Below, in pieces: positions 1-64,000 of a DNA stretch of 64,000 nucleotides. Below the pieces are notes generated by a model. That model did no database searches. It saw only the letters and a list, made by a program, of their open reading frames with translations, and was not told the origin of the DNA. Positions within the stretch are counted from its first letter, which is position 1; the number at the start of each line of letters is the position of its first letter. A program made the translations under genes and the position numbers. This DNA is from Candidatus Pantoea floridensis (GTDB lineage Bacteria > Pseudomonadota > Gammaproteobacteria > Enterobacterales > Enterobacteriaceae): assembly GCF_900215435.1 (NCBI RefSeq), contig NZ_OCMY01000001.1, positions 620,001 through 684,000 of the forward strand, in the 5' to 3' direction.

Positions 1-326
1 GCATGACCTTCGATGGTCACTTTGTAAGACGGGTTGCTACGCAGGAATGCAGCGTGCTGATCCAGCATCTGAGCGTAATCAGACTGCACGTCATACTTGT
101 CCAGACCGAAGTAAACGATGTTGTTCTGCTGCAGCTGCTGCATCTGCAGGCGCGCTTGCTCGTCAGAAGACATGTTACCGTTCTGGCCCGCACCAGCACC
201 GTAAGCACCGTCGTTAGCGCCCATACCAGTCTGATCGTTGTTGTTGTTTTTGTGTGAGCTACATGCAGCTACTGCGATAACCGGCAGAGCCAGCATCAAA
301 CCCTTCAGCACTTTATTCAGTTGCAT
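1..326 (-). CDS. pal: Peptidoglycan-associated lipoprotein Pal (partial, N-terminal part)
   Basis: Outer-membrane lipoprotein that binds peptidoglycan and, through TolB and TolA, couples the outer membrane to the cell wall during division. The visible 108 residues begin MQLNKVLKG, have a hydrophobic signal segment and a lipobox ending VAAC (acylated Cys near residue 22), then a flexible linker rich in Asn, Gly and Gln, and the start of the OmpA-like domain ([13 protein letters not shown]). The C-terminal peptidoglycan-binding part lies beyond the left edge. Last visible gene of the tolQRAB-pal group, 64 bp after tolB, so probably co-transcribed with it. Confidence 0.97.
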
Positions 327-390
327 TTCTTTATCCTATTATTTTGTTTGCCATACATTTTAATCCCCCGCCGTGCAGGGGACCTATGCA

Positions 391-1686
391 TCACAGATAC
401 GGCGACCAGGCAGGGAATTTGACCTGTCCATCAGTTGCCGGAAGACGCGCTTTGAAACGCCCGTCGGTTGAAACCAACTGCAACACGGAACCCATCCCCT
501 GAGTAGAGCTATAGATTACCATTGTGCCGTTTGGCGCCAGACTTGGCGTTTCATCCAGGAACGTATCCGTTATTGTTTGAACGGCTCCCGTTACCAGATC
601 CTGTTTGGCGACGTGCTGCGCGCCACCGGCGCTGCTGATCATCACCATGGTTTTGCCGTCGGTAGACACATCCGCATCCTGGTTTTGCGCACCTTCCCAG
701 GTAATACGTTGTGGCGCACCGCCGTTAACTCCAACTTTATAAATCTGAGGCGCACCGGCCTGATCCGAGGTATAAGCCAACGTCTGGCTATCCGGGAACC
801 ACGTCGGTTCTGTGCTGTTATAACGGCCGTCCGTTACCTGACGCGTCTGGCCAGAAGCCAGATCCATCACATACAGGTTCAGGCTACCGGTTTTCGACAG
901 CGCGAAGGCCAGTTTAGAACCGTCCGGTGAGAAGGCTGGCGCACCGTTGTGGCGCGGATAAGAAGCGACCTGACGAATTGCACCGTTAGACAGCGTCTGA
1001 ACCACCAGCGCAGATTTACCACTTTCAAAGGTCACGTAAGCCACTTTGCTGCCATCTGGTGACCAGGCTGGCGACATCAATGGCTGCGGTGAACGGTGAA
1101 CCACAAACTGGTTGTAGCCATCGTAATCCGACACGCGCAACTCATACGGGAACTGACCGCCATTGGTCTGAACCACATATGCAATACGGGTACGGAATGC
1201 GCCTTTGATGCCGGTCAGCTTCTCGAACACTTCGTCACTGGCGGTGTGCGCGGCATAGCGCAGCCACTGCTTCGTCACTTTGTAAGAGTTCTGCGCCAAT
1301 ACAGTGCCTGGTGCGCCACCGGTATCCACCAGCTGGTAGGCAATTTGATAGCTGCCGTCAGCGTTTGGCGTTACCTGGCCCACCACAACCGCATCAATGC
1401 CCAAGGCGCTCCATGCAGCAGGCTGGACTTCCTGCGCACTCGCGGGTTGCTGCGGCAGACGAGAACGATCCAGCGGGTTAAATTTGCCGCTGTTACGTAA
1501 GTCGGCACCTACAATACCGCCGATATCTTCTGGTGCCGCACCGGGGCCAGCCCATTGGAACGGAACCACACCAATAGGACGTGCGGTGTTAACGCCCTGC
1601 GTAATTTCAATACGTACTTCTGCATGGAGCATAGCTGCCCACAGCAGTACAAAAAAACCTAAGGTTACACGAAGTGCCTGCTTCAT
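391..1686 (-). CDS. tolB: Tol-Pal system periplasmic protein TolB
   Basis: Periplasmic beta-propeller that moves Pal between peptidoglycan-bound and mobile states in the Tol-Pal machine; colicin translocation uses it too. 431 aa, the usual size. A signal peptide of about 22 residues ends LHA, and the mature protein starts with the EVRIE TolA-box sequence. An N-terminal domain (to about residue 165) precedes propeller blades with repeated SPDGSK / SPAWSPDG motifs from about 200 to the C-terminus. It lies 116 bp downstream of tolA; in E. coli there is a second promoter before tolB, but I could not fix one here. Confidence 0.97.
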
Positions 1687-1802
1687 CTTATCTCCCTTAC
1701 CTGAACCAGAGGTTCATGATAATTCGCACAGTTCCTGAAAAACACGAGTACTCATAGAGTACGGCAAGCTAACCATAGTTCAACCTGCCATACGTTACTG
1801 CA

Positions 1803-3056
1803 TTATTCCGGTTTGAAACGCATAGGTGCGTTTTTAAACACTTCATACACTGCCTGAGAAGGCGGCTTAGGAATACGAGCCTGCTTCGCAGCAGCGATAG
1901 CCGCCTGACACAAGGCTGGATCACCACCTTCCGATTTAACATCAATCAGCAAACCATCCGGTGCCAGCTTAATGCGCAGGTTGCACTCTTTACCTTTATA
2001 CAGATCAGCATCGTAGAAGCGGCTCTGAATCGCGCCGACCACTTGCCCCATGTAATTATTGATATCTGCACCTGACGCTCCGGCCTTTTTCTGATTGCCC
2101 TGCCCTGCCGCGCCACCCGAAGCGGTACCGCTTTTCGGTGCATTCTTACCAGAAGACAAACCACCCAACAGATCGTCAACCGCATTTTCGTTCTTAGCCG
2201 CTTCAGCAGCGGCTTTTTTTGCATCAGCCGCCGCTTTTGCTTTTGCATCTGCTTTTGCCTTGGCTGCCGCATCGGCCTTGGCTTTCGCTTCAGCTGCCGC
2301 TTTCTCTTTCGCTTCCGCCGCCGCTTGCTCTTTAGCTTCTTTCGCTTCCTGAGCCGCTTTAGCCTTCGCATCGGCAGCGGCCTGGGCTTTCGCTTCAGCG
2401 TCCGCTTTGGCTTTCGCTTCGGCGGCGGCTTTTGCCTGCTGCGCCGCTTTCTCTTTTGCCGCTTCAGCAGCAGCAGCCTTCGCTTGCTCTTCCGCTTTTT
2501 TCTTCGCGTCAGCCGCAGCTTGTTTAGCCTCTTCTACCGCTTTGGCTTTGGCATCAGCGGCAGCTTTTGCCTGCGCATCCGCTTCTGCTTTGGCATCGGC
2601 CTTGGCTTTTGCGGCAGCTGCTTCGGCAGTTTTCTGCTGTTCCTGCGCCTGCTTCGCGGCAGCCTCAGCGGCTTTCTGCTGCTCAGCCTGCTCTTTCGCC
2701 TGCTCTTTCGCTTCTTGCTGAGCCTGCAAACGCTCTTTTTCCATCTGTTTCAAGCGTTGCTGCTCGGCAGCCTGTTTCTGCTGTAACTCTTCGGCCTGCT
2801 GCTGCGACTGTTTCTGACGCTGCTGCTCGGCACGCTGACTGTCTCTTTGCTGGTTCTGCTGGCGGTTATATTGTTCAACCACGGCGCCGGAATCGACCAT
2901 TACTGCGTCAATATCACTGCCACCGCCACCGCCGCTGGATTCGATTTTCTCGTTAAACGAGCTCCAAATCAGTAAGGCGATCAGCACAATGTGCAGAATC
3001 ACCGACACGATTATCGCGCGCTTTAACTTGTCGTTCTGCTCGGTTGCCTTCGACAC
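1803..3056 (-). CDS. tolA: Cell envelope integrity protein TolA
   Basis: Inner-membrane protein that spans the periplasm and transmits proton-motive force from TolQR to TolB-Pal. Three domains are visible in 417 aa: a transmembrane helix at residues 14-34 carrying the conserved Ser18 and His22; a Gly5 hinge followed by a very long helical domain (about 50-310) made of Ala/Lys/Glu/Gln repeats such as AKAKADAEAKA; and a C-terminal globular domain (about 320-417) with two cysteines that binds TolB/Pal. The repeat domain DNA is low complexity, so its length varies between species. Follows tolR by 25 bp. Confidence 0.97.
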   Translation of the reverse strand: MSKATEQNDKLKRAIIVSVILHIVLIALLIWSSFNEKIESSGGGGGSDIDAVMVDSGAVVEQYNRQQNQQRDSQRAEQQRQKQSQQQAEELQQKQAAEQQRLKQMEKERLQAQQEAKEQAKEQAEQQKAAEAAAKQAQEQQKTAEAAAAKAKADAKAEADAQAKAAADAKAKAVEEAKQAAADAKKKAEEQAKAAAAEAAKEKAAQQAKAAAEAKAKADAEAKAQAAADAKAKAAQEAKEAKEQAAAEAKEKAAAEAKAKADAAAKAKADAKAKAAADAKKAAAEAAKNENAVDDLLGGLSSGKNAPKSGTASGGAAGQGNQKKAGASGADINNYMGQVVGAIQSRFYDADLYKGKECNLRIKLAPDGLLIDVKSEGGDPALCQAAIAAAKQARIPKPPSQAVYEVFKNAPMRFKPE

Positions 3057-3081
3057 TCTCGGTTCCCAAAAACGGTTGGCT

Positions 3082-3513
3082 TTAAATCGGCTGCGTCATC
3101 AAACCGACAGATTTCACGCCAGCCTGATGCAACAGGTTCAGCGCCTTGATGATTTCGTCGTAAGGGACGTCTTTCGCACCGCCGATCAGAAAGACCGTTT
3201 TCGGATTGGCTTCAATCCGGCGCTGCGCTTCACTTACCACCTGTTCCGGCGGCAATTGCGTCATACGATCGTGATCCACCACCAGGCTGTACTGCCCAAT
3301 GCCCGCCACTTCAACAATCACCGGTGGATTATCATCGGTCGAAACGGTTTTCGAGTCTGTTGCATCCGGCAGGTCCACTTCCACGCTCTGCGTAATAATC
3401 GGCGCCGTTGCCATAAAGATGAGCAGCAACACCAACAGCACGTCCAGAAGAGGAACAATGTTGATTTCCGACTTAAGTTCGCGGCGTCCACCGCGACCAC
3501 GGGTTCTGGCCAT
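3082..3513 (-). CDS. tolR: Tol-Pal system protein TolR (ExbD family)
   Basis: Component of the TolQR proton channel that energises TolA. 143 aa with one N-terminal transmembrane helix (about residues 19-39) containing the protonatable aspartate in INIVPLLDVLLVLL (Asp24), followed by a periplasmic ExbD-type domain ending in the amphipathic segment that senses peptidoglycan. Lies 13 bp after tolQ and 25 bp before tolA, consistent with one transcript. Length and motif match E. coli TolR closely. Confidence 0.97.
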   Translation of the reverse strand: MARTRGRGGRRELKSEINIVPLLDVLLVLLLIFMATAPIITQSVEVDLPDATDSKTVSTDDNPPVIVEVAGIGQYSLVVDHDRMTQLPPEQVVSEAQRRIEANPKTVFLIGGAKDVPYDEIIKALNLLHQAGVKSVGLMTQPI

Positions 3514-3526
3514 CGTTAACCTCGAC

Positions 3527-4614
<1,088 letters not shown>

Positions 4615-4645
4615 TCTACATCCCGGTCTCATTTTAAACGTTGCT

Positions 4646-4674
4646 ACTATACGCAAGAGAGATCGGCTTGGGAA
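4646..4674 (-). promoter_or_regulatory. Candidate sigma-70 promoter of ybgC-tolQRA
   Basis: On the minus strand the -10 is TATAGT (4646-4651), the spacer is 17 bp and the -35 is a weak TTCCCA (4669-4674). It lies about 32 bp upstream of the chosen ybgC start. E. coli has a promoter in this position. The weak -35 keeps confidence low. Confidence 0.35.
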
Positions 4675-4812
4675 TGGTCCGCCAGAGCCAGGAGAAAATA
4701 ATTATCACAGGTTAACAACTGGAAGGATTTTTAGGATGTTTCTTGACCTGACGCTGACAAAACCTCACGTCAGCGCCTGAAAAAGCAGCATTTTTAAGTC
4801 CTGATTCAGAAC

Positions 4813-5106
4813 TTAATGATAGAACCAAACGATACCGACCAGCAGTACCAGCACCGCCGGTAGCGGAGAGAACAGCGCCTGCCAGCGCAAACGCTGCGGA
4901 CGGAATCCGCAGCCGTGAATAACGCCAGCGCAGACGGCCCAAATCAGCAAAAGTCCATGCCATATCGCTAAATCACTGGTTCGCGCGGCAAAGCGTGAGG
5001 GCTGCCAAATAACACAGCCTGCCAGCCACAGCGCAAGGATCAACGAAAGGGCCCGTAACGGGCCCTTGTCCATCAGACGATAGAGTGTCTGAATCACTGC
5101 GCGCAT
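4813..5106 (-). CDS. ybgE: Cyd operon protein YbgE
   Basis: Small inner-membrane protein encoded at the end of the cytochrome bd operon; its exact role is not established. 97 aa with three predicted hydrophobic segments (about 18-34, 46-65, 79-96) and the CVIWQPSRF stretch typical of the family. Its ATG overlaps the TGA of cydX as ATGA, showing translational coupling in cydABX-ybgE. About 200 bp separate it from ybgC. Confidence 0.93.
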   Translation of the reverse strand: MRAVIQTLYRLMDKGPLRALSLILALWLAGCVIWQPSRFAARTSDLAIWHGLLLIWAVCAGVIHGCGFRPQRLRWQALFSPLPAVLVLLVGIVWFYH

Positions 5107-5219
5107 CAGGCTTGTTTATCCTTCGCGCTGCTCTCTTCAACATGCTCCAGCGCCAGCGCCGTGATCACACCGAACGCACAGGCCAGCAAGGTGCCAAGAA
5201 TCCAGGCAAAATACCACAT
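5106..5219 (-). CDS. cydX: Cytochrome bd-I oxidase small subunit CydX
   Basis: Single-helix subunit that stabilises the haem b595/d site of cytochrome bd-I. 37 codons encode a protein beginning MWYFAWILGTLLACAFG and ending in a polar tail (EESSAKDKQA). It is preceded by a good ribosome-binding site (AAGGAGATTGAG) and lies 15 bp after cydB. The length and the MWYFAWILG start match E. coli CydX (37 aa). Confidence 0.95.
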   Translation of the reverse strand: MWYFAWILGTLLACAFGVITALALEHVEESSAKDKQA

Positions 5220-5234
5220 GCTCAATCTCCTTAA

Positions 5235-6374
5235 TCAGTACAGGGAGTGCGTATTGCTCTCAATGTGTTCTTTAGTGATACGGCCAAACATCTTGTAATA
5301 ACACCAGGCGGTGTACGCCAGGATAATCGGTACAAAGATGATGGCGGCAATGGTCATCACTTTCAGCGTCAGCAGGCTAGACGTGGCATCCCACATGGTC
5401 AGGCTGATGCCCGGCACGGTGCTGGAAGGCATGATGAATGGGAACATCGCGATACCAGCGGTCATAATGACGCAGGCCAGTGTCAGTGAAGAGAAGATAA
5501 ATGCCCAGGCACCTTTCTCCAAACGCGAGCAGAGAACGGTCAGCAGTGGCAGCACGACGCCCAACAGCGGGAACAGCCACAACACCGGCGTCTGCTCAAA
5601 ATTCACCATCCATGCACCGGCTTCACGCACGACATCTTTACCCAGCGGGTTGGATGCGGCGTGATGATCGATGACGCTTTTCAGTACATAACCGTCAATA
5701 CCATATTTCACCCACACGCCGGCAAGCACGAAGCACACCATCATTACCAACGCTGAGATCTGTGCGGTACTGCGGGTGCGCAGGTGCAATTCACCGGTTG
5801 TACGCATTTGCAGGTACGTGGCCCCTTGCGTCAGGATCATCGCCACACTCACCACACCCGCTAACAGGCCAAACGGATTCAGCAGCTGGAAGAAGTTACC
5901 GGTATAGAAGAGGCGCAGATATTCATCGGCGTGGAACGGCACGCCTTGCAGCAGGTTACCGAACGCCACACCAATCACCAGCGGCGGCACAAAGCTACCA
6001 ATGAAGATGCCCCAATCCCACATGCCGCGCCAGCGCATATCTTCAATCTTCGAGCGGTAGTCGAAACCCACCGGACGGAAGAACAGTGAAGCAAGCACCA
6101 GAATCATCGCTACGTAGAAGCCAGAGAAGGCGGCGGCATACACCATCGGCCAGGCCGCGAACAGCGCACCACCGGCGGTGATCAGCCAAACCTGGTTTCC
6201 GTCCCAGTGCGGCGCAATGCTGTTAATCATGATACGGCGCTCGGTATCGGTGCGGCCAAGCACACGCGTTAGCATGCCCACGCCCATATCAAAGCCGTCG
6301 GTAACCGCAAAACCGATCAGCAACACGCCAATCAGCAGCCACCAGATAAAGCGCAAAACTTCATAGTCAAACAT
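5235..6374 (-). CDS. cydB: Cytochrome bd-I ubiquinol oxidase subunit II
   Basis: Partner of CydA in the high-affinity quinol oxidase that reduces oxygen to water without pumping protons. 379 aa (E. coli 379), highly hydrophobic, starting MFDYEVLRFIWWLLIG, with the conserved TDGFDMGVG and APHWDGNQVW motifs in the first 65 residues. Lies 11 bp downstream of cydA in the cydABX-ybgE operon. Confidence 0.97.
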   Translation of the reverse strand: MFDYEVLRFIWWLLIGVLLIGFAVTDGFDMGVGMLTRVLGRTDTERRIMINSIAPHWDGNQVWLITAGGALFAAWPMVYAAAFSGFYVAMILVLASLFFRPVGFDYRSKIEDMRWRGMWDWGIFIGSFVPPLVIGVAFGNLLQGVPFHADEYLRLFYTGNFFQLLNPFGLLAGVVSVAMILTQGATYLQMRTTGELHLRTRSTAQISALVMMVCFVLAGVWVKYGIDGYVLKSVIDHHAASNPLGKDVVREAGAWMVNFEQTPVLWLFPLLGVVLPLLTVLCSRLEKGAWAFIFSSLTLACVIMTAGIAMFPFIMPSSTVPGISLTMWDATSSLLTLKVMTIAAIIFVPIILAYTAWCYYKMFGRITKEHIESNTHSLY

Positions 6375-6385
6375 GGTAGCTCTCC

Positions 6386-7957
6386 TTATCCACGCACCGG
6401 CTGAGATGATGATTTCAGCGTTTCATGATGATAGCGGCCGGTTTTCAGGCTGCTTGGACCGAGGCGCGCAAACTTGAACATCAGGTACATTTCCGCCACG
6501 AGGAACAAGGTGTAGAGACCGCAAATCAGAATCATCGAGAACAGCAGATCGCCGACGGTCAATGAAGAGTTGGCTACCGCTGTTGGCAGCACCTCACCAA
6601 TCGCCCATGGCTGACGACCATATTCGGCAACAAACCAACCGGACTCAATTGCAATCCATGGCAGCGGAATGCCGTATAGCGCCGCTTTCATCAGCCAACG
6701 AGATTTACCAATACGGTTGCGAATAACGCTCCAGAAGGAGAGAGTGATGATTCCCAGCATCAACACACCGCCCAGCACCATGATGCGGAAGGCGAAGTAC
6801 AACGGCGCCACACGCGGGATAGAGTCCTGAGTTGCTTTCTGAATTTGCGCTTCAGTAGCGTTAGCCACATCCGAGGTATAGCGTTTTAACAGCAGACCAT
6901 AACCGAGATCTTGCTTGCTGCCTTCAAACTGGCTACGCACCGCCGGATCTTTGCTACCTGCACGCAATTCGTTCAGCAATGCATAGGCTTTCATGCCGTT
7001 ACGGATACGCACTTCATGCTGCGCCAAAAGATCTTTCAGCCCAGTAACCGGCGTATCAACTGAACGCGTCGCGATCAGGCCGAGCAGATACGGGATCTGA
7101 ATGGCATATTTATTTTGTTGTGTGTCCTGATCCGGGATACCAAACAGGGTAAACGCGGCCGGTGCCGGCTGGGTTTCCCACTCCGCTTCAATTGCGGCCA
7201 GTTTGGTTTTCTGCACGTCGCCGATTTCATAACCGGATTCATCACCCAGTACGATAACGGACAAAATCGCTGCCATGCCGAAGCTTGCTGCGATAGCAAA
7301 AGAGCGTTTAGCAAAAGCGATATCACGCCCTTTCAGCAGATACCACGCGCTGATACCAAGAATGAACATGGCTCCGGTGGTGTAGCCCGCAGCTACGGTG
7401 TGCACAAATTTCACCTGCGCCACCGGATTGAGGATCAGCTCGGAGAAACTCACCATCTCCATGCGCATGGTTTCGAAATTAAATTCTGATGCGATGGGAT
7501 TTTGCATCCAGCCGTTCGCCACCAAAATCCACAGCGCCGACATATTCGAACCGAGTGCCACCAACCAGGTCACCGCGAGGTGTTGAACCTTGCCCAGGCG
7601 ATCCCAGCCGAAGAAAAACAGGCCGACAAAGGTGGATTCGAGGAAGAACGCCATCAAGCCTTCGATGGCCAGCGGCGCACCGAAGATATCGCCGACGTAG
7701 TGGGAGTAATATGACCAGTTAGTACCGAACTGAAACTCCATTGTCAGACCGGTAGCCACGCCTAGCGCAAAGTTAATACCAAATAACTTGCCCCAGAACT
7801 TGGTCATATCTTTATAAATTTGTTTCCCCGTCAGGACATATACGGTTTCCATGATCGCCAGCAAAAACGCCATACCTAGCGTTAAAGGCACGAACAGGAA
7901 ATGGTACATCGCCGTTAGGGCAAACTGTAAACGCGACAGCTCGACAATATCTAACAT
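6386..7957 (-). CDS. cydA: Cytochrome bd-I ubiquinol oxidase subunit I
   Basis: Catalytic subunit that oxidises ubiquinol and carries haems b558, b595 and d. I chose the ATG at 7957 (523 aa, [12 protein letters not shown]) because AAGGAGTC lies just upstream and the family starts there; an in-frame ATG at 8011 would add 18 unconserved residues. His19 (haem ligand) is in [12 protein letters not shown]. The long periplasmic Q-loop after residue 250 ([13 protein letters not shown] onwards) is the enterobacterial long form. About 660 bp of upstream DNA carries ArcA- and FNR-like sites. Confidence 0.97.
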
Positions 7958-8312
7958 GATGACTCCTTGCTCCTCGCATGAACTCGCTCTGCGGATGACA
8001 ACGGCAAACAACAGACATTGACGCGCAGAATAAGATTCAGGAACGACTGATTATTGATTCCAGTTTTGTTACTGATAGAACAGAGAAACCTGCTGCCCGA
8101 AGAGAGCGAGTAACAGTGACGAAATTCCCTGAAAATCCGATCATTTCAGTCAATTTCGAGCAGGAGTGATATGGGGAGGCGGCAGAATTGATATGACAAC
8201 GCCTGACACAAACTCCTGAAAAATTATGAAGAAGACTGAATTGATGCAGCGCAATTTATACTGGTTAGGTTGCGCTTTGCCAGCGGTAAAGTTTCCTTTA
8301 ACTCGCAAATTA

Positions 8313-8326
8313 TTGATCTGGATTAA
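8313..8326. promoter_or_regulatory. FNR-like site upstream of cydA
   Basis: TTGATCTGGATTAA against the FNR consensus TTGAT-N4-ATCAA: nine of ten specified bases match. It lies about 356 bp upstream of the cydA start, in the same region as the ArcA box. FNR represses cydA under strict anaerobiosis in E. coli. Confidence 0.5.
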
Positions 8327-8362
8327 GACAATAAATTTCCAAATATGTATTGATAAAGTCGT

Positions 8363-8372
8363 TGTTAATTAA
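8363..8372. promoter_or_regulatory. ArcA box upstream of cydA
   Basis: TGTTAATTAA matches the (A/T)GTTAATTA(A/T) ArcA core at all ten positions and continues as TTGTCAA, giving an extended box. ArcA-phosphate activates cydAB under low oxygen in E. coli, so position and function agree. Confidence 0.55.
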
Positions 8373-8572
8373 TTGTCAAAACCACAAAATTTAATTAAGA
8401 ATATAATTACCTTTCCCGCAAATATTTAACCTCATTGCGGGAATCTATCTTTCCACTTTTTGGCTTAAATCCAGCGAATTTTCCCTTCTTTACCTGGATG
8501 ACAGAGTAAGCATAGCCGCAGTTTTTCAAGTTGTTAGGATTTTTTTCCCTGCGGTTTGATGGGTTATCACAT

Positions 8573-8596
8573 AAAAAAAGCCACCCGAAGGTGGCT
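8573..8596 (-). terminator. Rho-independent terminator after sucD
   Basis: On the minus strand a 7-bp stem AGCCACC / GGTGGCT with a TTCG tetraloop is followed by seven T residues. It ends the long sdhCDAB-sucABCD transcript 21 bp after the sucD stop. Confidence 0.9.
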
Positions 8597-8617
8597 CTTC
8601 TACATCTGACCGATGAC

Positions 8618-9493
8618 TTATTTAATGGGCAGAACCGCTTTAACCGCATCACCAATATCGGCAAGGCTACGAACGGTTTTCACACCGGCCGCTTCCAGTG
8701 CAGCAAACTTCTCATCAGCAGTGCCCTTACCACCGGCAATGATGGCACCTGCGTGGCCCATACGCTTGCCTTTCGGTGCAGTTACACCGGCAATGTAGCC
8801 CACAACGGGTTTGGTCACGTGTGCTTTGATGTAGGCAGCCGCTTCTTCTTCCGCGCTACCACCGATCTCACCGATCATCACGATCGCTTCGGTCTGTGGA
8901 TCGTCCTGGAACAGTTTCAGGATGTCGATGAAGTTAGAGCCTGGGATCGGGTCACCACCGATACCGACGCAGGTAGACTGGCCATAGCCGATGTCCGTAG
9001 TCTGCTTAACGGCTTCATAGGTCAGCGTTCCTGAACGCGAGACGATACCTACGCGGCCCGGCTGGTGAATGTGGCCCGGCATAATACCGATCTTACATTC
9101 GCCTGGGGTGATCACGCCTGGGCAGTTCGGGCCGATCATACGTACGCCTGCTTCATCCAGCTTCACTTTCACGGTCAGCATATCCAGGGTTGGAATACCT
9201 TCAGTGATGGTGATGATCAGCTTGATACCCGCATCAATAGCTTCCAGGATACCGTCTTTGCAGAACGGCGCCGGAACGTAGATCACGGTGGCGGTTGCGC
9301 CAGTCGCTTCTACCGCTTCACGCACGGTGTTGAACACGGGCAGGCCAAGATGCGTGGTGCCGCCTTTGCCTGGCGTGACGCCGCCAACCAGCTGCGTACC
9401 GTAGGCCAGCGCCTGCTCAGAGTGGAATGTCCCTTGACCACCGGTGAACCCCTGGCAAATGACTTTGGTGTTTTTGTCGATCAAAATGGACAT
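8618..9493 (-). CDS. sucD: Succinyl-CoA synthetase alpha subunit
   Basis: With SucC, converts succinyl-CoA to succinate while making ATP (or GTP) in the TCA cycle. 291 aa, starting [18 protein letters not shown] with a CoA-binding Rossmann domain; the phosphorylated histidine is in the [13 protein letters not shown] segment near residue 246. The ATG overlaps the sucC stop by one base (TAATG), so expression is coupled. Last gene of the TCA operon. Confidence 0.98.
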
Positions 9494-10659
9494 TATTTAC
9501 CCTCCGCTGCAGCGACAACACGCTGTGCTGCGTCTGTCAGGCTGGTTGCTGCAATGATATTCAGACCGCTGTCCGCCAGTTTCTTAGCGCCCAGCTCGGC
9601 GTTGTTACCTTCCAGACGTACCACCACTGGCACGTTCACACCCACTTCTGCTACCGCACCAATGATGCCGTCTGCGATCAAGTCGCAACGTACGATGCCG
9701 CCGAAGATGTTAACGAATACCGCTTTAACGGCATCGTCAGACAGGATGATTTTGAAGGCTTCGGTCACGCGCTCTTTGGTTGCACCGCCGCCAACATCAA
9801 GGAAGTTTGCCGGCTCACCACCGTGGTGTTTCACGATGTCCATGGTGCCCATCGCCAGACCGGCGCCGTTCACCATGCAGCCGATGTTGCCATCCAGCGC
9901 AACGTAGTTCAGTTCCCACTGTGTTGCGTGCGCTTCACGTGGATCTTCCTGGCTTGGATCGCGCATTTCACGCAGCTCCGGCTGACGGAACAGTGCGTTA
10001 CCGTCTGCGCCTAATTTACCATCCAGGCAGATCAGGTCGCCCTGCTTGGTGATCACCAGCGGGTTGATCTCAACCATTGCCAGATCGCGCTCGAGGAACA
10101 TGGTCGCCAGACCCATGAAGATTTTGGTGAACTGGCTGACTTGCTTACCGGTCAGGCCCAGTTTGAATGCCAACTCGCGGCCCTGATACGGCTGAGGACC
10201 TGCCAGCGGATCCAGCGCCATCTTGTGGATCAAGTGTGGCGTTTCTTCTGCCACTTTCTCAATCTCAACACCGCCTTCCGTCGAAGCCATAAAGATCACG
10301 CGACGGGTTGCACGGTCAACCACCGCGCCCAGATACAGCTCCTGATCGATATCAGTGGCGGCTTCAACCAGAATCTGGTTTACCGGCTGGCCGTGCGCGT
10401 CAGTTTGATAGGTCACCAGACGTTTGCCCAGCCAATGCTCAGCGAAAGCACGAATATCTTCTTTACTGTTAACCACTTTCACGCCGCCCGCTTTACCGCG
10501 GCCACCGGCATGAACCTGACATTTCACTACCCACGGACCTGCGCCAATTTTAGACGCGGCTTCTTCTGCTTCACGTGGCGTTGTGCATGCGTAACCAGTC
10601 GGTGCTGGCATGCCATAGCGTGCAAACAGCTGCTTCGCCTGGTATTCATGTAAATTCAT
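9493..10659 (-). CDS. sucC: Succinyl-CoA synthetase beta subunit
   Basis: ATP-grasp subunit of succinyl-CoA synthetase, providing nucleotide and succinate binding. 388 aa (E. coli 388): N-terminal ATP-grasp domain from [16 protein letters not shown] to about residue 240, then the CoA-ligase domain with [17 protein letters not shown]. Lies 61 bp after sucB. Confidence 0.98.
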
Positions 10660-10720
10660 GATGTTCTATCCATTCAGGTAAGATTTTGGGTGCGCCTTTA
10701 TCACCGCGCACCCGGCGAAA

Positions 10721-11944
10721 TTAGACGTCGAGCAGCAGGCGAGCTGGATCTTCCAGCATCTCTTTTACCGCGACCAGATAGCCAACGGATTCACGACCAT
10801 CAATCAAACGGTGATCGTAAGAGAGCGCCAGATACATCATCGGCAAAATCACCACCTGACCATTGACCGCCATTGGGCGCTCTTTGATGGCGTGCATGCC
10901 CAGAATGGCGCTCTGCGGAGGGTTAATGATTGGCGTGGACATCAGCGAACCAAACACACCACCGTTGGTGATGGTGAAGTTACCGCCGGTCAGCTCTTCA
11001 ACCGTCAGCTTGCCGTCACGGCCTTTCACTGCCAGCTCTTTAATCTTCTTCTCAATGTCGGCCATGCTCAGCGCATCAACATCTTTCAGCACTGGCGTTA
11101 CCAAGCCACGCGGGGTAGAAACCGCAATGCTCACATCGAAATAGTTGTGGTAAACCACATCTTCGCCATCAATAGACGCGTTGACTTCCGGGAAGCGTTT
11201 CAGCGCTTCAACCACCGCCTTGATGTAGAAGGACATGAAGCCCAGACGCACGCCGTGACGTTTTTCAAACGCATCACCGTACTGCTTACGCAGATCCATG
11301 ATTGGCTTCATGTTGATTTCGTTGAAAGTAGTCAACATAGCGGTGCTGTTTTTCGCTTCCAGCAGACGCTCGGCCACACGCTTACGCAGACGCGTCATCG
11401 GCACGCGTTTTTCGCTGCGGTTAGCCACAGCAGCCTGCGGTGCCGCGGCAGCGGCTGGCGCTGATGCAGCTTTGCCGCCGTCGGCTTTCTTCGCCAGATG
11501 TTTTTCCACATCTTCACGCGTCAGACGGCCGCCAACGCCCGTGCCTTTGATCTGGCTGGCATCAAGGTTGTTTTCAGCAATCAGACGGCGTACCGCTGGG
11601 CTGAGCGCATCGTTGCTCTCTTCTTCCAGCGAAGCAGTCTGGCGCTGAGCCGGAGTAGACTCGTTGCTTTCTGCTTTTGCCGCTGTCTCTTTCCCGCCGC
11701 TGTTGCCCTCTTTCAGGCGACCCAGAATCTGGCGCGAAGTCACGGTAGCCCCTTCCTCTTCCAGCACGGCTTCCAGAATGCCGTCCGCTGAAGCAGGCAC
11801 TTCCAGCACCACTTTGTCGGTTTCAATTTCTACCAGTACTTCATCGCGGCTCACAGAGTCGCCAGGTTTTTTGTGCCAGGTTGCAACCGTTGCGTCCGCT
11901 ACGGATTCAGGCAAATCGGGAACGAGAATTTCTACGCTACTCAT
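10721..11944 (-). CDS. sucB: 2-oxoglutarate dehydrogenase E2, dihydrolipoyl succinyltransferase
   Basis: Core of the 2-oxoglutarate dehydrogenase complex; transfers the succinyl group from lipoate to CoA. 407 aa: a lipoyl domain (about 2-77) with the lipoylated Lys44 in [11 protein letters not shown]; an Ala/Glu-rich linker; a peripheral-subunit-binding domain (about 112-150, [14 protein letters not shown]); an Ala/Pro linker; and the catalytic domain with [11 protein letters not shown] near the C-terminus. Only 15 bp after sucA. Confidence 0.98.
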
Positions 11945-11959
11945 TTTCTTTCCTTTTTA

Positions 11960-14767
11960 TTAACCAAGGTTCAGCGCGTCATTAACCAAGTCTTGCTGCT
12001 GTTTTTGATGTACGGACATGTAGCCCACGGCCGGTGAAGCAGAAGCCGGACGGCCTGCATAACGCAGTGACGCACCAAATGGAACCACTTCGCGGAAATG
12101 ATGCTGACTGCAATACCATGCGCCCTGATTCAGCGGCTCTTCCTGACACCACACGAAATCCTGCACATGAGCATAGTTTTTCAATACGTCCTGCACGACT
12201 TTGTGCGGGAACGGATAGAGCTGTTCGATACGTACGATGGCCACGTCGGTCTGCTCGTTCTTACGGCGCTGCTCCAGCAGATCGTAATAAACTTTGCCCG
12301 AACACAGCACCACACGCTTAACCTGCTGCGGATCCAAATCGTCGATCTCACCGATCGCTGGCTGGAAGCTGCCGGTCGCTAACTCTTCCAGCGTGGAAAT
12401 TGCCAGCGGATGACGCAGCAGAGATTTCGGCGACATCACGATCAGCGGACGGCGCATACCGCGCAACGCCTGACGACGCAGCATGTGGTAAACCTGCGCT
12501 GGCGTTGAAGGCACGCACACCTGCATGTTCTGCTCAGCACAGAGTTGCAGATAACGCTCCAGACGCGCCGAGGAGTGCTCAGGGCCCTGACCTTCATAGC
12601 CGTGTGGCAGCAACATCACCAGGCCACACATCCGGCCCCATTTCTGCTCGCCGGAGCTGATGAACTGATCGATGACCACCTGTGCACCATTGGCGAAGTC
12701 GCCGAACTGCGCTTCCCAAATGGTCAGCACGCGCGGCTCGGCAGTGGCGTAACCGTATTCGAAGGCCAGTACCGCTTCTTCAGACAGCACGGAATCCCAC
12801 ACTTTAAACTGACCCTGACCGTTATGGACATGGTGCAGCGGCGTGTAGGTTGAGCCGTTAGTCTGATTGTGAATCACCGCATGACGATGGAAGAAGGTGC
12901 CGCGACCCGTATCTTCACCGGACAAACGCACCGGAATGCCTTCGTCAACCAGCGTGGCGTAGGCGAGGTTTTCTGCACCGCCCCAGTCGAACGCTTTGTT
13001 GCCTTCGGCCATCTCTTTACGATCGTTGTAAATCTTGGCGACGCGTGACTGCACTTCTACCGATTCCGGTACGCTGCTGATGCGGCGTGCCAGCTCCTGC
13101 AGGCGTTTCAGGTCCACCGTTGCTGGGTAGCTCTCATCCCACTCGTGGTTGAGATACGGCGACCAGGTGAAGGAATGCAGGCTCATCGGACGCCATTCTG
13201 GCACCACGCATTCGCCTTCATCCAGCGCATCGCGGTAGAGATTCACCATTTCGGTGGCATCTTCGCTGGTCGCTACGCCTTCGCTTTCCAGCTGGTCGGC
13301 ATAGAGTTTACGCGGCGTTGGATGCTTTTTGATTTTCTGGTACATCAACGGCTGAGTGGCACTTGGCTCATCGGCTTCGTTGTGGCCGTGACGGCGATAG
13401 CACACCAGATCGATGAAGACATCGCGTTTGAAGGTGTTGCGATAATCCAGCGCCAGGCGAGTGACAAACGCCACCGCTTCTGGATCGTCCGCATTGACGT
13501 GGAAAATCGGTGCCAGCACCATCTTGCCGATGTCAGTACAGTACGGCGTAGAGCGCGCATCTTTCGGGTTGGAGGTGGTAAAACCAACCTGGTTGTTGAT
13601 GACGATGCGAACGGTACCGCCCACTTCGTAACCACGCGCCTGCGACATGTTCAGGGTTTCCTGCACCACGCCCTGGCCGATAACCGCAGCATCACCGTGA
13701 ATGGTGATAGGCAGAACTTTATTGCTGCTTGGTTCAGCCAGACGATCCAAACGCGCACGCACCGAACCCATGACGACCGGGCTAACGATTTCCAGATGCG
13801 ACGGGTTGAACGCCAGTGCCAGATGCACCAGGCCGCCTTCGGTTTCCACGTCAGACGAGAAGCCCATGTGGTATTTCACGTCGCCGGTGCCGAGATGTTC
13901 TTTGTGCTTGCCGGAGAATTCGTCGAACAGATCCTGCGGTTTTTTACCCAGGACGTTAATCAGCACGTTCAGACGACCGCGGTGCGCCATACCCAGCACC
14001 ACTTCGCGCGTACCGCTCTTACCTGCGTGACGAATCATCTCACGCAGCATCGGTACCAGCGCATCGCCACCTTCCAGCGAGAAGCGTTTTGCACCCGGGA
14101 ATTTGGCACCCAGATATTTTTCCAGGCCTTCTGCCGCGGTCAGCTCTTTCAGGAAACCTTTTTTCTCGTCGCTGCTGAAAGACGCATGGCCCACCACCGA
14201 TTCCAAACGCTGCTGAATCCAGCGCTTCTCATCGGTGTTGTTAATGTGCATGTACTCTGCACCAATCGAGCCACAATAAGTCTGCTGCAGCGCCGCGAAC
14301 AGATCGGCCAGCTTCATGGTTTCTTTGCCGATAGCAAAAGAACCTACGTTAAAGCTTTCCTGAAAATCGGCGTCGGTCAGATCGTGATAAGCCGGATCGA
14401 GATCCGCTACGGTTTCCTGCTTCCACAGGCCAAGAGGATCGAGGTTTGCATGCTGATGGCCGCGGAAGCGGAACGCATTAATCAGCTGCAGCACTTTAAC
14501 CTGTTTAGAATTGGTCGCCGGATCGGTCACGGTTGACGTGTAACGCGTAGCGTCTTTTGCCAGGCGGCGGAAGTAATCACGCGTGGTGGAGTGAAATTGC
14601 TCAGGTTTCACGCCAGTGCCCGGCAGCTGCTGGAACAGCTCGCGCCACATGTCATCAACTGAGTCAGGATCGGTCAGGAAATCCTCATAGAGTTGCTCTA
14701 TGTAAGATTGGTTCGCGCCGGCCAGCCAGGAGGAGTCCAGCCAGGGTTTCATCGCGCTGTTCTGCAT
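11960..14767 (-). CDS. sucA: 2-oxoglutarate dehydrogenase E1 component
   Basis: Thiamine-diphosphate-dependent decarboxylase that commits 2-oxoglutarate to succinyl-CoA. 935 aa (E. coli 933). The N-terminal region MQNSAMKPWLDSSWLAGANQ is the E2-binding part. The ThDP/Mg site includes GDAAVIGQGVVQETLNM and VINNQVGFTTS, and the ACR-type active site VLGMAHRGRLNVL is intact. Lies 205 bp after sdhB, and that gap holds two strong inverted repeats. Confidence 0.98.
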   Translation of the reverse strand: MQNSAMKPWLDSSWLAGANQSYIEQLYEDFLTDPDSVDDMWRELFQQLPGTGVKPEQFHSTTRDYFRRLAKDATRYTSTVTDPATNSKQVKVLQLINAFRFRGHQHANLDPLGLWKQETVADLDPAYHDLTDADFQESFNVGSFAIGKETMKLADLFAALQQTYCGSIGAEYMHINNTDEKRWIQQRLESVVGHASFSSDEKKGFLKELTAAEGLEKYLGAKFPGAKRFSLEGGDALVPMLREMIRHAGKSGTREVVLGMAHRGRLNVLINVLGKKPQDLFDEFSGKHKEHLGTGDVKYHMGFSSDVETEGGLVHLALAFNPSHLEIVSPVVMGSVRARLDRLAEPSSNKVLPITIHGDAAVIGQGVVQETLNMSQARGYEVGGTVRIVINNQVGFTTSNPKDARSTPYCTDIGKMVLAPIFHVNADDPEAVAFVTRLALDYRNTFKRDVFIDLVCYRRHGHNEADEPSATQPLMYQKIKKHPTPRKLYADQLESEGVATSEDATEMVNLYRDALDEGECVVPEWRPMSLHSFTWSPYLNHEWDESYPATVDLKRLQELARRISSVPESVEVQSRVAKIYNDRKEMAEGNKAFDWGGAENLAYATLVDEGIPVRLSGEDTGRGTFFHRHAVIHNQTNGSTYTPLHHVHNGQGQFKVWDSVLSEEAVLAFEYGYATAEPRVLTIWEAQFGDFANGAQVVIDQFISSGEQKWGRMCGLVMLLPHGYEGQGPEHSSARLERYLQLCAEQNMQVCVPSTPAQVYHMLRRQALRGMRRPLIVMSPKSLLRHPLAISTLEELATGSFQPAIGEIDDLDPQQVKRVVLCSGKVYYDLLEQRRKNEQTDVAIVRIEQLYPFPHKVVQDVLKNYAHVQDFVWCQEEPLNQGAWYCSQHHFREVVPFGASLRYAGRPASASPAVGYMSVHQKQQQDLVNDALNLG

Positions 14768-14893
14768 TGTGATCCCTTAAGCATTAATCTGCTTTTTATG
14801 AGGTTTCATTTGTTACCGCTTACGCGGCTTGCCGTAGTGAGTTCAGCGATACGAACCTGTGCGCTACCGGCGCCTGGCTCGTAAGGGAACCTT

Positions 14894-14921
14894 TATAAGC
14901 GTGGTCAGTACCGCGCTTATA
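14894..14921 (-). repeat. Imperfect palindrome in the sdhB-sucA gap
   Basis: TATAAGCG and CGCTTATA arms continue inward as GGT/ACC past one mismatch, giving 12-bp arms around a 4-base loop. In RNA this would be a long hairpin in the sucA leader. There is no T-run, so it is not a classical terminator. Confidence 0.7.
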
Positions 14922-14937
14922 GAGGCTTCCGTAAACA

Positions 14938-14959
14938 TCCGGGAACCTCAGTTCCCGGA
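14938..14959 (-). repeat. Perfect 9-bp hairpin after sdhB
   Basis: TCCGGGAAC-CTCA-GTTCCCGGA is a perfect 9-bp inverted repeat with a 4-base loop, starting 14 bp after the sdhB stop. It is not followed by a T-run on either strand. It probably protects the sdh 3' end or helps to set the sdh/suc expression ratio. Confidence 0.75.
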
Positions 14960-14972
14960 CAGTGACTTACTG

Positions 14973-15689
14973 TTACGCCCCGCGTTGCAGCAGCATCGAC
15001 TTAATATGGCCGATAGCGCGCGTTGGGTTTAGGCCTTTCGGGCACACGCTCACACAGTTCATGATGCTGTGACAGCGGAAAACACTGAAAGCATCGTTTA
15101 GATTGTCGAGACGCGCATTGGTTTCCGTGTCGCGGCTGTCAATCAGGAAACGGTAAGCGGCCAACAGGCCAGCCGGACCGATGAACTTGTCTGGGTTCCA
15201 CCAGAACGACGGGCACGAAGTGGAGCAGCAGGCGCAGAGAATACACTCGTACAATCCATCCAGATGCTCACGCTCGGCCGGGCTCTGTAAATGCTCGCGC
15301 GCCGGTGGATTTTCCCCATTATTCAATAGGAAAGGCTTAATCTTCTCATACTGTGCGTAGAATTGTCCCATGTCTACCACGAGGTCGCGGATCACCGGCA
15401 AACCTGGCAATGGACGGATGACAATTTTCTTCGAACCGTTGCCGAGTGCAGAAATCGGTGTGATGCACGCCAGGCCATTTTTACCGTTCATGTTCAGACC
15501 ATCTGAACCGCACACGCCTTCACGGCATGAGCGACGGAAAGCCAGCGTCGGATCTTTCTCTTTCAGACGGATCAGCGCATCCAGCAACATCATGTCGCGA
15601 CCATCTTCCGATTCCAGCGTGTACTCTTGCATACGCGGCTTGGCATCGACTTCCGGGTTATAACGATAGATTGAAAATTCGAGTCTCAT
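14973..15689 (-). CDS. sdhB: Succinate dehydrogenase iron-sulfur subunit
   Basis: Carries electrons from the SdhA flavin to ubiquinone through [2Fe-2S], [4Fe-4S] and [3Fe-4S] clusters. 238 aa (E. coli 238). The [2Fe-2S] ligands are in SCREGVCGSDGLNMNG and GLAC (about residues 55-75); CILCACCSTSCP and CHSIMNCVSVCPKG supply the other clusters. 14 bp after sdhA. Confidence 0.98.
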   Translation of the reverse strand: MRLEFSIYRYNPEVDAKPRMQEYTLESEDGRDMMLLDALIRLKEKDPTLAFRRSCREGVCGSDGLNMNGKNGLACITPISALGNGSKKIVIRPLPGLPVIRDLVVDMGQFYAQYEKIKPFLLNNGENPPAREHLQSPAEREHLDGLYECILCACCSTSCPSFWWNPDKFIGPAGLLAAYRFLIDSRDTETNARLDNLNDAFSVFRCHSIMNCVSVCPKGLNPTRAIGHIKSMLLQRGA

Positions 15690-15703
15690 GATGATCTCCG
15701 CAA

Positions 15704-17470
15704 TTAGTAAGTACGCGCTTTCGGCGGGAAGGCCGCACGCAGTTTCGGTTGCATGTTCACCTCACGGCGCGTCATGCTTTCCGTCTGCGGAACATAGAGA
15801 CTGTGGCACAGCCAGTTTTCATCATCGCGCTCCGGATAGTCGAAGCGGCTGTGCGCACCACGGCTTTCGGTACGGAAGTTGGCGGCAACAGCTGTGGCGT
15901 AAGCGGTTTCCATCAGGTTATCCAGCTCAAGGCACTCGATACGCTGAGTATTGAAATCGGGCGAACGATCATCAAGGCGCGCCGATTTCAGGCGCTCACG
16001 AATCACTTTCAGCTCTTCCAGACCTTCACGCATCGCATCACCTTCGCGGAATACCGAGAAGTTGTTCTGCATGCAGCGCTGCAGCGCTTTACGGATTTCG
16101 ACCGGGTCTTCACCGGTAGTGTTGTTTTCCCAGCGGTTAAAGCGCGCCATCGCTTCATCAATATTTTCTTGCGTGGCCTCGCGCAGCTCGCCCTGCTCTT
16201 CAATGCACTCAAGCAGATGCACACCGGCTGCGCGGCCGAACACCACCAGATCGAGCAGCGAGTTACCGCCAAGACGGTTAGCGCCGTGTACCGATACGCA
16301 GGCAATTTCGCCGACGGCAAACAGACCCGGAATCACCACATCTTCGCCCTGCTCATTCACGCGCAGCGCCTGACCGGTTACTTTGGTCGGCACGCCGCCC
16401 ATCATATAGTGGCAAGTTGGGATGACGGGGATCGGTTCTTTAATGGGATCAACGTGGGCAAAGGTACGCGACAGCTCAAGAATACCCGGCAGACGCGACT
16501 CCAGCACTTCAGCACCAAGATGATCGAGTTTCAGTTTGATGTGCGGGCCCCATGGGCCGTCGCAACCACGACCTTCACGAATTTCCACCATCATTGAACG
16601 TGCAACGACATCACGACCCGCCAAATCTTTGGCGTTCGGTGCATAACGCTCCATGAAGCGTTCACCGTGCTTGTTCAGCAGGTAACCGCCTTCACCACGG
16701 CACCCTTCGGTGACCAGCACGCCCGCGCCAGCAATGCCGGTTGGGTGGAACTGCCACATTTCCATATCCTGCACCGGAACGCCTGCGCGCAGCGCCATAC
16801 CGACACCGTCACCGGTGTTGATGTGTGCGTTGGTGGTGGATTGATAAATACGTCCCGCACCGCCCGTGGCCAGAATGGTGGCTTTGGCTTTGAAGTAGAC
16901 GGTTTCACCGGTTTCCATGCAGATAGCGGTACAGCCGACAATCGCACCGTCTTCGTTTTTCACCAGATCCAGCGCATACCATTCGGAGAAGATGGTGGTT
17001 TTGTTCTTCAGGTTCTGCTGATACAGCGTATGCAGTAAGGCGTGGCCAGTACGGTCGGCAGCCGCAGCGGTACGCGCTGCCTGCTCACCGCCAAAGTTTT
17101 TCGACTGGCCACCAAACGGACGCTGATACACGCGGCCGTCATCAAGACGAGAGAATGGTAAACCCATATGTTCCAGCTCCAGAATCGCTTCTGGACCAAC
17201 ATGACACATATATTCGATCGCGTCCTGGTCACCGATATAGTCGGAACCTTTGACGGTGTCATACATGTGCCATTCCCAGTTATCTTCATGGGTATTGCCC
17301 AGCGCAACGGTAATACCGCCCTGCGCCGATACGGTATGGGAACGGGTTGGGAAAACTTTGGATAACAGGGCACAAGTCTGGCCCGATTGGGAGATTTGCA
17401 GAGCGGCACGCATTCCTGCCCCACCCGCGCCGATCACCACGGCATCAAATTCTCTGACTGGCAAACTCAT
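15704..17470 (-). CDS. sdhA: Succinate dehydrogenase flavoprotein subunit
   Basis: Oxidises succinate to fumarate with covalently bound FAD (complex II, cytoplasmic face of the inner membrane). 588 aa (E. coli 588). [12 protein letters not shown] dinucleotide-binding motif sits at residues 14-24, and His45 in [10 protein letters not shown] is the covalent FAD attachment site. The substrate-binding HPTG and the [13 protein letters not shown] motif are present. It starts directly after the sdhD stop codon. Confidence 0.98.
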
Positions 17471-17818
17471 TTACACACCCCACACTACAACGGTTCCATA
17501 AATCGCGTATGACAACAGCGCAACCACAATCACAAACTGCAGCAGCAAACGGGTTGCTACTGGTTTCACGTAGTCAGTCAGCACCTGCCACATCCCAATC
17601 CAGCCGTGGATCAGAATCGAGAACAGCGTCAACATGGTGAACACTTTGGTGAAGGCAGAAGAGAAGAAGCCATGCCAGACGTCATACGTCAGCGTGCCTG
17701 TCATCACGACAAAACCGAGGATGTAGAGAATGTAGAGCGTAATTAAGATTGCAGCAGCACGCAGTAACAGCCAGTCATGAATACCGTTGCGTCCTAATGC
17801 AGAAGCATTGCTTACCAT
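17471..17818 (-). CDS. sdhD: Succinate dehydrogenase membrane anchor SdhD
   Basis: Integral membrane subunit that, with SdhC, binds haem b and the ubiquinone site. 115 aa (E. coli 115) with three transmembrane helices (about 16-38, 58-78, 88-112). The conserved [13 protein letters not shown] segment and the haem-ligand histidine in FSILIHGW are visible. Overlaps sdhC by seven bases. In E. coli the sdhD start region is the RyhB target. Confidence 0.96.
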
Positions 17819-18201
17819 ACGAGGACTCCAGCCAAAATTGAGAGCACGACAGTGATAACAAAAGCCGCTTGCGCGGAACGGGTTCCCACCTGCAGGGTTT
17901 CTGCCGTCACACCAAAATCAGCCAACATATGACGAATACCGCTCACGGCGTGATACGCCAGCGCAGTTAAAATGCCCCACATGATGAATTTGGCGAAGAA
18001 GCTATCCATGATGGATGCCGCTTGCAGGAAACCTTCTGGAGAGGAGAGAGAGAGACCCAGTAACCAGAGCAGAATTCCGAGAGCGACAAAGGTGATCACG
18101 CCGGAGACGCGGTGGAGAATGGACGATATTGCAGTAACGGGAAACCGGATCGTCGAGAGATCCAAGTTAACAGGTCTTTGTTTTTTCACGGTTTTGCCCA
18201 C
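17812..18201 (-). CDS. sdhC: Succinate dehydrogenase cytochrome b556 subunit SdhC
   Basis: Membrane subunit of complex II that binds haem b and quinone. I chose the GTG at 18201 (129 aa, [14 protein letters not shown], the usual length); the open frame continues to an ATG at 18252, but those 17 residues are not conserved. Three membrane helices; the haem ligand histidine is in the [10 protein letters not shown] region (about residue 84) and the quinone-site motif SILHRVSGV is intact. First gene of sdhCDAB-sucABCD. Confidence 0.93.
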
Positions 18202-18363
18202 ACAGCTCTTTTTTATTTTGCTTCCTCCGGTCCTGAGTTGCATCAGAGACACAGCGTGTGTTCAGACTGCAACCGCCACCAAAATAGCAACATCCAGTGT
18301 TAAATAAAGCGGGTAAAACGCTGGGTGGCTCCTGGTGTCAGGGTGTTCCGGAGACCTGGCCGC

Positions 18364-18392
18364 AGTATAGGAGGATCACATTCTGATTACAA
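18364..18392 (-). promoter_or_regulatory. Candidate sdhC promoter
   Basis: Minus strand: -35 TTGTAA (18387-18392), 17-bp spacer, -10 TATACT (18364-18369). This would give an sdhC leader of about 155 nt. Motif quality is good, and no other sigma-70 match in the region is as close to consensus. Confidence 0.6.
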
Positions 18393-18429
18393 TTCCCCTA
18401 CAATCTCTTTGGTCACATTTAGGCTGAAC

Positions 18430-18445
18430 AGTGATCATCCTCACG
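18430..18445. promoter_or_regulatory. CRP-like site between sdhC and gltA
   Basis: AGTGA-TCATCC-TCACG keeps the GTGA-N6-TCAC core of the CRP consensus with both outer bases changed. It is centred about 45-50 bp upstream of the -35 of the proposed sdhC promoter. Both operons respond to CRP in E. coli. Confidence 0.35.
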
Positions 18446-18839
18446 AATTTCACAATTCATACATTTTTAATTATCTGATTTGACAAAAGATCAACATTTC
18501 AGTTACAAACAATCGCATTAAAGCCCTATGATGCACAAAAGTTATGGGGATACACTTTCCCCTAAGCTCAAGTTATGTAACATTGCCACTACAAGCAATG
18601 CAAAGCATCAGGTTATTGGTTACCAAGAAGTTATGTCGTGACAGGATCTTTAACATCCGCGATGTGCAGCATGTCATGCCCCGACGCCACCGAATGGCCC
18701 AAATTCAGCGTTCACACTGTAACCCTGCACGACAAACGTTACCGCAGAGTGATGCTGTGAAGATTGTGGTTTTATGCAATATGAAGGCTATTCTGGTGTC
18801 TAAGATCCTTACCTACTAAGGCGCTATGGAGACGAAATA

Positions 18840-20123
18840 ATGACAGATAAAAAAGTGACGCTAACCCTACAAGATAATACTTCTGTTGAACTGGATGTGA
18901 TGCAAGGCACGCTGGGACAAGATGTTGTTGATGTCCGCGCCCTTGGCTCACAAGGCCTGTTCACCTTCGATCCCGGCTTCACCTCTACGGCGTCATGCGA
19001 ATCCAAAATCACTTTCATTGATGGTGATGAAGGCATTCTGTTACACCGCGGTTTCCCAATTGACCAACTGGCAACCCACTCTAATTACCTTGAAGTGTGT
19101 TACATCTTGCTGAATGGCGAAGCCCCGACCCAGGCTCAGTTCGAAGAATTCCGCACCATCGTTACCCGCCACACCATGATCCACGAGCAAATCACCCGAC
19201 TGTTCCACGGCTTCCGCCGCGATTCACATCCAATGGCGGTGATGTGTGGGGTGACTGGCGCGCTGGCCGCGTTTTATCACGACTCTTTAGACGTCAACAT
19301 TGAGCGTCACCGTGAAATCGCCGCCTTCCGCCTGCTATCGAAAATGCCGACCATGGCAGCGATGTGCTACAAATACTCCATCGGCCAGCCGTTTGTGTAT
19401 CCACGCAACGACCTCTCTTATGCCGGTAACTTCCTGCACATGATGTTCGCCACGCCGTGCGAAGAGTACAAAGTTAACCCGGTGCTGGAACGCGCCATGG
19501 ACCGTATTCTGATTCTGCACGCCGACCATGAGCAGAATGCATCAACTTCAACCGTGCGTACCGCAGGCTCTTCCGGCGCGAACCCGTTTGCCTGTATCGC
19601 CGCAGGTATCGCTTCACTGTGGGGACCGGCACACGGCGGTGCCAACGAAGCGACACTGCGCATGCTGGAAGAGATCAGCACCGTTGAGCACATTCCAGAG
19701 TTTGTAAAACGTGCGAAAGACAAGAACGATTCGTTCCGTCTGATGGGCTTTGGCCACCGCGTTTATAAGAATTACGATCCGCGTGCCACCGTAATGCGCG
19801 ACACCTGTCACGAAGTGCTGAACGAGCTGGGGATGAAAGATGACCTGCTGGAAGTGGCGATGGAGCTGGAACATATTGCGCTGAACGACCCGTACTTCAT
19901 CGAGCGTAAACTCTATCCAAACGTCGATTTCTACTCAGGCATTATCCTGAAAGCGATGGGTATTCCGTCTTCCATGTTTACCGTCATCTTCGCCATGGCG
20001 CGCACCGTGGGCTGGATTGCACACTGGAAAGAGATGCACGACGAAGGCATGAAAATTGCCCGTCCGCGTCAGCTGTATACCGGTTACACCGAGCGTCCAT
20101 TTACCTCGGCGCTGGACAAATAA
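18840..20123 (+). CDS. gltA: Citrate synthase (type II, hexameric)
   Basis: Condenses oxaloacetate with acetyl-CoA to citrate, the entry step of the TCA cycle. 427 aa (E. coli 427), the hexameric NADH-inhibited Gram-negative form. The catalytic motif [15 protein letters not shown] and the earlier histidine segment [10 protein letters not shown] are intact. The ATG follows GGAGACGAAATA. A strong terminator follows immediately. Confidence 0.98.
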
Positions 20124-20126
20124 ACA

Positions 20127-20153
20127 AAAGGCGGCCACATGGCCGCCTTTTTT
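20127..20153 (+). terminator. Rho-independent terminator after gltA
   Basis: AAAGGCGGCC-ACAT-GGCCGCCTTT, a 10-bp perfect stem running into six T residues, 4 bp after the gltA stop. The opposite strand also has an A/T flank, so it may act weakly on nei transcripts. Confidence 0.93.
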
Positions 20154-20174
20154 ATTGTGCGCGAGATCGCACCG

Positions 20175-20963
20175 CTACACCTGGCATCCCGGACACCAAT
20201 AAAATGGCCGCGATGACAATACGCCCTTCTCAATCACCGCCCCGCAACGCCGACATTTTTTGCCTTGACGATGAAACACCTCAAAGCGAAACGCGGCATC
20301 TTCGTGATATTTCTTCATGCTGCCACGCATCTGATACGACAAACGCGGCACCGCCAGCATCGCTTCACTCAGCGCCGTGAGCTGCTGCTCACTTAAATCC
20401 TGCGCACGATGCGACGCCAGCAATCCAGCGTGCCACAAAATCTCCACGCGCAGATAATTGCCCAAGCCGGCGAGAAAAGCCTGATCGAGCAGCAGGCCGC
20501 TGAACTGACGACGTCGAAAGCGCGGCGATAACAGGCGCTCGCGCACGTCATCCACGGTTAAGCTGGCATCTAACACATCCGGTCCAACCCGTTGTAAAAA
20601 GGGATGTGCCGCTAAGGTATCAGCGTTGAGCAACTGAATGTCTGAGGCGCTGTACAGCAAAATGGTTTTATCGGCATTGGCGAGCCGCACGCGCAGCTGT
20701 CGCGTGGTATTCGGCTGCGTGCCGGTTGGCACCACGCGCCAGACGCCGTACAGCTGATTGTGACTGTAGAGTGTCAGGCCGTTTGAGAAGTGCGTTAGCA
20801 GCGCTTTGCCGCGCGTTTCAAAAGCGTTGACGGTGGCTCCCATCAGCGCCGGTTCGTAGGTTTTCAGCTCGGGAAAAGCAAACCACACATCGGTGAGTGG
20901 CTTGCCTTCCATTGCCTCTGCCAGCTGATCCGCCGCGCGGCGGATCTCCGGTCCCTCTGGCAT
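20175..20963 (-). CDS. nei: Endonuclease VIII (DNA glycosylase/AP lyase Nei)
   Basis: Base-excision repair enzyme that removes oxidised pyrimidines and cleaves the abasic site. 262 aa (E. coli 263). The catalytic N-terminus [12 protein letters not shown] supplies Pro2 and Glu3, the H2TH region is central ([20 protein letters not shown]), and the C-terminal zinc finger has CRRC and CPGC pairs. It starts 11 bp after pcp, so it is probably transcribed with the 5-oxoproline genes; E. coli also has nei directly after pxpA. Confidence 0.96.
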
Positions 20964-20974
20964 AACAACTCCTG

Positions 20975-21622
20975 TTAGTGGGTGGCGCCACCGACGACGC
21001 GGATATCATTTTCGGTACTCAAAACCACCTGCAGCGAGGTTTCCAGCGCCTTAATCACGCTGGCGGTTGCCATACTTGCCACACCAGGATGATGCACCGC
21101 TTGTTCCGGCATATACGGAATATGAATAAAACCGCCGCGCGCCTTACTGTTCGTGGTGTGAATCCAGTGCAGCAGGCTGTACATCACGTGATTACAGGTA
21201 AAGGTCCCGGCGGTTTGCGATACCGAAGCCGGCACCCCCACTTCACGCAAGGCCGCAACCATGGCTTTGATTGGCAGCGTGGAGAAATAGGCCGCCGGGC
21301 CATCCGCCACGATGGGTTGATCGATTGGCTGCTGCTGGTCGTTGTCCGGAATGCGTGCATCATCAACGTTAATCGCGACGCGTTCAACGGTAATGTCGGA
21401 TCGTCCCCCCGCCTGACCAACACAGAGCACGCGATCGGGCTGAATCTCTTCCAGCGCGCGCGTCAGCACTTCACCGCAGGTGGCAAACACCACCGGCAGC
21501 TGGCGCACCACAATGCGCGCACCAGCAATTTCTTTGCCATCAAAAGAGCGTACAGCCTCCCATGAAGGGTTAATGTTTTCACCGCCAAACGGCTCGAACG
21601 CCGTCATTAACACCGTTTTCAT
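20975..21622 (-). CDS. pcp: Pyroglutamyl peptidase I (pyrrolidone-carboxylate peptidase)
   Basis: Cytoplasmic cysteine peptidase (family C15) that removes N-terminal 5-oxoproline from peptides. 215 aa, the usual length. The catalytic triad is complete: Glu80 (ITVERVAIN), Cys143 ([10 protein letters not shown]) and His167 ([11 protein letters not shown]). Seven bases after the DUF979 gene and 11 before nei. Its product is the substrate of PxpABC encoded upstream in the same direction. E. coli K-12 lacks this gene. Confidence 0.96.
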
Positions 21623-21629
21623 TGTGACC

Positions 21630-22646
21630 TCACAAGAACATCAGGAAGTAGAGCAGGAAAATATTTACCAACAACAGTAGCACACCGGTTGGTACCTGAG
21701 CCTTGATCACCGCGTTACGATCCGGCAACTCTAACAGGCGCGCCGGTACAATGTTGAAGTTGGCTGCCATTGGTGTCATTAACGTGCCGCAGTAACCGGA
21801 GAACATGCCGATTGCTGCCATCACCGCCGGATTGCCACCGTGTTGCAGCACCAGAATCGGAATACCAATCCCGGCGGTAACAATCGGGAACGCAGCGAAA
21901 GCATTGCCCATCACCATGGTTAGCAATGCCATGCCAATGGCATACACGGCCACGGCAATCAGGCGATTATCCACCGCCAGATACTGCTCTGTGAGGTGTG
22001 AAATCGCGCTGCCGACACCGGCGCTGGTGAACAGCAGGCCGAGCGTGGCGAGAATCTGCGGCAGAATAAACGCCCAGCCGACCGCATCCAGCAGACGGCG
22101 GGTTTCCTGCATCGACTGCAGCGGTTTTTCGTGGGTGATGTTCAACGCAATCAGCCAGCCGAGCAGACAGCCAATCATCATTGAGAACAACGTCACCAGC
22201 GTGGAGTGATTGCCGGGTCCAAATACTTTTTCCTGCAAACCAGGAATATGGTTGAACGCCAGCACACCCACTACCGTCACCAAAGGTATCGCCAGCGCTG
22301 GCAGGAACAGTTTATTACGCAGACGTTTGGCGCTCTCCTGTTTTTGCTCATCGCTGCGCTGATGATAACGCCCCAGCCGTACGCCACCGAAACCGGCAAT
22401 CAGCGCCATCACCACCACGGCAACGCCTACGGCGATGTGCAACCCGCGGCGGCCCAGTTCGGCATCACCCGCCCACTGCCCAATCAATTGATAAGCACCG
22501 TCGCCAATCAAAAAAATCAGGCCATACAATGCCCAGAAAAGCCCGGTAGTAAAACGGCGCGGATTGGCGCTATCACGCCAGGAGAGAACGGCAACCACCA
22601 GCAGGATCACGCCTGCCAGCCACATCAAATATTGTTGCTGGAACAT
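21630..22646 (-). CDS. DUF979 family membrane protein, putative 5-oxoproline/peptide transport component
   Basis: 338 aa, highly hydrophobic with about nine to ten predicted membrane segments (first at residues 7-23, last at 318-336). It contains SPAWxx-free, Gly-rich loops such as [19 protein letters not shown] and [20 protein letters not shown] recognise it as DUF979; the molecular function is not established. Its ATG overlaps the DUF969 stop by one base and pcp follows after 7 bp. The setting suggests uptake or release of 5-oxoproline or pyroglutamyl peptides, which is inference. Confidence 0.85.
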
Positions 22647-23374
22647 TACTGCCCTCCTTTGGCATTAAGAGCTTGCTGGTTCAACGCGCCCAGTTCACGC
22701 GACAGCTGGCGGTCAAGACGCACCAGACGCGCCGAATGGATGAGGAAAGCGCAGAGTGCGGTGGGGATGCCCCACAGTGCGATATGCAGCGGCTCGGTGC
22801 TAATTCCCGCAGACTCCTGCATGAAGTTGTGCATAAAGATGATCGCACCAAAGGCAACAAAGATATCTTCACCAAAGAACAGACCAATATTATCGGTGGC
22901 GGCGGACATCGCGCGCAGGCGATGACGCACCTCCGGCGAGACCTCACCGTAACGGTTTTCCGTTGCGCCTTCGGCCATCGGCGCCAGCAGCGGGCGCACC
23001 ATTTGCGGATGGCCGCCAAGGCTGGTTAAGCCCAACGCAGCGGTAATTTCACGCACAAACAGGTAGACGATCAGCAAACGACCTGCAGTGGCCGTTTTGA
23101 TCTGCGCGATCCAGCTTTGCGCCCGCTCCTTCAGGCCATGACGCTCCAGCAAACCGATAACCGCCAGGGGCAGCAGCAAAATCAGCGGAAGATTGCGTGT
23201 ATTAAGGAAGCCGGAGCCGAGCTTTTCCAGAATATCCGTTAACGGCATATGCGCCGCCAGGCCGGTGACGAAACCCGCGACAATGACTACCAGCACCGGG
23301 TTAAAGCGCAGCACAAAACCCAGAATGATGGCGGCAATGCCAAGTAACGGCCAGAGATTTACCACGTTGTCCAT
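22646..23374 (-). CDS. DUF969 family membrane protein, putative transport partner of DUF979
   Basis: 242 aa with about five to six membrane segments (8-23, 25-45, 62-78, 95-115, 170-185, 198-213). Loop motifs include LTSLGGHPQMVRPLLAPMAEGA and SAATDNIGLFFGEDIF, which are conserved in DUF969 and suggest a transport or binding role. Coupled to the DUF979 gene by a TAATG overlap. It lies 58 bp after pxpA, separated by a hairpin (23389-23418). The exact function is unknown. Confidence 0.85.
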   Translation of the reverse strand: MDNVVNLWPLLGIAAIILGFVLRFNPVLVVIVAGFVTGLAAHMPLTDILEKLGSGFLNTRNLPLILLLPLAVIGLLERHGLKERAQSWIAQIKTATAGRLLIVYLFVREITAALGLTSLGGHPQMVRPLLAPMAEGATENRYGEVSPEVRHRLRAMSAATDNIGLFFGEDIFVAFGAIIFMHNFMQESAGISTEPLHIALWGIPTALCAFLIHSARLVRLDRQLSRELGALNQQALNAKGGQ

Positions 23375-23388
23375 CTTGTTCCCTCGTC

Positions 23389-23418
23389 AAAAATACAAAG
23401 CCCGGCGTGATGCCGGGC
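23389..23418 (-). terminator. Terminator-like hairpin between pxpA and DUF969
   Basis: Minus strand GCCCGGC-ATCAC-GCCGGGC followed by TTTGTATTTTTG. The stem is perfect but the T-run is broken by G and A, so it could be a leaky terminator that reduces expression of DUF969-DUF979-pcp-nei relative to pxpBCA. Confidence 0.6.
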
Positions 23419-23432
23419 AATGAGTAAAATCG

Positions 23433-24170
23433 TTATGCGCTCGTCACCGCAATCTGATTTGTCGCAAATGCCGCGCGCAAGGTGCGGGCAAATTGCAGTG
23501 CGTGTGCACCATCGCCATGTAGACAGACAGTTTCAGCATTCACGCTCACCCATTCGCCGCTGATGCTTTGCACCTGGCGCTGCTGCACCATCGCCAGCGT
23601 TTGTGCCAGCGCCTGGTCAGCATCCTCAATCATGGCATTGGGCTGACTGCGGGGTACCAGCGCCCCGCTCGCCAGATAGCCTCGGTCAGCAAACACCTCT
23701 TCGCGGGTGCGCAAACCATGGTGGGCAGCCGCCGCAATAGATGCGCTGCCCGCCAGCCCAACCAGGATCAATCCGTCATCTACCGCTTTTACCGCACGCG
23801 CAATAGCATCCGCCAGCTGCGGGTCGCCCGCCGCCTGGTTGTAAAGCATGCCGTGTGGCTTAACGTGTACCAGACGCTCGCCTTCGCTTTCGGCAATACT
23901 TTTCAGTGCTCCAATCTGGTAAATCAGCTGTGCATATACGGTTTCTGGCGGCAGCTGCATCGAGGTGCGGCCAAAGTTTTCACGATCGGGGAAACTCGGG
24001 TGCGCGCCAATCGCCACGCCTGAGGCTTTCGCCCAACGCACCGATTGCAGCATGGTTTGTGCATCGCCGGCGTGGAAGCCGCAGGCGACATTGGCTGAAC
24101 TGACCAACGTCAGCAGCTCCCGATCGCTGGCACTGCCCTCGCCAAGATCGGCGTTAAGATCAATCTTCAT
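23433..24170 (-). CDS. pxpA: 5-oxoprolinase subunit PxpA
   Basis: LamB/YcsF-family subunit of the ATP-dependent 5-oxoprolinase PxpABC, which converts 5-oxoproline to glutamate. 245 aa, starting [18 protein letters not shown], with the family signatures [11 protein letters not shown] (about 29-39) and VKPHGMLYN (about 102-110). Overlaps pxpC by 11 bp. E. coli ybgL is the orthologue. Confidence 0.96.
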
Positions 24171-25092
24171 GTCCCAGCCCCCAGGCTATTTGGTCGAACG
24201 AACGTTGTTGATGCTGCTTGGCGCTGATGGCGTCTTCCAGCGTGCAATGAATAAAGTGGATAGGTTCCCCAAGGCGAATTTGCGCCAGGTGATAGAGGTC
24301 GGCTTCGATGATGCAGGCAATACGCGGATAGCCGCCGGTGGTCTGCGCGTCTGCCATCAATACGATCGGTTGACCGTTGGGCGGGACCTGTATCACGCCT
24401 GGCACCAATCCGTGTGACAGCAAATCGCGTGTCGCATCGCGCTTCAGCTCGCGCCCCTGCAGGCGATAGCCCATGCGGTTGCTTTGTGGGCTAAGCTTCC
24501 ACGGGCTGCGCCAAAAACCCTGCTGCGCTTCACGGCTGAATTCGCTGTATTCCGGGCCCGCCAGCGCGCGAATGCGATTGCCCCACAGCAGTTGGCGCAC
24601 GCCAGCTTTGTCTTTAAAGTCACGCGTGGGTTTACCTAAAGGCAATTCGTCTCCGTCTTGTAATTTTCGTCCCTGCCAGCCGCCAAAGGCCGCCTTGAGA
24701 TCGGTACTGACCGAACCGAGCATTTCCGGCGCGGCAAAGCCACCGTTTACCGCCAGATAGCTGCGCATGCCGCGTGTGGGCGTTGCCAGCGACAGCACCT
24801 GACCTTTTTTCACCGGCAGTCGCCAGCCGGTCCAGACCGGTTTGCCATCCAGATCGGCATTACAGCCAGCCCCCGTCAGGGCAAACCAGCCATCGCGAGT
24901 AAACTGCGCTTTGAACTGGCCAAGCACAATTTCCAGCACCGCACTCTGCTGCGGATTGCCCACCAGCATATTGGCCGTGCGCATCGCCGGTTGATCCAAG
25001 GCGCCACCTACGCTAATGCCATATTGCCGAAAACCGGTGCGCCCCTGATCCTGCAGCGAGGTCATCATGCCCGCGCGAAGAATTCTTAACAT
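24160..25092 (-). CDS. pxpC: 5-oxoprolinase subunit PxpC (biotin-dependent carboxylase-like, KipA family)
   Basis: Second large subunit of 5-oxoprolinase. 310 aa, starting [21 protein letters not shown], with the conserved [13 protein letters not shown] and [10 protein letters not shown] motifs of the KipA/AHS2 domain. It overlaps pxpB by seven bases and pxpA by 11, so the three subunits are translated as a coupled set. E. coli ybgK is the orthologue. Confidence 0.96.
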
Positions 25093-25742
25093 ATGCCCTC
25101 CTGCTGCGGCACAAAGCGCACGCTATCGCCGGGACGTAACAACGTTGGCGGCTGCTGCAAGGGATCAAATAGGCTGAGCGGCGTATGACCAATCAACTGC
25201 CAGCCGCCAGGTGCAGCCAACGGATAAATACCGGTTTGGCTACCGCCAATGCCCACCGAGCCGCTTGGGACAATCACACGCGGCTCGGCGCGGCGCGGCG
25301 TATGTAAACGCTCATCCAGTCCACCGAGATAAGGAAAACCAGGCTGGAAGCCGATGAAATAAACCACGTAATCAATGCTGCTATGGAGTTCCACCACTTG
25401 TTTGGGCGTCATGCTGGCGCGATCCGCCACCAGCGGCAAATCCGGGCCACCCGCGCCGCCGTACACCACCGGGATTTCTACCCGGCGCGATTCTGGCAGC
25501 TGCGCTTCGCTCTCCTCCCACCATTGCTGCAAGCGTTCAATGGCATCGAGCGCATTTTGTTGCGGATCGCGCAGCAGCAACGTCAGGTTATTCATGCCGG
25601 GAATGACTTCTTCCACCTGCTCATTGTGCTGCAGTCGCTGACACAATCCCCAGATGCGCTGCTGGCTGGTGAGGGAAACAGGAGGTTCTAGCTCCAGCAC
25701 CACCGCGCGCTCACCTAGCAGATAACAACGTGCTCGTTGCAA
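25086..25742 (-). CDS. pxpB: 5-oxoprolinase subunit PxpB (KipI/AHS1 family)
   Basis: AHS1-domain subunit of PxpABC; KipI, a histidine kinase inhibitor in Bacillus, is a homologue. 218 aa. I chose the TTG at 25742 ([19 protein letters not shown]): AGGAGG lies a few bases upstream and the family protein starts at this point. [17 protein letters not shown] motif (here [13 protein letters not shown], about 132-144) and [14 protein letters not shown] are intact. First gene of the module, behind a candidate promoter at 25884-25912. Confidence 0.95.
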
Positions 25743-25883
25743 AAACGACCTCCTGGTAAAAATATGTCAAAAAAAACAGATAATTAAGGTGCGCAATAAT
25801 GCGCGTCCTACACAACCTTCCCCCTTTAGTTATAGGGGTACCATGATGGCGACCGGGTACGCGTTTATGCGTAAAGGCAATAA

Positions 25884-25912
25884 GTTATGCGAAAGTGACA
25901 GAGTTGTGTCAA
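25884..25912 (-). promoter_or_regulatory. Candidate promoter of the pxpB operon
   Basis: Minus strand: consensus -35 TTGACA (25907-25912), 17-bp spacer, -10 CATAAC (25884-25889) preceded by G. It lies about 140 bp upstream of the pxpB TTG, so the transcript would have a leader. That leader contains another small inverted repeat (CCCCT / AGGGG near 25820-25840). Confidence 0.45.
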
Positions 25913-25920
25913 CAGATTTG

Positions 25921-25944
25921 CGCCCTTAACGCGTGTTAAGGGCG
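25921..25944 (-). other. Perfect 10-bp hairpin downstream of ybgI
   Basis: CGCCCTTAAC-GCGT-GTTAAGGGCG, a perfect inverted repeat 15 bp after the ybgI stop. No T-run follows on the minus strand, so it is either a Rho-assisted end or a processing/stability hairpin. Confidence 0.5.
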
Positions 25945-25958
25945 TGAGAAAAGAAGAA

Positions 25959-26702
25959 TCAGGCAGGATTATCGATATCGATAAAGGTCACATCGAGACC
26001 ATGGTGTGCGGCTAACCACTCGCCCAGCGCCTTGATTCCACCACGCTCGGTCGCGTGATGTCCGGCAGCAAAGAAGTGCAATCCTTGCTCACGTGCGCTG
26101 TGGATGGTTTGTTCAGAAACTTCGCCAGTGATGAAAGCATCGACGCCGAATGCCGCCGCGCTATCGATAAAGCCCTGACCGCCGCCGCTGCACCAGGCAA
26201 CGCGTTTAATTAGCGCTGGCGCATTATCGCCGCAGTGCAGCGGTGTACGGCCTAAACGCTGGGCAATCTTTTCCGCCAATGCCGCACCGCTCAGCGGTTC
26301 AGCCAGTTCGCCCCACGGCACCAGCGGCTGAATGTCGCCTTTAACTTCAATATCAAACAGACGCGCCAGTTGCGCGTTGTTACCCAACTCGGGATGCGCA
26401 TCCAGTGGCAGATGCCAGCCGTACAGGTTGATATCATTGGCCAGCAGCGTTCGCAAGCGCTGGCGCTTCATGCCTTTAATCACCGGTGCTTCACTCTTCC
26501 AGAAGTAGCCGTGATGCACCAGTACCGCATCAGCATTACGCTTCACCGCTTCATCCAGTAGCGCCTGACAAGCGGTAACGCCGGTGATGAGGGTCTTTAC
26601 TTCGGCGCGTCCTTCAACCTGCAAACCGTTCGGTGCGTAATCGCTGAAGGCGCTGGTGTTAAGCTGCTGGTTGACGATCTGTTCTAATTCAACATTGTTC
26701 AT
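25959..26702 (-). CDS. ybgI: NIF3-like dinuclear metal-binding protein YbgI
   Basis: Conserved NIF3/DUF34 protein forming a toroidal hexamer with a dinuclear metal site; its physiological role is uncertain (GTP cyclohydrolase-like or metal-chaperone proposals). 247 aa (E. coli 247). Metal-site motifs are visible: VLVHHGYFWKSE, GWHLPLDAHPELGNN and AAGHHATERGGI. 18 bp after phrB on the same strand, so probably co-transcribed. Confidence 0.95.
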   Translation of the reverse strand: MNNVELEQIVNQQLNTSAFSDYAPNGLQVEGRAEVKTLITGVTACQALLDEAVKRNADAVLVHHGYFWKSEAPVIKGMKRQRLRTLLANDINLYGWHLPLDAHPELGNNAQLARLFDIEVKGDIQPLVPWGELAEPLSGAALAEKIAQRLGRTPLHCGDNAPALIKRVAWCSGGGQGFIDSAAAFGVDAFITGEVSEQTIHSAREQGLHFFAAGHHATERGGIKALGEWLAAHHGLDVTFIDIDNPA

Positions 26703-26720
26703 TACGGCTCCCTGATCGCT

Positions 26721-28148
<1,428 letters not shown>

Positions 28149-28160
28149 AAAACCCCGAAA

Positions 28161-29117
28161 TTATTGCCCGTAGCGCAAACGTAGCGCTTCTGGATAGGGA
28201 TCAAAGTAACGTTGCTGAGCCAGCCACGGATGCGGATATTCCGCCATGTAGTGTTTCAACATGGTGATTGGTGCTAGCAACGGCTGCACGCCGAGACGAT
28301 AACGATCGATCAACTGCGCCAACTCCTGACGCTGCGGCGAACTCAGCTGCGGACGGAAATAGCCTTGCACGTGCATCAGCACGTTGGTGTGATTGCGGCG
28401 CGATGCCTGGTGGGACATCAGATGCATCAGGCGATTGCGATACTCGAAGGCGTAATCTTCCAGCGAATCCCACTGATCCATGGCCGCCACAAAACGCCCC
28501 ATTTCACGGTACTCATCCTGCGCATGCGAAAGCAGCAGTAATTTGTAGCGGCTGTGAAATGCCATCAACTTGTGGCGCGAAAGGCCACTGCGCCACATCT
28601 GGTTAAATTCATGCAGCGCATAAACGCGTCCGATGAAGTTTTCTCGGATGGCATCGTCGTGCAGGCGACCATCCTCTTCCAAAGGCAGCCACGGCATCTC
28701 TTTTTGCAAGAAAGCAGTAAACATACCGGTACCAGCCTTACGGTTGTTATTGGTTTCAGGCTCATAAACCCGCACGCGCTCCAGCCCGCAACTTGGCGAT
28801 TTGGCGCAAAGAATATAGCCGCAAAGATGATGCAAAGACTTCACACGCTCAGCGGACCAGCGCTGCATTTCAGCGGTGACTTCTTCTCCGCCATCTTTAC
28901 TGAAACAAAGATGAATGTTGTCGTCGCCCTCTTTTACCAACCGTAATGCCGGACGTGGCGTAGGCAAGCCAATTGCCATTTCAGGACATACTGGCTCAAA
29001 GCGCACAAATGGCACGAGTTCATCTGTGGCGAAGGCAAAGCGTTTATGGCCGCCATCAAATCGGACGTTATCCCCGAGCAGGCAAGCGCTGATACCAACA
29101 GGAATTTTCTCGCTCAT
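28161..29117 (-). CDS. ybgA: YbgA family protein with N-terminal DUF523 and C-terminal DUF1722
   Basis: 318 aa, about twice the length of E. coli YbgA (169 aa). Residues 1-150 form a DUF523 domain with conserved cysteines (GISACLLGDNVRFDGGH, PVCPEMAIGLPTPR, AKSPSCG). Residues 190-310 form the DUF1722/YbgA domain (KLMAFHSRYKLLLLSH). The biochemical function is unknown; DUF523 proteins look like metal- or cofactor-binding proteins. Paired with phrB, as in E. coli, suggesting a link to photorepair. Confidence 0.9.
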   Translation of the reverse strand: MSEKIPVGISACLLGDNVRFDGGHKRFAFATDELVPFVRFEPVCPEMAIGLPTPRPALRLVKEGDDNIHLCFSKDGGEEVTAEMQRWSAERVKSLHHLCGYILCAKSPSCGLERVRVYEPETNNNRKAGTGMFTAFLQKEMPWLPLEEDGRLHDDAIRENFIGRVYALHEFNQMWRSGLSRHKLMAFHSRYKLLLLSHAQDEYREMGRFVAAMDQWDSLEDYAFEYRNRLMHLMSHQASRRNHTNVLMHVQGYFRPQLSSPQRQELAQLIDRYRLGVQPLLAPITMLKHYMAEYPHPWLAQQRYFDPYPEALRLRYGQ

Positions 29118-29214
29118 ACTTGTACAACCTCGTAAATCTTGTAGAGGTTTTAAGTGTAGCTGAAATGAGATGGGATAACAGCGTCAGAGATAAGGAGAGG
29201 TGAAAATTTACGAT

Positions 29215-29250
29215 AAAAAAACCCGACGCTTCAGGCGAAGTCGTCGGGTT
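29215..29250 (-). terminator. Rho-independent terminator after ybfA
   Basis: Minus strand AACCCGACG ... CGTCGGGTT with an inner CTTC/GAAG helix, running into seven T residues. It ends the ybfA transcript just before ybgA. Confidence 0.85.
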
Positions 29251-29268
29251 ATTGAGTGTACAAACCGC

Positions 29269-29469
29269 TTACCAGTGAATACCTGCCGCGGCTTCCGTCT
29301 GGGCTAGCCAAACAGGCTTGGTGCTGGTTTTACACCACATGCGGTGCAGATAACTGTAAAAGCGCGCCCGATCCTGACGGAACAGCATAACGGGTAGCGC
29401 CAGCAAACCGATTGATACCACCAGCACACGGCGTAGCATGATTTTATAGAGTGGATATGCCTGATACAT
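29269..29469 (-). CDS. ybfA: Small membrane-associated protein YbfA
   Basis: 66 aa protein of unknown function conserved in enterobacteria. One hydrophobic segment (about 12-31, [18 protein letters not shown]) precedes the conserved [22 protein letters not shown] motif region, which I recognise from E. coli YbfA (68 aa). Its own terminator follows. It lies divergent from kdpE. Confidence 0.85.
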
Positions 29470-29715
29470 CTTTGCCCCCTCGTGGTAAATATTGCGTTGA
29501 AATGTGATCTAACGCAGATATTACGCCTGATTGTGTAATTTTACTACTCATCCGACCACTTTATTTGATCTTTTTTCGGTCAATTTCCCTTGGGGGTGAA
29601 AGTTAGTTACATAATTGTGAAAATTTAGAATCAAATGAGTTAAAAACATCATGACGGACGCCGGGCCGCTTTATTGGTAAAGTGATGCGTTAACTTTTTT
29701 GCCGCTGGAGGCAGC

Positions 29716-30390
29716 GTGACGACCATCTTGATAGTGGAAGATGAAAAAGAAATTCGCCGTTTCGTGCGCCTGGCGCTGGAGAGCGAAGGCCTAAAGATTG
29801 TGGAAGCGGAACAGCTTCAGCGGGGCCTGATTGAAGCGGCAACGCGTAAGCCCGATCTGGTTATTCTTGATCTCGGGTTGCCCGATGGCGATGGCAACGA
29901 CTTTATTCGTGAAGTGCGCCAGTGGAGCAGCATGCCGGTTATTGTCCTTTCGGCCCGCAGCGACGAGCAAGATAAGATTGATGCGCTGGATGCGGGAGCT
30001 GATGATTATTTAACCAAGCCCTTTGGCATTGGCGAATTACTGGCGCGCGTGCGCGTGGCGCTGCGACGTCATCAAAGCAGCCAGCCAGAGCCGGTGGTGA
30101 AATTTGGCGAGGTAAGTGTTGATTTGGCCGCGCGGCGCGTATTGCGCAATGAGCTGGAAGTTCATCTAACGCCCATTGAGTTCCGCCTGCTTAGCTTGTT
30201 GCTGAATAATGCCGGAAAAGTGCTGACACAACGTCAATTGCTTAATCAGGTTTGGGGGCCAAACGCCGTGGAGCATAGCCACTACCTGCGCATCTACATG
30301 GGACATTTGCGTCAGAAGCTGGAAACCAATCCCACGCAGCCCAGCCATTTACTCACCGAAACCGGCATTGGTTACCGATTTATGCCATAA
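29716..30390 (+). CDS. kdpE: Response regulator KdpE (orphan)
   Basis: OmpR/PhoB-type regulator that, when phosphorylated by KdpD, activates kdpFABC high-affinity K+ uptake. 224 aa: receiver domain (1-115) with Asp52 (VILDLGLPDGDG) and Lys at DDYLTKPFG; winged-helix domain (125-224, LTPIEFRLLSLLLNNAGKVL, YLRIYMGHLRQKLE). GTG start, preceded by CTGGAGGCAGC. No kdpD, kdpA, kdpB, kdpC or kdpF is present upstream: the neighbours are ybfA (divergent) and pgm (convergent). How it is phosphorylated, and what it controls here, cannot be seen. Confidence 0.93.
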   Translation: MTTILIVEDEKEIRRFVRLALESEGLKIVEAEQLQRGLIEAATRKPDLVILDLGLPDGDGNDFIREVRQWSSMPVIVLSARSDEQDKIDALDAGADDYLTKPFGIGELLARVRVALRRHQSSQPEPVVKFGEVSVDLAARRVLRNELEVHLTPIEFRLLSLLLNNAGKVLTQRQLLNQVWGPNAVEHSHYLRIYMGHLRQKLETNPTQPSHLLTETGIGYRFMP

Positions 30391-30416
30391 AAAAAAGGCC
30401 GCTAAGCGGCCTTTTT
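30390..30416. terminator. Bidirectional terminator between kdpE and pgm
   Basis: AAAAAGGCCGC-TAA-GCGGCCTTTTT: a stem of 11 bp with A-run and T-run flanks on opposite sides, so it can stop both the plus-strand kdpE and minus-strand pgm transcripts. Confidence 0.9.
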
Positions 30417-30429
30417 CTGCAAAGCTCAA

Positions 30430-32070
30430 TCAGGCGTTCTTCAATACTTCGCTAACAATCTCAACCGCTTCTTTCTCGATCTGCTGACGATGCTCAGTAC
30501 CCAGGAAACTTTCGCAGTAGATTTTGTAGGCGTCTTCCGTGCCTGACGGACGTGCGGCAAACCAGCCGTTTTCCGTCATCACTTTCAGACCACCGATTGA
30601 CGCGCCGTTACCCGGTGCAGCAGTCAAGCGTGCAGTGATTGGATCACCCGCTAGCGTATCCGCGCTTACCATTTCAGGCGAGAGCTTAGACAGCGCTGCT
30701 TTCTGAGCTGAGGTTGCGGGTGCCTGCAGACGGTTGTAGCTTGGCGCACCAAAGCGCGCAGCCAGTTCATCATAATGCTGCTGCGGGTTCTTACCGGTTA
30801 CTGCCGTGATTTCTGCGGCCAGCAGGCACAGAATGATGCCATCTTTGTCGGTTGACCAGGCTGAGCCGTCAAAACGCAGGAAGGAAGCACCTGCGCTCTC
30901 TTCACCGCCGAAACCGAAGCTGCCATCGAACAGGCCATCAACGAACCATTTGAAGCCAACCGGCACTTCCACCAGCTTACGGCCAATGTCGTTGACTACA
31001 CGGTCGATCATCGCGCTGGAAACCAGCGTTTTACCCACGGCAACCTCTTTGCCCCACTGTGGACGATGCTGGAACAGGTAGTTGATCGCTACCGCCAGAT
31101 AGTGGTTCGGGTTCATCAGACCGGCTGGCGTGACAATGCCGTGGCGGTCGTAATCGGGGTCGTTACCAAAGGCCAAATCGAATTTGTCTTTGTAGGCCAG
31201 CAAACCGGCCATCGCGCATTCGGACGAACAGTCCATACGCACCACGCCATCTTTATCCAGATGCATGAAGCGGAAAGTCTGATCAATCGCATCGTTGACG
31301 ATGGTCAGATCGAGTTTGTAGTGCTCAGCAATGCGCTGCCAGTAAGCAATACCCGAGCCGCCTAATGGATCGACGCCGATTTTCAGGCCCGCTTTCTGGA
31401 TGGCCGCGAAATCGATCACCTGCGCCAAACCTTCAACATATGGCTGGATCAGATCCTGCTCGACGATGTGACCGCTTGCCCACGCCTGATCCAGCGGCAG
31501 ACGCTTAACGTCCTTCAGCTCGCCTTTAATCAGTTGGTTAGCTCGGTCTTCCACCACTTTGGTGACGTTGGTATCTGCCGGTCCACCGTTTGGCGGATTG
31601 TATTTGATACCGCCATCTTCCGGTGGGTTGTGCGAAGGCGTGATAACGATGCCGTCCGCCTGCGCGCCACCGCGTTTGTTGTGCTCAAGAATGGCGTTAG
31701 AGATCGCAGGCGTCGGCGTATAGCCGTTATCCTGCTGCACGATCACATCAACGCCGTTGGCTGCCAGCACTTCCAGCACTGACAAAATCGCCGGCTCAGA
31801 CAGCGCGTGCGTATCTTTACCGACGTAGCACGGCCCGGTGATGCCATTCTTTTTGCGCTCTTCAGCAATCGCCTGGGCAATCGCCAAAATGTGCGGTTCG
31901 TTGAAGCTATGGCGTCCCGCGCTACCGCGGTGGCCTGAAGTGCCAAATTTCACCGCATGATCCGGATTCGCCACATCGGGCTTCAGGACGTAATACTGCG
32001 AGGTTAATTGTGCAACGTTAATCAAATCGCTCTGCTGGGCAGGCTGCCCGGCACGGGGGTGATTGGCCAT
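30430..32070 (-). CDS. pgm: Phosphoglucomutase
   Basis: Interconverts glucose-1-phosphate and glucose-6-phosphate, linking glycogen and UDP-glucose synthesis to glycolysis. 546 aa (E. coli 546). The phosphorylated serine is Ser146 in [12 protein letters not shown]; the Mg-binding [11 protein letters not shown] loop and the phosphate-binding [12 protein letters not shown] motif near the C-terminus are intact. 24 bp after seqA, as in the E. coli seqA-pgm operon. Confidence 0.97.
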
Positions 32071-32094
32071 TGGCGCTTCTCCCTGACGCTTCAG

Positions 32095-32634
32095 TTAAAT
32101 GGTGCCGCGAACTTTCTCTGTCAGTTCCTGTGGGAACTGCATAGCCAACATGATGTGTTCCACCATGCTGCATTTGCGACCTGTATTGGTATTCGTGATC
32201 ACCCAGTACGGCGTGCCGGGAACATGCTTCGGCTTGGTATGGGTGCCATTTTGCAGCAGCGTGTGCTCGTCGCCCGCAAAATAGACGCGGGTACGGCCCT
32301 GAAGCGAAGCTGTAGCTTCAGCAAACGCAGCCGGATCAAGACGATAGAGCGTTGACAGTACCAGCATGAAGCGGTTAACCGCCTTATTTTGCTCGGCATA
32401 TTCGTCGGAAAGCAGCAGTTCACGCACGGCGCGGACACGATCCTGAGGACGCGCTTCGCGGCTGGCTGGCTGTGCATCTTTCCCTGACGTACCAACGGCA
32501 GGCGCAGCCGGTGCGCTCTGGCCGGCGGTAAACTTCAACATGCGGCGCAAAATGTCGGAGGCGCTTTCACCAATGTGCTGCGTGTGGCTGGCAATATAAC
32601 GGTAGAGTTCTTCGTCAACTTCAATCGTTTTCAT
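32095..32634 (-). CDS. seqA: Replication initiation negative modulator SeqA
   Basis: Binds hemimethylated GATC sites and sequesters oriC to prevent early re-initiation. 179 aa from the ATG at 32634 (MKTIEVDEELYRYIASHT), which has GGAAAAAG just upstream and matches the E. coli start (181 aa). The frame continues 51 codons upstream but without conservation. N-terminal oligomerisation domain (1-35), Ala/Pro linker, and C-terminal DNA-binding domain (NTNTGRKCSMVEHIM). Confidence 0.95.
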   Translation of the reverse strand: MKTIEVDEELYRYIASHTQHIGESASDILRRMLKFTAGQSAPAAPAVGTSGKDAQPASREARPQDRVRAVRELLLSDEYAEQNKAVNRFMLVLSTLYRLDPAAFAEATASLQGRTRVYFAGDEHTLLQNGTHTKPKHVPGTPYWVITNTNTGRKCSMVEHIMLAMQFPQELTEKVRGTI

Positions 32635-32882
32635 CTTTTTCCGTACGATTCTGGCAAATGACAGAACCACGCAGTAGTGCAACGGCCTTAGCAAAATCCA
32701 GTCGTGCAAAATGTGAGCGGGTTCTAACATAAGGATTATAAAGTTAAATCCGTGGCAGCCGATAGCGTTGGCAACGTTTACGGGCAAAAGTCGGAATATG
32801 CCCTAATGCCCACCGGCCTGACTGCTGGACAGGTGAATCCATGATAACCTAAGCCAAGGTCACAACCGTAAGAACTTTAGCC

Positions 32883-33647
32883 ATGATTTTGAACGCCCGT
32901 CTGCAAACTGAACAATCTGCTCCCGCTGCCACACCGATTCTGTTAATTCATGGTCTTTTTGGCAGCCTCGATAACCTTGGCGTGCTGGCGCGTGGCGTAC
33001 GTGATGCCCGCCCAACGCTGCAGGTTGATGTTCGTAACCATGGTTTGTCCGCACGCAGCGACGTGATGAATTATCACGTTATGGCACAGGATATTGTTGA
33101 AACGCTGGATGCGTACAACATTGATCGCGCTGGCGTTATCGGTCATTCGATGGGAGGGAAAGTTGCTATGGCGCTGAGCGCTATTGCGCCTGAACGCATT
33201 GAGAAAATGGTGATGATCGATATCGCGCCCGTTGATTATCAAACGCGCCGCCATGACGAAATTTTTGCCGCCATCCGAGCCGTTACTACCGCTGGCGTCA
33301 CGCGTCGTAGTGAAGCGGCAGAGGTAATGCGTCAGCATATTAATGAGGACGGCGTGATTCAGTTCATCCTCAAGTCGTTCGTCGAAGGTGAATGGCGCTT
33401 TAACGTGCCGGTGCTGTGGGATAATTACACCACCATTTCCGGTTGGGAAGAGGTGCCTGCCTGGCCACATCCGGCGCTGTTTATTCGCGGCGGTGACTCG
33501 CCTTATCTGGATAATCAGCATCGCGATGCGCTGCTGCGTCAATTCCCTCAGGCACATGCACACGTTATCAGCGGGGCCGGACATTGGGTGCATGCCGAGA
33601 AACCTGATGCGGTTTTGCGCGCGGTTCGGCGGTTTTTTAATCTGTAA
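32883..33647 (+). CDS. ybfF: Alpha/beta hydrolase (esterase) YbfF
   Basis: Cytoplasmic esterase with activity on acyl-CoA and short-chain esters in E. coli. 254 aa. The serine nucleophile is Ser89 in VIGHSMGGKVAM; the oxyanion region is LIHGLFGSLDN and the catalytic histidine is in AGHWVHAEKPD near the C-terminus. Divergent from seqA across 248 bp. Confidence 0.94.
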   Translation: MILNARLQTEQSAPAATPILLIHGLFGSLDNLGVLARGVRDARPTLQVDVRNHGLSARSDVMNYHVMAQDIVETLDAYNIDRAGVIGHSMGGKVAMALSAIAPERIEKMVMIDIAPVDYQTRRHDEIFAAIRAVTTAGVTRRSEAAEVMRQHINEDGVIQFILKSFVEGEWRFNVPVLWDNYTTISGWEEVPAWPHPALFIRGGDSPYLDNQHRDALLRQFPQAHAHVISGAGHWVHAEKPDAVLRAVRRFFNL

Positions 33648-33812
33648 AAGCAAAAGCTTGCCGCGCGTGCTTTAGGGTTGGCGTCAGGGAAGACGCTGGA
33701 GTATGATGTCGCGCTAAAAATTTGCCACGGATATTTTTACCGTGGTCGGGCCGATAATGTTTTAATCGCGCAGCGCCTTTCCGCCGTTCGCGCCCACTCA
33801 GTTTTACAAACC

Positions 33813-34088
33813 ATGGCAAAAGAACAGACAGACCGCACCACGCTTGATCTCTTCGCAGACGAGCGGCGTCCTGGTCGCCCGAAAACTAGCCCGTTGACGC
33901 GTGATGAACAGCTACGCATCAATAAACGTAATCAGCTCAAGCGCGATAAAGTGCGTGGGTTGCGTCGTGTTGAGCTGAAAATGTCCAGCGAGGCGGTTGA
34001 CGCGCTCAGTACGCTGGCCGATCAGCAAAACATCAGTCGCAGCGAATTGATTGAACAAATGCTGCTGGCACAGCTCAAACTGTCGTAG
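33813..34088 (+). CDS. ybfE: LexA-regulated-type small protein YbfE (ribbon-helix-helix-like)
   Basis: 91 aa protein of unknown function; the C-terminal half (VELKMSSEAVDALSTLADQQ...RSELIEQMLL) resembles a ribbon-helix-helix DNA-binding fold. I chose the ATG at 33813 because MAKEQTDRTTLDLFA matches E. coli YbfE; an open frame begins 45 codons earlier but is unconserved. E. coli ybfE is in the LexA regulon. I do not see a CTG-N10-CAG motif in the 115 bp upstream, so LexA control may be lost or use a divergent site. Confidence 0.85.
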   Translation: MAKEQTDRTTLDLFADERRPGRPKTSPLTRDEQLRINKRNQLKRDKVRGLRRVELKMSSEAVDALSTLADQQNISRSELIEQMLLAQLKLS

Positions 34089-34224
34089 CGTGCCCAGACC
34101 GCACGCTGGAACAAAAGTCACGGCTTTACAAGTTCCGCACTTTTTACCGGTCTGCTATTATTCGCATAACTGTGCAGTCAACTGACTTACTTTCACAATC
34201 AGGATTTAAGAGGTTACCTAACCC

Positions 34225-34755
34225 ATGGCAATCGTAGGCATTTTCTTCGGCAGCGATACCGGCAACACTGAAAACATTGCAAAAATGATCCAGAAACAAC
34301 TGGGTAAAGATGTCGCCGAAGTGCATGACATTGCTAAGAGCACCAAAGAAGATCTCGATGCATTCGACATCCTGCTGCTGGGCATCCCGACATGGTATTA
34401 TGGCGAAGCGCAGTGTGACTGGGATGATTTCTTCCCAACGCTGGAAGAGATTGATTTCAATGGCAAGCTGGTAGCACTGTTTGGTTGTGGCGATCAGGAA
34501 GATTACGCCGAATACTTCTGCGACGCGATGGGTACCATTCGCGACATCATCGAGCCAAATGGTGCCGTTATCGTCGGCCACTGGCCTACCGAAGGCTACC
34601 ATTTTGAAGCATCTAAAGGTTTGGCCGATGATAAACACTTCCTCGGTCTGGCGATTGACGAAGATCGTCAACCCGAACTGACCAATGAACGCGTTGAGAA
34701 ATGGGTGAAACAGATCTTCGATGAGCTGCAGCTGAAAGAGATTATTGAAGCCTAA
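34225..34755 (+). CDS. fldA: Flavodoxin 1
   Basis: FMN-binding electron carrier for biotin, methionine and IspG/IspH reactions. 176 aa (E. coli 176). The FMN phosphate loop is GSDTGNTENIA (about 10-20), and the flavin-stacking loops PTWYYGEAQCDWDD and GDQEDYAEYFCDA are present. Directly upstream of fur, the usual order. Confidence 0.97.
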   Translation: MAIVGIFFGSDTGNTENIAKMIQKQLGKDVAEVHDIAKSTKEDLDAFDILLLGIPTWYYGEAQCDWDDFFPTLEEIDFNGKLVALFGCGDQEDYAEYFCDAMGTIRDIIEPNGAVIVGHWPTEGYHFEASKGLADDKHFLGLAIDEDRQPELTNERVEKWVKQIFDELQLKEIIEA

Positions 34756-35109
34756 TCCCCTTCTCTGCCCGATGTGGGCGCTATCTCACATCGGGTAACG
34801 GAATTTCCTATAAAAATAATAGCTACGGTTTTTTAACTTTTCCCCGCAAATCTGTAGAATACCCGCAATGGTCATCCGCTTATTCCTCTGGCTGTAGAAT
34901 GAGGCTGAGTGAAATGGAATCCAAAACTTACCGGTCTTGAAGACGTTAGTGACATTATCCTTACCCTCTTTATTGATTAAGGACGTTGCCTTGGTTTTCA
35001 TTTCACTGCTTGAGTTCTATAATGAGACGCAAATGAGAATGCGCGTTGACCTAAACATTCAAGGCCCCTGCGCCGCAAGTGACTAGCAAAGTAACAGGAC
35101 AATATCCGC
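34756..35109 (+). promoter_or_regulatory. fldA-fur intergenic region / fur leader
   Basis: 354 bp with a hairpin just after fldA (34768-34795) and then the fur promoter and leader. AATGAGACGCAAATGAGAATGC (about 35021-35042) has AT-rich, partly repeated ATGAGA units that could be a Fur or OxyR/SoxS target, but the match is weak. A 17-codon frame at 35033-35086 could stand in for the uof leader peptide of E. coli; I could not support it by sequence. Confidence 0.5.
34768..34795 (+). terminator. Hairpin after fldA (weak terminator)
   Basis: CCCGATGTG ... CACATCGGG, a 9-bp stem with a 10-base loop beginning 13 bp after the fldA stop. No T-run follows, so termination would be partial; some fldA-fur read-through is possible, as in E. 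coli. Confidence 0.45.
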
Positions 35110-35559
35110 ATGACTGACAACAACTCCGCATTGAAGAAGGCTGGCCTGAAAGTCACGCTCCCCAGACTGAAAATTCTGGAAGTGCTTCAGGGACCCGGAC
35201 CCGAGTCCCATCACGTCAGTGCGGAAGATTTGTATAAACGCCTGATTGATATGGGCGAAGAGATTGGTCTGGCCACGGTATATCGCGTTCTTAACCAGTT
35301 TGACGACGCGGGCATCGTAACCCGTCATAACTTCGAAGGCGGTAAATCCGTGTTCGAACTGACCCAGCAGCACCATCACGATCACCTGATCTGCCTGGAT
35401 TGTGGCAAGGTTATCGAATTCAGCGATGAATCAATCGAAACGCGCCAGCGTGAAATTGCCACTCGCCACGGTATCAAACTCAGCAACCACAGTCTGTACT
35501 TGTACGGTCACTGTGCTCTGGGAGACTGCCGCGAAGACGAGACGCTCCACGATAAGTAA
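35110..35559 (+). CDS. fur: Ferric uptake regulator Fur
   Basis: Iron-dependent repressor of uptake genes. 149 aa (E. coli 148). N-terminal winged helix (GLKVTLPRLKILEVL, TVYRVLNQF), then the dimerisation domain with the metal-binding HHHDH segment (about 87-91) and structural-zinc cysteines (CLDCG and CALGDC). Confidence 0.98.
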   Translation: MTDNNSALKKAGLKVTLPRLKILEVLQGPGPESHHVSAEDLYKRLIDMGEEIGLATVYRVLNQFDDAGIVTRHNFEGGKSVFELTQQHHHDHLICLDCGKVIEFSDESIETRQREIATRHGIKLSNHSLYLYGHCALGDCREDETLHDK

Positions 35560-35580
35560 TTAAGTGTGCTATGCAGTATA

Positions 35581-35609
35581 AAAAAACCGGCGCTTGAGCC
35601 GGTTTTTTT
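35581..35609. terminator. Bidirectional terminator between fur and the NTF2-like gene
   Basis: AAAAAACCGGC-GCTTGA-GCCGGTTTTTT: an 11-bp stem with T-runs on both sides. It separates the convergent fur and 35620-36015 genes. Confidence 0.92.
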
Positions 35610-35619
35610 ATACCTGAAT

Positions 35620-36015
35620 TCAGGCAATGAGGGTTTCTTGCAGGTAACGCCAGCGTGGAATGCTGGTGCTGCAATCAAGAACCGCCAGTGAAATACGGCT
35701 CTGATTGATGCCATTCATCATTTGTAATTCACGATACTGAATCGTCACTTCCTCACTTTGCTGCGAGATGATGGCGTGCTCGCTGGTCGCAATCCGCATA
35801 CCTTCGCGTTGACCATTTAACTGGCGAAACAGCGCTTCCATCTCATTAAGATCCAACTGTTTACCTTGCGGTGTCACCATTTTAAATTCGGGATGAAAGT
35901 GCGACAAAAACAGGTCGATGCTGTCATCACTGCCTTCGACCTGATTGAAAATACGTTCGATAAGTTGATGTAAAACAACCACACTGTGCTTGGCTTCCAG
36001 AGCGAGACTTGTCAT
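35620..36015 (-). CDS. Nuclear transport factor 2 (NTF2)-like family protein
   Basis: 131 aa protein of unknown function. The sequence (HQLIERIFNQVEGSDDSIDLFLSHFHPEFKMVTPQG ... ISLAVLDCS) has the helix-then-curved-sheet pattern of the NTF2/SnoaL (DUF4440) fold, which often binds small ligands or acts as a promiscuous enzyme. It occupies the fur-glnS interval where E. coli carries chiP/chiQ. Good ribosome-binding site (AAAGGAAAAAAA) before the ATG. Fold assignment is by eye. Confidence 0.7.
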   Translation of the reverse strand: MTSLALEAKHSVVVLHQLIERIFNQVEGSDDSIDLFLSHFHPEFKMVTPQGKQLDLNEMEALFRQLNGQREGMRIATSEHAIISQQSEEVTIQYRELQMMNGINQSRISLAVLDCSTSIPRWRYLQETLIA

Positions 36016-36194
36016 TTTTTTTCCTTTGGTAACCCGCGAAGCAACGTCTAAGAGCGCATAGCCTACCTGAAAAAAAGTTTTTCACACGGCCAAATGGATT
36101 AATTTTTCTAAAGTCAGAATAGTCGTAAACGACATAAGAAACCTATTAACTGGCATGCAGAATAATTGATTGCCCATTGCCAAATGCAGACAAT

Positions 36195-36219
36195 AAAAAA
36201 GGGCGATTGCTCGCCCTTT
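36195..36219 (-). terminator. Rho-independent terminator after glnS
   Basis: Minus strand AAAGGGCGA-GCAA-TCGCCCTTT followed by a T-run: a 9-bp stem, about 30 bp after the glnS stop. Confidence 0.88.
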
Positions 36220-36250
36220 CATGATCTTATCGTACTATCAGCAAAAAAGA

Positions 36251-37918
36251 TTATTCGCCGATTTTTGCCCAGGTGTCACGCAAACCTACGGTGCGGTTAA
36301 ACACCAATTGGGACGGCTGCGAATAGACGCTGTCAGCACAGAAATAGCCTTCGCGCTCAAACTGATATGGCGCCATTGGCTCAGCAGCACGCAAGCCTGG
36401 CTCAACGAAGCCCTGTTTAGTTTCCAGCGAGTTCGGGTTGATGGTGGTGAGGAAATCCTCTGCCGCTCCCGGATTTGGCACACTGAACAGACGATCGTAC
36501 AGACGGAATTCCGCCGGTAGCGCGTGAATCGCAGACACCCAGTGAATAACGCCTTTCACTTTACGACCATCAGCAGGATCTTTGCTTAACGTGTCCACAT
36601 CACATGTGCAGTAGATGCAGGTGATATTACCTTCATCATCCTTCGCCACGCGTTCAGCACGAATCACGTAAGCGTTACGCAGACGTACTTCTTTGCCCAG
36701 CACCAAACGTTTGTATTGCTTGTTGGCTTCTTCACGGAAGTCTGCGCGATCAATCCACACTTCGCGGCTGAACGGTACTTCACGCGTGCCCATCTCCGGT
36801 TTGTTCGGATGATTTGGCATGCTGATGATCTCTTCATGCCCAGCTGGCAGGTTCTCAATTACCACTTTCAGTGGATCCATAACTGCCATCGCACGCGGCG
36901 CGTTTTCATTGAGATCGTCACGAATGCACGACTCCAGTGATGCCATCTCGACGATATTATCCTGCTTAGTCACACCGATACGACGGCAGAATTCGCGGAT
37001 TGATGCGGCGCTGTAGCCACGACGACGCAGACCAGAAACGGTCAACATACGCGGATCGTCCCAACCTTCCACAACCTTCTCGCTCACCAACTGCGTCAGT
37101 TTACGCTTCGACATCACCGCGTATTCCAGATTCAGACGGGAGAACTCGTACTGACGCGGATGCACAGGAATGGTGATGTTATCCAGCACCCAATCGTACA
37201 GGCGTCGGTTATCCTGGAATTCAAGTGTGCAGAGTGAATGCGTAATGCCTTCAATGGCGTCCGAAATGCAGTGCGTGAAGTCGTACATTGGATAGATGCA
37301 CCACTTGCTGCCAGTCTGATGGTGATCGGCAAACTTAATGCGATACAGCACAGGATCGCGCATCACAATGAAGCTAGAGGCCATATCAATTTTGGCACGC
37401 AGGCAGGCTTTACCCTCTTCAAAACCACCGTCGCGCATTTTCTGGAACAGCGCTAAGTTCTCTTCCACGCTGCGATCGCGATAAGGGCTGTTTTTGCCTG
37501 GTGCAGTCAGCGAACCGCGGTATTCACGGATCTCATCTGCCGATAATTCATCGACATAGGCCAGACCTTTATTGATCAGCTCAACGGCGTAGTTAAAGAG
37601 TTGGTCGAAGTAATCTGAGGAGTAACGAATGTTGCCGCTCCACTCAAAGCCCAGCCATTGCACGTCATGCTTGATGGATTCGACAAACTCCAGATCTTCT
37701 TTCACTGGGTTGGTGTCGTCGAAACGCAGATTGCACTGGCCTTGGTAGTCTTGCGCAATACCAAAGTTCAGGCAGATTGATTTCGCATGGCCAATATGCA
37801 GATAACCATTGGGCTCAGGCGGGAAACGGGTATGCACACTATTGTGCTTACCGCTCGCCAAATCTTCGTCGATGATCTGACGAATAAAGTTCGTTGGGCG
37901 GGCTTCAGCCTCACTCAT
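36251..37918 (-). CDS. glnS: Glutamine--tRNA ligase
   Basis: Charges tRNA-Gln; class I synthetase. 555 aa (E. coli 554). The HIGH motif is in [15 protein letters not shown] (about 34-48) and the KMSKS-type motif is [11 protein letters not shown]. The four tRNA-Gln genes it serves lie in the cluster at 46,862-47,332. Start ATG matches the family ([16 protein letters not shown]). Confidence 0.98.
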
Positions 37919-38023
37919 CTCAAAATCCTCAAAAACTATAGCGGGTGATTTGTACCACGAAGTAACGGAGTATGATCCACAAAGCGCAGGCGGGAAACAA
38001 CCGTTTGTTGGTCGTTTTAAAAC

Positions 38024-38050
38024 AAAAAAAGGCAGGAATTGCTTCCTGCC
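38024..38050 (-). terminator. Rho-independent terminator after nagE
   Basis: Minus strand AGGCAGGAA-GCAA-TTCCTGCC followed by seven T residues; an 8-bp core stem 21 bp after the nagE stop. Confidence 0.88.
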
Positions 38051-38070
38051 TTCTGACCAATCACAAGGAC

Positions 38071-40104
38071 TTAGCCTTTAACCTCATACAGCGGAGTCTG
38101 ACCTGCAACCACTGAACCTGTTGCAAGGATATTCAGACCGGCAAAATCATCGCTATTGCTTACAACGACCGGACTGATCATCGAGCGTGCATTGGCGTTG
38201 AGGAAATCCAGATCCATTTCCAGGATTGGCTGACCTGCAGTTACCGTTGCCCCCTCTTCTACCAGACGCGTAAAGCCTTTACCTTCCAGCGCTACCGTAT
38301 CCAGCCCCATGTGCACCACAATCTCAACGCCGTTTTCCGCTTCAAGGCAGAACGCATGGTTGGTATTGAAGATTTTCACCACGGTACCGGCGGTTGGCGC
38401 AACGACAGTTTTGTCCGTTGGCTTGATTGCCAGGCCATCGCCGACCGCTTTGCTCGCAAAGGCTTCATCCGGCACATTTTCCAACGCAACGATGTCGCCT
38501 GTTACCGGCGCCAGCAGCGTGGCGATTACCGCCTTCTCAGAGTTCAACACTGCCTGTGGTTTTGCCACTGGAGCAGGTGCTGCAGCTGATGTCACCACCG
38601 ATGCGGCAACCGGGCCTTTGCTCAATACTGTTTTCATTGCCGTAGCAATGCTCTCAGCTTGAGTACCAACGATGACCTGTACGCTCTGCTTGTTCAGGCG
38701 AATCACGCCAGATGCGCCCAGACGTTTAGCGACGCCCTCATTCACCTGAGCGGAATCTTTCACATTCAGACGCAGACGGGTAATGCAGGCATCAATGTTG
38801 GTGAGGTTTTCAGAGCCACCTATCGCCGCAATATAACGACGCGCCAGAGACTCAGTTTGGCTTTCACCGTTGCCAGTGGTATCGACATTAACGTCATAAC
38901 CATCGGTTTCATCGCCGGCTGAGAGTTCACGGCCCGGTGTTAACAAGTTGAATTTCTGGATAGTGAAACGGAACACCGCATAGTAGATAACGAAGAATAC
39001 CAAGCCCTGCGGAATCAGCATCCACCAATGTACGGCCAGCGGGTTGCGCGTTGACAGCACCATATCAACCAGACCCGCACTGAAGCCGAAACCGGCAATC
39101 CAATGCATGCTTGCGGCGATGAATACCGAGATGCCGGTCAGTACTGCGTGAATCACATACAGTACCGGTGCCACGAACATGAAGGAGAACTCCAGCGGTT
39201 CGGTAATACCGGTAAAGAAGGCTGCAAATGCCGCTGCCAGCATGATCCCGCCGACTTTGGCGCGGTTTTCAGGGCGTGAGCAGTGATAAATTGCCAGCGC
39301 AGCACCAGGAAGACCAAACATCATGATTGGGAAGAAGCCCGCCTGATAACGACCGGTAATACCCGGAATACCGGTACCTTCAGCGATAGACTGCGCGCCG
39401 CCGAGGAACTTAGGAATATCGTTAATACCTGCAACGTCGAACCAGAATACAGAGTTCAGTGCGTGATGCAGGCCAACAGGAATCAGCAGACGGTTAAAGA
39501 AGGCGTAGATACCCGCACCCACTGACCCCATTTTCTGAATGTGTTCACCAAAGCTCACCAGTCCACCGAAAATGAGCGGCCAGATATACATCAGGATGAA
39601 CGCAACCACGATCATCAGGAATGAGACCAGGATTGGAACCAGACGGCGGCCGCTAAAGAACGACAGCGCTTTTGGCAGCTCAACGTGACTGAAGCGGTTA
39701 TAGACTTCAGCAGAGAGGATACCCACAAGGATACCGACAAACTGGTTATTAATTTTACCGAAGGCGGCAGGAACCTGCTCCACCGGCATTTTCTGAATCA
39801 TTGCTACCGCAGCCGGCGAGCAGAGTGTGGTTACCACCAGGAAACCTACAAAGCCCGTTAATGCCGCTGCACCGTCTTTATCTTTAGACATACCGTATGC
39901 CACACCAATGGCAAACAGCACTGACATATTGTCGATGATAGCTGAGCCGGATTTAATCAGCAGTGCCGCCAGCGCATTACCTGCGCCCCAGCTGTCTGGA
40001 TCAATCCAATACCCAACGCCCATCAAGATTGCCGCTGCCGGCAAAGTCGCTACCGGCACCATAAGCGCGCGGCCGACCTTTTGCAGATATCCTAGAATAC
40101 TCAC
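38071..40104 (-). CDS. nagE: PTS N-acetylglucosamine transporter subunit IICBA
   Basis: Imports GlcNAc and phosphorylates it at C6. 677 aa in EIIC-EIIB-EIIA order: membrane EIIC (about 1-375), EIIB (about 405-485) with phospho-Cys440 in [13 protein letters not shown], an Ala/Pro-rich linker (about 495-520), and EIIA with phospho-His598 in [16 protein letters not shown] start. It is 29 residues longer than E. coli NagE (648), mainly in the linkers. Divergent from nagBACD across a shared NagC/CRP region. Confidence 0.97.
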
Positions 40105-40217
40105 CTTATTCTCCCCCTATGAGACTGGCGTTTTGCCGTAGCGCAGGTTGATTTTATTATCCCGTCGCCCGGTACCTTGATGACACTTTTCACCACGATG
40201 CGCAGTGTAAAGATAAA

Positions 40218-40238
40218 TTAATTCGCCTCGCAAATTAA
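40218..40238. promoter_or_regulatory. nagC box: NagC operator
   Basis: TTAATT-CGCCTCGC-AAATTAA: a 21-bp near-palindrome with the (T/A)-rich arms and CG/GC half-sites typical of NagC/Mlc operators and very like the E. coli nagB operator as I recall it. NagC releases on GlcNAc-6-P. Confidence 0.6.
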
Positions 40239-40250
40239 AACCGTTACAAC

Positions 40251-40266
40251 TGTGACTTTAATCACC
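40251..40266. promoter_or_regulatory. CRP site in the nagE-nagB region
   Basis: TGTGA-CTTTAA-TCACC matches nine of ten bases of TGTGA-N6-TCACA. CRP activates both nagE and nagBACD in E. coli. Confidence 0.6.
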
Positions 40267-40441
40267 AAATTGGTGGTTTGATCACGCGAAATGCTAGCCA
40301 GCACCACAAACTTATTTTATGATGAAAAATATCGAGGCGCACTTTTCCCGGATGGCTACGCTTAAACGCATTACGCTTAAGGACAGGTAACTGTCAGCGA
40401 AAAGGCAACTCCACATTTCCAATCTTAACTGAGGTGAAGAC

Positions 40442-41242
40442 ATGAGACTGATCCCTTTGGCCACACCGACCCAAGTGGGTAAATGGGCTGCACGCCATAT
40501 TGTTAACCGCATTAATGCGTTTAAGCCTAGCGCAGAACGTCCTTTCGTGTTGGGCTTACCCACCGGTGGAACGCCGCTGGAAGCCTACAAGCACCTGATT
40601 GACATGCACAAAGCGGGCCAGGTCAGTTTCAAACATGTTGTGACCTTCAATATGGATGAATACGTAGGTCTGCCCAAAGAGCATCCAGAAAGCTATCACA
40701 GCTTTATGTACCGCAACTTTTTCGATCATGTTGATATTCAAGAGCAAAATATCAATCTGCTCAATGGCAATGCGGAAGATATTGACGCAGAATGTCGCCA
40801 ATACGAAGAGAAGATCCGCTCCTACGGTAAAATTAACCTGTTTATGGGCGGCGTAGGTAACGATGGTCACATCGCTTTCAATGAACCGGCCTCTTCCCTT
40901 TCATCCCGTACTCGCATCAAAACCCTGACGCACGACACGCGCATCGCAAACTCTCGTTTCTTTAACGGTGATGTGGATCAAGTGCCAAAATATGCGCTGA
41001 CCGTGGGTGTTGGCACATTACTGGATGCTGAAGAAGTGATGATTCTGGTTACGGGTCATCTGAAGGCACAGGCTCTGCAGGCCGCTGTTGAAGGTAACGT
41101 TAATCATATGTGGACCATCAGCTGCCTTCAGCTGCATGCCAAATCTGTCGTGGTCTGTGACGAACCAGCCACCATGGAACTTAAAGTGAAAACCGTGAAA
41201 TATTTCCGCGAAATGGAAGCGGAAAACATGAAGGGTGTGTGA
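40442..41242 (+). CDS. nagB: Glucosamine-6-phosphate deaminase
   Basis: Converts glucosamine-6-phosphate to fructose-6-phosphate and ammonia; hexamer activated by GlcNAc-6-P. 266 aa (E. coli 266). The catalytic Asp72 is in FNMDEYVG, and the His/Glu active-site loop is in [16 protein letters not shown]. First gene of nagBACD, preceded by GAGGTGAAGAC. Confidence 0.98.
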
Positions 41243-41303
41243 GAACACATTGTATTAAAACCTGCTGCTGATAAGCGGCAGGCCTAGCCGGGAGAGATAA
41301 ACG

Positions 41304-42452
41304 ATGTACGCATTAGTAAACGGCCGGATTTTTACTGGTCATGAGATTCTGGACAATCATGCGGTCGTGATTGCGAATGGCCTGATTGAGCGCGTGTGCC
41401 CACGCGCTGCCCTGGACGCGTCAATTGCACAGCAGGATGTGGCTGGTGCGTTTATCGCTCCTGGTTTTATTGATCTGCAGCTTAACGGCTGCGGCGGTGT
41501 GCAGTTTAACGATGATATCAATGCACTCAGCGTTGAGACGTTAGAGATCATGCAGCGTGCCAATGAAAAATCGGGCTGCACCAGTTATTTACCAACGTTA
41601 ATTACCAGTACCGATGCGCTGATGAAACGCGCAATTGAAACCATGCGCGCCTACCTGGCAAAACATCAGCATCAGGCGCTGGGCCTGCATCTTGAAGGTC
41701 CGTGGTTGAATAAAGCCAAGAAAGGCACGCACAATCCTGAACTGATTCGCCTGCCGGATACCGCGCTGGTGGATTTCCTCTGTGCGAATGCCGACGTCAT
41801 CACTAAAGTGACATTGGCTCCTGAAAATGCAGGTAGCGAGGTGATCCGTCAACTGCGCGATGCAGGCATTATCGTCTCTGCTGGCCATTCAAATGCCACC
41901 TATGAAGAAGCCAAAACGGGCTTTAGCGCGGGCGTGAGTTTTGCTACGCATCTTTATAATGCGATGCCGACGTTTGCAGGGCGCGAACCCGGACTGATCG
42001 GTGCGCTGTTTGATTCACCTGATGTATACTGCGGCATCATTGCAGATGGTTTACATGTCCATTACGCTAATGTGCGCAATGCAAAACGCATCAAAGGCGA
42101 CAAACTGGTGTTAGTGACCGATGCTACGGCACCAGCAGGCGCTTCGATTGATCAATTCATTTTTGCAGGCAAAACAATATACTATCGTGATGGTCTGTGC
42201 GTTGATGAAAACGGTACGCTCAGTGGTTCTGCGTTAACCATGATTGAAGCAGTACAAAATAGCGTGGAACATTGTGGTATCGCTCTTGATGAAGCGCTGC
42301 GTATGGCAACGCTTTATCCGGCGCAGGCGATGGGTGTGGAGAAACAGTTAGGTACAGTTGAAGCAGGAAAAGTCGCTAACCTGACTGTCTTTACCCGCGA
42401 TTATCAAATCACTAAGACGTTAGTCAATGGAGACAACGTCCTCAGCGAGTAA
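41304..42452 (+). CDS. nagA: N-acetylglucosamine-6-phosphate deacetylase
   Basis: Removes the acetyl group from GlcNAc-6-P to give glucosamine-6-P for NagB. 382 aa (E. coli 382), an amidohydrolase TIM barrel. The metal/substrate motifs [31 protein letters not shown] and [10 protein letters not shown] are intact. 61 bp after nagB and 7 bp before nagC. Confidence 0.98.
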
Positions 42453-42459
42453 GTATTGA

Positions 42460-43680
42460 ATGACCACTGGCGGCCAGTCTCAAATAGGAAATGTCGATCT
42501 TGTCAAACAACTCAACAGTGCAGCCGTTTATCGGTTAATAGATCAACAAGGGCCCATTTCGCGCATTCAGATTGCCGAACACAGTCAACTTGCGCCCGCC
42601 AGTGTCACCAAAATTACTCGCCAGCTTATTGAGCGCGGGCTCATCAAAGAGGTGGAGCAACAAGCCTCCACCGGTGGACGCCGCGCAATCTCCATCATCA
42701 CCGAAACCCGTCATTTTCATACTATCGGCGTGCGCCTGGGGCGCAATGACGCGACCTTAACGTTATTTGATCTCAGCGGAAAGTCATTGGCGCAGGAAGA
42801 TTATCCCCTGCCAGAACGCACTCAGGAAACGCTGGAAAATGCGTTATTCAATGCCATCAGCGCTTTTATGGCAGCACATCAGCGTAAAATCCATGAGCTG
42901 ATCGCCATCGCGGTTATTCTCCCAGGATTGGTCGATCCGATTAACGGCATCATTCGTTACATGCCGCATATCGCGGTAAGCCATTGGCCGCTGGTTTCCA
43001 ACCTCAAGAAACGCTTTAACGTCACGAGCTTTGTTGGTCATGATATCCGCAGTCTGGCACTTGCTGAGCACTACTTTGGTGCAAGTCGCGATTGCGCAGA
43101 CTCCATTCTGGTGCGTTTACATCGGGGTACTGGTGCCGGCATTATCGCCAACGGACATATCTTTCTTGGCAGTAATGGTAACGTTGGTGAGATTGGCCAT
43201 ATCCAGGTTGATCCATTAGGCGAGCGCTGCCACTGCGGCAACTTTGGCTGTCTGGAAACCATTGCTGCTAACGGCGCGATTGAAAACCGGGTGCGACACC
43301 TGCTTAATCAAGGCTATCCCAGCTCGCTCACACTGAACGATTGTTCAATGCCACAAATTTGCCGTGCAGCTAATCATGGCGATGCGTTGGCTTGCGAAGT
43401 GATTGAATATGTTGGCCGCTATCTGGGCAAGGCAATTGCCATAGCCATTAACCTGTTCAACCCACAAAAAGTGGTACTGGCCGGTGAAATCACCGAAGCC
43501 GATAAAGTGCTGTTCCCCGCTATTGAAGGTTGCATTAATACGCAAGCGCTCAATGCCTTCCGTAAGAATCTTCCGGTGGTGCGTTCTGAGCTCGATCATC
43601 GCTCAGCAATTGGCGCTTTTGCGCTGGCAAAACGCGCTATGCTGAATGGCATTCTGTTGCAACATCTTCTGGAAGAGTAA
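42460..43680 (+). CDS. nagC: N-acetylglucosamine repressor NagC (ROK family)
   Basis: Represses nagE and nagBACD and regulates other genes until GlcNAc-6-P binds. 406 aa (E. coli 406): N-terminal winged helix (SRIQIAEHSQLAPASVTKITRQL, about 35-57), then the ROK sugar-binding domain with the zinc motif CHCGNFGCLET (about 259-269). Only 7 bp after nagA. Confidence 0.97.
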   Translation: MTTGGQSQIGNVDLVKQLNSAAVYRLIDQQGPISRIQIAEHSQLAPASVTKITRQLIERGLIKEVEQQASTGGRRAISIITETRHFHTIGVRLGRNDATLTLFDLSGKSLAQEDYPLPERTQETLENALFNAISAFMAAHQRKIHELIAIAVILPGLVDPINGIIRYMPHIAVSHWPLVSNLKKRFNVTSFVGHDIRSLALAEHYFGASRDCADSILVRLHRGTGAGIIANGHIFLGSNGNVGEIGHIQVDPLGERCHCGNFGCLETIAANGAIENRVRHLLNQGYPSSLTLNDCSMPQICRAANHGDALACEVIEYVGRYLGKAIAIAINLFNPQKVVLAGEITEADKVLFPAIEGCINTQALNAFRKNLPVVRSELDHRSAIGAFALAKRAMLNGILLQHLLEE

Positions 43681-43686
43681 TCACCA

Positions 43687-43704
43687 GCCTGCCCTTTGGC
43701 AGGC
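43687..43704 (+). other. Hairpin between nagC and nagD
   Basis: GCCTGCC-CTTT-GGCAGGC, a perfect 7-bp stem 6 bp after the nagC stop and 17 bp before the nagD start. No T-run follows; it may shape the nagC/nagD mRNA ratio. Confidence 0.5.
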
Positions 43705-43721
43705 CCGACCGGATGCAATCT

Positions 43722-44474
43722 ATGACGATTAAAAGCGTAATCTGTGACATCGACGGCGTGTTGATGCACGACAATACCGCCGTTCCCGGCGCAAATGAGT
43801 TTCTGCAGCGTATTCTGGCGAAGGAGATGCCGCTGGTCGTGCTGACCAACTATCCGTCGCAAACGGCGCTGGATCTGGCTAACCGCTTTGCCAACGCAGG
43901 CGTTGAAGTGCCCGATTCGGTGTTTTACACCTCGGCGATGGCCACGGCTGACTTCCTCAAGCGTCAGGAGGGGAAAAAAGCCTACGTGATTGGCGAAGGC
44001 GCGCTCATTCACGAACTCTATAAAGCCGGTTTTACCATCACCGACGTCAATCCCGATTTCGTCATCGTAGGGGAAACACGCTCGTTTAATTGGGATATGA
44101 TGCATAAAGCCGCCTTTTTCGTCGCCAACGGCGCACGCTTTATTGCCACCAATCCTGACACGCACGCGCGCGGCTTTGTGCCTGCCTGCGGTGCACTATG
44201 TGCCGGGATTGAAACCATCTCTGGCCGCAAACCGTTTTATGTGGGCAAACCCAGCCCGTACATCATGCGCGCCGCTTTAAACAAAATGCATGCACATTCG
44301 GAAGAGACGGTGATTGTTGGCGATAATCTGCGTACTGACATTTTGGCTGGCTTCCAGGCCGGTCTGGAAACCATTTTGGTGCTGTCCGGCGTTTCAACGT
44401 TGAGTGACATTGATGCCATGCCATTCCGCCCTGATTGGATTTATCCGTCAGTCGCTGATATCGATCTTTTCTGA
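43722..44474 (+). CDS. nagD: Nucleotide/UMP phosphatase NagD (HAD family IIA)
   Basis: HAD-superfamily phosphatase acting on UMP and other nucleotides in E. coli. 250 aa from the ATG at 43722 (MTIKSVICDIDGVLMHDNT), the same start and length as E. coli; an ATG 9 bp upstream is less likely. Motif I CDIDGVLMHD (residues 8-17), motif II TNYPSQT, and the C-terminal GDNLRTDILAGFQAGLET are intact. Last gene of nagBACD. Confidence 0.96.
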   Translation: MTIKSVICDIDGVLMHDNTAVPGANEFLQRILAKEMPLVVLTNYPSQTALDLANRFANAGVEVPDSVFYTSAMATADFLKRQEGKKAYVIGEGALIHELYKAGFTITDVNPDFVIVGETRSFNWDMMHKAAFFVANGARFIATNPDTHARGFVPACGALCAGIETISGRKPFYVGKPSPYIMRAALNKMHAHSEETVIVGDNLRTDILAGFQAGLETILVLSGVSTLSDIDAMPFRPDWIYPSVADIDLF

Positions 44475-44789
44475 ATCCAGCCATTACGTCATCATATAGC
44501 CCTGCACCCGCAGGGCTTTTGTTTTTATTACACGGCTCCACCTCCCTGTCACTTATCTTCTGCTCACAAGATGAGCAATACTGCAAATAGATTAGACAAC
44601 ATCTAAAATAACTACCTTTAAATTGAATAAAATTCAACATTACCGACAACTCAACATTCTTTTTATCAAAGAATCGCAATTTCACTTGCGTTAACACCAC
44701 CACTTAGCGCATTTTCTTATACATCACGCAGTCAAGGCTGCCGGACAAACAGAAATAACGTCACCACAAGGTGAGATCAGGAGTCAGTT
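44475..44789 (+). promoter_or_regulatory. nagD-asnB intergenic region
   Basis: 315 bp. It starts with the nagD terminator and ends with the asnB promoter and leader (GAGATCAGGAGTCAGTT before the ATG). The middle is AT-rich. I see no gene; a minus-strand frame of about 146 codons overlaps nagD and has no recognisable product. Confidence 0.5.
44498..44525 (+). terminator. Rho-independent terminator after nagD
   Basis: AGCCCTGC-ACCC-GCAGGGCT followed by TTTTGTTTTTATT: an 8-bp stem and a T-rich tail, 24 bp after the nagD stop. Confidence 0.9.
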
Positions 44790-46457
44790 ATGTGTTCAAT
44801 TTTTGGTGTGCTGGATCTCAAAAGCGATCCTGTTGAGCTGCGCAAGAAAGCGCTGGAATCTTCTCGTTTGATGCGTCACCGTGGCCCAGATTGGTCAGGT
44901 GTTTATGCGGATGACAAAGCTATTCTGGTGCATGAGCGCCTATCAATTGTTGACGTCAACAACGGCGCCCAGCCGCTGTATAACGCCGATCACACCCACG
45001 TACTGGCTGTTAACGGTGAGATCTACAACCATCAGGCGCTGCGTGCGGAGCTGAGCGATCGTTATGCATTCCAGACCGGTTCCGACTGCGAAGTGATCCT
45101 CGCGCTGTACCAGGAAAAAGGCGTCGATTTCCTTGATGAACTGCAAGGTATGTTCGCCTTCATTTTATGGGACAGCGTTAAGCAACAGTATCTGATCGGC
45201 CGCGACCATATCGGCATTATCCCGCTGTATATGGGTAACGACGAACATGGCAACCTGTTTGTGGCTTCGGAAATGAAAGCGCTGGTGCCAGTTTGCCGCA
45301 GCATCAAAGAGTTCCCGCCGGGAAGCTATATGTCGAGTGCCGATGGTGAAATCCATCGTTACTGGCAGCGTGACTGGATGGAATATTCCGCCGTTGAGCA
45401 CAACAAAACCGACGCGGCAGAACTGAAACATGCGCTGGAAGAGTCAGTGAAAAGCCACCTGATGTCAGATGTGCCCTATGGCGTGCTGCTGTCTGGCGGC
45501 CTCGACTCCTCTATTATCTCAGCGGTGACCAAGCGCTTCGCCGCAAAACGTGTAGAAGATGCCGACAAGAGCGATGCCTGGTGGCCACAGCTGCACTCCT
45601 TCGCCGTGGGCTTGGAAGGATCTCCGGATCTGAAGGCCGCGAAATCGGTCGCTGAACACCTGGGTACCGTGCACCACGAAATCCATTTCACCGTTCAGGA
45701 AGGTTTGGATGCAATTCGTGACGTGATTTATCACATCGAAACCTACGATGTAACCACCATTCGCGCTTCAACACCGATGTATTTAATGTCGCGTAAGATC
45801 AAAGCGATGGGCATCAAAATGGTATTGTCCGGCGAAGGCGCTGATGAAGTATTCGGCGGCTACCTTTACTTCCACAAAGCGCCAAACGCAAAAGAATTCC
45901 ACGAAGAGAACGTGCGTAAGTTGCTGGCTCTGCATATGTTTGACTGCGCGCGTGCCAACAAAGCGATGTCCGCATGGGGCGTGGAAGCACGTGTACCGTT
46001 CCTGGACAAAAAGTTCCTCGACGTGGCGATGCGCATCAACCCGGAAGATAAATTGTGCGGCAGCAACGGCAAGATGGAAAAACACATCCTGCGTGAATGC
46101 TTCTCTTCCTATCTGCCGGAAAGCGTGGCGTGGCGCCAGAAAGAGCAGTTCTCCGACGGCGTTGGCTACAGCTGGATCGATACGCTGAAAGAAGTGGCGG
46201 CGAAACAAATTACTGACCAACAGTTGTCTACTGCCCACTTCCGCTTCCCGTACAACACGCCAAACTCGAAAGAAGCGTATTTGTATCGCGAAATCTTTGA
46301 AGAATTGTTCCCAATTGCCAGCGCGGCAGAGTGTGTGCCGGGCGGTCCATCGGTGGCCTGTTCTTCAGCTAAAGCGATTGAGTGGGACGAAGCATTTAAA
46401 TCGATGGATGACCCATCAGGCCGTGCTGTTGGCGTACATCAGTCTGCGTATAAATAA
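44790..46457 (+). CDS. asnB: Asparagine synthetase B (glutamine-hydrolysing)
   Basis: Makes asparagine from aspartate, ATP and glutamine. 555 aa (E. coli 554). The glutaminase domain starts at Cys2 (MCSIFGVLD) and has RGPDWSGVY and LAVNGEIYNHQALR; the synthetase domain has the PP-loop LLSGGLDSSIISA (about 230-242) and GEGADEVFGGYLY. Followed by its own terminator. Confidence 0.98.
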   Translation: MCSIFGVLDLKSDPVELRKKALESSRLMRHRGPDWSGVYADDKAILVHERLSIVDVNNGAQPLYNADHTHVLAVNGEIYNHQALRAELSDRYAFQTGSDCEVILALYQEKGVDFLDELQGMFAFILWDSVKQQYLIGRDHIGIIPLYMGNDEHGNLFVASEMKALVPVCRSIKEFPPGSYMSSADGEIHRYWQRDWMEYSAVEHNKTDAAELKHALEESVKSHLMSDVPYGVLLSGGLDSSIISAVTKRFAAKRVEDADKSDAWWPQLHSFAVGLEGSPDLKAAKSVAEHLGTVHHEIHFTVQEGLDAIRDVIYHIETYDVTTIRASTPMYLMSRKIKAMGIKMVLSGEGADEVFGGYLYFHKAPNAKEFHEENVRKLLALHMFDCARANKAMSAWGVEARVPFLDKKFLDVAMRINPEDKLCGSNGKMEKHILRECFSSYLPESVAWRQKEQFSDGVGYSWIDTLKEVAAKQITDQQLSTAHFRFPYNTPNSKEAYLYREIFEELFPIASAAECVPGGPSVACSSAKAIEWDEAFKSMDDPSGRAVGVHQSAYK

Positions 46458-46476
46458 GGTTTTTACTCAATAAGAT

Positions 46477-46503
46477 AAAGGGCTCAACCGAGCCCTTTTT
46501 TTG
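46477..46503 (+). terminator. Rho-independent terminator after asnB
   Basis: AAAGGGCTC-AACC-GAGCCCTTT with seven T residues, 20 bp after the asnB stop. Confidence 0.93.
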
Positions 46504-46605
46504 TGCAACTCACCCTGCAATGATTGAAAATTGCCGAATAAAGCACCAGCCTGGTCACAAGCCAGACAAACAGGCGTTTTAAGGCAAAAAACGACAAAAA
46601 AATTG

Positions 46606-46634
46606 TTGACGCTACAAGACTCAATACGCATAAT
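46606..46634 (+). promoter_or_regulatory. Promoter of the tRNA operon
   Basis: -35 TTGACG (46606-46611), 17-bp spacer, -10 CATAAT (46629-46634), then a GC-rich discriminator GCGCCCCGC. This layout is typical of stringently controlled stable-RNA promoters. The first tRNA begins 39 bp after the -10. Confidence 0.82.
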
Positions 46635-46672
46635 GCGCCCCGCAACGCCGATGAAGGTTACGCGAAAAAGAT

Positions 46673-46749
46673 GGCTACGTAGCTCAGCTGGTTAGAGCAC
46701 ATCACTCATAATGATGGGGTCACAGGTTCAAATCCCGTCGTAGCCACCA
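46673..46749 (+). tRNA. metT: tRNA-Met (elongator, anticodon CAT)
   Basis: 77 nt including encoded CCA. Acceptor GGCTACG/CGTAGCC, anticodon loop CTCATAA with CAT at 46707-46709, T-loop TTCAAAT. The elongator form: it lacks the initiator C1-A72 mismatch and the three G-C anticodon pairs. Identical to the copy at 47072-47148. Confidence 0.97.
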
Positions 46750-46755
46750 TATTTT

Positions 46756-46840
46756 GCGGGAGTGGCGAAATTGGTAGACGCACTAGATTTAGGTTCTAGC
46801 GCCGCAAGGTGTGCGAGTTCAAGTCTCGCCTCCCGCACCA
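46756..46840 (+). tRNA. leuW: tRNA-Leu (anticodon TAG)
   Basis: 85 nt with a class II long variable arm and encoded CCA. Acceptor GCGGGAG/CTCCCGC, anticodon stem CTAGA/TCTAG, loop TTTAGGT with TAG at 46790-46792; variable arm CGCCGCAAGGTGTG. Second gene of the cluster. Confidence 0.97.
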
Positions 46841-46861
46841 TTTCATTCTTCGGCAGCCGGA

Positions 46862-46936
46862 TGGGGTATCGCCAAGCGGTAAGGCACTGGTTTTTGATAC
46901 CAGCATTCCCAGGTTCGAATCCTGGTACCCCAGCCA
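46862..46936 (+). tRNA. glnU: tRNA-Gln (anticodon TTG), copy 1
   Basis: 75 nt with CCA. Acceptor TGGGGTA/TACCCCA, anticodon stem CTGGT/ACCAG, TTG at 46894-46896. Reads CAA. It differs from copy 2 (46971-47045) at six positions, all forming three compensated base pairs. Confidence 0.97.
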
Positions 46937-46970
46937 ATCCGGAAAATGTTGTGGATACAAACTCGACGAA

Positions 46971-47045
46971 TGGGATATCGCCAAGCGGTAAGGCACCGGT
47001 TTTTGATACCGGCATTCCCTGGTTCGAATCCAGGTATCCCAGCCA
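46971..47045 (+). tRNA. glnW: tRNA-Gln (anticodon TTG), copy 2
   Basis: 75 nt with CCA. Acceptor TGGGATA/TATCCCA, anticodon stem CCGGT/ACCGG, TTG at 47003-47005. Same fold as copy 1 with one acceptor, one anticodon-stem and one T-stem pair exchanged. Confidence 0.97.
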
Positions 47046-47071
47046 TCGTTGGATGCAGTAAGCAGTAAAAA

Positions 47072-47148
47072 GGCTACGTAGCTCAGCTGGTTAGAGCACA
47101 TCACTCATAATGATGGGGTCACAGGTTCAAATCCCGTCGTAGCCACCA
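47072..47148 (+). tRNA. metU: tRNA-Met (elongator, anticodon CAT), second copy
   Basis: 77 nt, identical base for base to 46673-46749. The perfect identity suggests gene conversion or concerted maintenance within the cluster. Confidence 0.97.
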
Positions 47149-47154
47149 AATTAT

Positions 47155-47229
47155 TGGGGTGTCGCCAAGCGGTAAGGCTCTGGTTTCTGATACCAGCATT
47201 CCGGGGTTCGAATCCCTGCACCCCAGCCA
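47155..47229 (+). tRNA. glnV: tRNA-Gln (anticodon CTG), copy 1
   Basis: 75 nt with CCA. Acceptor TGGGGTG/CACCCCA, anticodon stem CTGGT/ACCAG, CTG at 47187-47189. Reads CAG. It differs from copy 2 by one base: T at 47179, at the D-stem/anticodon-stem junction, where copy 2 has A. Confidence 0.97.
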
Positions 47230-47257
47230 TAAAAAGACAATTTGATTAAACACCTAT

Positions 47258-47332
47258 TGGGGTGTCGCCAAGCGGTAAGGCACTGGTTTCTGATACCAGC
47301 ATTCCGGGGTTCGAATCCCTGCACCCCAGCCA
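47258..47332 (+). tRNA. glnX: tRNA-Gln (anticodon CTG), copy 2
   Basis: 75 nt with CCA. CTG at 47290-47292. Last gene of the Met-Leu-Gln-Gln-Met-Gln-Gln cluster, the same order as E. coli metT-leuW-glnU-glnW-metU-glnV-glnX, followed by a terminator. Confidence 0.97.
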
Positions 47333-47340
47333 AATTGCAC

Positions 47341-47372
47341 AATAAAGCCCGCTTTTGCGGGCTTTATTGTTT
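47341..47372. terminator. Terminator of the tRNA operon and ubiF
   Basis: AATAAAGCCCGC-TTTT-GCGGGCTTTATT, a 12-bp stem, then GTTTT. The A/T-rich flanks allow it to work on the minus strand for ubiF as well. Confidence 0.9.
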
Positions 47373-47420
47373 TCTGCGTTCGGGTTTAAATCAGGAGCGC
47401 ATGATTGCGCTCCCTACACA

Positions 47421-48593
47421 TCATAAACCTAATGCATAACGCAGCACCTTGCGCTTCAATGCGCCGGCATTCTCCGCGGCAATCAACGCCAGATTACGTG
47501 CAAAACGCAACGGTGGCAGTTTATTGCTAAACGCGAAGTAGAACAGATCCATGCCGCCCTGCATCAGTAAGTTGTCTTTATAACGCTGACGATGATAACG
47601 CTGCAGCACGGTATCTGATGACCAACGCTGTGCCTGGCTGCGCGCCTCAACTAGCGTAGTGATCAAAGCATCCACATCCCGATAGCCCAAATTGACGCCC
47701 TGCCCGGCCAATGGGTTAATGGTGTGCGCCGCATCCCCCACCAGCGCCAACCCCGGCATCACATAACGCGTAGCATGACGTCGCACCAGCGGGAACGAAG
47801 CGGCAGTTTTGACCTTAACATTCCCCACGCGGTCTGGAAAATGCGCATAGATCTCTTTCTCCAGCTGTGGCAGTGGCAAGCTTTGCAGCTGACGAATACG
47901 CGCTGGTGCGTCATACCACACCAGCGAAGCACGACGATCAAACAGCGGCAGGAAAGCACGGGGGCCTTGTGGCGTAAACTGCTGCCAGGTTGAGTCTCCG
48001 GCGTCGTGTTCACACTCTACGCTTATCAACATGCATGATTGCGCATAGTGCCAGCCACGTACGCCGATTCCCGCCAGTTGCCGTACGCGCGAGTTGGCGC
48101 CATCCGCACCAACCACTAAACGCGTATCCAGCGTTTGTCCGTTGTCGAGTTGCACATGCCAGCCTGCACTGTGTGGCCGTAAATCCTGCAAAGTGGCGGG
48201 GCAGATTAACGTGATGCCCTCTTCCTGCATCTTTTCCCACAGCGCACGTTGCAGCACACTGTTTTCCACCATAAATCCCAGCTCAGGCAAGCCCAGCGAC
48301 GCCGCATCAAACCGCACATGCGCACTTTGCCATTCCCAGGTTTCCAGTTGGCGATAAGGTGCACATCGCATCGCCTGCACTCGCGGCCATACGTTCAGTT
48401 GCTGCAGCAAGGCCACCGAAGAGGCTCCAATCGCAGAAATACGTACGTCCGGATCGCTGTTGGCATCAAAGGCTGCAGGCTCTACACGCTCAACAACCGC
48501 CACGCGAAACTGCTGCTGTGCCAAACCGCACGCCAGTGCTGCCCCCACCATGCCACCGCCCACGATTACCACATCAAAATGTGAATCCTGCAT
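47421..48593 (-). CDS. ubiF: 3-demethoxyubiquinol 3-hydroxylase UbiF
   Basis: FAD monooxygenase that adds the last ring hydroxyl (C6) in ubiquinone synthesis. 390 aa (E. coli 391). N-terminal GGGMVGAALACGLAQ (about 12-26), a second FAD motif LVVGADGANSRVR, and the C-terminal GDAAHTINPLAGQGVNLG are intact. Convergent with the tRNA operon. Confidence 0.96.
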   Translation of the reverse strand: MQDSHFDVVIVGGGMVGAALACGLAQQQFRVAVVERVEPAAFDANSDPDVRISAIGASSVALLQQLNVWPRVQAMRCAPYRQLETWEWQSAHVRFDAASLGLPELGFMVENSVLQRALWEKMQEEGITLICPATLQDLRPHSAGWHVQLDNGQTLDTRLVVGADGANSRVRQLAGIGVRGWHYAQSCMLISVECEHDAGDSTWQQFTPQGPRAFLPLFDRRASLVWYDAPARIRQLQSLPLPQLEKEIYAHFPDRVGNVKVKTAASFPLVRRHATRYVMPGLALVGDAAHTINPLAGQGVNLGYRDVDALITTLVEARSQAQRWSSDTVLQRYHRQRYKDNLLMQGGMDLFYFAFSNKLPPLRFARNLALIAAENAGALKRKVLRYALGL

Positions 48594-48773
48594 CGACTCT
48601 AATCCTTCTTTTGTCGTGAAACCTTACAGCATCACGTTGATAGCTAAAGTGTACCGGAAATTCATCACACGATGCGATGTACATGCGTGAAGTATGCAGG
48701 GTTAGCTGGTCACAGCAGCAGCGAGGCATTACAATACGCGCCCTGCACTCCGCTTTAATCAATGGCTAGTTCG

Positions 48774-50198
48774 ATGACCAAAAAACTGCATATCAAAACC
48801 TGGGGCTGCCAGATGAATGAATACGATTCATCGAAGATGGCCGATTTGCTGAACAGTACGCACGGCTACATCCTCACAGAGGAAGCTGAAGAGGCGGACG
48901 TTCTGCTGCTCAACACCTGCTCTATTCGTGAAAAAGCGCAGGAGAAGGTTTTTGCTCTGTTAGGTCGTTGGAAAAAGCTGAAAGCGGACAACCCAGATGT
49001 GATCATCGGTGTGGGCGGCTGCGTAGCCTCGCAGGAAGGTGAACGTCTGCGCCAGCGCGCCAATTACGTTGATATCGTGTTTGGTCCGCAAACGTTGCAT
49101 CGCCTGCCGGAGATGATCAATACCGTGCGCGGCAGTAAAAGCCCCGTTGTTGATATCAGCTTCCCGGAAATCGAAAAGTTTGACCGCCTACCAGAACCGC
49201 GTGCAGAGGGGCCAACCGCTTTTGTTTCCATCATGGAGGGCTGCAATAAATACTGTACTTTCTGTGTGGTGCCTTACACCCGCGGCGAGGAAGTGAGTCG
49301 CCCAAGTGACGATATCTTGCTGGAAATCGCCCAACTGGCGGCTCAGGGCGTGCGTGAAGTCAATCTGCTCGGCCAAAACGTCAACGCCTATCGCGGTGCG
49401 ACTTTTGATGGTGATATCTGTACTTTTGCCGAGTTGCTGCGCCTGGTGGCGGCGATTGACGGTATTGATCGTATTCGCTTCACCACCAGCCATCCAATTG
49501 AATTTACCGACGACATCATTGATGTTTACCGCGATACGCCAGAGCTGGTGAGCTTCCTGCATCTGCCGGTACAAAGCGGTTCGGATCGCATCCTGACATT
49601 AATGAAGCGTGCGCACACAGCACTGGAATATAAAGCCATCATCCGCAAGCTGAAAGCGGCGCGTCCGGATATCCAGTTAAGCTCTGATTTCATCATCGGC
49701 TTCCCCGGTGAAACGCAGCAGGATTTCGAGCAGACCATGAAGCTGGTGGGTGAAGTGAATTTCGATGTCAGCTTCAGCTTTATCTATTCTGCGCGTCCCG
49801 GCACGCCAGCAGCCGATCTGCCTGATGATGTGTCAGAAGAGGAGAAAAAGCAGCGTTTGTACATCCTGCAGGACCGCATCAATCAACAGGTAATGGCGTG
49901 GAGCCGCCGCATGTTGGGCACCACGCAGCGCGTGCTGGTCGAAGGAATTTCCCGTAAGAATGTGATGGAGCTGACCGGCCGTACCGATAATAACCGCGTA
50001 GTGAACTTTGAAGCGCCAGTTGAGCTAATTGGTAAGTTTGCCGATGTCGAGATTGTCGATGTTTATGCTAACTCACTGCGTGGCGTTCTGGTGCGCACCG
50101 AAGAGCAGATGGCGCTGCGCGTAGCTGAAAGCCCGGCCTCGGTCATTGCCCGTACCCGCAAAGAGAATGAGATCGGCGTCGGACTGTTCCAGCCTTGA
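48774..50198 (+). CDS. miaB: tRNA-2-methylthio-N6-dimethylallyladenosine synthase MiaB
   Basis: Radical-SAM methylthiotransferase that converts i6A37 to ms2i6A37 in tRNAs reading UNN codons. 474 aa from the ATG at 48774 ([19 protein letters not shown]. coli start); an in-frame ATG 12 bp upstream is less likely. N-terminal cluster domain (Cys10, then NTCSIRE and GVGGCVASQ), radical-[11 protein letters not shown] with Cys157/161/164, and a C-terminal TRAM domain. Confidence 0.96.
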
Positions 50199-50405
50199 AA
50201 CCTCGAACGTTGAGCGACAGCGCACAAAGCGTTGTCGCCTGTTTCATCCTATCGCCCTTGCTTTCCGCAAGCACTGCCCAAATATCGTTTCTGAAGCTTG
50301 CGCCTCTGCGCAGCGCCATAAATAATTCCATAAAGATGCTGAAGAATCACTCCTCAGTATCCGGCACACTTTTTCAACTGGCCCTGAGTGACCTTAAGGA
50401 TTCAT

Positions 50406-51479
50406 TTGAATATCGAAACGCGTGAAATTGCCCTTGAACCGGCAGATAACCAACGACTGATGAGTTTGTGCGGTCCAATGGATGACAATGTGAAGCAGCT
50501 GGAGCGCCGTTTGGGTATCGAAATCAAACGCCGTGATAACCAGTTCACGCTAACCGGCCGCGAAATGTGCGTCGATGCCGCCGTGAATATCCTGCGTACA
50601 CTCTATATTGATACCGCACCGATGCGCGGCCAGATCAAAGACATTGAGCCGGACCAAATCCATCTGGCGATCAAAGAGAGCCGTGTACTGGAGCAAAGCG
50701 CTGAGAGCGTGCCGGAATTCGGCAAAGCAGTGAATATCAAGACCAAGCGTGGCGTAATTAAACCGCGTACGCCTAATCAGGCGCAATACATTGCTAACAT
50801 CTTCGGACACGACATTACCTTTGGTATTGGTCCCGCCGGCACCGGTAAAACCTACCTTGCGGTAGCCGCGGCCGTCGATGCGCTGGAGCGTCAGGAAATT
50901 CGCCGTATTCTGCTAACGCGTCCGGCGGTAGAAGCGGGTGAAAAACTTGGCTTCCTGCCCGGCGATCTGAGCCAGAAAGTGGATCCGTATCTGCGTCCGC
51001 TGTATGACGCCCTGTTCGAAATGCTCGGTTTTGAGCGGGTAGAAAAGCTGATTGAACGTAACGTAATTGAAGTTGCCCCGTTGGCCTACATGCGCGGACG
51101 TACGCTGAACGATGCCTTCGTCATACTTGATGAGAGCCAGAACACCACTATCGAGCAGATGAAGATGTTCCTGACGCGTATCGGCTTTAATTCAAAAGCG
51201 GTAATCACCGGTGACGTAACGCAGATTGACCTGCCGCGCAGCACCAAATCCGGCTTGCGCCACGCCATTGAGGTGTTAGCGGAAGTTGATGAGATCAGCT
51301 TTAACTTTTTCCACAGCGAAGACGTGGTGCGTCATCCGGTTGTCGCGCGCATCGTAAATGCTTATGAAGCCTGGGAAACCGCCGATCAGAAACGCCGTGA
51401 CCAACAGGCAGAAGAGCGTAAACGCGAAGCTATCGCGGCTCAGCTTGCCACTCAAACCAGCCCGCAGGAGCGTTCATGA
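50406..51479 (+). CDS. ybeZ: PhoH-like ATPase YbeZ
   Basis: P-loop ATPase that partners the endoribonuclease YbeY in rRNA maturation and quality control. I chose the TTG at 50406 ([15 protein letters not shown]) because TTAAGGA sits 6 bp upstream and the protein starts there in E. coli; an in-frame GTG at 50388 has no ribosome-binding site. 357 aa. Walker [11 protein letters not shown], Walker B VILDESQN, and the sensor [11 protein letters not shown] are present. Confidence 0.94.
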
Positions 51480-51949
51480 GCGCGGTGATTTTAGATTTAC
51501 AACTGGCCTGCGCCGATGAAAGCCATCTGCCTGCGGAGAGCGATTTTCAGCGCTGGCTCGAAGCGGCGGTAACGCCATTTCAGCCGGAAAGCGAAGTCAC
51601 TATTCGCCTGGTGGATGAAGCGGAGAGTAATGAGCTTAATCTGACTTATCGCGGTAAAGATAAGCCGACTAACGTGCTCTCATTCCCGTTTGAAGCCCCC
51701 CCGGGAATTGAACTGCCGCTGCTTGGCGATCTGATCATTTGTCGTCAGGTTGTTGAGCAAGAGGCTGCTGAACAAGGCAAAACCGTTGAAGCCCACTGGG
51801 CGCATATGGTGGTGCACGGTACGTTACATCTGCTGGGTTACGACCATATCGACGATGACGAAGCCGAAGAGATGGAGGCGCTGGAGACCGAGATAATGCT
51901 TGCTCTTGGTTATCCTGATCCGTACATTTCGGAGAAAGAAGACGCCTGA
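51476..51949 (+). CDS. ybeY: Endoribonuclease YbeY
   Basis: Zinc endoribonuclease required for 16S rRNA 3'-end maturation and 70S quality control. 157 aa (E. coli 155) with the [11 protein letters not shown] zinc motif (about 114-124) and Glu/Asp-rich tail. ATGA overlap with ybeZ, so the two partners are co-translated. Confidence 0.97.
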
Positions 51950-52031
51950 GCCGTTGGTTCAGGTTATTGCGCTGCTGGCGCGGATGCCGGCAGCCCCAAT
52001 CCCTCATTAGAGAGAACGAAATTAAAACGCC

Positions 52032-52913
52032 ATGAGCGACGACCATTCTCAAAACAGCGACGCACCCAGTAGTAAAAAGGGATTTTTCTCCCTGCTAATC
52101 AACCAACTGTTCCACGGTGAACCCAAAAACCGTGACGAACTGCTGGGGTTAATCCGCGATTCTGAGCAGAAAGAGCTGATCGACCAGGACACCCGCGACA
52201 TGCTCGAAGGGGTGCTGGATATTGCCGAACAGCGCGTGCGCGATATCATGATCCCACGCTCGCAAATGATCACCCTGAAACGCAATCAAACTCTGGAAGA
52301 GTGCCTTGCGGTGATCATTGAATCCGCGCACTCCCGCTTCCCGGTGATCAGTGAAGACAAAGATCACGTCGAGGGTATTTTGATGGCTAAAGATCTGCTG
52401 CCGTTTATGGCCAGCGCGTCTGAACCTTTTAGCATCGAAAAAGTCCTGCGTACTGCCGTAGTCGTACCTGAAAGCAAGCGCGTTGATCGTATGCTGAAGG
52501 AGTTCCGCTCGCAGCGTTATCACATGGCGATTGTCATTGATGAGTTTGGCGGTGTCTCTGGTCTGGTGACCATCGAAGATATTCTTGAGCTGATTGTCGG
52601 TGAAATTGAAGATGAGTATGACGATGAAGAAGATCGTGATATTCGCCAGCTTAACCGTTACACCTATACCATGCGCGCCTTAACGCAAATTGAAGATTTT
52701 AATGAAGTCTTTGGCACCGATTTCAGTGATGACGAAGTCGATACCATCGGCGGATTGGTCATGCAGGGATTCGGCCACCTTCCCGCTCGCGGTGAAAGTA
52801 TCGTCATTGATGGTTACCAATTCAAAGTCGCTATGGCTGACAGTCGCCGTATTATCCAGGTGCATGTAAAAATTCCGGAAGACTCACCACAACCGCAACT
52901 GGAAGACGAATAA
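52032..52913 (+). CDS. corC: CNNM-family magnesium/cobalt transport protein CorC (YbeX)
   Basis: Tandem-CBS protein linked to Mg2+/Co2+ efflux and ribosome maturation. 293 aa (E. coli 292). The two CBS repeats (about 70-130 and 135-200) include [12 protein letters not shown] and [18 protein letters not shown]; the C-terminal CorC-HlyC domain follows. Four base pairs before lnt, in one operon. Confidence 0.95.
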
Positions 52914-52917
52914 TTCT

Positions 52918-54444
52918 ATGGCTTTAGCCTCTCTATACTCGCAGCAGCGGGTTCGACTGCTGCTGGCGTTAATAATGGGTGCCATTGGCACCCTTTCCTT
53001 TTCCCCTTACGATTTCTGGCCTGCTGCAATAATTTCGCTATTTGGCCTGCAGCTTGTGTTGCTGGAGCGTCGTACTCCGCAGGCGGCGGCGATCGGCTTC
53101 GCCTGGGGCTTTGGGCTGTTTGGCAGCGGCATCAATTGGGTGTACGTCAGTATCGCCACCTTTGGCGGCATGCCGGGCCCGGTCAATATCTTCCTGGTGA
53201 TCCTGCTGGCGGCGTATTTGTCGCTTTATCCGCTATTATTCGCCACTCTGCTCAACCGCTTCTGGCCACGCGCTTCCCTATGGCGTTTGGCGCTAGCAGC
53301 GCCGGCGTTATGGCAAATTAGCGAATTCCTGCGCGGTTGGGTGCTTACCGGCTTTCCATGGCTGCAGTTCGGCTACAGCCAGATCAATGGACCGCTAAAA
53401 GGTTTAGCACCGTTGGCCGGGGTAGAAACCATCACCCTCCTGATGATGGTCATCGCGGGGCTGCTGGTGCATGCATTACATCATCGTAAGGTAAAAAGTC
53501 TGGTTGCCGCCGCGCTACTGCTGGTGCTGCCCTTGCCGTTGCGTATGGTGCAGTGGTACCAACCGCTGCCGGAGCGCAGCGTTGATGTCGCGATGGTGCA
53601 AGGCAACATACCGCAGTCAATGAAGTGGGATCCCCAGCAGTTGCTTAACACGCTGCGCGTTTATACCTCCTCCAGCCAGCCGTTTATGGGCAAGGCTCCC
53701 ATCATTATCTGGCCTGAATCGGCAATTACCGATTTAGAGAGCAATCAGCAGCCGTTTCTGCAGGCGCTGGATGCAGAACTGCGCGCGCGCGGCAGTTCGC
53801 TGATTACGGGTATCGTGGATTCTCGCGTGGAAGGCGATAATCGCTATCACGATTACAACTCAGTGATTGTGCTGGGTGGTGAACAACCTTATAGCTATCA
53901 AAGCCAGAACCGCTATCAGAAAAACCATCTGGTACCGTTTGGTGAATTTGTTCCGCTGGAAGATCTGCTGCGTCCGCTGGCCCCGTTCTTCGATCTCCCG
54001 ATGTCTTCCTTTAGCCGTGGCGCCTACGTTCAACCGCAGCTGAAGGTGTCGGGTTATAACCTGACCAGCGCCATCTGCTATGAAATCGTGCTGGGAGAAC
54101 AGGTGCGAGCCAACTTCCGTCCGGATACCAATTTCCTGCTCACGGTCTCCAACGATGCCTGGTTCGGCCATTCGATCGGGCCATGGCAGCATTTCCAGAT
54201 GGCGCGTATGCGTGCGCTGGAACTGGGACGTCCGCTGCTGCGATCAACCAACAATGGCGTTACCGCAGTGGTAAACGCCAACGGCGAAGTGGAGAAGGAG
54301 CTGCCGCAGTTCACGCGTCAAGTGCTGGAAGCCAAAGTGACGCCAACCACCGGCGAAACGCCGTATGCCAAAGCAGGTATCTGGCCGGTGTGGATTCTGA
54401 CATTAATCGGTATTGTGCTGGCGATTCTCCGTCGTCATCGCTAA
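52918..54444 (+). CDS. lnt: Apolipoprotein N-acyltransferase
   Basis: Adds the third acyl chain to the N-terminal Cys of lipoproteins such as Pal and LptE. 508 aa (E. coli 512) with N-terminal membrane helices and a periplasmic nitrilase domain. The catalytic triad is complete: Glu267 (WPESAITD), Lys335 ([10 protein letters not shown]), Cys387 (SAICYEIV). Confidence 0.97.
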
Positions 54445-54463
54445 CGCGAGCCCCTCTCCAAAC

Positions 54464-54490
54464 AGGCGAAGTGAATACTTCGCCTTTTTT
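54464..54490 (+). terminator. Rho-independent terminator after lnt
   Basis: AGGCGAAGT-GAAT-ACTTCGCCT with six T residues, 19 bp after the lnt stop. Confidence 0.92.
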
Positions 54491-54881
54491 ATACGCTGCT
54501 TTCTCTTCCCTGCGCAGTGCTTTTCCCGATTCTCTGCTGCCTTTTTACACTTATTCATCGTACTGGCACGATCATTGCTATTTATTTCAGTGATTTTCGC
54601 AAACATCGGCTTTTGTCAGCGTAATGCAACTTTTACGCACTACTTTAAGGCAATTGCGCGCACTGCATTGGCGCAACCGTGGATTTTTGCCTTTTATTGG
54701 TGCGGAGCGGCTCGCAAAAAAGAAACTTTTTTGTTTCATTGCGTTAACAATTCGCTATGTTAATCACTATCCTGCGCGCAGTTGCGCTATGGGATAACTA
54801 AAAAAGCAGCACGAAATACACACAACATCACAATCTGCGCAGTTTATGTTCTGCGCGACATCCATACGAAGGAGTTGGAAC
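54491..54881 (+). promoter_or_regulatory. gltI promoter and leader region
   Basis: About 390 bp without a convincing gene. An AT-rich block near 54715-54770 is a likely promoter area (a possible -35 TTAACA and -10 TATCCT with 18-bp spacing), but it is not a clear match. The 3' part is the gltI leader, containing the C/A-rich GcvB target and the ribosome-binding site AAGGAG. Confidence 0.55.
54820..54833 (+). promoter_or_regulatory. GcvB small-RNA target in the gltI leader
   Basis: ACACAACATCACAA lies 49-62 nt upstream of the gltI ATG. It is the exact complement of 14 nt in the G/U-rich R1 region of E. coli GcvB as I recall it (TTGTGATGTTGTGT). GcvB represses gltI in Salmonella by pairing with a C/A-rich element at this distance. 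The GcvB gene is not in the window. Confidence 0.7.
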
Positions 54882-55775
54882 ATGCAGATACGCAAAGTGG
54901 CATTATCTCTTTTGCTGTTAGGAGCAGCAGCGGGAGCGGCCCAGGCGGAAGATCTCACCGGTACCCTGAAAAAAATCAATGATAGCGGCGTGATCGTCGT
55001 TGGGCATCGTGAGTCATCAGTTCCCTTTTCTTACTATGACAACCAGCAAAAAGTGGTTGGCTATTCACAGGATTATTCCAACGCTATCGTGGCTGCCATT
55101 AAGGCCAAGCTGAATAAACCCGATTTGCAGATCAAAATGCTGCCGATTACTTCACAAAACCGTATCCCACTGTTGCAGAACGGGACGTATGATTTTGAAT
55201 GTGGCTCGACAACCAACAACCTGGAACGCCAACAGCAAGCTGCATTCTCTGACACCGTATTCATCATCGGCACGCGTCTGCTGGTGAAGAAAGGCGGGGA
55301 CATCAAAGATTTCGCTGACCTGAAAGGCAAAACCGTTGTTGTCACCTCCGGTACCACCTCTGAAATTCTGCTGCACAAGCTGAACGACGAGAAGAAAATG
55401 GATATGCGCATCATCAGCGCCAAAGACCATGGCGACTCTTTCCGTACGCTGGAAACCGGTCGTGCCGTGGCCTTTATGATGGATGACGCGCTGCTGGCGG
55501 GTGAACGAGCCAAAGCCAAGAAGCCGGATAACTGGGATATCGTTGGTACACCGCAATCGAAAGAAGCCTACGGCTGCATGCTGCGTAAAGAAGATCCGCA
55601 GTTCAAACAGCTGATGGATGAAACCATCGCCAAAGCGCAAACCTCAGGCGAAGCGTCAAAATGGTTTGAAACCTGGTTCAAACAGCCGATTCCACCGAAG
55701 AATCTGAACCTCAACTTCGAATTGTCTCCAGATATGCAGGCCCTGTTCAAAGCACCGAACGATAAAGCACTCTGA
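54882..55775 (+). CDS. gltI: Glutamate/aspartate ABC transporter substrate-binding protein
   Basis: Periplasmic receptor of the GltIJKL importer. 297 aa from the ATG at 54882 (MQIRKVALSLLLLG), preceded by AAGGAG; the open frame extends 12 codons upstream without support. Signal peptide of about 22 residues ending AQA, then the mature solute-binding protein (GHRESSVPFSYYD, ECGSTTNN). Confidence 0.96.
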   Translation: MQIRKVALSLLLLGAAAGAAQAEDLTGTLKKINDSGVIVVGHRESSVPFSYYDNQQKVVGYSQDYSNAIVAAIKAKLNKPDLQIKMLPITSQNRIPLLQNGTYDFECGSTTNNLERQQQAAFSDTVFIIGTRLLVKKGGDIKDFADLKGKTVVVTSGTTSEILLHKLNDEKKMDMRIISAKDHGDSFRTLETGRAVAFMMDDALLAGERAKAKKPDNWDIVGTPQSKEAYGCMLRKEDPQFKQLMDETIAKAQTSGEASKWFETWFKQPIPPKNLNLNFELSPDMQALFKAPNDKAL

Positions 55776-55791
55776 ATTAACAACGACAACA

Positions 55792-55810
55792 AGGGCAGCC
55801 CCGCTGCCCT
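55792..55810 (+). other. Hairpin just after gltI
   Basis: AGGGCAG-CCCCG-CTGCCCT, a perfect 7-bp stem 16 bp after the gltI stop. No T-run. Probably a barrier protecting gltI mRNA and a processing feature of the SroC-like RNA. Confidence 0.6.
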
Positions 55811-55899
55811 CTCGATTGCTGAACATGCGGTGCGGACAGACAGACTGTAACAGGCCGTTCCCCTGAAGCAGGATGCAAGACACCGCTCAACAATCTTAT

Positions 55900-55923
55900 G
55901 GGTAGCCTCGCTACCCTTTTTTT
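55900..55923 (+). terminator. Rho-independent terminator before gltJ (SroC 3' end)
   Basis: GGGTAGC-CTC-GCTACCC followed by seven T residues and then ACCGGAG, the gltJ ribosome-binding site. It sits only 14 bp before the gltJ ATG, so most transcripts stop after gltI, raising receptor over permease levels. Confidence 0.92.
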
Positions 55924-55936
55924 ACCGGAGCTCGTT

Positions 55937-56677
55937 ATGGGTATCGATTGGAACTGGGGCATTTTTTTAGAGCAGGCTCCGTTCGGCAATACGACTTACC
56001 TTGGCTGGCTGTGGTCCGGATTTCAGGTCACCATTGCGGTGTCCTGCTGTGCCTGGATTATCGCCTTCCTGGTAGGTTCCCTCTTTGGCATTCTGCGTAC
56101 CGTGCCCAACCGCCTGTTGGCGACGATTGGTACCTGCTACGTGGAGCTGTTTCGTAACATTCCGCTGATCGTACAATTCTTCTTCTGGTATCTGGTGGCA
56201 CCTGAACTGGTGGGAGAAAAGCTCGGCATGTGGTTTAAGTCTGAGCTGGATCCGAACATTCAGTTCTTCCTCTCCTCCACTATTTGTCTTGGCTTGTTCA
56301 CTGCGGCCCGCGTTTGTGAGCAGGTACGTGCGGCAATTCAGTCACTGCCGCGTGGCCAGAAAAATGCCGGCTTAGCGATGGGTCTAACGCTGCCGCAAAC
56401 CTACCGCTATGTGCTGCTACCGAATGCTTATCGCGTCATTGTGCCGCCGATGACGTCGGAGATGCTCAACCTGGTAAAAAACTCGGCGATCGCCTCAACC
56501 ATCGGTCTGGTGGATATGGCCGCGCAGGCGGGCAAGCTGCTGGATTATTCCGCGCATGCGTATGAATCCTTTACGGCCATCACCCTGGCATATGTGGGCA
56601 TTAACCTGGTCATCATGCTGATTATGAGTTTGGTTGAGCGCAAAATCCGCCTGCCTGGCAACATGGGAGGCAAATAA
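55937..56677 (+). CDS. gltJ: Glutamate/aspartate ABC transporter permease GltJ
   Basis: Inner-membrane permease of the importer. 246 aa from ATG 55937 ([19 protein letters not shown]. coli start); GGAG lies 7 bp upstream. The open frame extends 13 codons earlier over the terminator and is rejected. Multiple membrane helices and the EAA loop ([16 protein letters not shown]) are visible. Confidence 0.96.
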
Positions 56678-57354
56678 TGTACGAATTTGACTGGAGTTCG
56701 ATTGGTCCCAGCCTGCCTTACTTATGGAATGGGTTGATCATTACCTTCAAGATCACCGCAATCGCCGTCGTGTTTGGCATTATCTGGGGCACGATTCTGG
56801 CGGTGATGCGCTTATCGCCAATTGCGCCGGTGCGCTGGTTTGCCAAGCTGTACGTCAACCTGTTCCGCTCCGTACCGTTGGTGATGGTGCTGCTATGGTT
56901 CTATTTGGTTGTCCCTGCGTTCCTGCAGCAGGTGCTGGGCTTATCGCCTAAATCGGATATCCGCCTGATTTCAGCCATGGTGGCATTTGCACTGTTTGAG
57001 GCCGCGTACTACTCGGAGATCATCCGTGCCGGTATTCAGAGTATCGCGCGCGGCCAATCCAACGCCGCATTGGCTCTGGGCATGACGCATTGGCAATCAA
57101 TGAAGCTCATCATCCTGCCGCAGGCGTTTCGCGCCATGGTGCCGCTGCTGCTGACACAGGGCATTGTGCTGTTTCAGGATACGTCGCTGGTGTATGTGTT
57201 GAGCCTGGCCGACTTCTTCCGTACCGCCTCAACCATCGGTGAGCGTGACGGAACCCAGGTTGAAATGATTTTGTTTGCCGGTTTGGTCTACTTCGTGATC
57301 AGCCTGAGCGCTTCGCTGTTGGTTAGCTATCTGAAAAGAAAAAGGACGGTTTAA
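56677..57354 (+). CDS. gltK: Glutamate/aspartate ABC transporter permease GltK
   Basis: Second permease. 225 aa (E. coli 224), starting [22 protein letters not shown] loop [18 protein letters not shown]. The ATG overlaps the gltJ stop by one base (TAATG), giving coupled translation. Confidence 0.96.
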
Positions 57355-58080
57355 ATGATTAGCCTGAAAAATGTTTCTAAGTGGTATGGGCACTTTCAGG
57401 TGCTGACCGACTGCTCCACTGAAGTGAAAAAAGGTGAAGTGGTGGTGGTCTGCGGTCCGTCTGGCTCAGGAAAATCAACGCTGATTAAAACCGTAAACGG
57501 TCTGGAGCCGATTCAAAAGGGCAGCATTGAGGTAACTGGCATCGAGGTGAACAACAAAAAAACCAACCTCGCGCAATTGCGTAGCAAAGTGGGCATGGTG
57601 TTTCAGCACTTCGAGCTGTTCCCGCATCTGAGCATCCTTGAGAACCTGACGCTGGCACAGGTGAAAGTGTTGAAGCGCGACAAGGCAGCATCGCGTGAGA
57701 AAGCGCAAAGCCTGCTGAAGCGCGTAGGACTCTCTGCGCATGCCGATAAGTTCCCGGGCCAGCTTTCGGGTGGTCAGCAACAGCGTGTGGCCATCGCACG
57801 TGCGTTATGCATGGATCCCGTCGCGATGTTGTTTGATGAACCCACCTCGGCGCTCGATCCAGAAATGATCAACGAAGTGCTAGACGTCATGGTTGAGTTG
57901 GCTCACGAAGGGATGACCATGATGGTGGTGACCCATGAAATGGGCTTCGCGCGTAAGGTTGCCAACCGGGTGATCTTTATGGATGAAGGGAAAATTATTG
58001 AAGACACGAATAAAGATGACTTCTTTAACAACCCACAATCTGACCGTGCAAAAGACTTCCTGGCGAAGATACTGCACTGA
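57355..58080 (+). CDS. gltL: Glutamate/aspartate ABC transporter ATP-binding protein GltL
   Basis: ATPase that powers the importer. 241 aa (E. coli 241). Walker [10 protein letters not shown] (about 34-42), signature [15 protein letters not shown], Walker [15 protein letters not shown] and the H-loop VVTHEMGFA are intact. Starts directly after the gltK stop. Confidence 0.98.
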
Positions 58081-58095
58081 TTAGCGCAATAAATT

Positions 58096-58132
58096 GCGCC
58101 GCTACGGTATGTACACGTATCCGCAGCGGCGC
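58096..58132. repeat. Inverted repeat between gltL and ybeL
   Basis: GCGCCGCTACGG and CCGCAGCGGCGC form 12-bp arms with one mismatch around 13 bases. It lies between two convergent genes but has no T-run, so it may be a factor-dependent end for both. Confidence 0.6.
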
Positions 58133-58165
58133 GATTCATCGCGCGGGGTTTATTTATTCACAAAA

Positions 58166-58648
58166 TCAGGGTTCAAACGGCTGACGCTGAAACTGGTCGT
58201 GGCCACACTCTGGGCAGCGCGTTAAACTTTCTGGCGTATAAATTGCCCGCGTGAAGCCGCACTTCTCACACACCAGATTACCCAACCCCACCACTTCACC
58301 GCTCTGGTAAACGCCGTGATGGCGTAAATCCTGAAACACCTCACGCCACTCCAGCTGACTTTTATCGGTAATATCCGCCAACTCCTTCCACAGGCTTTCA
58401 CGGATCACGCGCAGAAACACCGAATCGCCCACCACATCGGAAGACTCCTGATAGCTCAGCGCAAACTCGTGTAAATCACGCCGCACCGCGCGCATCACTT
58501 CATTGACCTCGGCCGGCGAGAGCGTTTTTTTCGCCAGCAATGTTTGCCGCGCCTCAGCCACTAACGCATCAACATCGCGTTCGCCATGGTCCAGTCGCTG
58601 GGATAATGCTTCAATCGTTGCACGGTATTCCTGCGCCACGTTATTCAT
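58166..58648 (-). CDS. ybeL: Zinc-ribbon protein YbeL (DUF1451)
   Basis: Protein of unknown function conserved in gammaproteobacteria. 160 aa, equal to E. coli YbeL. The N-terminal part is helical; the C-terminal part has a zinc ribbon with two CxxC pairs (VCEKCGF and RCPECGHDQF). Convergent with gltL and divergent from leuS. Confidence 0.93.
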   Translation of the reverse strand: MNNVAQEYRATIEALSQRLDHGERDVDALVAEARQTLLAKKTLSPAEVNEVMRAVRRDLHEFALSYQESSDVVGDSVFLRVIRESLWKELADITDKSQLEWREVFQDLRHHGVYQSGEVVGLGNLVCEKCGFTRAIYTPESLTRCPECGHDQFQRQPFEP

Positions 58649-58870
58649 TTTATTCTCCTTTCCGCTGCGGATACTGCTGTTAAGTTTAGCTGTTTTGTCA
58701 TATTTGCATTGCCAGCTGCAGTAGAAATCACAAAAGGGTGAAAGCGGTGGCGCATTCAGGAGAAATCATGCTGGTAGGGGCGCGAAAAGTTGTTGAGGGG
58801 CAACCTTATGGGTATGCTATGCGGATCTAAAAGTATGCTTCGCGATTTTCACAAAGGACCACAGGCAGCC

Positions 58871-61453
58871 ATGCAAGAGCAATACCGCCCGGAAGAGATA
58901 GAAACCCGCGTCCAACAACACTGGGACGAAAACGAAACCTTTAAAGTGACCGAGCAGGAAGGCAAAGAGAAGTACTACTGCCTTTCCATGCTGCCCTATC
59001 CTTCTGGCCGCCTACACATGGGCCACGTGCGTAACTACACCATTGGCGATGTGATTGCGCGCTATCAGCGTATGCTCGGCAAAAACGTGCTGCAGCCAAT
59101 CGGTTGGGATGCGTTTGGTCTGCCAGCAGAAGGTGCCGCAGTGAAAAATAACACTGCGCCTGCGCCGTGGACATACGACAACATCGCATACATGAAGAAC
59201 CAGCTTAAATTGCTGGGCTTTGGCTATGACTGGAGCCGTGAACTGGCAACCTGTCAGCCAGAATACTATCGCTGGGAGCAGTGGTTCTTCACCAAGCTGT
59301 ATGAAAAAGGCATGGTCTATAAAAAGACTTCAGCCGTGAACTGGTGTCCGAACGATCAGACCGTACTGGCCAACGAACAGGTTATTGATGGCTGCTGCTG
59401 GCGCTGTGATACCAAAGTTGAGCGCAAAGAAATTCCACAGTGGTTCGTCAAAATCACTGCCTATGCGGAAGAGTTGCTGAACGATCTTGACAATCTTGAA
59501 GATTGGCCAGAGCAGGTCAAAACCATGCAGCGCAACTGGATTGGCCGCTCTGAAGGCGTAGAGATCACCTTCGACGTCGCCAACAGTGCTGAGAAGCTGA
59601 CAGTTTACACCACGCGTCCTGATACCTTTATGGGGGCGACTTACGTCGCTGTCGCCGCCGGTCATCCGCTGGCACAGCAGGCTGCCGCCACCAATCCTGG
59701 CCTGGCTGAGTTCATCGACGAATGCCGCACCACCAAAGTGGCCGAAGCCGACATGGCAACGATGGAGAAGAAAGGCGTAGCCACCGGCCTGTTTGCCATC
59801 CATCCGCTGACCGGTGAAGAAATTCCGGTTTGGGTAGCCAACTTCGTACTGATGGAGTACGGCACTGGCGCAGTCATGGCGGTTCCAGGCCACGATCAGC
59901 GCGATTGGGAATTTGCCACTAAATACAATCTGAACATCAAGCCAGTGATCCTGAATCTGGACGGTTCAGAGCCAGATATCAGCACCGCAGCAATGACCGA
60001 AAAAGGTTCTCTGTTCAACTCTGGTGAATACAACGGCTTGGATCATCAGGCCGGCTTCAACGCTATTGCTGATGCGCTGGCCGCAAAAGGTGTGGGCGTG
60101 CGTAAGGTAAATTACCGTCTGCGCGACTGGGGTGTTTCTCGTCAGCGTTATTGGGGCGCGCCAATTCCAATGGTAACGCTGGAAGATGGCACCGTAATGC
60201 CAACGCCAGAAGATCAGCTGCCGGTTATCCTGCCAGAAGACGTGGTCATGGACGGCATCACCAGCCCGATCAAAGCCGATCCTGAGTGGGCAAAAACCAC
60301 TGTTAACGGCCAGCCAGCGCTGCGTGAAACCGACACCTTTGACACCTTTATGGAGTCATCGTGGTACTACGCGCGTTACACCTGCACAAACTACCACGAA
60401 GGCATGCTGGATCCGGCGGCGGCAAACTATTGGCTGCCGGTCGATCAGTATGTTGGCGGTATCGAACACGCCATCATGCATCTATTGTACTTCCGCTTCT
60501 ATCACAAACTGCTGCGTGATGCAGGCCTGGTCAACTCGGATGAGCCAGCCAAACGCCTGCTGTGCCAGGGTATGGTGCTGGCTGATGCGTTCTATTATCA
60601 CGGCGTGAATGGCGAGCGTAACTGGGTTTCTCCGGTTGACGTCACCGTTGAGCGTGATGAGAAAGGCCGCATCGTAAAAGCCACCGATACCGAAGGCCGT
60701 GAGGTGGTTTACGCTGGTATGAGTAAAATGTCGAAGTCGAAAAACAACGGCATCGATCCACAGCTGATGGTTGAGCGCTACGGTGCAGATACCGTTCGCC
60801 TGTTCATGATGTTTGCTTCTCCAGCAGAGATGACGCTGGAGTGGCAGGAATCAGGCGTTGAAGGGGCTAACCGCTTCCTGAAGCGCGTGTGGAAACTGGC
60901 TTACGAGCACGTTGCCAAAGGCGCGACCGTGGCGCTCGATGTCAACAGCCTGAATGACGATCAGAAAGCACTGCGCCGCGATCTGCACAAAACTATCGCT
61001 AAAGTGGCGGATGATGTGGGTCGTCGTCAGACGTTTAATACCGCTATCGCCGCCATCATGGAGCTGATGAATAAGCTGATTCGTGCCCCGCAGGAAGGCG
61101 AGCAGGATCGTGCACTGTTGCAGGAAGCGCTGATGGCTGTAACGCGTCTGCTCTATCCGTTCACCCCGCACGCTAGCTACGTATTGTGGCAGGCACTTGG
61201 CGGCGAAGGTAGCATTGATGAAGCCAGCTGGCCGGTGGCTGATGAAGCGGCCATGGTGGAAGATTCTCTGCTAGTCGTGGTGCAGGTGAATGGCAAAGTG
61301 CGCGGTAAGATTACCGTTGCAACGGATGCCACGCAGGAACAGGTGCAGGCGCGCGCTGCGCAGGAGCATTTGGTGGCGAAATATCTGGATGGCGTCACCA
61401 TTCGTAAAGTGATTTATGTCCCTGGCAAACTGCTTAACCTGGTCGTGGGTTAA
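58871..61453 (+). CDS. leuS: Leucine--tRNA ligase
   Basis: Charges tRNA-Leu; class I with an editing domain. 860 aa (E. coli 860) from ATG 58871 ([19 protein letters not shown]); an in-frame start at 58790 would add 27 unconserved residues. HIGH motif [16 protein letters not shown] (about 41-56), CP1 editing motif [17 protein letters not shown] motif [12 protein letters not shown]. Confidence 0.97.
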
Positions 61454-61467
61454 GTTCAGGAGGAACT

Positions 61468-62067
61468 GTGCGACAACTGATTATCAGGCTGTTTGTCCTG
61501 CTTGCGGTAATGATTACCGCAGGCTGTGGTTTTCACCCGCGCGGCACCACATCGGTGCCGGCCGAGATGAAAACCCTCATCGTCCAAAGTGGCGACCCGT
61601 ATGGTCCACTGTCACGTGCCGTGCGCCAGCAGCTACGCATCAACAATGTGAACATCATTGAAGACAGCAAAGCGGCCAGCGCTAAGTACCCAACGCTGCG
61701 CCTGGGTGCGGAAGGCCAGGGACGTGATACCGCATCGGTGTTTATCAGCGGAACCACCGCGGAATACTCACTGGTGATGACGGTAACCGCCCAGGTTCTG
61801 CTGCCGGGTAAAGGAATCTATCCAATCAGCACTACCGTTTATCGTTCTTTCTTCGACAACCCGAACGCCGCATTGGCCAAGGATGCGGAGCAGGACATGA
61901 TTGTGCAGGAGATGCGCCAGCGCGCGGCCGAGCAGCTAGTACGTAAATTGCTTACCGTTCACGCCGCGCAGGAAAGCAACAAAGAGACCTTACCGCAGCC
62001 TGAGACGATTGCACCGGGAGAGAATTCACCGGAAGTGTCTTCTTCGTCAGCTACCAGTCTGCAATGA
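61468..62067 (+). CDS. lptE: LPS assembly lipoprotein LptE
   Basis: Outer-membrane lipoprotein that plugs the LptD barrel and helps insert lipopolysaccharide. 199 aa with GTG start preceded by AGGAGGAACT. Signal segment with a lipobox ending AGC (Cys20), mature start [11 protein letters not shown]. 14 bp after leuS. Confidence 0.96.
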
Positions 62068-63095
62068 TCAGGATTTATCCTGAACAACTGAGCGCGCAGC
62101 TTCGTGAGGGGCTGCGCGCCTGTTATTTTCTCACCGGTAATGAACCGCTTCTGATTCAGGAAAGCGCCGATGCTATCCGCGCAACAGCCACCGCGCAGGG
62201 ATTTGAAGAACATTTTAGCGTCACCGTGGATGCGCAAACTGACTGGGATGCCCTTTTTGTCAGCTGCCAGTCACTTAGCCTTTTTACCCAACGCCAAACC
62301 TTAACGCTGCAACTGCCAGAAAATGGGCCAAACGCGGCCATTGCTGACCAGCTGATAAAACTGGCTACGCTACTGCACAGCGACATTCTGCTAGTGCTCC
62401 GCATGGCGAAGTTGACCAAAGCTCAGGAGAACAGCGCCTGGTTCAAAGCACTGAGTGCACAGTCAGTGTTAGTTCCCTGTCAGACGCCGGAACAGGCTCA
62501 GCTGCCGCGTTGGGTCGCCGGCCGCGCCAGGGCGATGAAACTCAACGTTGATGACGCCGCCATTCAGCTGCTCTGCTACTGCTACGAAGGTAATCTGCTG
62601 GCGCTGGCCCAGGCGTTAGAGCGCCTGTCGCTGCTGTGGCCAGATGGCAAACTGACGTTGCCGCGCGTAGAAGCCGCCGTTAACGACGCTGCGCACTTTA
62701 CGCCATTCCACTGGGTTGATGCATTGCTGGCGGGTAAAAGCAAACGTGCCCTGCACATCCTGCATCAGCTGGAAAAAGAGGATAGCGAAGTGGTGATTCT
62801 GCTGCGTACGCTGCAACGCGACTTGCTGACGTTGCTCCATCTGCAGCGTAATCAGGCTAAACAAGCACTGCGCACGTTAATGGACCAGCAGCGTATTTGG
62901 CAAAATCGCCGCGCACTGTTTACCGAAGCACTGCAGCGCCTTGATGCGCGCCGTCTACAACGCGTGGTCCATCTGCTGGCAGAACTGGAGCTGAGCATGA
63001 AGCAGGATTACGGGCAAAATCTCTGGCCGCAGCTTGAGACCTTGTCGCTGCTGCTCTGTCATCGCGATTTCCCCATAAGCTTTACCGATGTCTAA
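62064..63095 (+). CDS. holA: DNA polymerase III delta subunit
   Basis: Clamp-loader subunit that opens the beta ring. 343 aa (E. coli 343) with an AAA+-like N-terminal domain ([28 protein letters not shown]) and C-terminal collar domain. ATGA overlap with lptE; 8-bp overlap with nadD. Confidence 0.97.
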
Positions 63096-63732
63096 ACTTT
63101 ACGCCCTCTTTGGCGGCACTTTCGATCCCATTCATTATGGCCATCTGCGCCCGGTAGAAGCGCTGGCGCAACAGGTGGGCCTGAAAAAAGTCACGCTGCT
63201 GCCAAATAATGTGCCACCCCATCGCCCGCAGCCCGAAGCCAGTGCCCAGCAGCGCGTGGCAATGTTGCGCTGTGCTATCGCCGATCGTCCGCTGTTTGAG
63301 ATTGATACGCGCGAACTGGAACATGACACGCCCTCATGGACGGTCGCCACGTTGGAAGCATTGCGTGCCGAGCGCGGCGCAGAACAGCCCCTCGCGTTTA
63401 TCGTTGGTCAGGATTCTCTGCTAACGTTAGCCAAATGGCATCGCTGGCAAGATCTGCTGTCGCTGTGTCATTTACTGGTGTGTAAACGTCCCGGCTATGC
63501 GACGCAGATGGATACACCAGAGATGCAGCGCTGGCTTGATGAGCATCTTGCCGATGACGTGCAGCAGCTGCATCACTCATCCGCTGGACGGATTTGGCTG
63601 GCCGATACGCCGCTGCTCAATATCTCCGCCACAGAGATCCGTCAGCGCCGCCACGCGGGCGCCTCGTGCGCTGATTTGCTGCCTGATGCAGTCATCGACT
63701 ATATCGATAGCGTTGGCTTATATCGCGGTTGA
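63088..63732 (+). CDS. nadD: Nicotinate-nucleotide adenylyltransferase
   Basis: Makes nicotinate adenine dinucleotide (NAD synthesis) from nicotinate mononucleotide and ATP. 214 aa (E. coli 213). Nucleotidyltransferase motifs [12 protein letters not shown] (about 8-19) and [13 protein letters not shown] (about 178-190) are intact. In E. coli cobC (alpha-ribazole phosphatase) follows; here rsfS is next, so cobC is absent at this site. Confidence 0.97.
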
Positions 63733-63799
63733 TCGCAGCATGCTATACTGCGCCGCTTCATTTTCGGCTACTTTTTTCCAATCGCTAGCCCGTCCGTAA

Positions 63800-64000
<201 letters not shown>

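Follow-up and report, generated by a model that had tools for sequence, protein, structure and literature searches.

The window analysed here is a stretch of 64,000 nucleotides from Candidatus Pantoea floridensis, numbered from its first letter. On its minus strand, the genes of the three 5-oxoprolinase subunits are followed by two genes of the DUF969 and DUF979 families, a pyroglutamyl-peptidase gene and nei. Read 5′ to 3′, the order is ybgI, pxpB, pxpC, pxpA, DUF969, DUF979, pcp and nei, after which comes the convergent gltA.

25959..26702, minus strand: ybgI/nif3, upstream neighbour, 216 bp from pxpB (NF008064, 471 bits; cut-off 414)
25086..25742, minus strand: pxpB, 5-oxoprolinase subunit (TIGR00370, 307 bits; cut-off 145.6; also PF02682)
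24160..25092, minus strand: pxpC, 5-oxoprolinase subunit (NF045499, 571 bits; cut-off 500)
23433..24170, minus strand: pxpA, 5-oxoprolinase subunit (NF003812, 428 bits; cut-off 378)
23400..23418, minus strand: terminator-like hairpin in the pxpA/DUF969 gap, 7 G-C pairs and a loop of 5, then TTTGTATTTTT
22646..23374, minus strand: DUF969 gene, one of two predicted subunits of a transporter for 5-oxoproline (PF06149, 302 bits; cut-off 32)
21630..22646, minus strand: DUF979 gene, predicted second transporter subunit (PF06166, 387 bits; cut-off 26)
20975..21622, minus strand: pcp, pyroglutamyl-peptidase I (TIGR00504, 282 bits, and NF009676, 326 bits; both above cut-off)
20175..20963, minus strand: nei, endonuclease VIII (NF007763, 437 bits; cut-off 252)
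20126..20151, both strands: terminator-like hairpin in the convergent gltA/nei gap, 11 pairs on either strand

The products of the pxp genes, pcp and nei were judged by curated NCBIfam cut-offs and those of the two DUF genes by Pfam cut-offs. All three PxpABC subunits lie above curated equivalog cut-offs (NF003812, NF045499 and TIGR00370); the best solved chains are YbgK (5dud) for PxpC and ybgL (1xw8) for PxpA. The start codon of pxpB is TTG, with AGGAGGT upstream. Pcp carries E80, C143 and H167, each of which is conserved in 4gxh, the solved Pcp chain that aligns best with it, and which presumably constitute the catalytic Glu-Cys-His, and the enzyme of this locus is taken here to be an intracellular peptidase. 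Both DUF families score above their cut-offs. The spacing is tight except at one point: −7 bp for pxpB/pxpC, −11 bp for pxpC/pxpA, +58 bp for pxpA/DUF969, −1 bp for the adjacent DUF969/DUF979 pair, +7 bp for DUF979/pcp and +11 bp for pcp/nei. The initial annotation, made from the letters of the window, had reported pxpBCA, DUF969-DUF979-pcp and nei in this place and direction, with a 1-bp overlap and gaps of 7 and 11 bp, and family models and coordinates bear this out. It makes no mention of the 58-bp gap, and nei falls just outside the position at which its interval began (20975).

Among the named loci compared, the closest are those of Erwinia sp. S63 (84%), a record named Enterobacter cancerogenus M004 (84%) and Pantoea eucrina (80%), measured as DNA identity across ∼12.4 kb, which places the window in the Pantoea/Erwinia group. 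The 216-bp gap between ybgI and pxpB (25743-25958), the equivalent of which is 22 bp in E. coli, contains eight consecutive T as well as short inverted repeats. A second pxp-like cluster is present in the same genome (L278:1884-5238; contig C1, about 1,416,900-1,420,200; L and G numbers denote loci and genomes). It comprises genes for a solute-binding protein and for PxpB-like, PxpC-like and PxpA-like proteins, the PxpC-like one below the PxpC equivalog cut-off.

Distribution and history of the gene block

The pairing of six functions in one stretch had initially been described as more complete than in E. coli. Across the DUF979 loci compared, the full order is recurrent and widespread in Enterobacterales, and there is no support for calling the cluster unusual. 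DUF979 was present in 96 of 295 genomes sampled from the GTDB family of the window, and 96 DUF979 neighbourhoods from 95 genomes were compared, the window's own genome being left out. The order pxp genes-DUF969-DUF979-pcp-nei was found in 40 of these 96 loci, and a count requiring all three pxp genes likewise gave 40, with L107 replacing L065. An identical order was seen in 30 of 80 named loci, including Pantoea, Serratia, Citrobacter, Klebsiella and Siccibacter; these 80 are the best matches to the DUF979 of the window and hence biased toward its kin. Outside Enterobacterales, the block recurs in Cupriavidus with all six genes other than nei. Across the 44 loci with the full block, distances between DUF969/979 sequences track those between marker genes (r 0.68), as do distances between Pcp sequences (r 0.54), and none of 2000 permutations gave a value as high in either case. 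The gene arrangement is conserved far beyond chance, yet common.

The contents of the slot between pxpA and nei were mapped on a quick, unrooted tree built with gltA, ybgI and phr sequences of 93 loci, an uneven set made up of DUF979 loci from every genome except the window's and 40 of 80 further nei loci. The full block was present in 44 loci and none of it in 23; pxpBC without pxpA was seen in 12, DUF969-DUF979-DUF2891 in six, pcp alone in four, DUF969-DUF979 without pcp or DUF2891 in two and no pxp in two. The full block is found in a Serratia-/Yersinia-like group and in the group of the window, and a third group has it in scattered lineages. Read on this unrooted tree, the block would be old and vertically passed, with parts lost several times, E. 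coli being one case.

In 12 of the 40 fetched nei loci (L247, L250-L253, L255, L257, L258, L260, L266, L268 and L272), pxpB and pxpC precede nei by no more than a few tens of bp, and the interval contains no pxpA match. This state corresponds to four changes on the marker tree, and at least two of the genomes concerned (G112 and G140) hold a PxpA-family gene on another contig.

The initial reading of the whole cluster as one pathway included nei, which is not supported. The fetched stretches of 16 order-level DUF979 loci, and those of 31 named loci from outside Enterobacterales, contain no nei near the module. It is retained in 12 loci where pxpA is lost and is missing from four in which the module is retained (L042, L044, L083 and L126). 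Membership of nei in the pathway is rejected on these grounds, and the gene is an old neighbour that has been carried along. The same might be said of the entire cluster, that is, shared ancestry of neighbours would account for it and no functional meaning need be sought; nei, gltA and ybgI do look like neighbours through history alone. However, the DUF969-DUF979-pcp block also occurs outside the gltA slot, in other orders and with or without pxp genes nearby, and all 12 DUF979 genomes of a phylum sample have pcp or DUF2891 behind it, which leaves very little probability for this explanation.

Homologies to PxpC and PxpB were found within one open frame near DUF969-DUF979 in L118, L121, L122, L127, L163 and L166, and such a shared frame also occurs in L204, L206, L207, L216, L229 and L231. 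Because a biotin carboxylase gene follows the PxpC/PxpB frame in L163, these loci may represent different carboxylases or hydrolases.

The gene behind DUF979

In the GTDB-family sample, the gene directly after DUF979 is pcp in 54 and DUF2891 in 35 of the 96 loci, and in none of the 96 were both found in one fetched stretch. No pxp gene was present in the fetched stretch of 30 loci, 27 of the DUF2891 type and three of the pcp type. The phylum sample comprised 200 genomes and overlaps the earlier samples (6 of its 12 DUF979 genomes are shared); its 12 DUF979 genomes have pcp (7), DUF2891 (4) or both (1, G681) adjoining. A tree of DUF969+DUF979 with 109 rows, made by a quick method and with a long-branch warning, places the DUF2891-type pairs in two groups. 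DUF969-DUF979-DUF2891 lies inside the pxpA-nei slot in L037-L040, L047 and L058, and these six pairs nest among the stand-alone DUF2891-type pairs (99% support), not among the pcp-type pairs of the slot. Two different cassettes thus seem to have entered this one slot. Between pxpA and DUF969 of L047 lies a winged-helix gene (HTH_27) in divergent orientation.

The DUF2891 profile gave no match in the window's own genome. A structure of the family is available (8ieu, 8iev), and a search of the accessible full texts by family name and these entry codes found no literature on its function. In a genome comparison, DUF969, DUF979 and DUF2891 carry near-consecutive cluster numbers beside hydantoinase B/oxoprolinase (PMC10040529). 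As a tentative proposal, DUF2891 could be a functional counterpart of Pcp, an enzyme releasing 5-oxoproline (or glutamate) from a different blocked compound, the DUF969-DUF979 carrier swapping its third gene according to substrate even within the pxpA-nei slot.

DUF2891 was also considered as a strict replacement for Pcp. This is weakened by G681, where DUF979, DUF2891 and pcp are consecutive (G681:C1:4888209-4890808), by G228, where pcp and DUF2891 occupy separate loci, and by the position of DUF2891 away from any DUF979 match in 7 of the 12 DUF2891-bearing genomes of the phylum sample. The arrangement in G681 speaks for substrates that are related but not the same, and against strict equivalence. 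DUF2891, a family with no assigned function, may be an unrecognised partner in the 5-oxoproline pathway, and its exchange with pcp behind DUF979 offers a direct approach to searching for its function.

The hairpin between pxpA and DUF969

The 58-bp gap between pxpA and DUF969 folds with a z of −2.78, bettered by 1 of 200 shuffles, and the hairpin of seven G-C pairs that it contains is followed by a T-rich stretch. The terminator scan as a whole returned 14 sites against 12.9 in shuffles, so the case for this hairpin rests on its recurrence. Recurrence was assessed in 77 loci, in three groups picked by names and tree position with the other pxpA/DUF969 gaps left out, using one rule for all groups that was fixed after some gaps had been seen. 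Similar hairpins are present in 18 of the 27 distinct gaps from the Erwiniaceae clade (0.85 expected from shuffles), in none of 15 Serratia-Yersinia gaps (0.17 expected) and in one of 24 gaps from other Enterobacteriaceae (0.05 expected). Among the nine Erwiniaceae-clade gaps that fail the rule is that of L117, from the window's own genus, in which a bulged hairpin precedes a T run. The letters of the stem vary among species. In one alignment of 13 sequences, two of the seven pairs have changed on both sides, as happens in 61 of 500 shuffles; the covariation score was reached by 11 of 500 and the cells paired by 6 of 500.

The recurrence of the hairpin in this clade most likely means partial termination, which would lower the expression of the transporter, pcp and nei relative to that of pxpBCA. 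The single uniform transcript that the initial annotation would imply becomes doubtful here, as a recurrent terminator-like hairpin splits pxpA from DUF969. It is possible, if somewhat unlikely, that all seven genes form one simple operon in which the hairpin is inert or merely stabilises the pxpBCA message. The common direction and short gaps are in keeping with such an operon, the hairpin lies only 25 nt from DUF969, and a promoter scan, which as a whole gave no more sites than shuffles (7 vs 6.4), shows none on the minus strand from 23375 to 28500; in seven order-level loci (L132-L138), pxpA and DUF969 even overlap by 1-11 bp. What speaks against an inert hairpin is its recurrence, together with a T run, in Erwiniaceae-clade gaps and its near absence from those of the other two groups. 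The simple operon concerns expression only and is compatible with the pathway reading given below. A hairpin specific to one clade cautions against equating neighbours in the same direction with one operon.

A proposed route for 5-oxoproline and its known counterparts

The reading that we favour, with a probability of roughly three in four, is that these genes make up a known kind of module for taking up and degrading 5-oxoproline (pyroglutamate), in which the pxpA hairpin is partly terminating and nei is a mere neighbour. DUF969 and DUF979 would jointly act as a secondary transporter importing 5-oxoproline, Pcp would trim pyroglutamyl peptides to yield additional 5-oxoproline, and PxpABC would open the ring with ATP to give glutamate. 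The module occupies the pxpA-nei slot beside gltA in this lineage, the hairpin probably passing only part of the transcripts into the transporter-pcp-nei half, with nei travelling along. For this organism, we infer the joint flux through Pcp and PxpABC, the cargo of the transporter and the partial termination.

The DUF979 protein has a CitMHS match below the Pfam cut-off, and a sequence search of solved chains with E up to 1 found no relative. Foldseek with a model of middling quality (pLDDT 73) gave no match at E 0.001 (best E 8e-3), the first rows being MtrF and YdaH, weak matches to carriers that we take to be of the AbgT type. For DUF969, helical bundles and receptors head the list, NaS1 and YdaH rank lower, and no superfamily was assigned. 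Profiles from shallow alignments detected no mutual similarity between DUF969 and DUF979; their models are reported to be similar in PMC11467057, which also predicts a DUF979-DUF969 complex. A role in 5-oxoproline transport had already been proposed for the two families (Niehaus 2017, as cited in PMC11467057 and PMC12795558). According to these citing papers, a C. jejuni cj0552-4 mutant cannot use 5-oxoproline as nitrogen source, a result that is called preliminary. Since cj0552-4 also covers the DUF2891 gene, the phenotype is not assigned to DUF969/979 alone. Other bacteria use other 5-oxoproline importers, namely PxpT, YcsG and a TRAP type. Activity of DUF969/DUF979 in B. subtilis is stated in one paper; the control genome of that species gave no DUF979 match at E 1e-20 and a single match below the cut-off.

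Alternatively, the cargo might be pyroglutamyl peptides or another N-blocked glutamate compound, from which the enzyme encoded behind the carrier would free 5-oxoproline inside the cell for PxpABC. The presence of pcp or DUF2891 directly after DUF979 in 89 of 96 loci and in all 12 phylum-sample genomes points in this direction, as does the looser link of DUF979 to the pxp genes, which are lacking from the fetched stretch in 30 of the 96, and so would a likeness of DUF979 to MtrF and YdaH. These fold matches are weak, however, the linkage would also fit a shared product pool, and the C. jejuni data concern free 5-oxoproline; a peptide cargo is distinctly improbable. The peptide-to-glutamate pathway put forward in the initial annotation is supported in part. 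Its enzymes make up a coherent route, and transport by DUF969/DUF979 has been proposed in print together with a preliminary mutant phenotype; the inclusion of nei and the claim that the cluster is unusual find no support. The pathway is plausible, most of it has already been put forward in published work, and it is not a new system. What the locus offers is to bring Pcp and the two DUF families together in one route at a much-studied site, of which E. coli, the usual reference, carries a short version.

The E. coli ybgJKL-nei locus shares the order ybgI-pxpB-pxpC-pxpA-nei and differs in that none of DUF969, DUF979 and pcp separates pxpA from nei; dtpD sits between phrB and ybgI, and abrB comes after nei. 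The initial statement that nei follows pxpBCA directly in E. coli agrees with a spacing of 34 bp in the annotated genome. Of the families searched for in the E. coli control genome, PxpA and Nei had matches, DUF979 and Pcp none. The pxpBCA-DUF969-DUF979-pcp block of Cupriavidus has its six genes in the order of the window, whereas no nei was found in the fetched stretches. The putative transporter of PMC11467057 and PMC12795558 belongs to the same two families, reported to be adjacent in 5-oxoproline operons, and in C. jejuni cj0552-4, as described there, the third gene is DUF2891 in place of the pcp of the window. In Corynebacterium glutamicum pxpTABC, the importer is of the APC superfamily and a GntR-type regulator adjoins; like the module described here, it combines an importer gene with those of PxpABC, and in that species the importer and PxpABC are both needed for growth on 5-oxoproline (PMC13274462).
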